This document shows positions 1 through 64,000 of a stretch of DNA of 64,000 bases, one piece after another. Positions within the stretch are counted from its first letter, which is position 1. Every line of letters starts with the position of its first letter. The notes under the pieces are model-generated. The model saw nothing but the letters and a program-made list of their open reading frames with translations. It did no database searches and was not told the origin of the DNA. Position numbers and translations under genes: made by a program. The stretch comes from Siphonodentalium dalli (taxonomy: Eukaryota; Mollusca; Scaphopoda; Gadilida; Siphonodentaliidae), in NCBI GenBank assembly GCA_032622095.1, contig CP136067.1, positions 78,642,705 through 78,706,704 on the forward strand, in the 5' to 3' direction.

Positions 1-229
1 AGCACTAATTGTGTTCATTGTTTTTTACTATTTGTGCCCAGAAATATCTTTTAAAATCGACAAAAACATCCAAAACAGTCCAATATGGCATATCTTGGAA
101 AATATTCAATACCAAGGATTCATAAGGCCACAAGCACTATGCTGCATGACCACTAAAATCATCATAATTAGACGCCACACGGGCGGTTCGGGTTGTTCGC
201 TTCATTGACGGCGAATATATAATCGGCGA

Positions 230-660
230 GGATGACATATCGAGGGTTAATTGCCATGATATTTTGGGCAATATTCCTTATTACTTCGCGAATCTATAGT
301 CGACGTTAGTTCCGCTATACGATTGTGACAATATCGAAATTGTGGTAATCAAGGGGTTAATACTTACGCGCGGTCGCAGCCCCCATGCGTGCGTGGTTGG
401 GTTTTCGTGTGCTTCATCGCGACAAACATTGTGATGTCGCCATTTCGAGTGCTAATTTCTTGGCATGGCATATTCTATGGGAATATAGTCGTTGGTAGTT
501 TCGCTACCTATACCCGTGGAGTTATTCGTGGTACGATGGTGACATGGGGGGGGGGTCTGGATAGTCTGTCATGTAATGTCAATTTTGTATCCAGTTACCA
601 CATTGAAATTCTGGAAAGTAGGGGTTAATATCGCCACATTTATGTGTGGCTGCGGCCCCA
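230..660. repeat. Diverged tandem-like repeat
   Basis: Similar blocks recur: GGGGTTAATA-type words at about 244, 353 and 621, an AATTGTGGTAATC / CAGTTACCACATTG-type block before two of them, and related wording around 'atagtcg..gttagtt/tcgcta' at about 290 and 487. The copies are too diverged for a clean period (about 270 bp between the best pair). No protein is recognised in the open frames crossing it. Confidence 0.3.
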
Positions 661-1288
661 AACACTGCGTATAGAGGGTTTCGTGAAATACCGAACTGTT
701 CTGGTATCTAAAATCCCGCATAAAAACAATGCGTGGGTCCGGGCTGATTCGGATCCTAGCAGCTTCGCGTGGTTTTTATTCACGACACAATGTCAATATA
801 TTTGGGCTGGTATACTGCGATTCAGCGCTGGATTATTACGATTCCATGTGATAACAAAGAACAGTAATATTACTTTCGGGCTAACATTTACCACATGATG
901 ACCATTTATTGGTACAGTCGAAATCGACTGGCACAGCGTAAATGCAAAAACACAATATTATATATCCCACCTGCCGGGGGAAATAAGGCTACCAGCATGC
1001 ATGGTCTCGCAATGAACCACACAGGGCATCAACATCGATTTCAGAAATTGATACTTACAATTCCATGACCATATACAAATCGTCTCGCCCACGTCTTTAT
1101 TGTATGAGAGGTTTTGGTGCCCAGGACCTCGGATTCTTTGGCATTGTTTCTCCAAAAAACTTGTTTTAGTTACGTATCAGACGGGGTAGATAAGTCGTAA
1201 AATGTGAAGGCTCTATATTTCAGAGTAAGATGTTCATTGCATCGTGTGTATGTGAACAAATTATCATTTCTTATCGGCCTAACAGCCT

Positions 1289-1891
1289 GTTCTCCCGAAA
1301 ATTTGCACGTAATGGAACTATAATAGGATTTGTTTTAGATTCATAATTGGCTTAGAATCACCTAATTTTGAGTCAATAACAAACTTAACATGAGTCGTTT
1401 AGTGCCATTATCTACTCATAATTACTTATTATAAATCTATTGTGGGCGGAGAATAACACGAATAAAACAACTCACGACTTACCAGATGTAGGTACGCTCA
1501 TTAAAATGTGTTTTCACTGTGACCTGCGCCATAAAAAGGAATAATGGATATTTATAAGTCCACCGTGGGCTTATTTCGGAATCGAATAATCCAATATATG
1601 AACCTATTTGCGCTAGGATATGTTGCATATCCGTTATTCCTTGTTATGTCGCGGGCCACAGCAAAAACAAATTTTATAGAGCGTATATACATCTGGTAAA
1701 TCGTTTATTAGTTTATTTGTCCGCCCATAATGAACTTATAATACTTTATTACATGTATGAGTAGATAGTGGCACAAACAACTCATATTTAGTTTGTCAAC
1801 GACTAAAATTTAGGCGATTTTAAGCCGATTATATATGAACCTAAAACAAATCCTATTATATGCCCATAACGTGCTGATTTTCGGGAGAACA
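1289..1891. mobile_element. Foldback element, family X copy 1
   Basis: This is a long inverted repeat. The left arm (about 1289-1550) opens TGTTCTCCCGAAAAT and the right arm (about 1631-1891) closes ATTTTCGGGAGAACA, a perfect 15-bp match. The arms continue to pair through blocks such as AATAGGATTTGTTTTAG, ATCTACTCATAAT and GCGCCATAA..GGAATAATGG, with an unpaired centre of about 80 bp. No coding capacity is seen, so it looks like a non-autonomous foldback element. A conserved block (ACGCTC..AAAATGTGTTTTCACTGTG then a CGCGCCATAA-like word) links it to copies at 27.5, 44.7 and 50.9 kb. Confidence 0.75.
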
Positions 1892-1924
1892 TACTGACAT
1901 ATACGTGGTCGCGATTTCACATCC

Positions 1925-2075
1925 TCCTGCAAATAGGTATTAAAATAAGCTCTATACGGGCTTATTGTTATCATCATATTTTCGCCCATATAGACCGTAT
2001 TTTTTCCTCAAATAAGCTATATATGGGCCTAAAACGAGACAATCAAAATAAGCCCGTATAGTGCTTACACGAACG
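1925..2075 (-). repeat. Partial family X repeat
   Basis: Blocks such as CGCCCATATAG, CCTCAAATAAGCT and AATAAGCCCGTAT(A/T)GTGCTTA match the stretch at about 50930-51085 in the same orientation. The unit is itself built of short palindromes around AATAAGCTCTATACGGGC. It lies directly beside the foldback at 1289-1891. Confidence 0.6.
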
Positions 2076-2877
2076 TTTCCGATGTTAAGCCACTCGATGT
2101 TAATCCGATACCACTCACAGCGGCAATAGATTCATGCCCACCAATAAGCAATCTATCTAGAAGATTTAGGTAATCATACTATCCAATGTGATATCCCTCA
2201 AAATAAAACTTCCATTTTTAAGGGAATGCGCGATAAATTTCAACAGAATTTCAAGAGGTAACCACCATTATACACAGCTTTAATAGGTATAAGCATACTA
2301 TGAAGGTGTTACTTTTTACTTTAAACATATTTTATTCGTATATAAATATATAAAAGGGATCGGGGCACAAGTTATTTCAACTTAGGTAGCCCTCCCCCGT
2401 ACACAATTGACAATACATTGTTATAAGATGACAAGAGGGCGATAACAGAAACGTTTGTACATGGTGCGAAAACAATTTGAATTTGCATTATGTCGAATAA
2501 CATCTTTCAGCGTATGTTTATGGATTACCAATTTGAACGAGCATAAATCTGTGCATATCTATATCTATTGTGATATTTAACGAAGATGTGAAATATAGAT
2601 TTCAAGGCTATCTATATGTATCAAACATTTGACGGTAAGGTTAAGCTGAATTTGTATATATATAGTAGTGAATTTGGCGATTCGCCCGATGACGCCCTTG
2701 ACATGCAGTTACGCTGCATGCATGGGATAAATTATCGATGTGCATACAAATGGTGGATGTGGCAATCCGAATGAGGGAGGGGTGTCTTTAAGGAATGTTT
2801 GTGTTTGGTGTATGTTGAGCGATTTGTGGTTGACATTGGATTGTGGCTATATGTCAACGCAGCCATACGTTCATGAA
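2076..2877. other. No gene recognised
   Basis: AT-rich sequence with only short, non-homologous open frames. Nothing beyond low-complexity stretches is supported. Confidence 0.4.
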
Positions 2878-3460
2878 TCAAAGCGTTTTGTCGAAGCAAT
2901 ATACTGTTGCACTATTTGGAAAAACCTTATATTCTCCGGAATTGAGATGTACCATATCCCGAAAAAAAACCTGATCGATGTCGGTTATAATGAAGCGTTC
3001 GCGGTTTAACTTATCGTCAAGTTCCAACAATTCATTTTGATATAAAGGGCACATAAAAAAGAAATGGTATGCATCTTCCAAAGGGTTCCCACAACTGCAA
3101 GCAGGACTTTCGGCTATGTAGTTTTGATACATATCAGCACGAAGATCACTGCACCCGTTTCGAATTCGGGAATGTATCATATTATATCGTCTGAGACCTG
3201 AATAGAAGTGAGGGCTCACGGGGTTTGGGGGTTGGTATACGAGTCGTAAATTGAATTTGAAGTCAGAGAAAGGGACAACGTCGGTCATTTCAGTTGGGAT
3301 TTTGTTCCAATCAGCTATCGCCGAGGACATGCAGAAAGGACTTCTTGTAGTGCTCAGTGTGGCATCGGTAAGAATATAATTTCCCCGGGCGTCTGGAATT
3401 ATAACTTGAAAGTGTTGGCTGCACTGTCTATACAGAGAGGCAATTCACTTAGATTTCGCT
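2878..3460 (-). pseudogene. LINE C-terminal fragment (non-LTR retrotransposon)
   Basis: Read on the - strand, the region encodes the tail that follows the reverse transcriptase in many jockey/CR1-like LINEs. There is an 'SPFCMSSAIADWNKIP' block (usual form: SFLP..I..WN.LP), then 'RYNMIHSRIRNGCSDLRAD', then a zinc-knuckle-like 'CSCGNPLEDAYHFFFMCPLY'. A 150-codon open stretch (2878-3330) continues upstream in frame to about 3420. No RT core is present, so this is a 5'-truncated copy, as is typical of LINE insertions. A second, more decayed copy of the same tail lies at 21080-21550, also on the - strand. Confidence 0.8.
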
Positions 3461-5265
3461 TCCTTCGATAAAATAACAGAAAACAGGCAGTATTGTTGTT
3501 GCATTTATGAAGAGTGTAGACCATTTATTCTGTCCCAAATCTGCTGCGTCTACGCATGTATCTACATGTGATTGGCCTTGAATAGGGGGCGAATCATATA
3601 TCTAGCAGCGCCCACCATAGTTTTCGCGCGTCGAAAGCTGTTCCTATATGAACACACAAACCGTTTGCCATAAATGGAATGTATACCAGTGTGAGGTGTC
3701 GCATTTATCGAAAGGATGTATACAAGGCCCGTGTTCATTGGTGAAGATAATAAGTCGCTTTTTAATGAGGCCGATGTCCCTTATAGTATTGGACCGTGTA
3801 TAGATGGGACTTTACTAAGCCTCTCCCTGTACCCCTGGAGCTAAATTTCTATGGAACACTCATGCCCTCGTGGGAACCCATGATAATCTCGGCATGAAAT
3901 AGCCCAACGAACTCCGCCTTGGACTCGTGCCTGTACCGACGGCCATCTCGCACCGCGAAGCAACCGAGATTCCCATAAGAAACATCGTGCATAACAAGCT
4001 GATTTCAATTGACATGTAAAACGGCGCAATAAAATAAAATGCCCATAAAAATATTGAAAGCATTTTGTGCTCGTAGGTTTCGGCTATAAAAATTGTTTAT
4101 GTATTCCACGCTGTGTTATGATCGAGCACGTGCTGAAGCGACATGAACAACCACTGAGTGTAGTCCGTAAACCTCCCAGCATTCTCTGCGTTAATGGCGC
4201 CCCCTCGCTGTGATGTGGCACCTGATCCATATGCGCATGAATGTTTCTCTATCCGTGACGTAATTTGCTATGCGGAATGCCACAGACAGAATGTCATAAC
4301 ATACAACATGCAACTAGCATCCCAGAGTGACATGAGAGATAACAGAGATGCTACGGCATATATAGAACGTGTACGCATACCACGTGTAAGCATTCGTAAA
4401 CACGAGGCTATAAGATTCGTGTCGTGTATGCCCTTCATCATCCATTCTGGAATGCATTTTAAAAGGGAAATCATTTCAAATCATCGTTTATCAAATATTA
4501 ATAATTGTATTAGGAAATGCCACTTTGCTCGGTATAGGTTATACCTATATATGACATATATACGCTGCTATTATTAACGATTTTTGAGGTATCTGCAAGT
4601 CGCTAAAAGCCCGGTATATATGAATATATCGGTATACACACTTAGCAACAGAAGCGCATATTCCTTTCTTTGATGCACCGTGCTTGCAAACGTTTGTTGA
4701 ATAATGCTTTATTCTCATGCACATCTCAATTAATACATAACGGGTATTGAGACACATAATTATATACACACATTACGAATATTGTCTGTGTTTGTGTTTA
4801 GTATTGTTCACCCTACCATACTCGATGATTGAACAGAGTTCTTTTTTCTCTCGAAACAATATATCGACACCAATATCGGAAATCTAAGGACATGCAGCTA
4901 GTCTTTTAACAGTCTACACAATTATTTAGTTTACAGATACTATTGGAGCTCATTTTCCCTGACTTTCAGCTGCTAATGGATATTGGACTTGATGTAGTTA
5001 ATTTCCACTATGTGAACGTAGCCTTATACAGTTCAAACAGTATTCGACAAAGTTAAAATAGGTATTTTGTAAACATTTACAGCCATCAATAAAATGGTAC
5101 AGAAGAAGAAAAGGCAAAACGTTCAGTAAAGGGATTGTATTTGTGTATGAAATTATTTTCATTTCAAACATTTGGGCTGCATGGTGTGTCGATGGATTCA
5201 AATGTGAAATGCAAGATGCAAGGCGAACGTTGTAGTGTGTGCCGAATTGTTTAGTAATGAAACGA
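3461..5265. other. No gene recognised
   Basis: Several short overlapping open frames occur on both strands around 3841-4577. None shows a recognisable domain, and their frames contradict one another. Nothing is supported here. Confidence 0.35.
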
Positions 5266-5269
5266 GTAA

Positions 5270-5960
5270 AATTCAAGATGGCTGCTGGTGCCCATTTGTT
5301 TTTTTTTACGAATTTCGGAAAAATAATAAAATAAATACAAGATGGCTGCCTGCGGCCATGTTTTTCAGCCAAGAATTGACAGATCCCATCTAGAGGTGAT
5401 CCTAATGACCATGTACATTTTCTTCGATATGTGCAGGGTGTGCCGATGTATTTAAATTTGAAATACACTATGGCTGCTGGCGGCCATGTTTTTTAACGAA
5501 CTTCGGAAATAATCGATAGCTCACATCTAGAGGACACCCCGAAGATCCGTATTAAGTTTGGTGACGATCGGATGAGTGATGTGGCCGGTAGGGTGTTCCG
5601 AAGGATTTATTCATGCAAAGAGTAAAACCCAAGATGGATGCTGGCGGCCAAGGCTTTTCAACCAATTTCGGAAATAATCCCATTTAGAGGTCATCCCGAA
5701 GATCCATGTGCAGTTGGGGGATCGGATGAATGTGGTCTGTTGGGTATGCCAACGGATTTAATCATGCTAAGAGTAAAATTAAAGATGGACGCTGGCGGCC
5801 ATGTTTTTCATCGAAAGTCGTTCAAATTCGATATATCCCGTCTATAGATGATCCTCAGCATGTCTGTAAACTTTCAAAATAAATCTCCAATAAATGCCGC
5901 TGAAGGATTTGCCGATGTCTTTAAATTTGAAATCCAAGATGGTCATATATAGAGCCCGAG
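5270..5960. repeat. Tandem repeat, about 150-160 bp unit
   Basis: About five diverged units recur, each marked by AAGATGGCTGCTGG(C/T)GGCCATG-like wording (5276, 5340, 5469, 5631, 5783, with a trace at 5936). Each is followed by an AATTTCGGAAATAAT block and a TCTAGAGGTCATCCCGAAGAT block. Spacing is about 150-160 bp except for one shortened unit (5276 to 5340). The core is palindromic (GGCGGCCATG). It is non-coding: open frames across it simply echo the repeat. Confidence 0.75.
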
Positions 5961-6783
5961 ACTGCCTATCGACACAATATTTACATATGCGTCTCGATTT
6001 GCTAATCGTCGACCATTAAATAACGCAGAACCGAATCGAAACAGCAGGTGAACTTTTGTTGTCGATAATATGAAGCTTCAAAATTCTTGCCTTCATTTAA
6101 GAAATAGATGTAGTGTGTGTGCTATTGTGGGATACGGTGCTGTGGTTGTTGGGGTATATTGTGCGAACCGCGATGCATACCACATCGGCATACCCATCAA
6201 TAACACACAACCCGCTATATATTCATTTCTTATATATTTATATAGCTTTTTGATGATTTATTCCCACAAGAAGTGTATTCTTATTTATTTTTACAAAATC
6301 TGCCGAGAAAGAGCACACGCAGCACATTAAGTCAATCAAATATGAGATTTCCAAGCACTCAGCAAAGGTAACGTGATCAATATAAATAACTGGCTTCAGA
6401 TGCAATCCTGTTGAACTTTGAAAAGCGCGCCCAATTATTCTGCTGACCGCTTTTAGTGATTAGTTCGAATTATGTCTACCATTTGTGTCATCGTGTTCGT
6501 GTTACGGTCTGTGTATTATAGCGGTATGGAACGGGTGGCCCAATTGGCAGTTGACCAATCACCGAACAGAATTTAGTGTAACACAGACGTGCTTTATGTA
6601 AATACTAGCAAATGTACCCGGCGTTGCTCGGTGAAGAATTTATTAGTGGCCCTTCAAGTCATTTTAATTAATCAATAGTCATATGGGGTAAACAGCAGCT
6701 ATTGCGTGAATCTCCAGATAAAGTTATAACAGCTATCTTTTAAGTTGACAATAAACGCTCTGTCTTGCTCATTATTAGAGCCT
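5961..6783. other. No gene recognised
   Basis: Short open frames only. A TACCCGGCGTTGCTCGG word at about 6616 resembles wording common in invertebrate repeats, but the element it belongs to cannot be bounded. Confidence 0.3.
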
Positions 6784-6820
6784 CTTTAAGGTCTATTGGA
6801 CGTGGTGACAATAGGTGACA
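6784..6820 (+). repeat. Left terminal inverted repeat
   Basis: A 37-bp arm matching the reverse complement of 14585-14621 at 35 positions. It contains the internal direct repeat GGTGACA-ATA-GGTGACA, which may be a paired transposase binding site (inference). An A-tract follows immediately inside. Confidence 0.75.
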
Positions 6821-8422
6821 AAAAAAATTGCCAACCTGATAACTGGGCAGACATGGACATAACATGAACCCCAAAATAAGCCACTGGGGTTCATGACAAA
6901 TACTATAATCAGCCCTGAAGAAAAAATAATTACTGCTCATGTCTAAAGTAACCTTTGAAAGGCACTTTTATATTTTGAAAAAAGATATTTAAAAGAATAA
7001 ATAAAACTAGACAAGAGGTAACACGAATACGAGGTAACATGAACGCACATATCATGGATTTCAGCATGACAAACATAACGATCGGATTAGAAAAGAACCT
7101 TTTTGTTATGAAAGAAACACGGCCTACATTGTTATGGCGATTAGATAATGCGATCGAGTTGTTCTTCTTGCGTTTCTCAAAATGTTTCATTTGACATTTT
7201 TTATGTCAACAAGATGCGGAAGAACACGAAATCGAGAAATCAGGAACGCGCAAAAAACTAGGAGTTTATCGATTGTGTGAAAACAATATTGACATATTGA
7301 AAAACTAGTTACAATTTATAAATTATAGACAATTGTGGTATTTGAATAACGTCCAGCATTATTTGGAACTTACTAATTTTTTTCGGACGCAAAATGTCAA
7401 AAAATTTATAGCCAATGAAAATCACTTCCGGTTTCAACAAACTACTTCTGCAAAAAATGTAAACTTGCCGTAAAAATGTCTTCAAATCGTGTTGACACAC
7501 TCGATCACTCATCCGATCTCATGGAATATATTGGCAAATAACATGTTGACCACGAAGAAAGCCTAGTCGAAGCTGATACCTGTTTGATGTTGCCGATCGA
7601 GTACAGAGAATAGACGACCACGGCGTACATCAGTGTACATGCTCTCTCGTGTTTTGAATTGTCAGCAAAAAGGTATATCTCCAAAATCGAGCATTTCATT
7701 CGAGCATTTCATAACATTAATAAAACAAGCGATTCAAGCTATTTACGCCTCATCAATATATGTCATGTTGTTGGTTTACTTGAAGTTTATTTCATAATTT
7801 GATTAATGACATGTCCTTTGCTAGCTCAATTTCAGTAAGATATTAGGTTCTGTCACATGTAGAAAGCCGTATGCTTTGGTTGGGATATATGATTTTCAGT
7901 AAAAATGTATGGAATGGCAGGTGTGAAAGAATCCAGACGGGAGCACCTGTCAATGAAACTGCAGACTTTTGGTTTCCCATTATAATTGGATTTATGGGTG
8001 TTTCAAACGTAAAAAAAACTAATATTTAAAATAATTGTCAGTATATATCGATGCATTAAATAAGTATGTTGAACAAATGTGTCTAAATTAAAAATAAAAT
8101 GCGAGCTGAAAATGACTAATAGTATTTCGTCTTGACCAATCAAAGGCATGGATTTCCTTACTCCAGCCAATGAAATACATGCTTGGCATATTGACCCTTC
8201 CCATGTGCTTCAACTGCCAGAATATGTGAATGTTTACAAAATCTCCATTGATTTATGTTGGAAGAATAGAGAACTAATAATAATTTAAATTTACCGGCTG
8301 TATCTGTATCTTCGTGGATACCAAATGTTGCCAGTGATTGATAAATAGTTATATTTGTTGCTGTATATATACAATATAAATCCCTCTGATTATGTTCTAA
8401 TATAGATGTGCCGTATTTTCAA

Positions 8423-9169
8423 ATGTCGTTGAGTAAAATAAACAAATCTGTTTCAAAGCTGACTGATGCTGCTCATAAATTTTAATTAAGTAGTAAATAT
8501 AAAGTGTTTGTTGTGTCAGATAGTAAGGGTCGATATCTGAAAAATGAGGTGCAAGAATTTGACATTGTTAAAATAAAGTTTGTGTTTGAAACTGGAGCCA
8601 AGGTTGAGAATAATTTTAAAGGACTGGAGTCGAGAATTGTTGATAACATTTTGAAGTGTCCACCATCTTGTATTCCTATTGTATTTATTTGGTTAGGCAC
8701 TTGTGACGTTTCGATTATTACAAGACCGGATAATCATTTATTCCTTCCACAAAATAGTGACAAGAAAATAGAGAAGAGTATCATCAAACAAATTAAATTG
8801 AAAGAGAGAGTAAAAGAATGTAACCCTCATTGTAAAGTTATGTTTTTGGAATGTCCATATGTTTCTGCTGTTGCTTGGAATACATCTAGGACCCAGCATC
8901 TTAATTCTGACATTGATAGTGATTTGGTTACCATCGTTGACAAATTCAACTCGGATTTACATACATTGAATTTAACTCCTGTGCCGAAATTCAATGCCGA
9001 TTTAATGTATACAGCTATTGTCTCTGGAAATCGGGCTACAAAAGTCAATTACAGCTTTTTGACGGACGGTGTTCATCCTTGCACTAGGTTTTCAAGACTG
9101 GTTATTGAGAATATATTCATTATGCCAGAGACTAACACAATAATGAAACTCAACAGACACCAGGTTTAA
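8423..9169 (+). pseudogene. SGNH/GDSL-hydrolase-like transposon protein, one stop
   Basis: An ATG at 8423 opens a frame that meets a TAA at 8483 and then stays open in the same frame to 9169. The last 221 codons show the landmarks of the SGNH hydrolase fold: VSDSKGRYL (block I, Ser codon 8516-8518), FIWLGTCD (a block III-like loop after a hydrophobic strand) and TDGVHP (block V, Asp codon 9065-9067 and His codon 9074-9076). SGNH enzymes usually hydrolyse esters. SGNH-like domains also ride in several invertebrate transposons and LINEs, where their role is unknown. The single nonsense codon suggests recent inactivation, or an upstream exon joined past it; no obvious acceptor was checked in detail. 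It lies about 140 bp before the transposase ORF on the same strand. Confidence 0.65.
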
Positions 9170-9309
9170 GGGATTGCTCTGTCGCCAGGTGTGAGTATCT
9201 GTGTAAGTCTGCTGGTTGATTTATCTCATTACATGTATTTGCATTTATGTCACTTGCATATTCGATTTTGACTTTTGTTGTTTGTTTTATTAATCCTTGA
9301 ATAGATATC

Positions 9310-10680
9310 ATGGGTAGCAAGAAAAAAGTGAGTAAAATTTTCAATAAGACTCGTCGCCTTAAACGGTTGAAGCAGTTGCAATGTTCATATGTATTTGAAA
9401 CAGAAGGTCAAGGATTTGATCCAACAAAAAAATATGAAATAATATCCAATGACTTCTCGGATGAAAGCTGCACACTTAAAATTAAATTTAAACCCACAAT
9501 TGAAAAGCCTTCTGGATATAGAATTATTGATTTAGATTGTCTTGAGGATCATATCACCCTTATGTTAAATCACTGTAAAGAGTGGTTTGCACAAAAAATA
9601 ATCCGTGTGTTAACATTATTGAAGAATGTCAGAAACATGGTCTCGCGAGTGTTTTAAAATTTCAGTGTGGTGATTGTGGAGATGTGTTTCTGTTCAGGAC
9701 TTCCAAAAAGGTTGAAATTCCTGGCCCTGATTCTAGGGCAAAAACATTTTATGATGTGAATGTCAGAGGTGTGTGTGGAACCTTGTCAACTGGTGGTGGT
9801 GCTATTGAGCAGAGTGAACATATGGGCATATTAAATATGCCTGGGTTGTCCAGTAAGGCTTTTGGTCGAATTGAAAATGTTCTTCAACAACAATGGCATG
9901 AGGTCCTCCTTGAAGACATCCTCCAAAATGGCATTGAAGAGAGAAATCTAGCAAAAGAGCGGGTAGATTTCCATCAAGGTGTACCAGCTATTAGTCATTT
10001 GTGATGGTGGCTGGTCCAAACGGTCGCACAATCATTCATACGATGCATCGGGTGATGTAGCAATGATAATTGGTGCAGCCACCCGTAAACTTTTGTATGT
10101 TGGTGTGCGAAATAAATATTGCTCTGTGTGTTCTGATGTGAGTTGCACTAGAAAATCTAAATCTGATAGACCTATACGTGTACTACTAGAAATGATACTA
10201 GTACAGGAAATATAAAGGGTGTTTCATCAGATGATCCATGTCAGGCTGTTGTTGCTGCTCAAGTTGATTTCTGGAATCAGATAGAGGGTGTGTCAGATGA
10301 TGGAGTAGAATCTGGTGGTTATGCAGCCCTTAAAAATAAAAAGCGTATGAACGACCTCCATAAACTTCTTGATAATTTGGCCTCAAAATCTGCAGCCCTT
10401 ATCCAGAATAGCACCACAAACCTTGCTGAAAAATGGATGATTAGAACGAAGTTTGATGAAGGAAAGATGTTCAACAGGACTAATCGGAGTTCTTGACATA
10501 CCAGATGCTATGGTGCTGGCTTGAGGAAGAATTTGGGTGTTAAATTGGGCCCACTCACATGGGAAAAGATTTTTTGGAACAGATGATGGTTACCATTTTG
10601 AGAGAGAATATGAAAAGCGAGAGAAACATCTACAACGCAGCTTTAAGAGCCAGAACCAGCCCAAGGTGTAGGAAAACAGG
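9310..10680 (+). pseudogene. Mutator-like transposase region, frameshifted
   Basis: The protein reading moves through three frames. An ATG at 9310 starts a basic N-terminus (KKKVSKIFNKTRRLKRLK). The frame changes near 9590 beside an A-run, then gives a CGDCG zinc-ribbon-like patch and 'GTLSTGGGAIEQSEHMGILN'. It shifts again near 9990 into 'VICDGGWSKRSHNHSYDAS', followed by 'IGAATRKLLYVGVRNKYCS'. That D-G-x-W-x-K-R block and what follows are characteristic of the Mutator-like transposase domain of invertebrate elements, where the Asp is expected to be the first catalytic acidic residue. After about 10200 the frame breaks again and the stretch expected to hold the second acidic residue appears missing. 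A later piece (LAEKWM..RTKF..GKMFNRTNR) restores family resemblance before the YqaJ part. It is inactive in this copy. Confidence 0.7.
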
Positions 10681-11556
10681 AGAAAAAGGGAAAATTGCTG
10701 CTGCCAAAGAGGGTACTACGAAGAAAGCCAGATTGGAGTATGGGCCTGAGGAATTGGAGGTTTTGGATGATATTGATGAGGTTGCTCTGTCTCAGTGTTG
10801 TGAAGATTTTTTGAAAAAACATATCCATGTCTCTCCTGAATCTATGTCATCAATTGAGAGTAATACTAAAGCTCAGTATGCAAGTGGTCTTTGGTCAGAA
10901 AAACGTCGGATAAGGTTGACTTCATCTAATGTTGGAGAAATTGCCAAGAGAAAAACATCATTGATGTTGAGCTGTTTGTAAAGAGGTTGCTTTATACAAC
11001 ATTTCATGGCAACAGGATTACTAGAAAAGGTCTAATTTTGGAGAAGTCAGCAACACAAGAATACATAAACCAACAAAAATTAGTTATGGACATCTGCTCA
11101 GTTGAATCGATGGGTCTTTGTATTTCTTCTGATTTTCCTCACTTGGCAGCAAGTACAGATGGGCTTGTAGTTAGTTCCCCTAGAGGCAAAGGACTCTTAG
11201 ATATCAAGCATGTTTTGTTGACCAAGCAGAACAGTTTTCAGGAAGCATGTTCTTCGGTCAGCAATTTCCCTCTTGAATTTATTGATGGTAAATTAGATCT
11301 GAAAAGAAACCACAATTTGTATTACCAAATTCAAGGGCAGTTGAACATTTTTAATCTTCCGTGGCTTGATCTTGTTGTTAGGAGGATAAATCCTTATGAA
11401 ATATTTATAGAACATATTCAGAGGGATGGGGAATTTTGGCATAACAAAATGGTTCCAAAATTGAATTCATTCTATCGAAAAGTTATTTTGCCTGAACTTT
11501 CAAATCCAAGGTATGGCAAAGTACCAGGAATCAGGGAACCAGGAAGTTGGGTATAA
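10681..11556 (+). pseudogene. YqaJ/lambda-exonuclease-type nuclease domain
   Basis: After a charged linker (ELEVLDDIDEVALSQCC..), the frame gives the start of a YqaJ-type domain (KRRIRLTSSNVGEIAKRK) at about 10905-10950. It shifts by one frame near 10970 and runs open to TAA at 11556. The nuclease landmarks are ILEKSATQEY, AASTDGLV (acidic residue), LLDIKHV (D-x-K where the family usually has E-x-K) and YYQIQGQL (conserved Gln). The family digests or resects double-stranded DNA ends in phage recombination. In transposons it is found fused behind Mutator-like transposases. This is probably the C-terminal half of the protein that starts at 9310. The frameshift inactivates it; whether the D-x-K change is tolerated cannot be judged. 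Confidence 0.75.
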
Positions 11557-13084
11557 AATATTAGTAATACTATTAAGAGGTAGATGCTTCATGACAAAGA
11601 CTGTAGATGAAATTAAAATTTTGAACATTCATTGTGGAATTTCATAAATAAAACAAAATTAAAAGAATATTCATGAGTCACTGCAGAATACAACTGTACT
11701 AGTAGTTGTATGATTTTAATTCCATTTACATATATGGACAGCAGGAAGACCGCCCATTTTGCCATGCCAATCCTATACAATCTATTGATGCTTATTTTTG
11801 AATTTTTTGTTTTGTTGGCATCTGTTATCAATATTGTACAAATAGAAACCACTACTGTACTGAAGATTAATGGGAAAATACCACATGTAGCTTTAATAAT
11901 ATAGCACATGCTATGAGAGTATACTTGTAGATACCGGTATTGTGGTTTGGCTTGATTCAACATCAATTCTTTTTATTCTCCGTGATTCAGTGAAACTGTA
12001 ATGTAATCTGACATGAAACCTCTTCCTTTTTTCCAATATCATGTCTGTGAGAATGAATTTTTTTTGCACTATCTTCCAGAACTGAATACGAATACATTTC
12101 ATTGAATTATTAAGCTTACGTGTAGCACTCATTATGGTTTTACAATGTATTTATATATTCATCAAGGAATGTCAACTTCTGATCGAAATGTTTTACTTCA
12201 TGTATGTTTTATCTTACACCAAATATCAGATAAATACTATCAACTGCTACATGTATTTAGTCAGTTCAGACACTGTTACATTTTAAATTATGATATATCA
12301 TTACTCTCTCAATAAATGGATATGTTATGAATTTGCATATAGCTATCCAGCCTTGTGCTATACATTGTTATTGTTAATTTAACAGCTGATAACCAACATG
12401 TGTTATAATATACTTACTATTCATATATTTGTGAGTTTGAAGAGGAAAAGGTGAAAGTCCCCATTCCAAGAAGAAGATCAGCAAGAAGGCCTGATAACTC
12501 AGATGATAATACATATATAAAGTGTTAACTTTTATTATCAATTTAATACCTCCATATATATGTTTGAATATGACTATTATATATAATGTTGATGACTGAC
12601 ATGTTAGTCCTACTGTTTCTATGATTATAATTAACCATTTTTGTATATGCAGGCGGAGAGATGTTCCTAGCGCAAATGTGAAAAATACCATATATAACTT
12701 TGAGCGAAATCAAGCAAGAAATAGATGTCGTGTAAAATTAAGGATGATATAGAACTAATGCATAAACATATGTATAAATATAACTCTGACCTCATGACAG
12801 TATGCATAATACGCCATGTTTTTCTGGGGGTTTTTTGTGTGTTTTTTGTTTGTTTTTATCGTCTCCAATGAGGTGTGAATAAAACGGTTCCTCAATGCTT
12901 TAGAACGACTTGCACGTGCGCTGAGAACTCCTCTCCCCTCTCTGTTGTGAACTGCGCATGTACCATATATATATACGCCGGCCCGGCCTTCCCGTTGTAA
13001 AGGCTTAATGTATAGTTTAATTGTAATGGATATTGGGGTCGGGCGGGTCGGTGGCTTCATGTATGCTCGAATACCACAGTATAA
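11557..13084. other. Transposon interior, no gene recognised
   Basis: AT-rich sequence inside the candidate transposon. The open frames (for example around 11613-11966 and 12374-12691) are hydrophobic, lack family landmarks and overlap on opposite strands. A GC-richer patch at 12900-13060 precedes the next ORF. Confidence 0.4.
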
Positions 13085-13412
13085 GTGGTGAAATGGGTTA
13101 ATTCAGATGAACCAGATGCATCTCCTGCACCCACTGTCTCCGCTGTGTCATCTATCGGTATATGTTCCAATCAAGCAAGCACTTCATCTGGCAGAACTAG
13201 GATCCAGCACTTTCTCAACCGCAAAATATCACACGAGTGGGTTGATGACATTGACGCGGTATCAGTGCAGAGTGTTGTCGCTAGTGAGTGGTGTGGGTGG
13301 CCGGGAAGGAGCTATATATGAAATCTACTATGATGAGCACGATGATGTGTATGAGGTAGATCATCTTGTGGAAGACTACAGGTCGAACTCTGTCAAATTT
13401 ATTGATCTTTAA
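13085..13412 (+). pseudogene. Unrecognised transposon ORF, frameshifted
   Basis: Two overlapping frames read as one protein with a shift near 13280. The first gives a Ser/Thr-rich stretch and 'TRIQHFLNRKISHEW'; the second gives 'GREGAIYEIYYDEHDDVYEV' and an acidic tail ending in a stop at 13410-13412. I do not recognise the family. The composition is protein-like, the strand matches the transposase, and it lies inside the terminal repeats, so an accessory or C-terminal piece of the same element is plausible. It could also be a fragment of another element nested here. Confidence 0.4.
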
Positions 13413-14584
13413 AGGTGAGATTGTTTTCTTTATTCTTAGCATCTCAGATTTAACCCTTACGTTCTATTTATGTAACATGAATCCCTGTAGATTCTTCCTT
13501 ACCATCAGATAGATTGTTGTCTTTAATTATCTTGTTTGAACTTGACTTGTCAATTTATGGATAGTATTTGATTTAATTATCCAAAAATAATAATTAATCT
13601 GCACTTCAGCTTTCTGCTATATAGTGATACTGGTAGAATTATTGTTGAGTTATCAGCATGTTCATATCAATTAGAAAAACAATATATCTTTAATAACTTT
13701 TAATCATATATTATATAATAAAAAAATTCATCCGGCTTATATGTAATTATACATTTATCTATCATTCTTATTTTTTAGATCTGCTGCTGATGCTGCATGT
13801 CTATTTATTTAAATTATTTATTTATTTAATGTGGAACACACATCATGGTGTTTTAAATTACTGCCAAAGCTACTGATGTCACATATACCATTAGGTAACT
13901 ATTATTTTCATTTTCAGCCCACTTTGCTTACAAAAAAGTTTGTCAACTGTCAGTTGGCATGTGAATTATTCAGATTTCATCTTAAAGAAGTCACTAGCAT
14001 GCAGTAGCCACTACACCAGTCTAGTCAGATGGTATATTTACCACATACAGTTCATTTGTTCATCATCAGTTCCTTTAATGCCAGAGAGGCGTGCACTCTA
14101 TCATTAAAGTCAGAATTAACAATCAAATGCATACTTTCAGGTAATTCTGACACACTTGCTGCTAATCTAGTGCAAACTGCTTTGAAGAATCATTACTATT
14201 TTGTGCTTCCATACTTTCTACATGCTAATGTAGTTCCAGCAATGTGAATTTTGCTAAAAGTAAACAATGATAAACATCTTCTTTCAACATGTTTCATTAT
14301 ATTTTGTCTGCTGTTATGTAGCGCACGCCCTGGTATAGATTCTGACTTTTATCATAGTACTTTCCTTCTCAAATTTCAGGATTCTACTACTTGAAAATCT
14401 GTCTTGGAATATTTGTCTCATATTTTCGGACACATTCACATCAAAGGTCACCAAAGTGAAAAATAAGGTTAGTTATTTAGTCCTACTATGTCCAATTGTT
14501 GTATACACTTGCTCATGCTGCTGTCAGAAATATGTGCCAAAAATACACCCAGTGGTCCTATATAGCATGTACTCATTTTTTTAA

Positions 14585-14621
14585 TGTCACCTATTGTCAC
14601 CACATCCAATAGACCCTAAAG
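14585..14621 (-). repeat. Right terminal inverted repeat
   Basis: Reverse complement of 6784-6820 with two mismatches, both transitions. The inner side carries a T-run matching the A-run at the left end. The flanking bases outside (CATTTGAGATC) do not repeat those outside the left end (ATTAGAGCCT), so no target duplication is seen. Confidence 0.75.
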
Positions 14622-14767
14622 CATTTGAGATCAACAGCACATATCACGTGACATTTCCCGAGTCATTTTACTTTTGTGCACACATGTTCCCGCATAGCGT
14701 CTGAGCTAATAATAAACGCTCTTTGTTTTGCAAATTTTCAGCTCCGATCGTCCAGCCTTTCGGTCGC

Positions 14768-15419
14768 CTATAAGCTGACAAACGAACGAAGAAACAACAA
14801 ACAAAAGTTAGTTTCATTAGTATAGCTTAACATATACCATGCATGTCTGACAGCAGGTTTCCGTTGGTTTCTATCGATATCAAATTCTTCATCCAAAACA
14901 TCTAATTTGTGTGAGATTATAATGTTTACGGTGACTTTCCTTCTTGTCGATCGCATGCGGCATTATTTCAGATTGTTTATGTAGTTTGAGAATCATTTCC
15001 GATTTGTATTTTGGAAACTTCAATTGGAGTTTGAAGATTATTTTCAGTTTGTTTGGATTTTGCCCACGTATATACAGTCTCCAGCTTATGTATTCTCTCC
15101 TGAAGACGCGATTCTACACTTAACTGATGAATTTTCATTTCCTCGATGAGAGTTTGTATGACTAGGCAATTTTCATTGTCACGGATGCTGAAGCATCCAT
15201 ATACGATTCTCTTTTCTGCTCTATACGTCATTTTGGAGTATTGACACTGACTCGCAATTTTTGTATATATATAGGAAGTTTATCTTTATGAGATACCGGA
15301 GTTTCCGTCAAGAGAGCAGATGCAGACCCCATCAGCTCATCCCAAGTATACAAACCGTGATGTGCAGATGCACCAAGACCTTGCGTGTTCGGGAATAATT
15401 TTCCTAAATGTTGGCACAA
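14768..15419 (-). other. Possible decayed coding region, unknown
   Basis: Three consecutive short open frames on the - strand (15419-15228, 15231-14977, 14956-14768) have protein-like composition. One contains 'TLIEEMKIHQLSVESRLQER', which could form a coiled coil. The first two overlap by four bases (ATGA), more likely one frame broken by a shift than two genes. No domain is recognised. It may be a remnant of a mobile-element protein or chance. Confidence 0.2.
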
Positions 15420-17387
15420 TATACGGGAAGCTCAATATAGCCACTGTAATACACACTTAACATCGATCCCTGTATCATAACTCTGTTGTTCGTTTTTCAT
15501 ATGTGTGTATTGTTACTTTCTTGTACTTTACTTTTTGGTTGTATTCTTATATATCATTATCAAGTCTCCAACTGTTGTACCATTTGTATCTGTCACAACC
15601 TTCATGAAAGCACCATTCTTTTCCCTGTTCTTCGTATTATTCCAGAATATGCTGTCCACAATACCATGTATACATATTCTTCGAATCGTACATTGTCCAA
15701 TGCAATTGCATCACACTTTCCGCTATCTTTTTGTTCCGATTCAACTGAATTGTCAGAAAAGTTATTTTTTTCATCAATGTGTCCACATTGCGAGAGTATA
15801 TGTTCAACCCATTGTTAATAAAAAAAAGTTCAATTGAAGCACTGAGTTGTATGGGAAACAGTAGGAGAGCTTATTTGCAGCTTTCTATTTCTCGTGTTAT
15901 TTCAACAAGAGGTAATCGTGGTTAGACTTTCGAAGCAATTGGTTTTATAATTGTATTATCCGTTTAACCCTTGTCATGGATACGTCATGAACACATCAAC
16001 TGATGATCAACGAAAGAGCTCAGTCAAATCTGGGAAACGCATGCCACGTGCCAAAATGAAGTTCCGGTGTATAGCTGCCAGATTGCATCCAGTGCACAGT
16101 TCAGTAGATCGAACGGAGTCCCTTATATCACAACGTTGTTGTCCCACCGCGTCATCAAAGTGAGCGCTGTGCGGGAATCGTGGTGATAGAAATGAATACG
16201 GGACGGGGCACCTTTATACTGCGCAAAAACAAACACTGGTTATCACACATACTAAAAGGCCCCAAATAGAATAAAAACACAATAACAATCAAAATCGTAA
16301 TGAAATTGATTACATTATCAAGATGTCTGGTGTAGTTTTTTCTGCCCCCACTGTTTCTCTATCAGGTCAGGATGTTCTTCCCTCGCCGTCATTTCGACGT
16401 TGTTGATAACGTTGTTGCATCCGCTGTGCTCGGCAATTGAATGAATCGCGGCGGAAATCTCAACACGGTTAGATACATTTCCTGGAATTTGTCAAAACTG
16501 AGTACGGTGAACACAATCATTCTGTCTAATCGGGATGCCCCACAACGAACACGCTGCACGTGAGATGGATTTCCTATCACTAAGAGGATCGCGTTCGGCG
16601 TATATTAAATGCAGTGTGTATTACCACGATACACTGCCACTGTCTATAAGCTGACTCGGAAAGAAGAATTAATGTTAACATAAATATATTTAATAAAAAA
16701 TTAATTCATATATCAATATGATGATAAATAAATAAAAGTTCGCTGACCAAAATGTCCCCCAACGAAGGTTGCAGGTTTGAAGGATGTATGGTGACACTCC
16801 ACAGTTTCGAATGATCAGTAGGGGTAAATTTCTTAGAATAGAGTATCAGTGTGTTCTGACACCATGAGTGTGGCATGTTTATTGAGAGAAGGTTAGTTAT
16901 GAATTTGTGGATTTTTAAAGGATGTCTTTGAGTTTTGAAAAATATTGTTTCAGGTGACCTTGACCCCACCAGTATCATGTAGTAGCGATTTCTGCGAAAC
17001 AGTGGCTCCAGACACCAGCGTGACTTTTTAGCACCTAAAATTTGTCATCTGCATGAAAATATTTTTTTGGAAATCACAGTGGTGAGAAGTTTGAACTTTT
17101 TTAATATTATTGTGAGGAAACAGTGTTCTTCCAGACAACATAGGCGGCTATGCTCCGAAAAATCTTGTTTTTGTGTTCCACGGGCCCGAAAATCGGTTAT
17201 TTTGGCCATTTTTACATCAAAATTTCATTTTTCAGGCACACAATCAATGGGCATAACTCTTGCTACCCCCATTAACATGATAATTCTGTATAAAAATCAT
17301 AAATCCTAGTATGTGCTCAACCCAGTCATATATACATTGTATGTGTGTTGTGGTTTCACATTTCAGTTATTTTTCAATGAATTTATG
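15420..17387. other. No gene recognised
   Basis: Only overlapping short frames (for example two + frames at 15486-15837 that share the same DNA). A short CpG-containing patch lies at about 16020-16180. Nothing coding can be supported. Confidence 0.35.
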
Positions 17388-17407
17388 CCCCCCCCCCCCC
17401 CCCCCCC
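17388..17407. repeat. Poly-C tract (20 C)
   Basis: A run of 20 cytosines, followed about 85 bp later by an 8-9 base G run. Length in the assembly may be unreliable. Confidence 0.9.
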
Positions 17408-19545
17408 TTAGTTCTGCACCAATCCCTGTAGAAACTGTGGAGTGACCTTCAAGACCAGCAAATAAATTGGTGGGGATATGGAGTCTTGGAGCGGGGGGGG
17501 GGTGGTGGTTCATGTATGTGGTTATTGGTGATTTTTCAGATGATAGGTACTTCTTCATGACATCATACTCCTTGAATCTTAGCTGAAAAGGCTGACATTA
17601 ACATTACACAGTCCAATACAAGATTAGATATTCAACATTTCTCATTCACAAGTGTGAAATTTAATCATTCATGCTTCCCTTGTCATATTTCACTTGACAA
17701 CATAGTGTTCATGTGATGTCATAACCTTGTATAGCTTTCCCGTAATGCCAAATATGACTTGGAATTTGTTAACCCATTGTCTTGGGAGAGCATTAAAGTT
17801 AGTAGTTGAATGAAATATTATGTTTTCTTTTTATATCTGAGGAACATATGCATTTCAAAATATATTTTATTTCAACATTATAGAATTTTAGACCTTTTTT
17901 GAGATATGGATGGTGGTCGGATATATCCATGTTGTCGTTACGTCAAGCATAACGTCATTGGGTTCTGAAAGACCCAAAGGGGTAAAATCATGGGGGTGCG
18001 TGTAAAACCACACCCAACCTTGCTGATAAAGCAGAGGATATGAAGTTGTGGTCCATATCAAAGATCTATGAAATTACATTTCCTTTCAGGTTTCAGATCC
18101 CTATACTATAATCTGTAGGAGGAATTGATTATAACAATATGACACAAAGTACATATTCACTAAATATGTTTCGCATCTTCAATGTGGCGAGGAAGGGTCA
18201 ATAGCTCTAAAATAAAAATAAAATAACGCATTTATATGTCGCAAAATGGCAATAACTCCTCCAAAATTAGTCCGACCGAACTCAATATCGCAGATGCGCT
18301 GGTTTCCATGCTTGTTGATAAATGTACCAAGTTTAAAAGAACTTGACCATAAAGTGACAGAATACAGACTCGGACAAAGTTCCAGATGTTCGCACGTACG
18401 CACGATGTCATTGCTATATATAGTCCTCCCATGGAATATCGGGGGACAATAATTAAAGGTTAGTGGTTCGTAGGCTCATTCTATATTCAGTTTCCTGCTA
18501 TCGTATTCCGGGGTGTCGTGGTATGAAAATAGGTCAATACATGGGTGATACTATTCTTACGGAGTACATAATCAACATGATGTTATTCCATGCATGCAGT
18601 CGTAGAATTATCACCTTCTCATTTTCTTGAATAAGAATTAATAAACATGTTGCGCAGCGTTCTCGATATGGTAAACATAAAGAGCGTTTGTCTCAATTCT
18701 GGGCAGAACATTATAACAGAACAGCTTATGATTATATGCATAAGCATGCATGAGTATATATATAAGGTAAGTTTTGTTCTAGAGAATATAAAGGCTCTAT
18801 ATTTGCATTTCCTGTATTGAACGGCCTATATTACCTCTCCTCACATTTTGCGTATACCTATATAATTTGGTAATTAATAAATATAGCGATCCTGACATCA
18901 TGAAAAGATGGAGAATATGCAGATGGCTACATCCATACACTTTGCTTGGTGCGATAAGAAACCCTAATTCAAGAACAGATGAGTGCATATCAATCCTTTC
19001 AATAACAAAACTCAGTTGAACCTTCAAACCATGTTTAAGTAATTTGGAAGGATAATACAATAGGTCGATATATACATGCACGAAATATCGATCTACATGC
19101 TTTGTATATTCTGTGAAACGTCCCACAGCCATATGCATTTTCAAGTTTTCAATTTTTCGAACATAATTAGACAAACGATCTTATTTATATATGTGGTGCA
19201 TCAGATATTGTTTGACAAGTGACGCTCTTTATTATTCCATTTAAATATAAGTCGGAACCCGAACAAGTCTTTCTGTGTTATTTGCTGCAGTTGTTATAAT
19301 ATTTATAATATGGTAACACATAAAGAGCGTCGAATTGATCAATTTCTGCCCCGTTGTGTAATTCGTGCCTCAAGTATTGTCGGAATATTAATTTTTGTTC
19401 TGGAGATTGGTTGTCTGCCCCAAATCATATTATATCAAAATATTCTATCTGAATTTTCTTTAAACATGTTTTATTCGTATATTAAGGATAATACAAAAGG
19501 GATTGCAGGTTTACAGTAATTTTATTCTTCTATACCTTTTTTCAT
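17408..19545. other. No gene recognised; one SINE/MITE-like patch
   Basis: No coding region is supported. The stretch 18240-18450 (AATAACTCCTCCAAAATTAG.. to a CCATGGAATATCGGGGG end) has the wording of a repeat type often seen in molluscan DNA, but no second copy lies in the window to define it. AAAGAGCGTT-type motifs occur at 18679 and 19320, and in reverse at about 19223. Confidence 0.3.
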
Positions 19546-19872
19546 TCCAGATCACAGCACGTCTCACCAACTCATCGACATCCATACAATTATATCTCTA
19601 TAAAGAGCTATATACATGCATCGTCTGTTGTCTGTTATATCTCTAAAGCTTTCGATATAATTTGGCTCAGTGGACTGATATATATATATATACTTTCGTA
19701 AACGACAACAGTGGGTTTTAGTATAGATAACGCATTTTATGAGTATGCGACCATCCCAACTGGTGTACCACCGGGTTTGCGTTAGGACCTTTTCTCTTCC
19801 TATATAGTCTATATAAACGACTTACCAGATAATATATACTTTCTTTTATGCATGCCGACGCCACATGTCTTA

Positions 19873-20740
19873 TTATATAAATATTGCACGGCTTGGAGGT
19901 GACTATGCCAAAATAGTGGTCCGAGGGGAGGAATAGTCCCCGAGCCGGAGGCGAGGGGACTATTCCTCCACCGAGGACCACTATTTTGGCATAGTCACCG
20001 ACAAGCCGTGCAATATTTATTATATTTTATCGAACGTTTTTCTTTCTGTCCCAGGACCCATAATGTCAAACAATTCACAATCATCTATATTTCCATGTAT
20101 TTCCTTTTCATTGCAGAACGATTTCAATATTTTCAATGCAAAGTTTTTTTGTTTCTTTTTTTATTTTGCTTGTCAAATTTTCTTCAATAAATTGCCGGGC
20201 TTCTAGTTGGGCAAATCTTAAATTTTCTTCCTCAGGAATTATTGACAATGGAAAGCAGACGTCGTTGTTGTTGGTGTTGTTATTAAACAATGACATCAGT
20301 CCAAACATTTTTTTTTTTACCGAAAACAAACTGAAGATTCGTTCAGAAAATATAGGAAATAGACAAAAATATCAAAGCGATATTGTGATCAGCGGAGAAA
20401 GGAACATGATAAATCGCCACACCAAACATGGATAAAACATCACAAATAACATAAAGAAATTGCTTACGATCATTTATTGTGCTCTAGTTGTCGATTACAA
20501 AGACATTTCGCATAAAAAAGTGTTGAACTTTTGCAGCGAGGTGGAGATGACTTTCAAATTACCTCCCCGGAATAGTGGGCATGCTAAAAATAGATTTCTG
20601 GATTTTCCAAGCGATAGTGGGTGTGCTAAAATTAGGAGGCCCACTATGGCTTCGTGGACAACGCTATCGATAATAGTGAATGTCAATCAACCAATCACAA
20701 GCGTGGATAAGGCTTAGATAGTCACGTGAGATAAAATATA
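19873..20740. mobile_element. Nested insertion within LINE fragment
   Basis: Comparison with the sister LINE fragment shows that 868 bp interrupt the RT reading, flanked by TA on both sides (19871-19872, 20741-20742). The left 150 bp form a palindrome. An 11-bp inverted pair TATATTTTATC (about 20030) / GATAAAATATA (20730-20740) bounds the rest. A 73-codon - strand frame (20329-20108) reads as a charged protein start (EEENLRFAQLEARQFIEENL). That wording loosely recalls the N-terminus of Crypton/tyrosine-recombinase-like proteins, but the match is too weak to name. Confidence 0.6.
19875..20026. repeat. 150-bp near-perfect palindrome
   Basis: The left arm reads ATAAATATTGCACGGCTTG, a 3-base mismatch, then GTGACTATGCCAAAATAGTG and on through GAGGAATAGTCCCC. 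The right arm mirrors it base for base to CAAGCCGTGCAATATTTAT. The centre (about 19945-19955) is GC-rich. It would extrude as a long hairpin and marks the left end of the nested insertion. Confidence 0.9.
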
Positions 20741-21079
20741 TACGAATAGTCACTATGACGTAAACGAATTAGGTCGCGCCATGAACAGTGTGCTCCAAAT
20801 AGCACAGTGGTCCGAACACTATAGCTATAGTAAATTTCAACCCTTCCAAACCAATAGGTATGTCCTATATTTGCACTAACGGGAATTTCTGGTGAGGCCC
20901 CTGACTTAGCCTTCGAACAAATCCACAGCCATGCATTTATGTGTTAAAACTTGGTACATATATATTTAATACCATGTAAACCTGCATACCTGCGATTATG
21001 AGGTCCGTCAGACGTTTTTTTGTGTGGAGTTACCCCCCCCCCCCCTTTCGACTAGGGAAATGTTATACAGGGACAGGCC

Positions 21080-21550
21080 CATCTCTATAGTTTGAATTAC
21101 TTTGATCTACCCGACTTCGAATCGTATCTTATCGCAGTTATAAATCGATGGACTGTCTTGATGAGAATTTTATTTATTCTAATCGAGGTGTCGGGCATTC
21201 TGACAAATAAATCGTTTATATGTGTAATAATCAGTCCTTCTTGATATATAGTTATTGCCACATTTCCATTCTTTCGGTGTGGAATATAGGGGACACGCCC
21301 AGAGGTATGGTGGTAAGTATCTTCGCATGGATTTCCAAAATGGCATCGGAAGTTGTCAGAGATGTAATTTTGAAACATATCAGAACGTATATATACACAC
21401 GAAGATATATGCGAACCGTATAGAATATGGTGGTGGTGTGATTTATATTAGTTCGAGAACAAATTGAAATCTGCGATAGTTTGTGCATCTGTTAGTTCCA
21501 TTGGTATTTCATTTCACGATGTTAAGGTACCGATAACTAGAATGATGTTT
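21080..21550 (-). pseudogene. Second LINE C-terminal fragment
   Basis: The - strand reads, with frameshifts, as the same LINE tail as 2878-3460: an ELTDAQTIADFNLFS-like stretch, a SCVYIRSDMFQNYISDN block, then C-x-F-GNPCEDTYHH (a decayed CxCG..ED.YH knuckle) and an IYQEGLIITHINDLFVRMPD stretch aligned to the INDLFVRM/IDQVFFRDM part of the first copy. It is more decayed than the first copy, with one knuckle Cys changed to His or Phe. Confidence 0.7.
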
Positions 21551-21994
21551 TGTGGTTTTCAGTGTTACACATGCAGATATGAATATAATTTGCCAGGTTT
21601 TCTCAAGATGTATCCATGTATTTAATATTTTCTAGGCGTTATATAGAATAATTTGCAGGTATTCAGTTGTATCTTAATTTACTGCTTTGTACATGCTTGC
21701 AATATAGATCTGTGGTCTCTTTCTCAATGTTGGTCAGTTAACTTCTTGTGTATGAGGCTTATATCGGAAACCGATCGCATGATGACACTAACTGTTCGGG
21801 CGGTGTCGCAATGTAATCGGTCGGACTTCTCGGTGAGGTATTTGTAATCACAGATTAAATACATTGCTGTAATAAAATAAGGGTAGATATTAAGTTTTAT
21901 AAATGCTATCAAGCGATCTTCGGTCGAGCTGATACTTAAATATTCGGAGCTGTGTTAAGCGTGAGACCAGGGACGTGGCTAGAGGGTCTTCGTT

Positions 21995-22014
21995 GGGGGG
22001 GGGGGGGGGGGGGG
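21995..22014. repeat. Poly-G tract (20 G)
   Basis: A run of 20 G directly before a dispersed repeat copy (22015-22175). It is likely polymorphic or assembly-sensitive. Confidence 0.9.
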
Positions 22015-22175
22015 TCCACCAAATGATATATATGGGTGTGTCCTTATTTATAGACTCGAACCGATTGAGCTCAAACTTGCTACCTACGGGAAGTGTCATG
22101 GAAGGGTTAAATTGTGACCCCGACCTGACCTTGACCTTGAAAATTATCAATTCAAGGTCAAATCGGGTAAAATTG
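22015..22175 (+). repeat. Dispersed repeat R, copy 1
   Basis: Shares long blocks with 22707-22876: AATGATATATATG(G/T)GTGTG, GACTCGAACCGATTGAGCTC, AAACTTGCTACATAGGG-type wording, GGGAAGTGTCATGGA and TGACCTTGACCTTGAAAAT. An ORF across it only echoes the repeat. Related shorter wording (TTTATAGAATCGAAAACGGC) lies at 22329. Confidence 0.8.
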
Positions 22176-22706
22176 AAAAAAAAACAAAAATTAGAAACAT
22201 TAATTAAAAAAAATTATTAAAAAAATAAAAAATTGTCATGTTTCTGACGATTGCCACCAGTGGCGGGCTAACATGCTAGTCTACTATATATTTTGAGACT
22301 TCCGTATATATATATGTGTGTATATACTTTATAGAATCGAAAACGGCTGCACCGATCGAGACGAAACTGCCTATATATCTGAGGGTAAAAATCCACGGGA
22401 ATGGTTGTCGCGGCGTTTTGGAGAAGCTCCCAGCACACATTCTCCACTCTCAGTCACAAAAATTGGCACTGTGGAGTTAATCGTGTTGATAGTTAAAGAG
22501 CGTTCGTATCCGCAGTGTCGTTGATAAAGAGCGTATTTGTGTAGTGTCATTCTTACGTCTGGGTCCGGGCGTGCACATGGGCGTGACTGTATCCAGACAT
22601 GAGCGTGTTGTGTGATTCTTACGTATTTAGGGCTTCCTAGGAACGGGGGAGATGTTCATTGGGTCAGTTTTTCCGCCCGAGGTGATCTTCACTTTGAAAC
22701 GGGTAC

Positions 22707-22876
22707 CCACAAATGATATATATGTGTGTGTCCTTTATAGACTCGAACCGATTGAGCTCAAACTTGCTACATAGGGTTACTTTTGTGCGGGAAGTGTCAT
22801 GGACGGGTTAAATTGTGACCCCCGACCTGACCTTGACCTTGAAAATGATCAATTTAAGGTCAAATATGGTAAAACT
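22707..22876 (+). repeat. Dispersed repeat R, copy 2
   Basis: Same orientation as copy 1, about 690 bp downstream, with an extra block (GGTTACTTTTGTGC) that copy 1 has lost. The two AAAGAGCGT motifs at 22496 and 22526 lie between the copies. Confidence 0.8.
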
Positions 22877-23042
22877 GGCGGATTTCGACGAAATTTTACA
22901 CATAGGTTCAGCATTCATAAACCATGGTTCTATATTCCCGGTATGACAACATTCAGATATTTTAACCTGAAAAATTGCATAAATCTTAACATCTAGTGGT
23001 CTAACTCCAGACAAATGCATACGGCTACGGACAAGACACCAG

Positions 23043-23590
23043 GACACACCGGGCTGACCATGGTTCTTCGGCCCGGTGTGAGAAAATTTTGAAAACTATA
23101 CAAGAAAATCGCAAATCCTAGCATCTCGACTGGCCTCAACTGAAGCTTTCCTGGTGTTGGAAATTTCAAACGTTATACCCCTCCTCAGGTTGGTAAATTC
23201 TCCAACTGATAACCATTTCAGTCCACAAGTTTGACCAAATGTAGTAATATATTGTTTTTAAAACTAATTAGCAGTTTTGTATTGGCCACGGGGGAGGGAC
23301 CATGACACACCGGACCTACCATGGTTCGGCCCGGTGTACGAAAATTTTGAAATTTGAACATGAAAACCGCAAAATCCTAGCATCTAGACTAGCCTCAAGC
23401 CTTCCTAGAGGTGGAAATTTCAAACCTGACACCCCCACTTAGGTTGGAAAATTTCCAACTGATGACAATTCCAATGACAATGTTGACCAAATGTATGACA
23501 CTATTGCTTTCTTAAATTAATTAGCAGTGTTTAACTGCCCACGGGGTAGGGACCAGCAGGACACAAGCTTTCCAAGTGTTTGAAATTTCC
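23043..23590 (+). repeat. Tandem repeat, about 261-bp unit
   Basis: Two full units start at 23043 and 23304 and a broken third starts near 23557. Shared blocks: GACACACCGG, ACCATGGTTC, CGGCCCGGTGT, AAAATTTTGAAA, CTAGCATCT, TTAGCAGT and a closing CCACGGGG(G/T)AGGGACCA. Within each unit, ACACCGGGC and GCCCGGTGT can pair as a hairpin around ACCATGGTTC. Confidence 0.85.
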
Positions 23591-25480
23591 AACCTATTGA
23601 AATTTACAATAGCTATAGTGTTCGGACCACTGTGCTATGTGGGGCTCACTGTTCAGGCGCGACCTAATTCGTTTACGTCATAGAGACTACATGTATTCGT
23701 AAGACATGTGGCGTCGGCATGCATACAAGAAACTATATTATCTTGTAAGTCGTTGATATATAAAACTCTTTGCTGTCGTTTACGAAAGTATAGTCCTCGG
23801 TCCACCTCAAGGTTCTCCCGCGAACGTTCTAGTTTAAAAGCGCATGTATATATCAGTCAACTGAGCCAAAGTCTCTCGAAAGAGATATAACAGACAACAG
23901 ACCGTGCATGTATAAATATCTGTATCGATAGATTGGCACATGTGATCGATTAGAGGTCGATGAGTTGGTGAGTCGTGCTGTGATCTGGTATGAAACCCGA
24001 TCTGTTGGAATAAAGTAGTTTATTTTCGTCAAAGAAAGAACTTATTTGTTTTAGTACAAGTTTTTAGAATATTTTCTCAAGGCACGGAATAAGAAAGATT
24101 GGTCGATAGCATTTTGTATCGACAGGGTAATCCTTTTTTTAACATTGCGTCTATGGGACTATACATCATCCTTTTTTCCAGGTAGTTGGAAATTTTGCAT
24201 TGTTGGGAGAGGGGATTTCTTGAAAATTTATGCTATTGAATATGCGATGGTTCCAGCAGTTGCATTTAACATTTTATTCCGTCGTGACCACAGGCTTTAT
24301 TCATTTGGAGCTATTTTAATGCCATAATTAATTCGACCTGCATGAGTAAATACCAATGTGAGAAGAACCGTTTGTTGAAGCAAGTTGGCCTTGTCCAGAT
24401 CGTCAGTTACGAACGGTGGGCCATTAACATTAATAGTGTTATTCCTGCTGGGGACAGTGCTGGGAGTGTATGTATAGGAGTGGAATACTATTTGTTTTCT
24501 TTTTACATATAGCAGTAAATTTATTATTTGCCAAAAATGGCGAGGGGATGGTGAATATTTAACCCGGTTTTCAATTTGTATAATTTTAGCTTTTTCGAAC
24601 CTTTTCATGTTCTTAATATTGTTCCTAAAAATGATCTTATACTGACTCGCTTATTAAAATTGGACCAGACAGTGTTCTCGACCAGGCAGTGTTCTCGACC
24701 AGGCAGTGTTTGTGATTCTGGTAGGGATTTAAATTAAGTTACATGCATGTAATGATAATACGTTTCGATAAATCTAGTGAATCTGCTATTGAAGCATCCA
24801 GGTACTCCCAATATTTTGGATCACAATCGTGTTCTCATCTATAGGATATTCCTAATATAATATGTTTTTTCATAGAGAAAATATCAAACGATATATATAG
24901 TTTCGAGGAGTCAAATTCTAAATCGTGCCAGCGTCAGCGGAAGATATTATTTGTGAACATTATACGCATATCCTCCTCCTTTGGAATTATTGACAGGGGG
25001 TAAAAGTCAGGAATCGTTAATTTATCGGAGAATGGGGTTCAATGTGGGTCACACTGCAGGCCATTACAGACGGCGATGTGAGTGTCGCGATTTTTGCGTC
25101 ACAATATGCTTGTGGAAATTCTGTCATCATATATACGTTGGGCGTTGCCATCTGAATAGGCCTTAAAACATAATACACCATACTCGTCGATGATGTCGAG
25201 TATTTTCTACGGATATATACTTCGAATATTGTAATGAGATATGGAGATTGAATGGCTATATATTTACAGTTGACGTCGGAGTGCCTGGATTCGTTTCAAT
25301 TCTCGCACGATATAGCATGCTGAGGGTTATAAAAATCAGGTTGAACCATATATTCAGATTGAGTGTCCGGAAGTTGTAGGTTACGAGTCCGCAATTTGTT
25401 GCCACCTGAGGATTGTGGGCTTTCCTCTTCAAATCGAAGATTCCCATCGCTACCATATACTGCTGTATCGAACAAGTCAT
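23590..25480 (-). pseudogene. Degenerate LINE (2A remnant, endonuclease, RT)
   Basis: Read on the - strand from 25480, a hydrophobic stretch ends in 'SMLYRARIETNPGTPTS', a decayed 2A-like peptide (usual core D-x-E-x-N-P-G-P) of the kind found at the start of ORFs in several invertebrate LINEs. Next come endonuclease traces (YWEYLDASIADSLDLSKRII, followed by a damaged GD(L/F)N site near 24760). Then the linker 'SPRHFWQIINLLLY' and 'VTDDLDKANLLQQ' (24608-24297), then RT text such as CYRPIFLIPCLEKIF and an INDLQDNI/HADATCL pair near 23730, where YADD has become HADA. Frame breaks run throughout, so it cannot make RT. No ORF1 is recognised. It is the sister of the + strand fragment at 19546-20835. 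Confidence 0.85.
24663..24710. repeat. 17-bp triplication
   Basis: GACCAG(A/G)CAGTGTTCTC occurs twice and is followed by a truncated third copy, inside the LINE endonuclease-to-linker region. It adds to that copy's frame damage. Confidence 0.9.
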
Positions 25481-26149
25481 GTCAGTGTTTTGATATGTGA
25501 TTCGATATGAGTATCGGGGAGCGATTGGGTCTTGGGGCCGTATATATTATAGAGGTGATTTGGTGTTGCCATATGCCACCCGTAAGTTGCACTGCTGTTT
25601 GGGAGAGAATAATTCAGTGTGTGCGGTCGGTTGATGGAATCTTACAGCAAGTCTCCTGAATGCGAATGTATATTGTCAATTATAATTGTCACACACATCA
25701 ACCCATTAAAGATGGATTATCTCTTCATATAACAATTTTGAAATAGTTTCGTGGGTACAGAATAATTAATATGAATTGAAGACCCACGTCCCGAAACACT
25801 TCTATCAATTAATATTGATTTTATTTCGAATATTTTATTTTAAACTGAGATGATAAAGTGGGACACTTTATTATTCCATGTTTAGAACAGACCATTCAGT
25901 CGATACCATATACCGATAGAGATCATGTTTTGGTTATTCGAATGATATTCCAGTATTGCGCATTTGCTATAGAGGGTATCGAATAACAAAGCTCATACCC
26001 GAAACGTCTTCCGATGTGCTTAGATATTATAGCAGTTCGCATTACCAAATCGTTGGAGAATTCAGAGCGCTCCGGAAGTAATCGGTTGTTTTTCTCATGC
26101 CGACAACATTTAACTAGATTCGACTTCAAATTTACACATGTTACTTTCC
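25481..26149. other. No gene recognised
   Basis: AT-rich sequence without landmarks. The - strand frame 26129-25923 has no recognisable domain. Confidence 0.35.
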
Positions 26150-26345
26150 ATCAATGGGTGGCTTTTGACCCGCTCATCACGAGCGCGTGAGAGCGTGAAA
26201 CTCCATGACAATCGCGTCGTGAATGTTACGCAGGTCACGTCACAATACGACGGATCGGATCGCGCTGATTGGCTCCGCGCCGCCAGTTACTGATTAAAAC
26301 CTCAGATACTTTCCCCACTTCGATTGCGGCTCTGGAAACTATACG
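26150..26345 (+). promoter_or_regulatory. CpG-rich, CCAAT-bearing promoter-like island
   Basis: A patch clearly richer in G+C and CpG than its surroundings. It contains GGTCACGTCAC (CRE-like on the opposite strand, about 26234-26243), an inverted CCAAT box (GATTGG, 26267-26272), CTCCGCGCCGCC, and a GATTAAAAC word about 20 bp further on. An ATG at 26351 opens a 69-codon frame (26351-26560) of unknown type. The arrangement resembles a core promoter with a short first exon. No downstream exon is recognised, so a non-coding transcript or a chance GC patch is equally possible. Confidence 0.35.
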
Positions 26346-26561
26346 ACGAAATGATAATCAATTTTTCCTTGTCTGATCCCCCATCAACTGTCTATCGCCG
26401 AATGATCGTGTTTGATGTTCCGCTATCGAGCAAATCTGTCCGCATTGTCGACGGACAATTTGTTACGACTAACAAATTTCTACGTCAGATTAAAGTTACA
26501 CCGTGTATCTTAAATCATAATAAGATTGAAGCATGTAGTGCAATAACGATTTATTACTAAA

Positions 26562-27490
26562 CCAACTTGACCAAGTGTTATATAGATGAGCACTGCATTT
26601 AGGTTCTTCATACTTTCATTATATTATTAAAGCTGGAAATAGTGACAATCACCATAGACAAAATATGCTTAGATATCTCAGGTAAATACACACACATGAA
26701 TACATTCGCTATATAATAACGAGAGCGGGTTATTCGTAACAGAATTCCACACACAACTGAATAAATCCCTTCACTTCCATGTATCGTGTTGTAAACTACA
26801 ATTCCAACAACTCCATCATATTGTGGGGGAACAAATTGAACAACACATGCAGGTCGTGAACCGTTTATAGTGATGTATTTAATCTTTATTTACTATCGCA
26901 GGTTTGTAGAACAGTATACAGTAAGATTTAGTTACAAATGGCACGAAGTTATACAACGATCGTCAGCCTCAGCCCCTGCCACATTTTAAGTCATTCCTCG
27001 CATGTTTGAAATTAACCGAATTTTACGCCACACGAAATGGATTCGACATTAAAACAGCAACTACAATAAAATCATCATCGCACATGATCAGACGAGAAGA
27101 CACCGTTTAGAAAACAACTTCGGAATACATCAGTTATAGGTGCTGATGGTCATCGGCGCACCATAAACCGTTTACTGAGGCCAGAATTACATAAGTGCGG
27201 TTCTGTTTTGTCATTATTAATCAGATCTAATAATTAATAAGGAATGAGGTCTGATCATCCAGTAAATTAAAGAACAAGAATTCGATGTTAAATATAACGC
27301 ATTCATGCCCACGACCGACCGTTATTATTCAATTGCACTGGCCTCCGACAAGAACATATATTCAGTTAGAGGTATCTATATCTTCCTAATATAACAACAT
27401 GCGCTGAGCATCCCACGAGCGCCCAACTCTCATACCTCTGACGTAGGTTTTCCGTGCAATTTAATTATGCTAACATCTGGCGGATGAGTG
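26562..27490. other. No gene recognised
   Basis: Non-coding, AT-rich; no repeats with a partner in the window were noticed. Confidence 0.35.
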
Positions 27491-27497
27491 TACCCAC

Positions 27498-27840
27498 GCA
27501 TTATCTGCTTATAATTTAATTTGCTTTAGGTAAATAATCTGCTTAGAATCCCTCAGTTTGAGTCGATAATGTGCTGAAAATGAGAGCGTTTTAGTCACAT
27601 TTTCTACTCATAATGAGGCGATTCTGAGCAGATTATGTGCGGACAATGACACAAATGATCCAACTCACGACTTTTCAGGTGTACGCTCTTTAAAATGTGT
27701 TTTCACTTTGGCCCGCGCCACAAACCGAAATAACGGGCATGAGTCCAATATCTGCTTATTTGAGAATCAACCGATCACATTATGTACATATTTCGTATTA
27801 TAGGTCGATTATGTGCGTATTTGTGCGAGGCTATGTTGAA
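27498..27840 (+). mobile_element. Family X repeat, copy 2
   Basis: Collinear with 44680-45006. Shared blocks: ATCTGCTTATAAT, CTGCTTAGAATC, TTTTAGTCACATT, CTACTCATA, GATTCT(G/A)AGCAGATTATGTGC, CCAACTCACGACTTT, CAGGTGTACGCTCTTTAA, TGTTTTCACTTTGGCC, CGCGCCA, AATAACGGG(C/T)A and CGATTATGT(G/T)CGTAT. No coding. It corresponds to one arm plus centre of the foldback at 1289-1891, so it may be a shorter derivative. Confidence 0.8.
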
Positions 27841-29031
27841 CCCAGAGAGGGATGCAGTGGTGATCAAACACTGCATGACCTTTAAGCAAAGTATGTTTAT
27901 TCACCAGTAGATAAATCTTGCTTTCATGCTTTTCATTCACAGAAGACATCCGAGAATACACCGAATGTGCAAAATTATATATATGGCCCCGTGACGATGC
28001 AACGGGGCGTGTGTTTCATTCGAGGAAATAACTATATTTATTACATGATCCTATCCTTATTCTATTCAATAAACCCATTCTATAAATTGATATTAAACGT
28101 TCGTTGCATGACAGGAAATAGTGCCAGGTGACCTTTGACTTCCGGTTTGTCGTTTGTTTACATTCCGTAGGCTACGTCTCAAAATATTATGACTTCGATG
28201 TATTTTTCCAACAACTCTAACGAATGATGAGTTTAAAAAGTTATTTAATTAAATATACGTCATTAAATACGTCAAAGAGTCTTTATTTATCTGGGACTAT
28301 TAGGTCTGGACAGAGCCTTTGGCTCGTTTTGTAAACTCGTTTTGTAAATTCCGCTATAAACTGGAGACTCGTTGTAGATCCTCTATAAAAATAATATACA
28401 ATTTACCATTTCATGTTGAAACTTTTGGCTTGCCACGTTTGTCGTTCTAATCAATTTATAATTCACTATGATATTACATTAATCATATCAAAGGATATGC
28501 CTCGCATGTTTCGCAAGGAATTTATGTCACGGCGATGAGGGTGAACTATGCTACAATGTATAGTAACTTCTGCTTCTGATCGCCATTTAGCAGCCATCTT
28601 GGACACAATTGGCTAATTCTGATAACAGCTGCATGATATGTGGTGATTCCCATGCTTGTCCTACTAAACTCTACTCAATTAATTTTCCAATCTTTATACG
28701 AGAGGCTAGTTTCTTTAAAAAAATCATATTGCATTGCGTAATTATTTTTGAGAGCTCGGTCAGTGCTGCATGCATGCTGGGACCCCAGAAATGACATACT
28801 GTGTTAACAAATTAAAAGTTATCGTGGTTGGAGAGAACTGTCGAGTTGCAACCAATTATAAATAAATATATTTTTAAAGGAAAAAAACAATCTACCACCT
28901 CGGTCGTCCATTATTGCCAGCAGTATATCTTCTGGTGTGATGTCTAAATGCTAATTTGCAACACTGGCAGTCGTAATGGACACAACAAGTAAGAAATACT
29001 GCCGCAAATTGTCTGTATACCAAGATGACGA
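27841..29031. other. No gene recognised
   Basis: Short frames only. A GATCCTATCCTTATTC..ATCTCAAAATA(T/C)TATG wording at about 28046-28190 has a shorter echo at 59789-59826, suggesting another small dispersed repeat. Confidence 0.35.
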
Positions 29032-29157
29032 AGTCAGTTTCATAGCAGCAACGATTATCCTTATTTATCATCAATATAAAAACATATAAACCAGAGTCAG
29101 TTTCATAGCAGCAACGATTATCCTTATTTATCATCAATATAAAAACATATAAACCAG
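29032..29157. repeat. Two tandem 63-bp copies
   Basis: AGTCAGTTTCATAGCAGCAA.. to ..AACATATAAACCAG is duplicated exactly, head to tail, with a 63-bp period. Because 63 is a multiple of three, the - strand open frame crossing it is lengthened without a break; that frame is not a recognised gene. The exact identity implies a recent duplication. Confidence 0.95.
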
Positions 29158-29276
29158 AGTGGCTTGTCGTTGAGTAGCAAAAAATAATACTAAAGATTGA
29201 GCCATGAACTTTAATGCACGTATCGCTAATGACATGCATGTAATGTTACATTATTATATTATTATAGATGCGTGTC

Positions 29277-29807
29277 TTAAAGATACTGGCGGCGTTGGCG
29301 GTGGGTATATGCTGTTAAAATATTCACCTCCGTCAAAAACCGCCATAAACAGAAATAATAGTAAAATATAGACAGACTTTGTTCTTATACCAATCAGAAA
29401 TATGGCATAAGCAGTATGTTATTTTCAAATGTTTTTCCTTTGTTATGTAAACAAAAGCAAAAAAACGTTACAGAACCTGGCTTTTGTTTAGATCCGGATA
29501 TGGTAAACATAAAAAGCGTTTTTTTTTACTGTTTTCCTGATATGGAAATAATAAAGAGCGTTTATATCTGTTGTGTGTGATTAACTAATATAATTGCGCT
29601 GTGTTATGTAAACAGAAGCAAAACTTCTGTAACACGAGCAGGCTCTTGTTTACGTCCACCACCGTACGTCTTGACGACAATATACTATTTACGCGCTGAT
29701 ACTATTCGGCATATGAACAAAACTATATATATTTTAATATTCCTTCCGTTGATGGCGATTTGAACAAATATAAATATTTCTGCAACGAACGCCGCCCGTG
29801 CATTTAA
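29277..29807. mobile_element. TTAA-bounded MITE, copy 1
   Basis: About 531 bp, flanked by TTAA on both sides, with imperfect terminal inverted repeats (AGATACTGGCGGCGTT / ATGCACGGGCGGCGTT). A sister copy at 53703-54228 matches along its whole length. It contains AACATAAAAAGCGTT and GATAAAGAGCGTT-like motifs and two AAAACGTTACA(G/A)AA(C/T)CTGGCTTTTG / GTAACACGAGCAGG words. No coding. TTAA target use points to a piggyBac-type transposase acting in trans (inference). Confidence 0.85.
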
Positions 29808-31723
29808 GTGTCATACTGTTTTAATATAACCGCAGTCTGAGCTATACAAGGTTTGTGCTGGTTCTAGCCCCGACATGGGTGAAAAATTTTCAGTTGAGGG
29901 ACATCTCAATGTGCCATTCCGAACGATAAATGCACATTTCGATAAGAAATGAGATTTATTCACGCACAATTAATTCAATTACTTAGTTTCGTCACCTTAT
30001 GAATACAGGTATGGAGAAAATTATTTACAATATATTCATTATTTACAATAACATGTGGACTCCCGGTGATAAAAATGATCATTATTATCTCTGCGCTATA
30101 ATATAAGGTAAAATTAATCAATATAAACAGACATGAATCCGCAGATTTGTATGCAGCAATGAACACTCATACCGAGTCAATGTCTCCATAAATCCGATAT
30201 ATATATATTTTTTTTTTTTTAATTTAATTTATTTATTGCTCTTTTCTTTCCTTAACAACAAGCCCTGTGATATAAACTCTGTTCGTTATATGTTGGTCTT
30301 GCAACCAGTCGCATCCTTAATATATTGTCCGGCGGTGGGTGGGTAAACTATTCAATTAACGCGTGAATGCACCTATTGCACGGGAGTTTAACAAATAGTC
30401 GCATCTCATTTTTTCTATACACAATATGTAAATTTCTGTTCGTAATAAACACAAGTAATCAATTCAATATTCACAAAATTGCTTGGTGGAAAAATTATCT
30501 CAATACCTGACAAAGGTGTGAAATTGTCTACGGAAAGATATTCGGTTGCGTCGAATGATGAACGAAAACATCGCCTTTATATCCACCAGAGCGATGAATG
30601 GAGGATAATAGCCGGTTTGGATTGTTTAGCTTCACGTCAAAACGTCCGTCTCGCATTGTAGTCACCCACAACAAGCCTCACAGAAGTTTAAATCTCAAAT
30701 CTCTACCTTCAAGCGAAGATACCGATCTGATTTATATAAAGTTCTTTGATGTATCCGCGCGACGATTTGATCCATTCAACACCTCCAAAACTTTGACTGC
30801 GAACCTATAGGCTGAAGTCAACAAGATTCTGTCATTGAACATCCTTAATTAACAATCGATTGCCTATTTTCGATTTAAATTATTTCATCCTGTATTACGC
30901 GTGCGTTCGGCGCGCGGTTTCTCATTTGAGAGCCTATTTGTGAATTAAGTGATGGCAATTGTGGTCAATAACTCTTAGCTGTTAATTATACCGTTGACTC
31001 TATTTGTGACACCATATCCACAAATCTGGTTATGTAATTTTTCTTGCGATGTCAATTCTCGAACAAATTGACTCCTTGGCAGTATATATAGTCAAAACGA
31101 CAAATAAAAATACCGTCAGTTAAAATGGTTCTGTCCACATCGAAGTGAATTCAGTTGAGATAATCAGTTGAGGAAATTATATATACTTCTCTTACATACT
31201 CCAAGATGCGTGCATTCATCCATCAGTACTCTTAAGCTGTTGAAAAGGCAACGATGTGTGCCGAAACCGGTATATAGATGTATGTACATACATGTATAAT
31301 TGTGTAATATCGTACCGATGTTGTCATCTTTAGTAGTGGTCTGGTGGAACAGAGACACAGCAGATCATCGGTATATGCATGTATCTAAAACTGAAGACAA
31401 TGCATCCACATTCTTCACTCCCTTGACGTGCAAGCGATACACCAGTCTTAACTTTTAAACACTTTTATATACTCGGTCCGATTGTATTGATATCACCACC
31501 CATCTAGTATTGGGAAACTTGGTGGAAATCCGCCTGTATATAGTTTTCAGCAATAAATCCATCTTCTCAATATACTGTTTTCCCCTCATAAAGTTTTAAA
31601 AATAAAACCTCCATCAGTAACTTGCTCAATATATTATTTATATATATATAGTTCCAATTATGCACGATACATCACAAACACAACATTGAAACTGATGTGG
31701 TCGTTTTATATGTCGAGATTAAC
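29808..31723. other. No gene recognised
   Basis: AT-rich. Overlapping frames at 30479-30810 have protein-like composition in two different frames but no family landmarks. Confidence 0.3.
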
Positions 31724-31806
31724 TGTTGCCCAGATGGTAACGTGTCAGATAACGGTTCATATAACACAAGCAAAAGACGAGGCCGCTGGTTCGATTCCCA
31801 TCTGCA
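31724..31806 (+). repeat. tRNA-like sequence (SINE head or pseudo-tRNA)
   Basis: TTGCCCAGATGGTAACGTG resembles an A box and CTGGTTCGATTCCCATCTGC carries a perfect B box (GGTTCGATTCC), about 60 bp apart. The 5' GCCCAGATGG and 3' CCATCTGC ends are partly complementary. The middle does not fold as an evident anticodon arm, so this reads as a tRNA-derived SINE head or pseudogene rather than a working tRNA. Confidence 0.5.
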
Positions 31807-32217
31807 TCGGATGTATTGTATTGAGTTTTACATTTAGAACGAAAAATTTCAGTTTCATTGTATAGTTTCCGTATAGTGTACCATTGGGATTTGTGTTGTT
31901 ATTCACTATATGTTGTGCCAACACCTCGTCGAATGAAGCGACATCTGTAAGAGCAATACTGTTATACATGGTAGTTTTGTAATTCTTAAAGTAGAAGACA
32001 ATCATGTATATTATGTGGAAGCCGACATGAAGCTTATACTTTATAATAGAGGGTCTGGTTTTGGTTTGTTGTGGAGGTTTAATTTCACTGAGAATTCATT
32101 CCAGTGCACGTAGAAACCGCCGACACCGGTGATCAACTGACCAACTTACCATGTTACACACATCTAGCGGGTAAGACCTTTTTCAGGGCACAAAAACATC
32201 TCCGGATTCTTTTGAAA

Positions 32218-32433
32218 ATGTCCCTAAAGGCTGCAGTACTTTTTTGTGTGGTTGTATACTCCTTTCTCTTTGCAGCGTATAATGATCAATTGAACGAGTG
32301 CCCTATTGGCATATTTATGAGTTACGGTTTGGAACAAATTCTTACGAATCAATCAATATGTGGAAATCCCCGAATTCCAATCATGTCATGCAAAGTTATG
32401 ACTTCGGTGTTCGTAAAATGTTTTCCGAAGTAG
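32218..32433 (+). CDS. Candidate small secreted Cys-containing peptide
   Basis: An ATG at 32218 opens a 71-codon frame to TAG at 32431-32433. The first 20 residues have the shape of a signal peptide: Lys at position 4, then the hydrophobic core AAVLFCVVVYSFLFAA. The remaining roughly 50 residues contain four cysteines (NEC, SIC, MSC, VKC). No family is recognised. The frame is open upstream to about 32104, so an exon boundary before the ATG is possible. No partner exon or promoter is identified, and such a pattern can arise by chance. Confidence 0.3.
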   Translation: MSLKAAVLFCVVVYSFLFAAYNDQLNECPIGIFMSYGLEQILTNQSICGNPRIPIMSCKVMTSVFVKCFPK

Positions 32434-32852
32434 TCGTAAAAAGTGATTTTTTTTTTAATTCCCACAAGTAACTCAACTGCAAATGGTATATACTGCCAGG
32501 GGGAACTGCGGGACACAACGTAAATTTTGTCCTTATTCATTTAGGGGGGGGGGTTGTCGGAAAAAATTTGCATGTAATTTTTTTCCAAATATGTATTTTC
32601 AGACTCACAACTTCAATTTTCTCTCATTTTATAGAATATGGATTAACCTTAATATCCAAATCATATATACATGAGTAGTACAATCCACCTAAAACAATTT
32701 TGGATATCCACTGTCTTGGTTTACATGTGATATTGACCCCATTAACCCTCCTAATAATGCCGACTATGTCAGTGTCTACCAGTCGAATGCAGAATTCTAC
32801 CCTGCGATCGCTTATCTGGCAAATTTTTACTGCAGAACTATCCCATGTATTA

Positions 32853-33335
32853 AAGGTACTCAATCCGAACAGAGGGTCCACATCTCAACAGATTCCAACA
32901 ACAACAATCCGATCAGAGGGTCCTATATTACTATTTCTTTGGTTTTGGGGGTAAAAAATATTTGATTCGAGTCGAGGAACCCATCAAACAAAGCTCAGAG
33001 TTATTAGATATTGATTTTTGAAATTTGTTAGTTTCTCGAGATGAGTACTAATAATTGCCGTCAGTTTCGTAACCTGCGCGAGATGTGTACACCAAAACAC
33101 TTTTCAAACAGACAAGGATGGATAACTCTAAAATCAAGTGGTAATAATAACGCAATTTTGACTGAGTTATGGGCCAGAAAGTATTCCCGACAATGAAAAA
33201 TAATAGATTTCTAAAATCGATATCTAACAAATCTGAGCTTTGATGGGTGACTTCCTCGACTCGAATCAAATATTTTTGACCCCCGAAGCCATTAAAATAG
33301 TAATTGAGAGGAGTTTTATCGGATTGAGTACCTTT
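32853..33335. mobile_element. Foldback element with about 150-180 bp arms
   Basis: The left arm (about 32853-33033) and right arm (about 33184-33335) are inverted copies. Paired blocks include TAAAGGTACTCAATCCGA, TTTGGGGGTAAAAAATATTT / its mirror, TTTGATTCGAGTCGAGGAA, CCATCAAA, AAGCTCAGA and GTTAGATAT. The left arm has an extra duplicated 'AGAGGGTCC' stretch. The open frame on the - strand (33473-33048) runs through the right arm and shows no known domain. Confidence 0.8.
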
Positions 33336-33664
33336 AAACAATTTCTCCTCCAACGGTATCAGAAAACAGTTATATGCGGGTATCTCACTCATCTCATTTG
33401 CATCTTTTTCAAAGTCGAGGTAATGACTAGTTGTCATTTTTTTAAAGTGCATACAAAGCGTTGCGATCACCAATATACATGTTTGTACATGTCATGACAT
33501 CACGATGTACAAATCTGCGTTCTACTGGTAGACAATGACCATTTTAGTCATAATAATCTAAACTAAGTTACCAAGCACCTTCTCGTGAATTGTATGCTTC
33601 TGTGTTTTTTTCGGTTTCCAGTCAAACCGAGTTGTTGTCCGGCTGGGGTAGATTTGATTTTTCT

Positions 33665-33758
33665 GGGGGGGGGGGGGGGGGCAAATGATCAGTGGAAAAA
33701 CTGTTTTGCTGTTTTTGGGGGTGGGTACCCAAACCGAAGAAAACAGTCCCCCCCCCCC
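33665..33758. repeat. Poly-G and poly-C tracts
   Basis: A 17-base G run at 33665-33681 and a roughly 10-base C run near 33750 face each other about 70 bp apart and could pair. They inflate apparent open frames here. Confidence 0.85.
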
Positions 33759-33915
33759 CTGATACTGCATGTATATAAGTTTCCCAATGCCGAAAGCACA
33801 ACTTCTACGAAAAACATATCAACACACATGACAATAGCCCATTGCATATTGTTATTTGTTTTTGTTGAGTCATTGCAGATGACGAAATGTTAGTAATTGT
33901 TCACTGTGAACAGTT

Positions 33916-33917
<2 letters not shown>

Positions 33918-33962
<45 letters not shown>
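33918..33962. repeat. (TA)n microsatellite
   Basis: About 22 TA dinucleotides, roughly 750 bp upstream of the Hox2 start codon. Confidence 0.95.
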
Positions 33963-33964
<2 letters not shown>

Positions 33965-34509
33965 CAAACCCTCTAGTTAGATGCATTCTGGTGTCAGAAC
34001 CTTTCTAGTTTATTTTATTTTTCAAACCTCTTTATTCCATCGACTGCTATTTCGTGTTCCTTGTTTCATATACGCAATAATGAGACATGCTGTTTCTGTT
34101 TACAATATAGCATCATTTACACACTCGATGTGTCCATGTGGTGACGATTATTTTAACTAGCATACAAATCTAGATAATCCAAAATCTCCTCTTTATATTA
34201 AGACTGACAACGTCAATACTGTCGTACACATTTGGGGTGCCATCAACATATATAACATTATAATGCACGAAATCGACGCACAATATGGTCGCAGAAATCG
34301 CAACCAGCATCTAATTAGTGAAATATGTGTTTCTAACATAAAACAAAACCCTACTTATTATTTCTGATCTCATCTACAGATAAGCTATTGTCGCTGCATT
34401 CAATACCACACACCGACGAATGGCGTGAATAAATTCAATTACTACCAGTGTGGCATCCCGCAGGAAGGTACGTCCCATTTTCGTCCACTTGTCAAACCTC
34501 GAGATTTAT

Positions 34510-34705
34510 GAGCCATCATTGGTTTCTCTGAGTCACGTGACGCATCAGAAATCAGATGGAGGATATATTGATAACTAGTGTTACTCAGCTACTACAAATA
34601 CACCGGCATGACAACTTAATGGGATGCTATAAGATATATTGTACGTGGTTCAGTGTTGTGTTAAAGTAGAGAAAGTTTACGCGTTCACGGTATTCTGTCG
34701 TCGCG
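34510..34705 (+). promoter_or_regulatory. Hox2 5' flank / putative promoter and 5'UTR
   Basis: Immediately upstream of the Hox2 ATG. A dense cluster at about 34529-34546 overlaps TGAGTCA (AP-1-like), CACGTG (E-box palindrome GTCACGTGAC) and TGACGCA (CRE-like). A weak TATA-like AAGATATATTG follows at about 34629. The start context (GTCGCGATGG) has a purine at -3 and G at +4. The transcription start is not visible in sequence alone. Confidence 0.4.
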
Positions 34706-34991
34706 ATGGACGACGGTTTGGAGACAGGTTTTATCAACAGTCAGCCTTCAATGGCGGAGTTTATGACGAACGTTCCGGGTATGAATGGAACGTATATGAC
34801 TTCGACTGACACGGGACTACAAGCTTACTGTCAGCCGTTTAATGGAGGGTATTTACCTCCAGAGGCTATGCCTCCTGTCGGAGGGAGCCCCGCTTTGCCA
34901 GATCCGTCGGGGATCGGATTAAAAATTCCAGATTTTCCTTGGATGAAAGACAAAAAATCAAGACAAAAATCCCCTTCGTCGGTCATCATGG
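34706..34991 (+). CDS. Hox2: Hox2 (proboscipedia-class) exon 1
   Basis: First coding exon of a predicted 682-residue Hox transcription factor. It encodes residues 1-95 plus one base. It begins MDDGLETGFINSQPSMAEF, where GFINSQPS.AE is the N-terminal signature of Hox2/pb proteins. It ends with IPDFPWMKDKKS (residues 74-85), the family hexapeptide (FPWMK) that contacts PBC/Extradenticle-type cofactors. Start choice: first ATG of the frame, good context, and it gives exactly the conserved N-terminus. The exon ends at the donor ATGG|GTAAGC (phase 1). A 102-codon frame that reads through the donor is an artefact. Hox2 proteins pattern anterior regions in the nucleus of neural, mouthpart or foot-field cells depending on the animal. 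Confidence 0.96.
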
Positions 34992-35320
34992 GTAAGCATA
35001 AATTGTGTACTTAGCTTAACAAATTATTTTTCTTTTCTTTTATATTTTATAACCGACGAGCAATTCCCTAATACTACACTAAGAAAGGGGCCATATGAAT
35101 GCAATTTCGTATTCCGAAAACGAAACAGATTCTACTACATATATTTATAATAGAACATTTCTCATATTTATAATATTTTAAATACAATAAAATTCTTACG
35201 ATAATACAAAATTAGATACATTGTCGATACATTGTTTACAGTTTATAAATGTTTCCTATTTACCAAACACTTTGCAAATATGTTGAGACCACCATTAATA
35301 TTGCAAATACAAGCAAATAG

Positions 35321-35405
35321 GTATCAAACAAATAATTTAAGCTTTATGTTCAATAGAATACATATGTATCAAACAAATAATTTAAGCTTTATGTTCAATA
35401 GAATA
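35321..35405. repeat. Exact 40-bp tandem duplication
   Basis: GTATCAAACAAATAATTTAA.. to ..TTCAATAGAATA occurs at 35321-35360 and again at 35366-35405 with no difference, in Hox2 intron 1. Confidence 0.95.
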
Positions 35406-36458
35406 AATCTCAAGTTGTTGACCGCCATTACATATACACGAATATGCATACCAGGATCCTAATACAAATATTAAAACCAAAAAATATTGTGATTCTTGTA
35501 TTTTAAATTAATTCCAAATTACGTCTTTAAACTGGTCACTTGATTTTGACAAATGTGATTATTTGCTAACGAAAGAATGCGAGACAATTAGTAACCAAAA
35601 TTATAGTGTTGAACACCTTTAGATACTAGGCGTACGAAACATATATAATGAAATTTTTCGGTAAATACCGTTCTAATTACGTAGTATGATTACGTCGGTC
35701 GAACAGGAAAGTAATCCACAATAGTGCTTTTGGCGGAACAATTTTCTCACATGACATGTATCTTCAGAAATATAATATTCTCTACTGTTTTGGAAACAAT
35801 TATCATAGAATGAGATACGTATTAGATGTATATTATATTCCTTTAAAGCAAAGGGTTAGTATATTTGCTGATTTAAACAAATATCACCATGGAAATAATT
35901 ATAATATCAGCGAACATAATTGTTTAGGACAACGCTAAAAAAATGCATTTATCACTAAAAAAAATCCAATAAATAAATAATTAATTATATATACTATTCT
36001 TGATATGTTATTCGTGGTAACTCATTTATTTGACAAGAGAACTGGTAATAAAATTCAGAACTCCACGGTGTGCTAAACCCTTTTTTATTTGTAAAGATTA
36101 TTAAAATCTACTGGCAATGGTCATTATATATTATACACATGATTGGTGCGGTAAATATGTTGTCAGGAATGTGAAATGTTTAATAACTTGTATATAGGCT
36201 TAATTAACAATACCTCATGGTGTTAACTTACAAATAATATAGACAGAACGCCATTCCAAAAACATAAGATTATAGGTATACATAGACCGGATAAACTCAT
36301 TACAATAAGTTGTTAAATAATAAGCTTTAAACTTAAAAGTCGACGCTCTCCATATTGTAGTTCATATGTTTGATATATTGGCATGTGTCTAAAAATGAAA
36401 GATGAGAATCAAGATGAGTCTATATATGGTTTTCCACAGGAATGTATTTACCCAGTGT

Positions 36459-36493
36459 CGTTTTATTCCGTGTAGTGTACACGGAATAAAACG
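36459..36493. repeat. Perfect 16-bp-stem hairpin
   Basis: CGTTTTATTCCGTGTA, loop GTG, then TACACGGAATAAAACG. It lies in Hox2 intron 1. It is too short for a typical microRNA precursor and may be a relic of a foldback insertion. Confidence 0.9.
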
Positions 36494-37088
36494 TATATTT
36501 CAGTTGCGTAAACTTGGTGCTCAGTTCGAATTTTGATTCACTTTATGTACTATGTTGTGGGGTATATTAACAAAAACAATGAACATGCATGTCGAAATAG
36601 ATCTAGAACGATTTGTGCAACAAAAGAAACCCCCATCATAGAATAATCAGTACTATTCGTGAGACTTTTCTGAACATAGAAGCAAAACACCAGGAATACA
36701 ATGTTAAGGGAAAATATCCATATATGTCAAATCCTGTATTCGAATAGCTGAAACCAGTGTATTATATATATTGTTTTCTTCATGATTACCACGCAACATG
36801 CCATACCAATTCACAACCACACGACAGGTGCCATTATAGCTTCTGAATATTCAATTGCAAAATCACCTCATCGGTGTGCAAAGTGACGCATTTGGCATAA
36901 CATTCACAACTGTTGTTTATATCATTATCATCAGCAATTTTCATTTGAGGATGAGCCACATTTTTGACACCATATATCTCTATGGATCCACTATTTCTAG
37001 TAAGTTTCTAATAAATTATATAGCAGAAAATAATGAGATAAAAACAACGAAACCCCATTTTTGGGCAGTGTTGATGATCCAGCTTATC

Positions 37089-37352
37089 CTAACCCTTCCA
37101 TGGCTGGAGCTTCCTGACATTTTGAGAAAACCGTGTGCCAATGCATTCGCTCTTACATATATGCGAATCTTCCATAGGGAGCCTCGACTATATGAGGATA
37201 CATTGGCCTAACAATATTTATCTTGACCTTGTAAATCAGTGCATTCTCTAATATATGCGAGGCTCCATATGAGACTCTTATATACAAGAGAATGCAACTG
37301 TACATGATCATTAATGCTGAACCAGCGCAGCTCCCGCTATGAAAGGGTTGAA
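37089..37352. mobile_element. Degenerate piggyBac-type MITE, copy A
   Basis: A diverged relative of 42771-43163. It has the same internal words (GTGCCAATGCATTC.CTCTTA, ATATATGCGA.., a second palindrome at 37240-37305 with CATTCTCTAATATATGCGAGGC) and ends CTAACCCTT.. / ..AAAGGGTTGAA that match that element's TTAACCCTTTACC ends. It lies in Hox2 intron 1; the open frames across it are not genes. Confidence 0.75.
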
Positions 37353-38785
37353 CCGTCAAAACTTTATTTATATGTGTCGTATTCTTCGCGGAATTATAGA
37401 GTGTGTTATTTGTCTACTGACACGTCTATATGTTTATATACGCTCATAGGTCCAGAATGTTCGTTGCACAAAATTATGAAACAAGAAAATAATGTTATCG
37501 AACTCGTTAAAATGATGTTTTGCAAGTAAGCTATGGGCAGTTAATTCTACAAGTTTTGACTTCTTCATCGTGTAGTTGTCAAAAATATCATCTCGAATAA
37601 TGGTTTCCATTAACGGTGAATATTAGAACCCGTTTTGTTTAAATATACTCTTAAGTTTATTCTTATTGCATATATTTTAAGATGCTCTAGTGTGGTCTCA
37701 TATATATGTATTATAAATTAGGTTTATTCATGTTATATTTTTTTTTCGCCAGGTATAGGGTTACTTCTTCGGATGGGTCATCTTTGTGTCAATACTATTT
37801 ATGTAATAAGATAGCGCTATAATATATTGGGCAATCGTTACTTTTATTACGGAGTACGTGTATTTAGATGACCTACATGATGCACACCGGGCCACTCTGA
37901 CTCTATAAATTTACGCTGCCAAGTCCATTGTGTGGTCGAAACTTCCTGGTTTTCCAATCCCAAAGAGTAATTACTTCGATTCGCTTCTTGACTTCGATGC
38001 TTGTGAAAACGAAACCGGCATAAACAAAAACAGATAAACCAAACAGGTGAAGCCGAACGCGGGTCTAAACCCCAGCGTGCGATGACAACTATAGCGTCGG
38101 CGTGATGAAAAACGCGCGATCGGTTATTCTCATCACTGCAGTTCCATCATCGCAGACACACCAGCAGATACTTCAGACGTAAATTGGCGATTTTCTGTCA
38201 ACTATGGTGTGACCCTTAACCTTGGGTGACTCAAGGAAATTAAAACTATCAGATATTTCTCACCCTGACGCAGTCCCTGTTTCAATTAATCAGACGATCA
38301 TGTCCCGCCCCGGGCAGTGATTTGTTTCTCTACATTGCTAATAAATCATAAAGAGCAATACTTCCCGATCATGTCGGCTTTCGTGCATCCTTTGACGTGT
38401 ATCATTCAAAGAATTATCTTTTGAGCAATTTGTTCGGTATTCCGATTATCTGGTATATTTATCACATACATATGTGATTACATAATGTGTGTATGTTACT
38501 GCACGTGCCTGCAGCAGGAATGTCGTGGGAACTGTCACTCTCCCCGAGCTTAGCATTTCTTTTCATGACGTCGGTGTGATGTTTCACACGAGTTCAACAG
38601 TCGAGGGACGTTTACAAAAATATATTTACATGTTATATCTGAACGAAAGTGTGTGGAACCCGACCCTGAAACAGTTTGCAAGTCAAAGTGTGCAATTTGT
38701 CACACTAAAACTGTAAAAAATACTAACTTTTAAACATTAACTTTTAATTTTGTAAATCAGTCATTTTACAGCTCTATATGACATT

Positions 38786-38787
<2 letters not shown>

Positions 38788-38865
<78 letters not shown>
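38788..38865. repeat. (TA)n microsatellite
   Basis: About 39 TA dinucleotides in Hox2 intron 1; able to fold on itself. Confidence 0.95.
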
Positions 38866-38869
<4 letters not shown>

Positions 38870-41384
38870 TGCCTTTAAGGTGATTTTATGTGTATCTAAA
38901 TTTTAAATAACCAAGTCTTGCAAAGGCTTCAGAAACAAGTACGTATATATATATACATACATACATGTATCACAACTTGCAGTTTATTATAAAATAAGGG
39001 CCAAATATCAAATAATATATGGGATAAGATTTCTCTGTATAGCAAAGTTGAAACAATTCCAGTAGTTGACAATCGATAAACTATATGTACCACAACATGA
39101 AGGCAAAACACTGACATTGGTCATGTATAGAGCTAAAAGCGTGCGTGCAGATAACCTTTAAAACTCCTATAGTCAATTTTGGAAAGAATATTAACGTTAC
39201 ACCGTTTATTATTCATCAATTTAATACCAACAGCCAAACACCAACACTTTCTACGTAAATTTATTGAGCAACTATCATGATACATTTATCTGGTAATATA
39301 AGCCAACTTTATTGAAAGTATAACAGAGAAATGGCTCTGTCCGTTTTAAACTATATATATAGCTCAGCATTAAATGTGCACGAGACACTTTTTCTTTTGT
39401 TTATAGCAGCATTATCTTCTTTTTTTGGGAATGTCTTAAAACGATGTTTATTTTTGAAGTTTCAGAACATAGCAATTGAATTGATCGTGATCCGGTGACC
39501 ACAGATGGTCAATAAATATGACTCTCATAAACGCACTTGATTTTCTGAGAAAAGACGTAGTAGAAATGATCATATCAAAAAGGATAGAACAAAAGAAGAA
39601 AAACGCAATTTGTTTTTTCATCTAGCATGTACCAAAAACAGAGCGTCTGATGTTTCTGTTTTCTTGATATAATACAAATAAGATCGACAGCTATATATAG
39701 CTGAACGCAGTGAAAGATGCTCGCTCCAATTTGACACCAAATTAGTAAAAAAAATTATATTGTACCAGGCAAAAGAACATGGAGAAAATACATGCATCAC
39801 AATGGTTCATATATATATTTTTTTGAGAACGCACTTTATTATCTATCGCTTTTTGAAAACAATATAGACGCTCTTTACTGGAGATGATAATTCGAATTTT
39901 TGATCACTTTACAAACATTTAAAACGTGTTAAAACTTCCTCTCTTGAAATTCCACATTGAGCTCTCGAACAGCCTATACTATAATGGAGTTGGTAGGATA
40001 TAATTATTTGCTGGTATAGACAGCGTATACCAAGGTTAATTTTATGGTGTCAAATCGGATGGGGCATCTTCGAGGCATTCTTATCAAGTCGGATATTCTA
40101 CCCAGATCAGGGCCTATATATATATGACGTATATATTGAAAATTGAACGTTACGAGCCACACAATGTGGTCAAGCAAAGAACTTTTCTCTCGACTACAAA
40201 TAACGTAATTGTTTGATATGTCTATTATCCAAAATGTCTGAATCTGGCTTCTTATCAAATGTAATGTCTATTATTGGGAACCTTTTTTTTTGTGTCGACT
40301 AATATCGATTAATATTTAGTACTTTATATTTCTAGATCTTATTGCAAATAAAACATTGGTGCGTGTAGGTAAATAGTGACATAATGTTAAGGCCGCAGAT
40401 TAACATTTTTTTTAAGTTTAAGAGATGGGGTATTTAAAATAGGCCGATATATATATATGCCTGAATAGACTATATGTGTATATATATATAGTGAAAGAAG
40501 TTGCCGAACTGACAGACATGTTTTCAGCTGTACACACAATGCCGTTTAGTTTACCATAGGAACAATCTAAATGAACGCTCTTTATTGTCACACGCTTGAA
40601 AAAAGAACCTTTCACTCCTTTCTTCTTATATAGTGTTGACACAATTTCGCCAAGTCACCAAGTTTTCCCTGGCATATATACATTCCGTATATATATATAA
40701 TTATACAATTATATTACCTCTTTTGAACCACATGCAGAACTTGATGAAAACATACTTGTATAATTAATTTCTAAATCTAGGATTGTAAATTATATGCTAC
40801 ACTCAAAGTACTAATTGTGTGTGCTTTATAGATGGTGGAGGAAAATGCTGCGTTCGCTCCTTTTTAGGGAACGATCGTCGTGAACCGTATAAATTTGTAT
40901 GTAGGAGACATTGACAATCCCAAATTGTACATTGATACATTTGCCGACGCCCGCCATATTATTCATAAAAATCCCAGACGACCATAGCCCGAGGAGCTAC
41001 TAATCGTAATAGTGAAATATTCGATATCCGTAAGGACCTATGTATACATTCATTTATTGGATATGCACCGATTTGACAGGATATTTGACTGAGCGTGAAA
41101 ACGTCAAACTAAAATACCCGTAATCTTAAAATACCACACATAACACGCGGTGTGACATGCCAATCCGCCTCTGGGTCGAATCGAGTTCGGGGCAGATGAA
41201 TCAAACTGTGTCGATGATCATGCCATCCTCTGGGTCGCAGAGAGTTCGAGGGATGCGGGTGAACCCAACTGAGGCGGTGTTCATTCCATGAACTGGACCG
41301 AACTGACTCAGAGTTATAGGAAAAGGTGAAACATTGTGACGACGTATACTTTCCATCTATTTAATATGAGACAAAATCGTTTTC

Positions 41385-41487
41385 CAGTCAGAAAGATGTA
41401 CATGTGTACTTCTGATGCAAATATGGGTTTCGAGTGAGAAAAATGTACATGGATGTACATGTATATTTCTGATGCAAATATGGGTTT
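41385..41487. repeat. Short diverged tandem duplication
   Basis: AGTCAGAAAGATGTACATG..CTGATGCAAATATGGGTTT is followed by GAGTGAGAAAAATGTACATG..CTGATGCAAATATGGGTTT. The second unit carries an extra GATGTACATG. It lies in Hox2 intron 1. Confidence 0.9.
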
Positions 41488-42770
41488 TAGGATCTATCTT
41501 CTATACTCGCGATTGATTTTGAATCGGCAACGAATGTTTTTGTTGGTGAAGGTGCTATATGTCAAAATCTGCCTGATTAACTATTCTTTTGAAAAGAGTG
41601 TCCGAAATTATAGGCGGTAACCATTACAACACGTCTTGTGTGGTATCCATTTTGGAATTAACTTATGTAGTAAACATGTGCTAACTACATAAACTATTTT
41701 AACGTTTGAAAATTGCCATGACTGTTTTGTTGTAAATCAGAAAGAGCATTAGAATCTTCAAAACGACAATTCTATTGACTTCCACACTTATACTTTTCAA
41801 CAGGAATTCCTGTCACATTTAGCAGGTATTAGACACCACTCAAGGACGATTATAATGAACGTCCAATCTACCTTTGTCAAGATGGCTTTCTAGTTGACTT
41901 AAACACCAACAAGTCACGAGTCGGACATTTGCCTCGTCGCATTCCGCCGTAAACCACTTCAAAACGATTTGGATCTAACAGGATCAGATTGACACTCTCA
42001 AACAAATCAACGCTTTCACAAATTCACCGATGACCCGAAGGCGAGAATCGTCTATTGAATTTTAATCTAAACCCTGTCACTCATTTAGCCTTCTCACTTC
42101 CGAGCGAAAACATCCTAACTCTCCATTATTCTCAGGCACAATGCCTCAACAATAGAAACCATCTCCAGTTTGACTCGAATCCACTTAATTGAATTTAAGT
42201 CGCCTCTTGTAGCTACTAATCGCATTTGATTTGTGAAACAGTCGCAGCGTTTCGTAATTGGGGCGGTTTGTGGTCGCTATTTGTCGCTGGTGAATTGAAC
42301 CCTGTTGTCACGGAGTTGCGGTCCGATCTAAGTGGGCCATGTTAATTCAATCAGTGATTTCAATCTTGGGCATCAGTCAGGAATGCGCTCAAAGGAATAT
42401 TCATTAATATGTGTAACTTTCTTTGACATGACATTTTTAGGATGGGCGATGATCCTATATATGTAGATATATAGGGCCAGTGTTTGTTCTTTTTCGCTAT
42501 ACATGGCAATGTTTGTACCTAGTCGCATGGCGGCAATACTGATTGTATACGTGGGTAGGGGAATTGTTGAAGTTATATGCACCACCATGATTGTGGTTTC
42601 CAGTATTGTTGAAATGTTAATTAAAATGGGACAGGTTGATTCAGTTCAATATTGGCGTAACACGTTGTTCGCAAGAGATAGTTCGACATTTACCACTGAT
42701 GTTTTGAGATTAAATAAAAGCCGGTGTCATTCAAATTATATATGAAAGTATCACCTCACATGAATATTAA

Positions 42771-43163
42771 CCCTTTACCCAACAAACCGGCCAAAAACGG
42801 CCAAATAAAGCTGCAACAGCCTAAATTATCTTGGGTCTGTCTCAATAAAACCATACAAATATGGATATCATTGGAACCGGCTCATTGACCACATTGTGAT
42901 AGTTACAGTTATGCCCTGTGCCAATGCATTCTCTTATATATGCGAGTCGACCATAAGTCGCCTCGCATATATAAGAGAATGCATTGGCCTAAAAAAATAA
43001 AAAAAAATAACACTTTTTACCATTTTTTCTTACATTCTTTAACAATTTTATTATTTTTAATGTGTTAAGCCAATGCATTCTCTTATATATGCGAGGCGAC
43101 CTATGGTCGACTCGCATATATAAGAGAATGCATTGGCACAGGGCCCTTCTGTTGGGTAAAGGG
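42771..43163. mobile_element. piggyBac-type MITE with nested palindromes
   Basis: TTAA|CCCTTTACCCAACA at 42767-42784 and TGTTGGGTAAAGGG|TTAA at 43150-43167 are perfect inverted repeats flanked by TTAA. A CCC start next to a TTAA target is the piggyBac pattern. Inside, two palindromes (42921-42987 and 43070-43136), each built on CCAATGCATTCTCTTATATA and its mirror, are also inverted relative to one another. No transposase is present, so it depends on a source elsewhere. It lies in Hox2 intron 1. Confidence 0.92.
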
Positions 43164-44679
43164 TTAACCAGAAAATGACACGAGTCTGGATATACTCCAG
43201 ACCATAATGTCGAAAATGATCCTCTGTAACATTCCATAGATTGCTATCGTCTGTTATCGGAGAACAGAACACTGTGACTCTTGCTATCTTGTCGGTATAT
43301 AGGATATATTTTGGTAGTTTTGCTATAATACCGCGGCTTATAGTCCCCATTCTAGTCCGTTATCGTGGAAGTTCATACCAGGGCACATTTCAGATGTTGC
43401 ATTACATCTATATTGTAGTTCCGGAGCGAGACCTGACTATCTCAGTAATAGGGACCACCAGTCCTGCATTCATAATCCTGGTCAGCCGGTCAATGGCCAC
43501 GTTCGATCACTGTCCATAAAAGGTTCTCATGATAATTACTCGCTAATTTGAAGATATCCATTGCAGACACCCGAGCCTGGTTTTAATTATAGCCACTTTG
43601 GACACAAGTAATCCCCGACACGAAGAAAAAAGCTTTTCTTAGCATGCCAGAAACAACCGGAGACAAGCCTATATTATTTTTAAGGTGGCAGTTTTGTGGG
43701 ACTTGTGTCGCTGGAGGCAATATATATTTGAACATTGAAATCCATGCCATGCACGGCATATATAAATTCTAATGTAAACCACTTGTAAGCATGAGCCCTG
43801 TCACTGTAACAATTATCAACTTTGAGTGATGTAACTATCAATGTTAGTCCTCGTGTGCAGGTCACCGATTTCATATCCGATAAAATTCCTTTCACGCTGG
43901 ATACTTATGTAGAATATGTATGCGAGGGTGGGTGTAATGTCAAGGTGTATACATTTCTGATACTGATGTTGTCACCCCTTTGAATTGCGGAGAATACCAG
44001 TTGTCAATTTGGGTGTAGGAATCATACATATCAGTTTAGAAACTATTGCATGGAACAGTTGAGTACCATGCATGCATGCATGATTCCAAACCTTTTCCGT
44101 TGTGCGTATACCTTAATTTGAATTCAGAATTGTTTCTACACTAAATGTATTCTCTCACCACGTGAAAAGAGTTTGCATCCCATGGCCCGTTATTGATTTT
44201 GATGGATGTACATATAATATAAGCAGACGACATATATAGCAAAAGTGCAGAAGGAGTCCTATTGTATTGGGAAATGTTCCGATAATAAGTTTTGATCGTT
44301 TTTTTATTTATGATATATATGTATATTTCCTACGTGTTAACTACTCGTCAGTGAGTGTTTAGTATATACTAAAGTTTTCATTTTACAAACAGATGTAAAC
44401 AGATGATATGAAAGGGATCTGACAACAGGTGTTTAGCTTTTGTGAGTTATTTCCAGCTGACTTGTGACCAGGCCCATCCTTTCACCATGTGAGGGTACAG
44501 TTTCTGACACCTTAAACTCTTTCAAATGTGACGGGAATTCAAGTTTAAGGCGTTTAACAGTTGGTCGCGTATATATTCACGGGGTGGGACAGATTGGTGG
44601 GATATCAATATCAAAGTAAGTTCATATGGAATGATTTGAGTCTGGTTAAAGTAGTCCTTCAGCATGTTCTCCCTAAAAT

Positions 44680-45006
44680 CAGCACATTGTCTGCTTATAA
44701 TGGAACTTATTTTAGGTATAGATACTCTGCTTAGAATCGCCTGCTTACAATGGGAACATTTTAGTCACATTGTCGACTCATATTGAGACGATTCTAAGCA
44801 GATTATGTGCCGACAATGACAAAAAAAGCCAACTCACGACTTTCCAGGTGTAAGCTCTTTAACAGCTGTTTTCATTGTGGCCACCGCCATAAAATTAAAT
44901 AACGGGTAGGAGTCCATTATCTGCTTATTTCTTAATCAAATAATCACATTATGTACCTATTTCACATTACAGTTCGATTATGTTCGTATCTCTGCGAGGA
45001 TATGTG
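44680..45006 (+). mobile_element. Family X repeat, copy 3
   Basis: Opens TGTTCTCCCTAAAATCAGCAC, matching the foldback end at 1289 (TGTTCTCCCGAAAAT), and is collinear with 27498-27840 to CGATTATGTTCGTAT. Within it, CTGCTTAGAATCG.CT and GATTCTAAGCAGATTATG can pair. It lies in Hox2 intron 1. Confidence 0.8.
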
Positions 45007-47571
45007 TCGAGTTCTGAAGAGAGTTTGTGGTTGTCAAAGAAAATGTATTTATTTGTAGTCGATGCCTTGGACTGAATGTGAAACAAGTCCATTATGCATT
45101 AAGAACATTATATGTGATACGTGACTGAGTATTACTTATATTTGTATATGAGTTAACAGGCTATTGAGTTATAACACTTTGGTTGGTTCTGAAGTAAGGT
45201 CCCAAACAGTGTATAATTGCCCACAACATCAGATCGTACCCTCTTAATCCTTTCAGTGCCAAGTCCGATTTTTGTATCAACCCATATTTCCTTGATCATT
45301 TTTCAAATTTATTGATTATAATATTGTGATACGTTGACGGAAAGAGCACTCAGAGCTCTTTGGAGAAAGCCCTTTGAATAAATTGTAGCGCATTGAAGCA
45401 CAATGTCACAGTTATGTTGTGGTTGATGCGTGTTCAATATATATACAGACAATGGCTATAATATGTATTTTGATTTGTCAAATTCCGTGCATGGACATGA
45501 GAGTATACTGGTACTTTATGTAATCGCCATACAATAACCACCAACATGATGCAACATTAACCCTTCCATCACTCAATACTCATTGACGAGTAGTTTTCTT
45601 GGGAATAGTTCAGATAAAAAGTTTGTTGAACTTATTATCTGAATATTTCCCACCAATTAAGTAATCCTCCTGCACTTGTGCATGTTGTCTTTCCGTACGT
45701 CTGCTAATCTTTCTTGGACACCCATCCACATGAAGGATAGACCATTTATATATGTACTGTTATAGCTAGGTGGGAGAATCTACTCAGTATATATATAGCG
45801 AGGAGTTAAAGCAAGAGGAGATGTTCATGCAATTGGTTTTGGGCATGCTATAGTCGCACGAAACTCAATGAAACTATCACGCTACGAAAATAATTATGTT
45901 TTCAATACCTCTCAGTGCGACGTTATGCTGTCCAATCAGACGTAAAAACTCAAACTCGATAATTCTTTTGAAAATAATTATTCCCACCATAAATATCTAC
46001 AATGGCATGTGCCGTTGCACGCAATATTTCAATGTGTTAGTTGGCCCCACCGAAGCTAGCATTGTTTGCTGTCCAGCCACGTGCGATTTATGGCCAACGA
46101 AAGCGCTCGCCATATAACGTCATATTGCGAATGGGTATGGTTCATCTTCCAGCATACCGTACACCGGATGTGCTCGACAGGAGCCTACTGTATTAGATAT
46201 ATAAATGACATATTTTACGACCTCCTGTTCAACCATTCAATATTATTCCCAATATGAGCCCACGATACAACTAAACTGATCAGACAAGCGTGAAAATTTC
46301 CACACGGTGTTAATTCGGCGTGAATTTGTTACTTGCCTGTCAAATATAGAAAACCAGCTACGCGCGCATTTGTATGCAAGATAGCGGGAAGTATTTCCTA
46401 TCAGGACACACTTTGTTGGTCGGCGATATCAAATAGCGTATGACAAGAAATCGTAAGCCTGGTTTCATCAAACCTATATAGCTGTCATAAGATATACATG
46501 CTCTATTCGCACCCTATTGGGAGTTTATAACGATATATATCTATACATATGGTACGGTTTAATAAGATGTTCGTATGTGTGAATAAATATCAATAAAATT
46601 ACGCGCTTCTTCAGGCAAATAACATTGCGTCGAATCGAATCCTCATAAAGTTGTACGATGCAACACCGGCGATGAGTTTGTGAATACCAATCAATATATC
46701 AAATTTACTGTACATTACACCAATACATGGTCAAATGCACATGTATATATGATCACATGCAAACGTTATTATATCCATGCCAAACATCGACGTCCCAGTT
46801 TAATAAAACAACGGCATTAGCGTATATATGAACGCCAAAGTATATATCTAATCACTTTTCATTTTTGCCCATCACAATTTCTTTGGAAACAACAGGTCTC
46901 CTATAGGTTTGCATTATATATGTGGAGCAAATAAGTTATTGCAAAAGTAATATTACCTTTCCCATAATAGTTTTCTTCCTATATATATAATGTAAGTATG
47001 TTTGAATATGTGAGACACTGGTGCGTATGAGACTTCCTTTGCTCCCAATTCTCCCAAATATATGAAACAGCAAGCTTTGAAAAAGCAGATTATTGGCAAA
47101 CGGAAATTGAAACTTCATTATTCACAGTTACGATCAGAACTGAGATATGTATATATATAATTGTTTATTTTTTATAATCGTTTATTTATGTGTTGTATAC
47201 ATAAACTATTGGTGTCAGAGTGTTTTATGGATAAATCCATGCAGCTTATGATTTTTATATATTCCATGAAATTATTCCATGATTTATTGTTATCCACACT
47301 CCTTGAGTTTTACAAATTCTCTATATATATTCATATTCGCCTAACATAATTGAAATTCACAGTGTCCGTTGTTACACCGATCGAATCGCTTTGTGGCAAG
47401 TTCGAACCATCATCGTGTCTTTAATGGAATCAATTCCGTGGCATTGTAAATATGGCGCCACAGCATGGGATCGGAGTCTCAAAGGGTTTTATGGCTTCCA
47501 GTGTAACCCGCCACCGTGGTGTGCTTTAGTTTTATCCAATAAAGGGAGATAATTCGTAGTTGTCCCTTTGT

Positions 47572-47850
47572 TCAGTATCCGACCGTGTTTAATGTCAGTG
47601 TGGTGCCAACAATGTTTACTCCGATATTGCGATTTTGAAATTGTTTCCAAGTAGAATTTTCCGTTTCGCTTGGTTCATTCAGTCGGGTTGAAACAAAACG
47701 TATACATTTAGCGTGTGATATAGTGGTGTTAACTATGCTGGTAAATTGCGTTCTAAAACGGTCGAATTGCTCCGGATTGTGTTGTCCCAACGTCAGTGCA
47801 TTAATATTTAAATAGGAATAACATTCAGGCTTTCCACGTCGATGGATCAA
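47572..47850 (-). other. Unrecognised open frame, protein-like
   Basis: A 92-codon - strand frame inside Hox2 intron 1. Its composition is balanced and protein-like (for example NPEQFDRFRTQFTSIVNT and SETENSTWKQFQNRN), unlike the chance frames around it. No domain is recognised and no second exon is visible. It could be a decayed fragment of a mobile-element protein. Confidence 0.25.
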
Positions 47851-48574
47851 TCACATGCAGGGAGTCGGGAGGAACAATGGTAATGCTGGAAGTGTTGTGG
47901 CGTTTTATGAAAATAATCTAAAAGATCTCTGTCTAAAGTGTGTTTTGTGACATCAAATGGTTTAGGAAAGCCGCACAGTATGCACATATATAGGTTCATT
48001 CGTAATTCGGTCAATATCAGCTGAAACTTTAGTTAATATGGCATTTCTAATTCCATCGCGCGTGCACATATATAAGCCACGAGTGTAATTTATGCTAAGG
48101 TGCTTATATATATGGCAATGTGGTATTATAAGAGGATGATGCTAAATACCATTTTAATATATACGACGAAATTGATAAAACAAAACGGTCAGCACAATTG
48201 GATATTGGCTTTCATTTCTCAGTCCTTACTGGGTCTTCAATGCAAGGGCTTTTGAACAGGCATTTTAATGAATCCAGGCTCACATTAGATTACTTGCATA
48301 ATATATCGAGAGAAGTGTTCATAGGGACGTTAAAAAAAAGTCAAACCATTTCTCAACTCAATTCCCGTTACCCATTGAAAAGTTAGTTGCATGCACAACA
48401 AATATAATGGGAGTTTAATTGTCAAGCAATCTGCCTGCATATCCACGTTACCCCACTTTGGACTCACCTTGTCTTCGTGTCAACATGATGACGCACCACA
48501 AATTGTCGAATAACATAAAAGCTATGCTGCAAATGTTACCAGCTAATTATGATCGAAGAACTGTTTTATTTCAG

Positions 48575-48768
48575 ATCCATACGATCAGTCCCAGAACAAT
48601 GTAAACGGTATGGTTGCGACAGCACAAAGCGCCACTGGGCGACGACTTCGAACGGCCTACACCAATACGCAGCTGCTCGAATTGGAGAAAGAGTTCCACT
48701 TTAACAAATATCTGTGTCGCCCGCGACGAATCGAGATAGCGGCATCTCTGGATCTTACCGAACGACAG
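48575..48768 (+). CDS. Hox2: Hox2 exon 2 (homeodomain 1-44)
   Basis: Encodes residues 96-160. The acceptor is TTTTATTTCAG|AT and the donor CAG|GTAAGA (phase 0). After a short linker ([20 protein letters not shown]), the homeodomain starts at residue 117 with [20 protein letters not shown], continues [20 protein letters not shown] and ends TERQ at position 44. The N-terminal arm (RRLRTAYT), [17 protein letters not shown] and CRPRRIEIA are characteristic of Hox2/pb among Hox classes. This exon alone encodes helices 1 and 2 and the start of helix 3. Phase joins correctly with exons 1 and 3. Confidence 0.97.
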
Positions 48769-48787
48769 GTAAGACCCATATAAGAAA

Positions 48788-49479
48788 TTATATAATCAGT
48801 CTGAGTGAACCCAGTTATATAATTAGTCTGAGTGAACCCAGTTATATAATCAGCCTGAGTGAACCAAGTTATGTAATCAGTCTGTGTTAACCCAGTTATA
48901 TAATCAGTCTGAGTGAACCCAGTTATATAATCAGTCTGAGTGAACCCAGTTATATAATCAGTCTGGGTGAACCCAGTTATGTAATCAGTTTGGGTGAACC
49001 CAGTTATATAATCAGTCTGAGTGAACCCAGTTATATAATCAGTCTGTGTTAACCCAGTTATATAATCAGTCTGAGTGAACCCAGTTATATAATCCGTCTG
49101 TGTTAACCCAGTTATATAATCAGTCTGAGTGAACCCAGTTATATAATCAGCATGAGAGAACCCAGTTATATAATCAGTCTGAGTGAACCCAGTTATATAA
49201 TCATTCTGAGTGAACCCAGTTATATAACTAGTCTGAGTGAACCCAGTTATATAATCAGTCTGAGTGAACCCAGTTGTATAATCAGTCTAAGTGAACCCAG
49301 TTATATAATCAGTCTGAGTGAACCCAGTTATATAATCAGTCTGAGTTAACCCAGTTATATAATTAGTCTGAGTGAACCCAGTTATATAATCAGCCTGCGT
49401 GAACCCAGTTATATAATCAGTCTGAGTGAACCCAGTTATATAATCAGTCTGAGTGAACCCAGTTATATAATCCGTCTGC
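48788..49479. repeat. 27-bp minisatellite, about 25 units
   Basis: Units of TTATATAATCAGTCTGAGTG + AACCCAG recur with point differences (GAGTG/TGTTA, CAGTCT/CAGCCT/CCGTCT) from about 20 bp past the exon 2 splice donor. As 27 is a multiple of three, spurious open frames run through it on both strands (EPSYIISLS or GFTQTDYIT repeats). These are not proteins. Confidence 0.97.
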
Positions 49480-50789
49480 GTCTGAAACATTCCGATATCG
49501 TTCCTATTTACCGCGGCCTATATAGGGCTTTCCCACATTATGATGTCACCGCCCACGTTTCGCATTAAAAATACCAAGCGACTATACCTTCTGGATGGCT
49601 CCGACTGAGTCATATACCGCGATGTTTGATTGACTGACACAGACTTAATACCTTTAAATAGGATAACCTGTTATTATTGTTTTCAAACTCCATCTGAACG
49701 CGTGATCAATTATCTGGTTTCACTCACACTGTAACTTACTCAAATCGACTTGACTGAGACTGGTAGACTACGTTCACTAATTGGCATATTTGCTTGCCAA
49801 TATTTCTGGAAATTTGTCGCATTTGGCCACAATTTGCAAGATGATGAACAATCGAACGCGTATATATCAAAATGATACGTGAGTAGTAAGAGCTCGTTTA
49901 TCTCATTCGACGAAATACAGCTAATATCTTCCCAAATGGCTCTAATATCAGGTAAAATCAATTGCGCAAGAACAAATGACATTTCTCAGCTCTCATCCCA
50001 ATAACAACAAGCAACGGTACATAAGTTATCATTCTGGAGAATATTATTTAATAAATTTACATTTATCATATAATTAGCCCCTAAATCCGGACTCATATTT
50101 TTAGTATAAGACACACGTGTATTATCGACACGCGCAGTGACGTAAGAGCTTAACGCAGTGATGTCGATGTCAATGCCGGAACGTTATTAATTATAGGTTA
50201 TAATTATGATATTCAATTTGTGTTGGGTTATTTAGCGTTGACTGTGAGATAAACATGGGTGATAAGGGTGATTGAACAATTTTGTTAACACGAAAACACA
50301 TATTTAAAATGGAATTCTATTTTGTCTTGAATGTATCATTACTTCCTCGTTGGTTGTGATAAGGAGATCAATATTTTTTTTTTTAACTCCAGCCGTTTCG
50401 AGATAGTTTTTCCTTGCTAAAATGTGATTAATTGATAAAATTGATCTCAAATTCGTCGCAATTCTATAATGTATTAACCTCGTAAGTAAGTCCACTAAAT
50501 ATTATTCGAGCCTCGGCTGCCACGCTAAAGCTCGACTCGAATCCAATTTAGTGCACTCGATTAATAAATTTCGTATATAATTGCGACTCATTAGAGATCC
50601 TTTATTTATATATCGTAACAACTGCGACAATCTGCATTTGGTGTGATAACGACACTCAAATAAACCCGGATCGTACTCACAACAAACCCGGAACGTATCC
50701 ATGCACAAGAAGCGCACATGAAGCGCACAATAACGCTGGACCAATCCTATTGCAGATAGGTTAATATATACCTAAATACTCACATATAT

Positions 50790-51090
50790 ATATAGGTTCA
50801 TATTAGATTTATTTGATTCTGAAATATAGAACTTTACCCGTTATTCCGTTGAATGACGCGGGCCGCAGTGAACACACATTATAAAGAGCGTTCCTCTGGT
50901 AAGTCGTATTATCAGTCTAAAGAGCTTATTTTGAATTGAAATAAGCTATATACGGTCTTATTTTGAAAGACACATTTTACGCCCATATAGAGCGTATTTT
51001 TCCTCAAATAAGCTCTGTGTGCATGGGCTTAAAACGCGACATTCAAAGTAAGCCCGTATTGTGCTTATTTTCACGAGAACATGTTGAAAT
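50790..51090 (-). mobile_element. Family X repeat, copy 4
   Basis: On the - strand it reads ..AACATGTTCTCGTGAAAATA, AATACGCTCTATATGGGCG, GGAACGCTCTTTATAATGTG, TGTTCACTGCGGCCCGCG and GGAATAACGGG, collinear with the other copies and with 1925-2075. It lies in Hox2 intron 2, about 480 bp before exon 3. Confidence 0.75.
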
Positions 51091-51570
51091 ATTTAAGATA
51101 AATCTGGTTTCTGGTGGAAAATCTGCCCGGAGTGTCTGGTTCACTCTAACCATTAGTGTATAGCATGATTAATCCAACGTTTAAAGGCCGCCCCGCATCC
51201 ATTAAATCCACACGCATAGGATACTGATTGCCATGCACAGCTTGCTTGTGTTACCGGTATCACTGATTATTTGAGAAAATCTTGACCAAAAGCTAAATCC
51301 AATGCCGTTGGAAATTATTGCTTATAAATCTTACTATTTTACTTTTATTTGTTCCTTCCACTTTTTAAATGATGGGTATTTTGCTGCATATAATTGTGAA
51401 GCCAACTCTTGATTTCAGTTATTTTAAAATGTAATAGATAGTCCTACTGCATGATTATGTAAACTGCTCATGAAAATGGTGTCCAATTCAATTATAAAGT
51501 ATACAATTCACAATGTTTACAATCGAACTTTAAATACATGTTCTATAGACGATACCCTCATCATTTACAG

Positions 51571-53139
51571 GTCAAGGTCTGGTTTCAAAACCGCCGAATG
51601 AAATACAAACGACAAACAACGTCACAGCGACATAAAGCGGAACTGGACATTTCGTTGGGTGATTGTGCGTCTATTGCCTCTCTTAGTGACACGAACAGTA
51701 TGGAAGAGACTGACCATAGAACTTTGTTCCTCGACGATTCGATGGCCGGAGCAAAGAGCCATGTCAAAGAGGAATCGAGAGATGATTGTGATATAAATAA
51801 TCCCGTGGAAGATCGGGAAATATTCGACATGATCACGCTAGAAACTAAGAAGGTTGAACCCATTGAGACTGGCTGTGAGAATATGGACAAAACGTTGCTC
51901 GAGTTCGGTAGAACGAATTCTACTGCTCAAAATTCAGATTCGGGTTGTTCTGTAACATCAACACTGGAGAGTTCTATTCATTCACCCGGAAGTGCCCACA
52001 GTGCAAACAGTCCGTCTCCGGCTTCTACCTTTGCTGATTCTCAGGATAACGCTAAATCTCAGTTGTCTCGGAGCACAGACTCTCCCGGGGCTCATAATCT
52101 GAGCGACGAGGAACTCCGTGGTGGGGCAAACACCCCATCCGTGGCAACTAGCGAAGAGCGCCCAGATCTCAAGCTGTCTCCCACAAGTCACGTGGCAAAT
52201 ATGGGTGGAACTTCGCCGGCGAAATCTCCCACCACAGATGCGATACTCGCTGAGAAATCGGACCAGCAGGCGAACGATACTCGTTATTATTTAACTGAAA
52301 ACATATATGGTTCGAAATTAGGCAACATCATTTCACACAATGCCGCAATAATGAGACAAGAACCTGGACAAAGAATGAACAATGACTCAGACGATAAAGA
52401 CAGTTTGGCGTTCAGTGATGTGTCACCTGAATCACACATTCTAACTTCGAAAGACGAAAATGCAATGAAAGATGTTCGTGGCATACAACTACCGGTGAAA
52501 CATGAAATTTCGCATTACGGACCTAACCATGTCAACGAACAACACCAGTATGGTCTCAAAGACAGTGCGCAATATATTGGAAATTACGACTATGGCGTGT
52601 TCGGACACTTCAGTAATCCTAGTCGAAAAGTGAACATCCATAACGCTAACATGATGGAATCGTATGCGCGAGGTTGGTCAAATAACGCACGAGGGATGAG
52701 AGAAGAAGCAGACGAGCGTTCACTGGAAGTGTATGCCACAGCAGGATTTAATCAAAATTCTTTGAGTGTCTCAGAAAACCAGCAGGCATACGCCGAGAAC
52801 AAAATGAACAGTCACACAACATCAAGCGATGGAAGGTCGGACTTCTACGCTAGTCAGCACGCAGATGGGTTTCTGACAGAAGCCAGAGTATCTAGTGAGA
52901 ATGGCTTCTCGCAAAACATTTACGCCAACCCCAATAACACTGAGTACCCTGGAATTCATCAGGATGACGTTTTGAGCGGCGGCGATAACAGGAAGCCGAG
53001 GTGTAACACCGAGTACCAAGGCAATAGGCCATCCTATCAACCGTATGCCAATTATCCGGGGTATCATACAGAGGGGCAGAATTATTTCAGCGATTTCTAC
53101 AATGCTAGCCAAACTCTGCAGTTTCAGACACTGAATTAA
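51571..53139 (+). CDS. Hox2: Hox2 exon 3 (homeodomain 45-60 and C-terminus)
   Basis: Encodes residues 161-682. It opens VKVWFQNRRMKYKRQT, completing the homeodomain with Gln50 (residue 166) and Asn51 (167) that contact DNA bases. Position 56 is Tyr where vertebrate Hox2 has His. The long C-terminus is low in recognisable domains: acidic and Ser/Thr-rich to about residue 330 (for example STLESSIHSPGSAHSANSPS), then Asn/Tyr/Gln-rich, ending in an aromatic tail (NYPGYHTEGQNYFSDFYNAS). Such tails in Hox2 proteins are poorly conserved and act in transcriptional regulation. The frame is unbroken to TAA at 53137-53139. The ORF upstream of 51571 is intron; the acceptor TCATTTACAG fixes the exon start. 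Confidence 0.97.
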   Translation, partial: VKVWFQNRRMKYKRQTTSQRHKAELDISLGDCASIASLSDTNSMEETDHRTLFLDDSMAGAKSHVKEESRDDCDINNPVEDREIFDMITLETKKVEPIETGCENMDKTLLEFGRTNSTAQNSDSGCSVTSTLESSIHSPGSAHSANSPSPASTFADSQDNAKSQLSRSTDSPGAHNLSDEELRGGANTPSVATSEERPDLKLSPTSHVANMGGTSPAKSPTTDAILAEKSDQQANDTRYYLTENIYGSKLGNIISHNAAIMRQEPGQRMNNDSDDKDSLAFSDVSPESHILTSKDENAMKDVRGIQLPVKHEISHYGPNHVNEQHQYGLKDSAQYIGNYDYGVFGHFSNPSRKVNIHNANMMESYARGWSNNARGMREEADERSLEVYATAGFNQNSLSVSENQQAYAENKMNSHTTSSDGRSDFYASQHADGFLTEARVSSENGFSQNIYANPNNTEYPGIHQDDVLSGGDNRKPRCNTEYQGNRPSYQPYANYPGYHTEGQNYFSDFYNASQTLQFQTLN

Positions 53140-53362
53140 CCCTTGTGGTCTATGTTAACCCATAATAAGGTCTATATCAGCCATTCGTTAGTATGCGTTC
53201 ATGTGTTTTCATAGAGCATCGCATTATTTTGTAGGGTTGGATTCGGTAGTTTGTGTCAACGTTATGAATTCATAATACAGTCACATGTATAAGGATCGAG
53301 GCGCCCTAATATTTGTGGCACAATATCAATTTTCAACAAATTAAGTTATAAGTTCAAAAAAC

Positions 53363-53368
53363 AATAAA
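53363..53368 (+). terminator. Candidate poly(A) signal of Hox2
   Basis: AATAAA about 225 bp after the stop codon, in AT-rich sequence. It is the nearest canonical hexamer; a longer 3'UTR cannot be excluded. Confidence 0.4.
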
Positions 53369-53702
53369 CAATACATGTACAAACTTTCCTAAAAATCAAA
53401 ACTCAAGGGTTTCGGTTTTAATGGGCTTTCACGAGAATATTAGTTTCCACCAATGGGAGTATTTACGCTGCGATAAACACTTCGGTTTTATAGGTTTTCG
53501 GTGATTTTGTCGAACTTAATTAAAAGTGTTTTGTACTGTGAAATTTATATTTAAAGCTACATGGCGGTTGCACTCCAAAATACACCTATAGTAATATTCG
53601 ATTCTGAATTTGTCCCGGTATCGAAGTGGGTCGATAAACACCATTCTACGGGCATTATATGTCCCATAAAGACGCATTGAAGTAATACAAAATATACAAC
53701 TT

Positions 53703-54228
53703 TTAAAGATACGGGCGGCGTTGGCAGTTGGTATGCTGTTAAAATGTTCCGCTCCGTCAAAAACCGCCATAAACAGAAAGAATTGTAAATTATAGACCGA
53801 CTTTGTTCTTATACCAATCAGAAATATGACATAAACAGTATGTTATTGTCAAATGTTTTCCTTTGTTATGTAAACAAAAGCAAAAAACGTTACAAAATCT
53901 GGCTTTTGTTTAGATCCGATTATAGTAAACATAAAGAGCGTTATTTGTTAGTGTTTTCCTGATATGGATATGATAAAGAGCGTTTATATCATTTGTGTGT
54001 GATTAACCAATCGAATTGCGCTGCGTTATGTAAACAGAAGCAAAAGTTCTGTAACACGAGCAGGTTCTTGTTTACATACACCATCGTACGTCTCGACGAC
54101 AATATACTATTTACGCGCTGATTATGTTGGCATATGAAGAAAACTATATATATTTTAATATTCCTTCTGTTGATGGCTATTTGGACAAATATGAATATTT
54201 CTGAAACGAACGCCGCCTGTGCCTATAA
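53703..54228. mobile_element. TTAA-bounded MITE, copy 2
   Basis: Sister of 29277-29807 in the same orientation. It matches through AAAACCGCCATAAACAGAAA, CTTTGTTCTTATACCAATCA, TATGTAAACAAAAGCAAAAA and ATATATTTTAATATTCCTTC. The left end keeps TTAA and the right end has ATAA, so the target duplication has decayed by one base. It holds AACATAAAGAGCGTT and GATAAAGAGCGTT. With copy 1 it flanks Hox2. Confidence 0.85.
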
Positions 54229-55646
54229 CACGGTGTTTGTGTCCCAAAACAAACAACAGTCACGTGCACGGCATTGAGCAGAAAAGAGCGTTCCGTGTTA
54301 TTCTATTCCTTATATGGTAGAAATAGGTAGAAAGAGCGTTTGTTTAACTTCTGTGCAAAACAATTGAAATAGATGCAAAATGGCTGTGACTGTGGCCAGT
54401 ATTTTTTCAGAGCATATGAAGACGGTATATCAATACTTCGTGTATTTGTCAACCTATCTTATACGTCCTTCCAAATTACGTAGACAAATTTGGAAGCTTG
54501 AATGAGCCATGTCCGTTTAACGACATGTGCCTGAACTTATGCTTTAATTTGTTACATCCCGGCCCGGTTCCGGGGATCATAGTAGGTGGTTAAATATGTT
54601 AATAATTATATCTTAGTGATGCTTAAGTATTTAGAAAAATCGGGTCACAAATGGTAAGTTTAATCCCGGTAAAGACAATAATAAAGAGCGTTCACCTCAG
54701 TTACAGCCAAGAAATTAAAACAGCTGGGACATTGCTATTTGTTTTGGGGTATATATATGAAGACTGTAGGTATATTATGTATTTCTCTACACACCTTATA
54801 TATATACGTCCTTCTAAATTGCATGTAAACATAATTTGAAGGTTCCGACGAGCCATATCCGTTTAATATTTCCGCTAAAACGTTCTCACAATTTTCACGT
54901 CAACATGTATAATAAGTTATCTTCACGTGGTACGTACGTATTATATTATATACATAGTTATAGTCTGAATTTATATGTGTGGAATCAAACCTTTGGAATT
55001 ACATGTATGAAGAACTGTAATATGCGAAACGCTTAAGTGACACTCATGAGAACAATGGAATATATATTCACAGAACAGTGACGAATTATCATTGAATGAA
55101 TGGCTAATGAATACAATAAATATAGTCTTTGGTCGTTAATATCTTCAGACGTTACACAGATTAACTGAATCTGACTATAATATAGATTTAATAGTATTTG
55201 CGTCATATTCAACTTGTATACACGAACATATCGGACAGCATCGCATCAACTCAGTGCGAATGTATAGATGTAATGATTTCATCGTGCATAACCGAGAAAT
55301 CGGCATATCTGAATACAAAATTATATATTATAAAATATTAATTTATGTTCTAATTGCGATTTCTACGTTATACGAACAGTGACCAGTTGTCCAGAAATAG
55401 TTGTCTGGCGAGACCACGTGGGATTTCTTGTTTATTTTTATTGTTTCTTATGTGTCGTCCACAGAAGATAATCACATATTATTAGACGAGAGAATTTATG
55501 AGAAAAAATGCCAAACCCGGAACTAATTGCAACAGAATTTCTCTTTGATGGAATAAGTACATAAACAAATTATAAACAAAATACTAAAAATCAACAAGAG
55601 GGAAATTTGTGAAATAAATCTTGGAATTTTTTTTCTTCAAATCATC
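54229..55646. other. No gene recognised; AAAGAGCGTT cluster
   Basis: Non-coding. Three further AAAGAGCGTT motifs occur at about 54284, 54332 and 54682, just outside the MITE. CTTATATA..ACGTCCTTC(C/T)AAATT occurs at about 54458 and 54796, so a diverged duplication of about 340 bp is likely. Confidence 0.4.
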
Positions 55647-56085
55647 AATTTATGAATTTTCAGGGATGTATATAAAAAATCAAATTCATAAGTCCTTCCA
55701 TTTCATGTACATTTTGTATATCTTATTTTCCTGATTACAGAAGAGAAAACCTTTCCCAGATTGGTTCAGTATTTTCGAATTATATGCCTTCAAAAACGGA
55801 AGTTTATTTGATTTCGGAGCCACAATTTCTCAGAATGAGCCAAATTCTGAATTTTATGGACAAGTATTTAAAAAACAAATGCAAAATTAAGGGCTTGTTC
55901 GTTGTTTTAGTAATTTTCTCACTAGTGTATAACTAGATTAACACACAAAAATCAAGGATTAACAAGACAAAAATATTCTCAAACAAAATATGTGTTCCAT
56001 TGTAAATGAAATTGGAAGGACTTGTAAATTGGACACTTTTATTCATGTCCTGAAAATCCATAAATTTATGATTTGATAAATATTT
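55647..56085. mobile_element. Foldback-like inverted repeat
   Basis: The left arm (55647-55714: TTTATGAATTTTCAGGGATG.. to AAGTCCTTCCATTTCATGTA) mirrors the right arm (about 56001-56085: TGAAATTGGAAGGACTTGTA.. to CATGTCCTGAAAATCCATAAA). The spacer is about 290 bp with no coding. Target duplications are not evident. Confidence 0.65.
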
Positions 56086-57022
56086 ACAAACATATTTCAG
56101 AAAAGTCACCTATTGTCGTTTAAAAAAAAATTGCATAGTATGTTGTTTAAGATGGGTTTATGTACGTATTCATGCAAAGAAAAATATGTTTCAATTAATT
56201 ACGGGTAAAACCATAAATATACTGGATTATACCACGAAGGCAATGTGACTTAGTGCATGCTAGAGGTTAGAGGGGATAGGAATGATGCACAGCGCGAGCA
56301 CTGCACAATTATCCGCATGCATAGTGGAATCCTACGAAAGCGCATTAGGACCATCCGAAACACCACTGCACTGCACCACCAAATATACAAATATATAGAC
56401 AACTCGTTTTACAACTCGTTGTAACGACTTCCAACAACTCGTTATAACGACTTACAATGTGGAAAACATTTTCCCATTTGGCTCCCATAATGCAACAAAA
56501 TTCAAACTAAGATATAGAGTTATTCCCCTTTCATTGAAAATAATAGACTTTGCAGTGCAGTCCAGATGAAACTTAAGCACATAAAACACATCGGTACCTC
56601 AACAAAAACAACATGTTCACAGTTTATTACACCGGATAAGTTGATAATACAATGTTCTGAAGCTTCCCTTTTCAAATGGTATATAATATAGCATATATTA
56701 TATATAATGTGATCTGGGGGTTCGACAATTAAGTGGGCCTTTAAGTTAAACTTTGGCATCTAATGACTTTGATTGGTAATGCCAATGTAATAGTAATATT
56801 GTCATAACAATGGTTTCAGTGTGCAAAATCTCGTTATTTAATCATGAAAATAGGAACGAAATTGTTCTATTTTTACATTTACTAATTGATGATAGCTGTT
56901 TTACAACAGACTTCTTTAAAAAAAAGCCATATATATTATTTTGCCTTGCGCCCCCTTAACAGCGAATAATAGTGAGCGTTCCTGATAATGACCTGATCGC
57001 ATAATTCGGGGGAAGAAATGAC
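56086..57022. other. No gene recognised
   Basis: AT-rich. ACAACTCGTT occurs three times at about 56400-56445 with a GTAACGACTT / ATAACGACTT pair, a small local duplication. Confidence 0.35.
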
Positions 57023-57279
57023 TAAATAATATGTTTCCCGAATGGACTCCAAATTTATTCCAATATCATTATCATTATCGAGTATCATATATATTAATAT
57101 AGATAAAATATTGCAGAACTCTGGTCAAATCATGATTGTGTCCGCGAATCTAAATAATAGGTTTCCCGAATGGACTCCAAATTTATTCCAATATCATTAT
57201 CAGTATCCAGTATCATATATATTAATATAGATATAATATAGAAGAATTCTGGTCAAATCATGATTGTGTCCGCGAATCG
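57023..57279. repeat. Two tandem 128-bp copies
   Basis: TAAATAATA(T/G)GTTTCCCGA.. to ..ATTGTGTCCGCGAATC is duplicated head to tail (57023-57150, 57151-57279) with a few differences. Non-coding. Confidence 0.95.
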
Positions 57280-57404
57280 GGAATTTGGATGAGAGGTATG
57301 CCGGTGCCACTCGCAGCCACAAGACTTAGTGTTGTAGGATAAATCGTACAGATTGGCATAGTCTTTGTTATTCCTCTGTGTTTGCAATAGACACCTGGTC
57401 GACA

Positions 57405-57566
57405 TACAGTAATGCCCTAAGTAATCGACTGCTTAACCACAGCAGAATTATGGGTTACCGAGAGCTTACAGATGAATGGCAACAAGCCATATTTCCGACT
57501 AAATCCTGAAAAGTTACCCATAATTCTGCTGTGGTTAAGGGGTCGATTATTTAGAGCATTACTGTA
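57405..57566. mobile_element. TA-flanked MITE with 52-bp TIRs
   Basis: TA|CAGTAATGCCCTAAGTAATC.. at the left and ..GATTATTTAGAGCATTACTG|TA at the right. The arms 57407-57458 and 57513-57564 match at 47 of 52 positions, around a 54-bp centre. TA target and TIR style fit a Tc1/mariner-type non-autonomous element. No coding. Confidence 0.92.
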
Positions 57567-59195
57567 ACATTAATTGTTTCAACTGATATGAGTGTAGGTA
57601 TTGTGATATCTTTTTTTTCTGTCTGCTCAAAATGTTATTAAGTTATTTATTTATAAGGCACGTTGTCATCACATTATGTTTGTGTATATGTATCGAAAAT
57701 TGACATTAAATTTATACAGCAACTAATGAAATCGATCAGTTTGTACTAGTTTGTTTTGCCCAGCACCAGATAACTATATATATGTGATCATGCATCTTGT
57801 TCAGCGGCTGAATCTTTTGCGAAAACCTCTTGTTTAAAGAGTGCGATGTTTTCGCAAAAAATGTAACGAACAACCATGCAGGGACGTTGTAAGATGGACT
57901 TTGTTAGAGGGTATATACCCACCAGTGAATGTACAACTACATCCCCTCCATTAAAGGAACTCAAATTCCCAAATATCGTAAATTTCATTTTCACCATCCA
58001 CTTGGACCAACTGAATCACTTCAACTGTTGAACATTTCATCCTAGAACCCCTATGGAAAGTAAATCTTCCAAGTGAGTTGAAATTTTGACTGAAAAATGA
58101 AAATATATGAGTCAACACCAACTATATATTAGTTGTACAGCTACTGTTAAACTACTCAAAGAATCTCAACTGATTGTTTGTCTGACATAGCCAAGTGCTG
58201 TTGATTCAGGTATGAATTTTACAGTATCAGATAAATCTAAAAAAAAAAACTCTATTAAGAGTCTATTTATTGTCACGTGCTGACGGATTGGCTATACTTT
58301 CCCTGTTTGAGATGATAATCTCTATCACTTCAATATTTTTTTCCCGGTGAATATATGCTCAGTTTTTATATATCATATACGAATGTCATACAAGCAGTTT
58401 TTTAAGTTGAGAACCCACGACTCAAGTGACCCTATATCCAGTCTAGATATATAGACTGCTATTTCTTGATAGAAAGGCTAAATTTCTATCACCCTTTATC
58501 CAAAGATTATTAGTTTTAGCTCATATTCAGTGGTATTATGATTATGCATTTTGTTCGTGATATAGTGCGCTAACATTGAATAGAAAGGGTAAGCTGAAAA
58601 AAATCTCAAACCAGATTAATCAGTTTTGTCTTTGGTTATATATACATAGTCGTGCTAAAATTGATATCCAGAACATGCACCACAAACTGAATATGCTTAC
58701 ACTTGAGCAGCATGTATATAAATCAAAGAAACCTGCTGTTGGTGAAGAACGCTGATGACTAGATAGATAAAAAGATGCTCCTGAATATATATGCGAACTC
58801 TTCCCTGTAACGTTAGCTCCCACTGCATTTCCCGTGCACTGTAGCTTTACAGTTTTTCCAGTTTCCATTGCTATGAAACGAGACCAATGCAACAGCAGCA
58901 CACACGCCATCATGTACATATAGATCAATTTTGGCTCGGAAAAAATAGTTTCTATTTTACATGCAGGAATAGAATTGTATGATGATTTCTCTGACATAAT
59001 TCATCCAAACTATCATACTAAAGTTTGTAGAAAATCCGAAATTTTGGGTCTGGTATTTAGTTTTAACTTATTATCCCAAAGGAAGTGTATTGTGCTGTTC
59101 CAATATAATCCGTTATGTGTCATAGTCCTAACTCATCATGTTCAGACTGATATACGCTTCCCAACTCTCGGCGAAAGGGCTTCCTTTTGAAGGAT
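57567..59195. other. No gene recognised
   Basis: Short frames only, including a - strand 125-codon frame (58997-58620) without domain landmarks. A small palindrome CAGTCTAGATATATAGACTG lies at about 58439. Confidence 0.35.
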
Positions 59196-59411
59196 GTCCC
59201 GGTAGCCGAGGTGGTTTGGTCGTGGATAATATTATCGCACACTGGGGTAGAGGAGGTTGGCACGGGTTCGAACCCCGACATTGTCGAAAATCAGGACCGA
59301 TTTTCAAGCTTGATCTGCATGAGTTGAGATCAGTATGCTATTCCGATCGAAACATGACCATTTAGATAAGAAACATGACCATTTAGATAAGAAACATGAC
59401 CATTTAGATAA
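59196..59411 (+). repeat. tRNA-headed SINE with 21-bp tail repeats
   Basis: GTCCCGGTAGCCGAGGTGGT carries an A-box-like word and GGTTCGAACCC (59265-59275) is a perfect B box about 60 bp on, so the head derives from a tRNA gene (RNA polymerase III promoter). The body runs on for about 70 bp and ends in three exact 21-bp units, GAAACATGACCATTTAGATA + A, at 59349-59411. Short tail repeats are typical of SINEs. Confidence 0.75.
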
Positions 59412-60104
59412 GAAATCATAATTTCTCGCGCTCACTGAATCAAGCTCATTTCAAGCAATGGACACTCGTACTCGAGACACTCGACATTGGTGTATATATT
59501 AATTGTTGTATTTGTACCCACCCATGGGTATCTAAATATACCTTTAACATGGACAATCATCACTTTTATCACTCAATTGTTTGCAGTTATTGCAAGAGGT
59601 GGGATTCTGCATTGGGTGCGTTCTTCCTTTCAAGTGACCGGATTCCATTGGGTCCATTGGTCAGAATATTATATAAAGCAAACAACTGTGAGTTTGGACA
59701 CAATGAGGTATCAGCTTGTTTGAAAAATAGTATATTATATGCTCGTAGGTAGTTGCCAAAATAATATGTAATATATCATTTTATTATATGATCCTATCCT
59801 TATTCCATATACATCTCAAAATACTATGGCTTCCAATATATTACCATTTTCCTCGTTTCTGGTCGTGTTTTAGAACGCTTCGGCCATTTTCAATGGGTGA
59901 TACTCATCAACTCGAAACCACGCGATTTCCCATCGTGTTGTGAAGTTAAACAGCATTTTTATGTTGATAATTTACCATAGGTTGTAAACACGTGGCTATT
60001 GAAAACGCGGGTATATATATGTAAGTCAAGTATAACGTCTCTTCAACGATTTCGTCTTTCAATGTGCACAATTCAAATATGTCGATAATTCATACCCTGT
60101 TACC

Positions 60105-60219
60105 ACTGCGTTGTAAACATTGGCATCAATATATATACCATTCTTCGTTCCATCATCTGACCAATGGACTGCGTTATAAACATTGGCATCAATATATACC
60201 ATTCTTCGTTCCATCATCC
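60105..60219. repeat. 63-bp tandem duplication
   Basis: ACTGCGTTGTAAACATTGGC..TTCGTTCCATCATC is followed by ACTGCGTTATAAACATTGGC..TTCGTTCCATCATC. The first copy has two extra bases in its AT stretch. Confidence 0.93.
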
Positions 60220-62195
60220 AGGGTTTGCCGTTTGCCTGCATGAACCTGTATCAGTCGGGGGGAAAAGGTGGTTTCGACATCGAAAAGAATACAATAGATT
60301 TGGCATCCTTTCTGGATATGTGACTTGAATGCACACATTTCTCACGACCATTGTTCTGACCTGGCGCATATATATCTATGCTGCATCTGTATGCCAATGG
60401 GATGGAAGTGCATGTCAAAATCATGTTTATTGTTCACTATCCGATAGCCTAAGGATGACTAGTTTCTACGGAAAAATCGCATGTTTTATATCAAGGACCA
60501 CCTTTCGTTTGTAATGAGTTAAACTTTCGCTCATTTTGGGAGGTTTTTTTTTCTTATTCGCGTTTTGTGAGTCATCGTTGATTGCACAGATGACACCTTT
60601 AGCTGAGTCACAAAGAAAGTAAAAGTTGTCTCGTCGAATTATCCCGATTTCACCAGTTATACTGATAATTATGCGCCGATTGTGTTTAAGACATCAAATA
60701 AGATATTTTTAATCGGGTATATAAACTTTTTGTCTGCGGTTTTGCCTTTGGCTTGTTTAAATGGTGGGAACTTTCTCACAATTTCCTCATTTGCATATCA
60801 TTCAACGACGTATATGTGTTAACTTTGAGACAGATATATCCCCGATTTTATCTTCGTTGCGGATATAGATATATCCTTTCACATCATATGGCAGGGGAGG
60901 TCAATATTGAGGCGGTCTTCATCTCAAAAAATTTATCCATGAATATATAGGAGATGTTGGTTGCATGGCTGTGCAATAAACGCATGCAATACGGCCAATG
61001 TTTGTTATTAGCTGACATGTTATGGCATTCTTTCGACCACGGAAGTATAAACATGCATATGCATATGTATAGATATTTTTCTACCAAATATATGGGAAAT
61101 GTCATTTCACGAACAGGCGGTCATCTGAGGGGAATCCGGAGGGCCAATGGGGAAGTACTTTCAGAAAATTGATTACTGTTATATATAGTCAAGTTAAATG
61201 CAGGCGATGACTCAAGCATTCAATACCTTCACTGTATTCACAATGGTCAAACAAAAATTGAACCATCAGAATGGTTATTGGGGAAAATTCAGCTGAGCTT
61301 ATTTTTCCGCTACTCTTTCGTTGGCCTACATGAATACCGAGTGTTATACATTATAGATTATACCAAAGAGATTAGTCTCAAGATGCACAATTAGCTGTTA
61401 CTATACACTCTTATTTACACGAACTTAATAGACGATGTTCCTCGCCATATATATTATATTTCTTGACACAATGGACGCAGAAACACACAGCCTTCATTTT
61501 CGTGGAGATTATTTAACTTATATATATCTGAGGAGAATATTGAACTGGTCGACGCTCGGCCGAGATTTGCATCAGATCCTCCAGTAAGTTCCCGGCGAAC
61601 GGAAATCGAACACACGGCCTTCCGCTGTGAATAAATTACATATATCAAGTTGATTAAAACGCACAGGATTTGCACCGAGGCGCGCGATAAACAATCTCAT
61701 AACTTCATCAAAAACACAGTGGAAAATAGGAACCACGTTGGAAACAAATGTAAAAATTATCACGGAGTTGACGAGTTCGGTGTGTTGAGAATCTTTCTCG
61801 GTCGGAGTCAGTTCTGATAAACATTGTTACGTACTGTGGCCAATGTTGAACACAGAGGCCGATTTAATTTTTCACACTTTGAAGCGTTCTGGTGTAGATT
61901 GAGCGGTTGTGCTGCCGATATGCGACACACATGTCGATATTTCTTAACCAGATTGGATGGGGAGATATAATTGAACGTATTAACACCCATAGTAGACTGA
62001 TAGCAGATGCTATACCATCTTAACATATAGCTGTCCAGCACGTACATAACGTATTATATATACTTTGGTTTCTGGTGAAAAGAATTTCGTGTTTATTGCA
62101 CCGAAACTTTATTCGATGACACTGAATATTGATAGCAATTGTTGTAATTGAAGCGTGTTTTTATACAAGTCTCCAAAATTGATCATATTATAAAC
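60220..62195. other. No gene recognised
   Basis: Short, conflicting frames; no repeat partner noticed. Slightly more CpG at 61540-61760 and 61795-61920. Confidence 0.35.
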
Positions 62196-62376
62196 TAAGA
62201 TTGTAACACCTTTATAGACTTGTTGTGGAATTTTATTCACGAGCTTCCGATCCTTCTAGGGGTCTTTCTCAAGTGTAATCCACGTAATGGTTGTAAATAG
62301 AATTAATCATGATTACACTTGAGAAAGACCCCTAGATAAAATTCTACAACAAGTCTACAAAGGTGTTACAATCTTA
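62196..62376. mobile_element. Foldback element with perfect core arms
   Basis: TAAGATTGTAACACCTTTAT.. and ..AAAGGTGTTACAATCTTA mark the ends. The inner arms CTAGGGGTCTTTCTCAAGTG + TAATC and their mirror are perfect. The left arm carries about 19 extra bases (CACGAGCTTCCGATCCT region) that the right lacks, so one arm has gained or lost a segment. The loop is about 31 bp. No coding. Confidence 0.92.
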
Positions 62377-63584
62377 TTTATATTATTATATCGGTAGACT
62401 GAGAATAAATTCAGATCTATATGCCTAACTTAGGGTTAGTCACAAGAATTTGAAATTATTTTGACTTAACCCATGGCCTTCCGCAAGTCACTATGACTAC
62501 CTCTGGCTTACACATAGTGACAAAGTTACACGAATAATAACTCTATTTACACTACTGGGTTATATTATGTTTAATATTCATTGCTGAATGTGTAATATCC
62601 ATTGAATCGCATTTCTGTTTGATCTATAATTTTAAAACGATTGTGATGGCCCACTGATGGGATGAGATAGTGACATATATATCAGAACTTCACCCCACAC
62701 CAAAGGCTACAAAATTTAGACCTCTACCACAAACCGTTGTTATACCCCGCAACAGACCATGCATTATTGGACTCTGTGATTTGGAGAATTGATTGAAAGA
62801 TTGCCCTGCTTTCAACTCGGTCTCTGATTCTTGATATATACTGGTTGAGTCTTGGAATTATTCGCACAAATTGTTTACCAAATTACATTTTCACCTTGCC
62901 AGTATGTAAGATAAGTTAGTCATTATGACTCAGTGCTAGCCAGTTTGACTAATCTTACCTTAGTCATTATGGCATACAACATATGACGAATCGAAGTTAG
63001 TCATTCCGTTGACAAATATTTGTCAACTTATATGTTAGTTATATGACTAACCTTTTTTTTAGTGTACACGATGACAGTGTTGTACTATTTTCCATCTAGA
63101 ACGAATGCGATCTCAGCGATTATAAATTACTCATTAAATACTCATTGAAATATGAGCCTGAAATCTAATGATGTTAAATCGAATAAAAATTGTTTTGTAT
63201 CGATGATTTTGAAATATGTACAGTTGGAAAGGCATAGCTAATTCTGGAAACATGGTGTTCTCAAATTTCGAAATTAGCCACTGTAGGGTGAAGTTGTGAA
63301 ACCGGAAGTGGACACACATTTTGGTCGACATCTACTTGGTGAACAGCATCTGAGGACGACAGTCTTTGGTTGAAGAACTGATCCCAGGTGACAGTCTATG
63401 TCGCATATATACGCATGCGTGAGGCCGCGAAAAGGGAAACAACTATATGGTCTTGACTACGGCGCGTGAAGTTGCAGCATGCTGAGACTAGGTCAAAGTT
63501 CGATCGATCACAATGAATGTAGCACTTTGAAAAGTGTTCCTTTCAACTCGTGTCGCTGAACAGATATCTTGACAGAAGGCATTT
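62377..63584. other. No gene recognised
   Basis: AT-rich to about 63350 with several GTTAGTCAT/ATGACTAA words around 62910-63050. From about 63380 the sequence becomes richer in CpG. Confidence 0.35.
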
Positions 63585-63710
63585 ATGCTCGTAAATCATT
63601 CCGCTGGAATTAATGTTCCAGTAAACGCGGACAGCGGGGTTTTAGCTGAGATGGAAAAGTTGGAAGGTTTTATTTCAGCGTTTAGCTTTCGCATGAGCAG
63701 GTCTATTGAG
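63585..63710 (+). CDS. Candidate first coding exon, unknown gene
   Basis: An ATG at 63585 opens a frame of 51 codons to TAA at 63738. At codon 42, GAG|GTGAGC is a strong donor, so residues 1-42 (MLVNHSAGINVPVNADSGVL, then a stretch ending FSFRMSRSIE) could be a first exon in phase 0. The surrounding 600 bp is richer in CpG than most of the window. No family is recognised and no continuation lies in the window. In a collinear cluster the next gene after Hox2 would be Hox1, but this peptide does not resemble a Hox1 N-terminus. It may be chance. Confidence 0.25.
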
Positions 63711-63740
63711 GTGAGCACAGCAGTGGTGGTATGGGAATAA

Positions 63741-64000
63741 TGGAAACTCCCGGATAGACACACGGGAACGTTTCTACGCGCGAACGTTTACGATTCACAC
63801 ATGCGAATATGAAATAGGCTTGCATGCTCCTGGTGCTAGTCGGGCATTTATATTTTAACACAGATTTCTATGTTTCGATGTCCCGGTGCGTTTGGGAGGG
63901 GACATTATAGTAGCGACAAATAATGATCAACTCACGATAGGAGATATATGTGAATATAGTGGACTCTCCTGGAGATGGGTTTTTACTCGTGGAGAGGTAT
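63741..64000. other. No gene recognised
   Basis: The end of the window, moderately CpG-containing, possibly intron of the candidate gene at 63585. Confidence 0.3.

Follow-up and report, generated by a model that had tools for sequence, protein, structure and literature searches.

The question raised by this locus is what kind of transposon would hold a transposase that Pfam calls Mutator-like, a YqaJ-type nuclease and an SGNH-hydrolase-like ORF between one pair of inverted ends. We conclude that it is probably an inactivated DNA transposon of the Kolobok superfamily, seen in a single copy and belonging to the published KolobokE type, to which it is likened by description and not by sequence comparison. 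The ends, the TTAA/CTAA flanks, the homology of the transposase and nuclease and the broken state of the copy are seen directly, and from these marks we infer the superfamily and lineage. The copy is dead, since its frame changes about six times and is also interrupted by a stop.

Inverted ends and target site

The terminal inverted repeat pairs positions 6784–6828 with 14575–14621 of the 64-kb window (i.e., the whole stretch of DNA analysed), and 35 of the 37 outermost bases are identical in a local alignment. The alignment score of 73 is far above the maximum of 34 among 500 dinucleotide shuffles, in agreement with the near-identical 37-bp inverted ends of the original prediction. A repeat search within 5500–16000 returned an inverted pair of 44 nt with 91% identity. 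A 17-base core of the inverted repeat occurs only twice in the window when up to three mismatches are allowed (0.09 occurrences expected), and a GGTGACA motif is doubled inside the inverted ends. The ORFs between these ends are all on the same (+) strand, and their placement within the inverted ends of one transposon was correctly anticipated.

The inverted repeat is real, but its outermost bases require a different reading. The outer six bases on each side (CTTTAA and CTAAAG) are best read, from this one copy, as a palindromic TTAA target (CTAA on the right) plus two bases matching by chance. Since they then belong to the target-site side, the element extends from 6790 to 14615 (7,826 bp, + strand) and not from 6784 to 14621 as first proposed. 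Its inverted ends, flanks and coding content fit a degenerate KolobokE-type Kolobok. The left terminal inverted repeat (6790–6828, + strand), defined by the alignment and the shuffle test, starts with GG, and its first 31 bases match the right end at 30 positions. The right terminal inverted repeat (14575–14615, − strand), defined by the alignment, ends with CC as read on the + strand. Directly outside these ends, the sequence reads TTAA on the left (6786–6789, unstranded) and CTAA on the right (14616–14619, unstranded), the latter being TTAA with one difference.

Kolobok elements have been described as having TTAA duplications and 5'-RR..YY-3' ends (PMC9587614), and RR..YY ends are present here under the limits chosen (GG at 6790, CC at 14615). 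PiggyBac was rejected because the same paper sets the Kolobok RR..YY ends against piggyBac. Xenopus Kolobok copies of 6.8–13.9 kb have TTAA on both sides in nine of the ten copies listed and TTAA/ATAA in one (PMC6004289), so the one-base difference at the right target has precedent. Because 8.6% of the 4-mers in the window equal TTAA within one mismatch (0.7% exactly), the target site, observed in one copy, is suggestive but falls short of proof.

A true Mutator-like element (a MULE such as Phantom) with a nuclease would account for the Pfam name of the matched transposase family, and we consider it quite improbable. MULEs have 8–11 bp target duplications beside their ends, and Phantom elements in animals are described with 8–10 bp duplications and ends of 18–613 bp (PMC6446971). 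We scanned 360 boundary pairs, each at several lengths, and found no 7–12 bp duplication with at most one mismatch beside the inverted repeat at symmetric boundaries. The scan did give off-register direct matches that could favor a Mutator element, namely one of 7/8 between 6776–6783 and 14610–14617 (boundaries 6784/14609) and others of 6/7, one of them at boundaries 6781/14622. However, both boundary pairs misfit the inverted repeat, and a right boundary at 14609 would exclude from the element the 12 outermost bases matched in the right repeat. By hand calculation, about 0.1 such 7/8 matches and about 0.5 such 6/7 matches are expected by chance over the scan. Moreover, apart from the Pfam family just mentioned, no Pfam transposase family, MULE included, matched the pieces scanned. 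Because no 7–12 bp duplication lies beside the ends, and TTAA/CTAA and GG..CC fit Kolobok, the Mutator superfamily label of the original prediction is unsupported.

Transposase and nuclease

The transposase region (9310–10583, + strand), delimited by profile matches and reading frames, contains frame changes and an in-frame TGA (10494–10496). Two adjacent pieces matched PF20700 in Pfam with E values of 1e-17 and 1.5e-12, covering profile positions 31–151 and 152–203, and none of the pieces scanned matched positions 204–357. "Mutator-like transposase" is Pfam's own name for this family, and the earlier assignment holds as homology but not as membership of the Mutator superfamily. The first catalytic D is located at 10003, within CDGGW. 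CSVC (CxxC) at 10120 and YTC at 10173, which has Y in the H position and is separated from the former by a frame change, may together be what is left of a zinc finger downstream of the first D, of the form CxxC...(H to Y)xC. A candidate last E (TTNLAE, 10413) was picked by eye, and no second D, C/DxxH motif or zinc finger before the last E was found in this broken copy.

Kolobok transposases are marked by a DDD/E triad and C/DxxH, and most lineages also have a zinc finger that precedes the last E (PMC9587614). They usually contain a THAP domain (PMC6004289), which is not among the defining Kolobok marks in the relevant sections of PMC9587614. Counting against Kolobok, no THAP match came from any scanned piece, and the N-terminal frame 9301–9654 gave none even at E up to 10 in Pfam. 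Several weak matches were set aside, both for 9310–9657 (Vps23_core, 0.037; DUF6695, 0.09; Arm_vescicular, 0.13) and for 10170–10493 (phrog_6375 polymerase, 0.011; phrog_2745 repressor, 0.016).

A linker and a lambda-exonuclease/YqaJ/RecE-like nuclease follow at 10590–11556 (+ strand), with an open frame at 10930–11556. The predicted YqaJ/lambda-exonuclease domain was confirmed downstream of the transposase by matches to PF09588 YqaJ (E 1.5e-5, better than the curated cut-off of Pfam) and to the RecE-like phrog_434 (PHROG, E 1.7e-6), and the motifs G...E..A...Y, DG...DIK and YYQIQ are intact. The transposase had also been thought to run into the nuclease, but frame changes break the stretch and there is no single intact frame. 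A match of 10559–10981 to PF01771 viral alkaline exonuclease (E 0.11, below the cut-off) was set aside. A search of PDB sequences with the nuclease piece gave no match, and AlphaFold prediction from the single sequence had a pLDDT of 31.1.

The combination of transposase and nuclease was initially regarded as an unusual tool kit. However, KolobokE has been described with a transposase and a lambda-exonuclease-like nuclease (PMC9587614), so the pairing is already known. The likeness to KolobokE as described there includes the TTAA target (with one difference on the right side), the RR..YY ends, a lambda-exonuclease-like PD-(D/E)XK nuclease downstream of the transposase, and what may be a relic of a CCHC finger behind the first D. 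A CCHC finger in this position is reported there for KolobokE and a few other lineages. The element here differs in having an SGNH-like ORF upstream and a further ORF downstream, and the words "SGNH" and "hydrolase" have zero occurrences in the main text of that paper. KolobokD, KolobokP and KolobokH are also Kolobok elements with an accessory nuclease or helicase adjoining the transposase, but these are of the DEDDh exonuclease, His-Me finger homing endonuclease or RecQ helicase type (PMC9587614). Our repeat search revealed no direct repeats of the size seen in KolobokP. Mutator elements and MULEs, including Phantom, share inverted ends and a DDE transposase with this element (PMC6446971), and the C/DxxH motif is common to MuDR and Kolobok (PMC9587614); the 8–11 bp duplications beside MULE ends are unseen beside the ends here.

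When active, the DDE transposase would bind the inverted ends (at least 31 bp, with the doubled GGTGACA), cut at these ends, and insert the element at TTAA with a 4-bp duplication. The PD-(D/E)XK nuclease would probably trim or resect DNA ends, either at the donor gap or on an intermediate, thereby steering repair. The analysis probably amounts to a correction of name, in which an element labeled "Mutator-like" by Pfam bears the Kolobok target and end signature. This suggests that Kolobok elements may also be concealed behind further PF20700 labels.

SGNH-hydrolase-like and third ORFs

The SGNH-hydrolase-like ORF (8423–9169, + strand) has an ATG at 8423 and a stop at 8483–8485, followed by 227 open codons (8486–9169). 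This open frame exceeds the longest frame in all of 400 shuffles and is too long for chance. The block residues of SGNH hydrolases are S, G, N and H, and here the motifs SDS, GTCD and DGVH were recognized. The predicted SGNH-fold ORF exists as an ORF, but its SGNH identity is at the motif level, with no Pfam or NCBIfam family match at E up to 10. PHROG gave one weak match to a family of unknown function (E 0.29), and AlphaFold prediction from the single sequence had a mean pLDDT of 30.8.

We take this ORF to be a putative accessory or captured gene carried within the element. The motifs might instead be coincidental and the protein not an SGNH hydrolase, which we consider rather unlikely. The missing family matches would fit a coincidence, as would the Cys found in place of Asn in the usual GxND block and the sole PDB sequence match, which is weak and non-SGNH (Vps25 winged helix, E 0.6). 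On the other hand, the three motifs are in the correct order, and 200,000 shuffles of the residues never placed all three within the defined zones, although the zones and patterns were chosen post hoc and C was allowed for N.

It is somewhat more plausible, if still not favored, that the transposon is Kolobok-like and that the SGNH-like ORF, the third ORF or both lie outside the gene complement proper to the transposon, as nested insertions or as sequence captured from the host. SGNH genes are known in CR1 retrotransposons and, as the captured texim gene, in fish Helitrons (PMC4021074), and the SGNH-like frame has one stop versus many breaks in the transposase and nuclease. However, the ORF lies on the transposase strand, and no repeat pair of at least 20 nt brackets it in 5500–16000, where the search listed only the outer ends plus a single 33-mer in the flank. 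The texim proteins carried by Helitrons have been suggested to act in transposition (PMC4021074). Helitrons and CR1 are other element classes, likened to the present one by description and not by sequence, in that an SGNH-type gene is carried on a transposable element. A KolobokE sub-lineage that stably encodes an SGNH-like accessory protein serving transposition, together with a third small protein, seems to us unlikely. Should the SGNH-like ORF be retained in other copies, SGNH proteins would be known from one more class of mobile element in addition to CR1 and Helitrons, which would help in testing their use to transposons.

The third ORF (13092–13412, + strand) was delimited by reading frames and possibly consists of pieces of two frames. 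It has no Pfam match, consistent with its earlier description as an ORF without an assigned family.

Searches beyond the window

No locus was confirmed when viral contigs were scanned with pieces of the nuclease, the transposase and the SGNH-like ORF, and a tblastn search of phage records with the nuclease piece gave no match. One viral contig (L001) contains the 17-base end motif once; nothing element-like was seen by eye in 701 of its 13,233 bases, and the motif was taken as a chance occurrence. Another record (L002) matched a pattern of motifs and was rejected as a relative because its reading frames looked unrelated by eye. Rfam gave zero matches at gathering scores. In the open-access literature we found no paper joining Kolobok with YqaJ or naming PF20700, nothing relevant on YqaJ with a Mutator-like transposase, and, among the matches listed, none on point by title for a Kolobok- or transposon-encoded esterase. 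PMC9587614 was the sole paper found there for KolobokE and for Kolobok with lambda exonuclease.

Ends and probable target site of the element

The inverted ends of the transposon proved sound. Local alignment paired 6784-6828 with 14575-14621 as an inverted repeat (44 nt, 91%), which scored 73 against a maximum of 34 in 500 dinucleotide shuffles; this is a genuine repeat that far exceeds what chance would give. Its 17-base core, GGTGACAATAGGTGACA, has two exact copies in the window and no third place there with up to three mismatches allowed. The outermost repeat bases are CTTTAA on the left and CTAAAG on the right. Because TTAA is its own reverse complement, a duplicated TTAA target mimics extra inverted repeat; without the target site, the element reads as 6790-14615 (7,826 bp), starting with GG and ending with CC, with TTAA (6786-6789) as left and CTAA (14616-14619) as right target site. 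This pair was read directly from the sequence and is not output of the boundary scan, which covered 360 boundary pairs and reports exact matches of 4-6 bp plus matches of 7-12 bp that differ at no more than one base. Five matches came out of the scan, namely a single 4-bp match, three of 6/7 and one of 7/8, and none of them has boundaries placed symmetrically with respect to the inverted repeat. The 7/8 direct match (6776-6783 with 14610-14617) has a hand-estimated chance expectation of about 0.1; taken as a target duplication, it would exclude from the element 12 matching bases of the right repeat.

Shortly inward of the left end, at 6863-6895, lies a hairpin with perfect 10-bp arms (CATGAACCCC/GGGGTTCATG), and GGTRACA occurs again at 7017 and 7033. 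The arms and these copies are possible transposase-binding sites.

Transposase, nuclease and probable superfamily

One transposase piece matched positions 31-151 of profile PF20700 (E 1e-17), and an adjacent piece in another frame matched positions 152-203 (E 1.5e-12). The profile positions are consecutive, and their junction, at about 9991 by arithmetic, is a plain frameshift. A motif search placed, on the + strand, the first D (in CDGGW) at 10000, CxxC (as CSVC) at 10120, YTC at 10173 and TTNLAE at 10413, which by eye we take to be the transposase E region. The 10170-10493 frame had no PF20700 match, and profile positions 204-357 were unmatched in the scanned pieces, being lost, too decayed or within unscanned pieces. 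Between 9310 and 11556 the reading frame shifts about six times and meets a single in-frame stop, with continuity followed by eye in three frames and introns possible except at 9991.

The predicted YqaJ/lambda-exonuclease domain was confirmed in the 10930-11556 frame, which matches YqaJ (E 1.5e-5) and phrog_434, a RecE-like exonuclease family (E 1.7e-6), and retains the nuclease motifs G...E..A...Y, DG...DIK and YYQIQ. Its match to the lambda-exonuclease family TIGR03033 (E 0.006) was below the family cut-off. Searches gave no relatives of the nuclease in phages and none of the nuclease, transposase and SGNH pieces in viral contigs, which has little bearing on an animal element.

The Mutator-like label of the original prediction agrees with the Pfam name of PF20700 ('Mutator-like transposase'). 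Mutator-like elements, as described in passages of PMC6446971, make duplications of 8-11 bp, whereas the boundary scan gave no Mutator duplication beside this element's ends, and the label was rejected. According to passages of PMC9587614, Kolobok, a superfamily of TTAA-target DNA transposons, has TTAA duplications and 5'-RR..YY-3' ends, and a CCHC finger following the first D occurs in KolobokE, its lineage with a lambda-exonuclease-like nuclease, and in a few other lineages. With the boundaries chosen here, the element shares the RR..YY ends (GG...CC) with Kolobok, and it shares the nuclease alongside the transposase with KolobokE; its target site and possible finger remnant are consistent with these groups. 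Among ten full-length Xenopus Kolobok copies in passages of PMC6004289, nine had TTAA on both sides and one had TTAA/ATAA. A THAP domain is usual in Kolobok transposases according to the same passages, whereas none was recognised in the element pieces scanned against Pfam. The pairing of transposase and nuclease, originally considered unusual, matches the published KolobokE and is thus already known (PMC9587614, in the passages concerned). We consider it probable that the element is a broken KolobokE copy.

If it behaved as TTAA elements are known to do, the transposase of this element would cut at the element ends and insert them at a TTAA site. The nuclease might resect the ends, steering repair; this is our own suggestion, and the passages of PMC9587614 state no role for the KolobokE nuclease.

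The SGNH-like ORF and the third frame

The 8486-9169 frame has 227 stop-free codons. When the element was shuffled 400 times with dinucleotides preserved, the longest frame always fell short of this length (median 108, maximum 210), so the frame at 8486-9169 was probably coding until recently. A single stop at 8483 separates it from an ATG at 8423. A motif search found SDS at residue 11, GTCD at residue 71 and DGVH at residue 194; all three fell in set zones in 0 of 200,000 residue shuffles, the patterns and zones having been picked post hoc and C accepted for the usual N. The ORF matched no Pfam or NCBIfam family at E ≤10 and gave one weak match in PHROGs, to a family of unknown function (E 0.29). 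Its AlphaFold model had a mean pLDDT of 30.8. For the SGNH-fold ORF originally proposed, 'SGNH-like' is therefore a motif-level reading. The third frame (13092-13412) had no Pfam match.

The term 'SGNH' has no occurrence in the main text of PMC9587614, and such an ORF is absent from its account in the passages concerned. Precedent for an SGNH-type protein comes only from other element classes, namely CR1 proteins and the texim genes on fish Helitrons; for the texim genes a transposition role is one of two possibilities offered (passages of PMC4021074).

Surroundings of the element

Just beyond both element ends lies a 12-base exact direct repeat, AATAAACGCTCT, with two occurrences only in the window, within a 33-nt match of 73% (6734-6766 and 14695-14727). 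Its score was equalled or exceeded in 5 of 500 mononucleotide shuffles of the flanking sequence, and it is possibly a remnant of an older element invaded by this transposon.

On the + strand, a long exon at 51463-53139 codes for part of a homeodomain, its C-terminal end (PF00046, 7.5e-5, with the score exactly at the curated cut-off). An upstream + strand frame (34670-35014) had no Pfam match and contains FPWMK, a Hox hexapeptide-like motif. Together, the exon and this frame resemble a gene of the Hox2/proboscipedia type, and the element may therefore sit within or close to a Hox cluster of an invertebrate. The partial homeodomain and the Hox-type motif upstream of it are also the grounds for taking the host to be an animal. 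On the - strand, an ORF at 2878-3444 resembles the 3' end of a reverse transcriptase of the LINE type, its zf-RVT match being weak (E 0.086, under the cut-off), and a minisatellite-like open frame at 48657-49286 repeats TDYITGFTQ.
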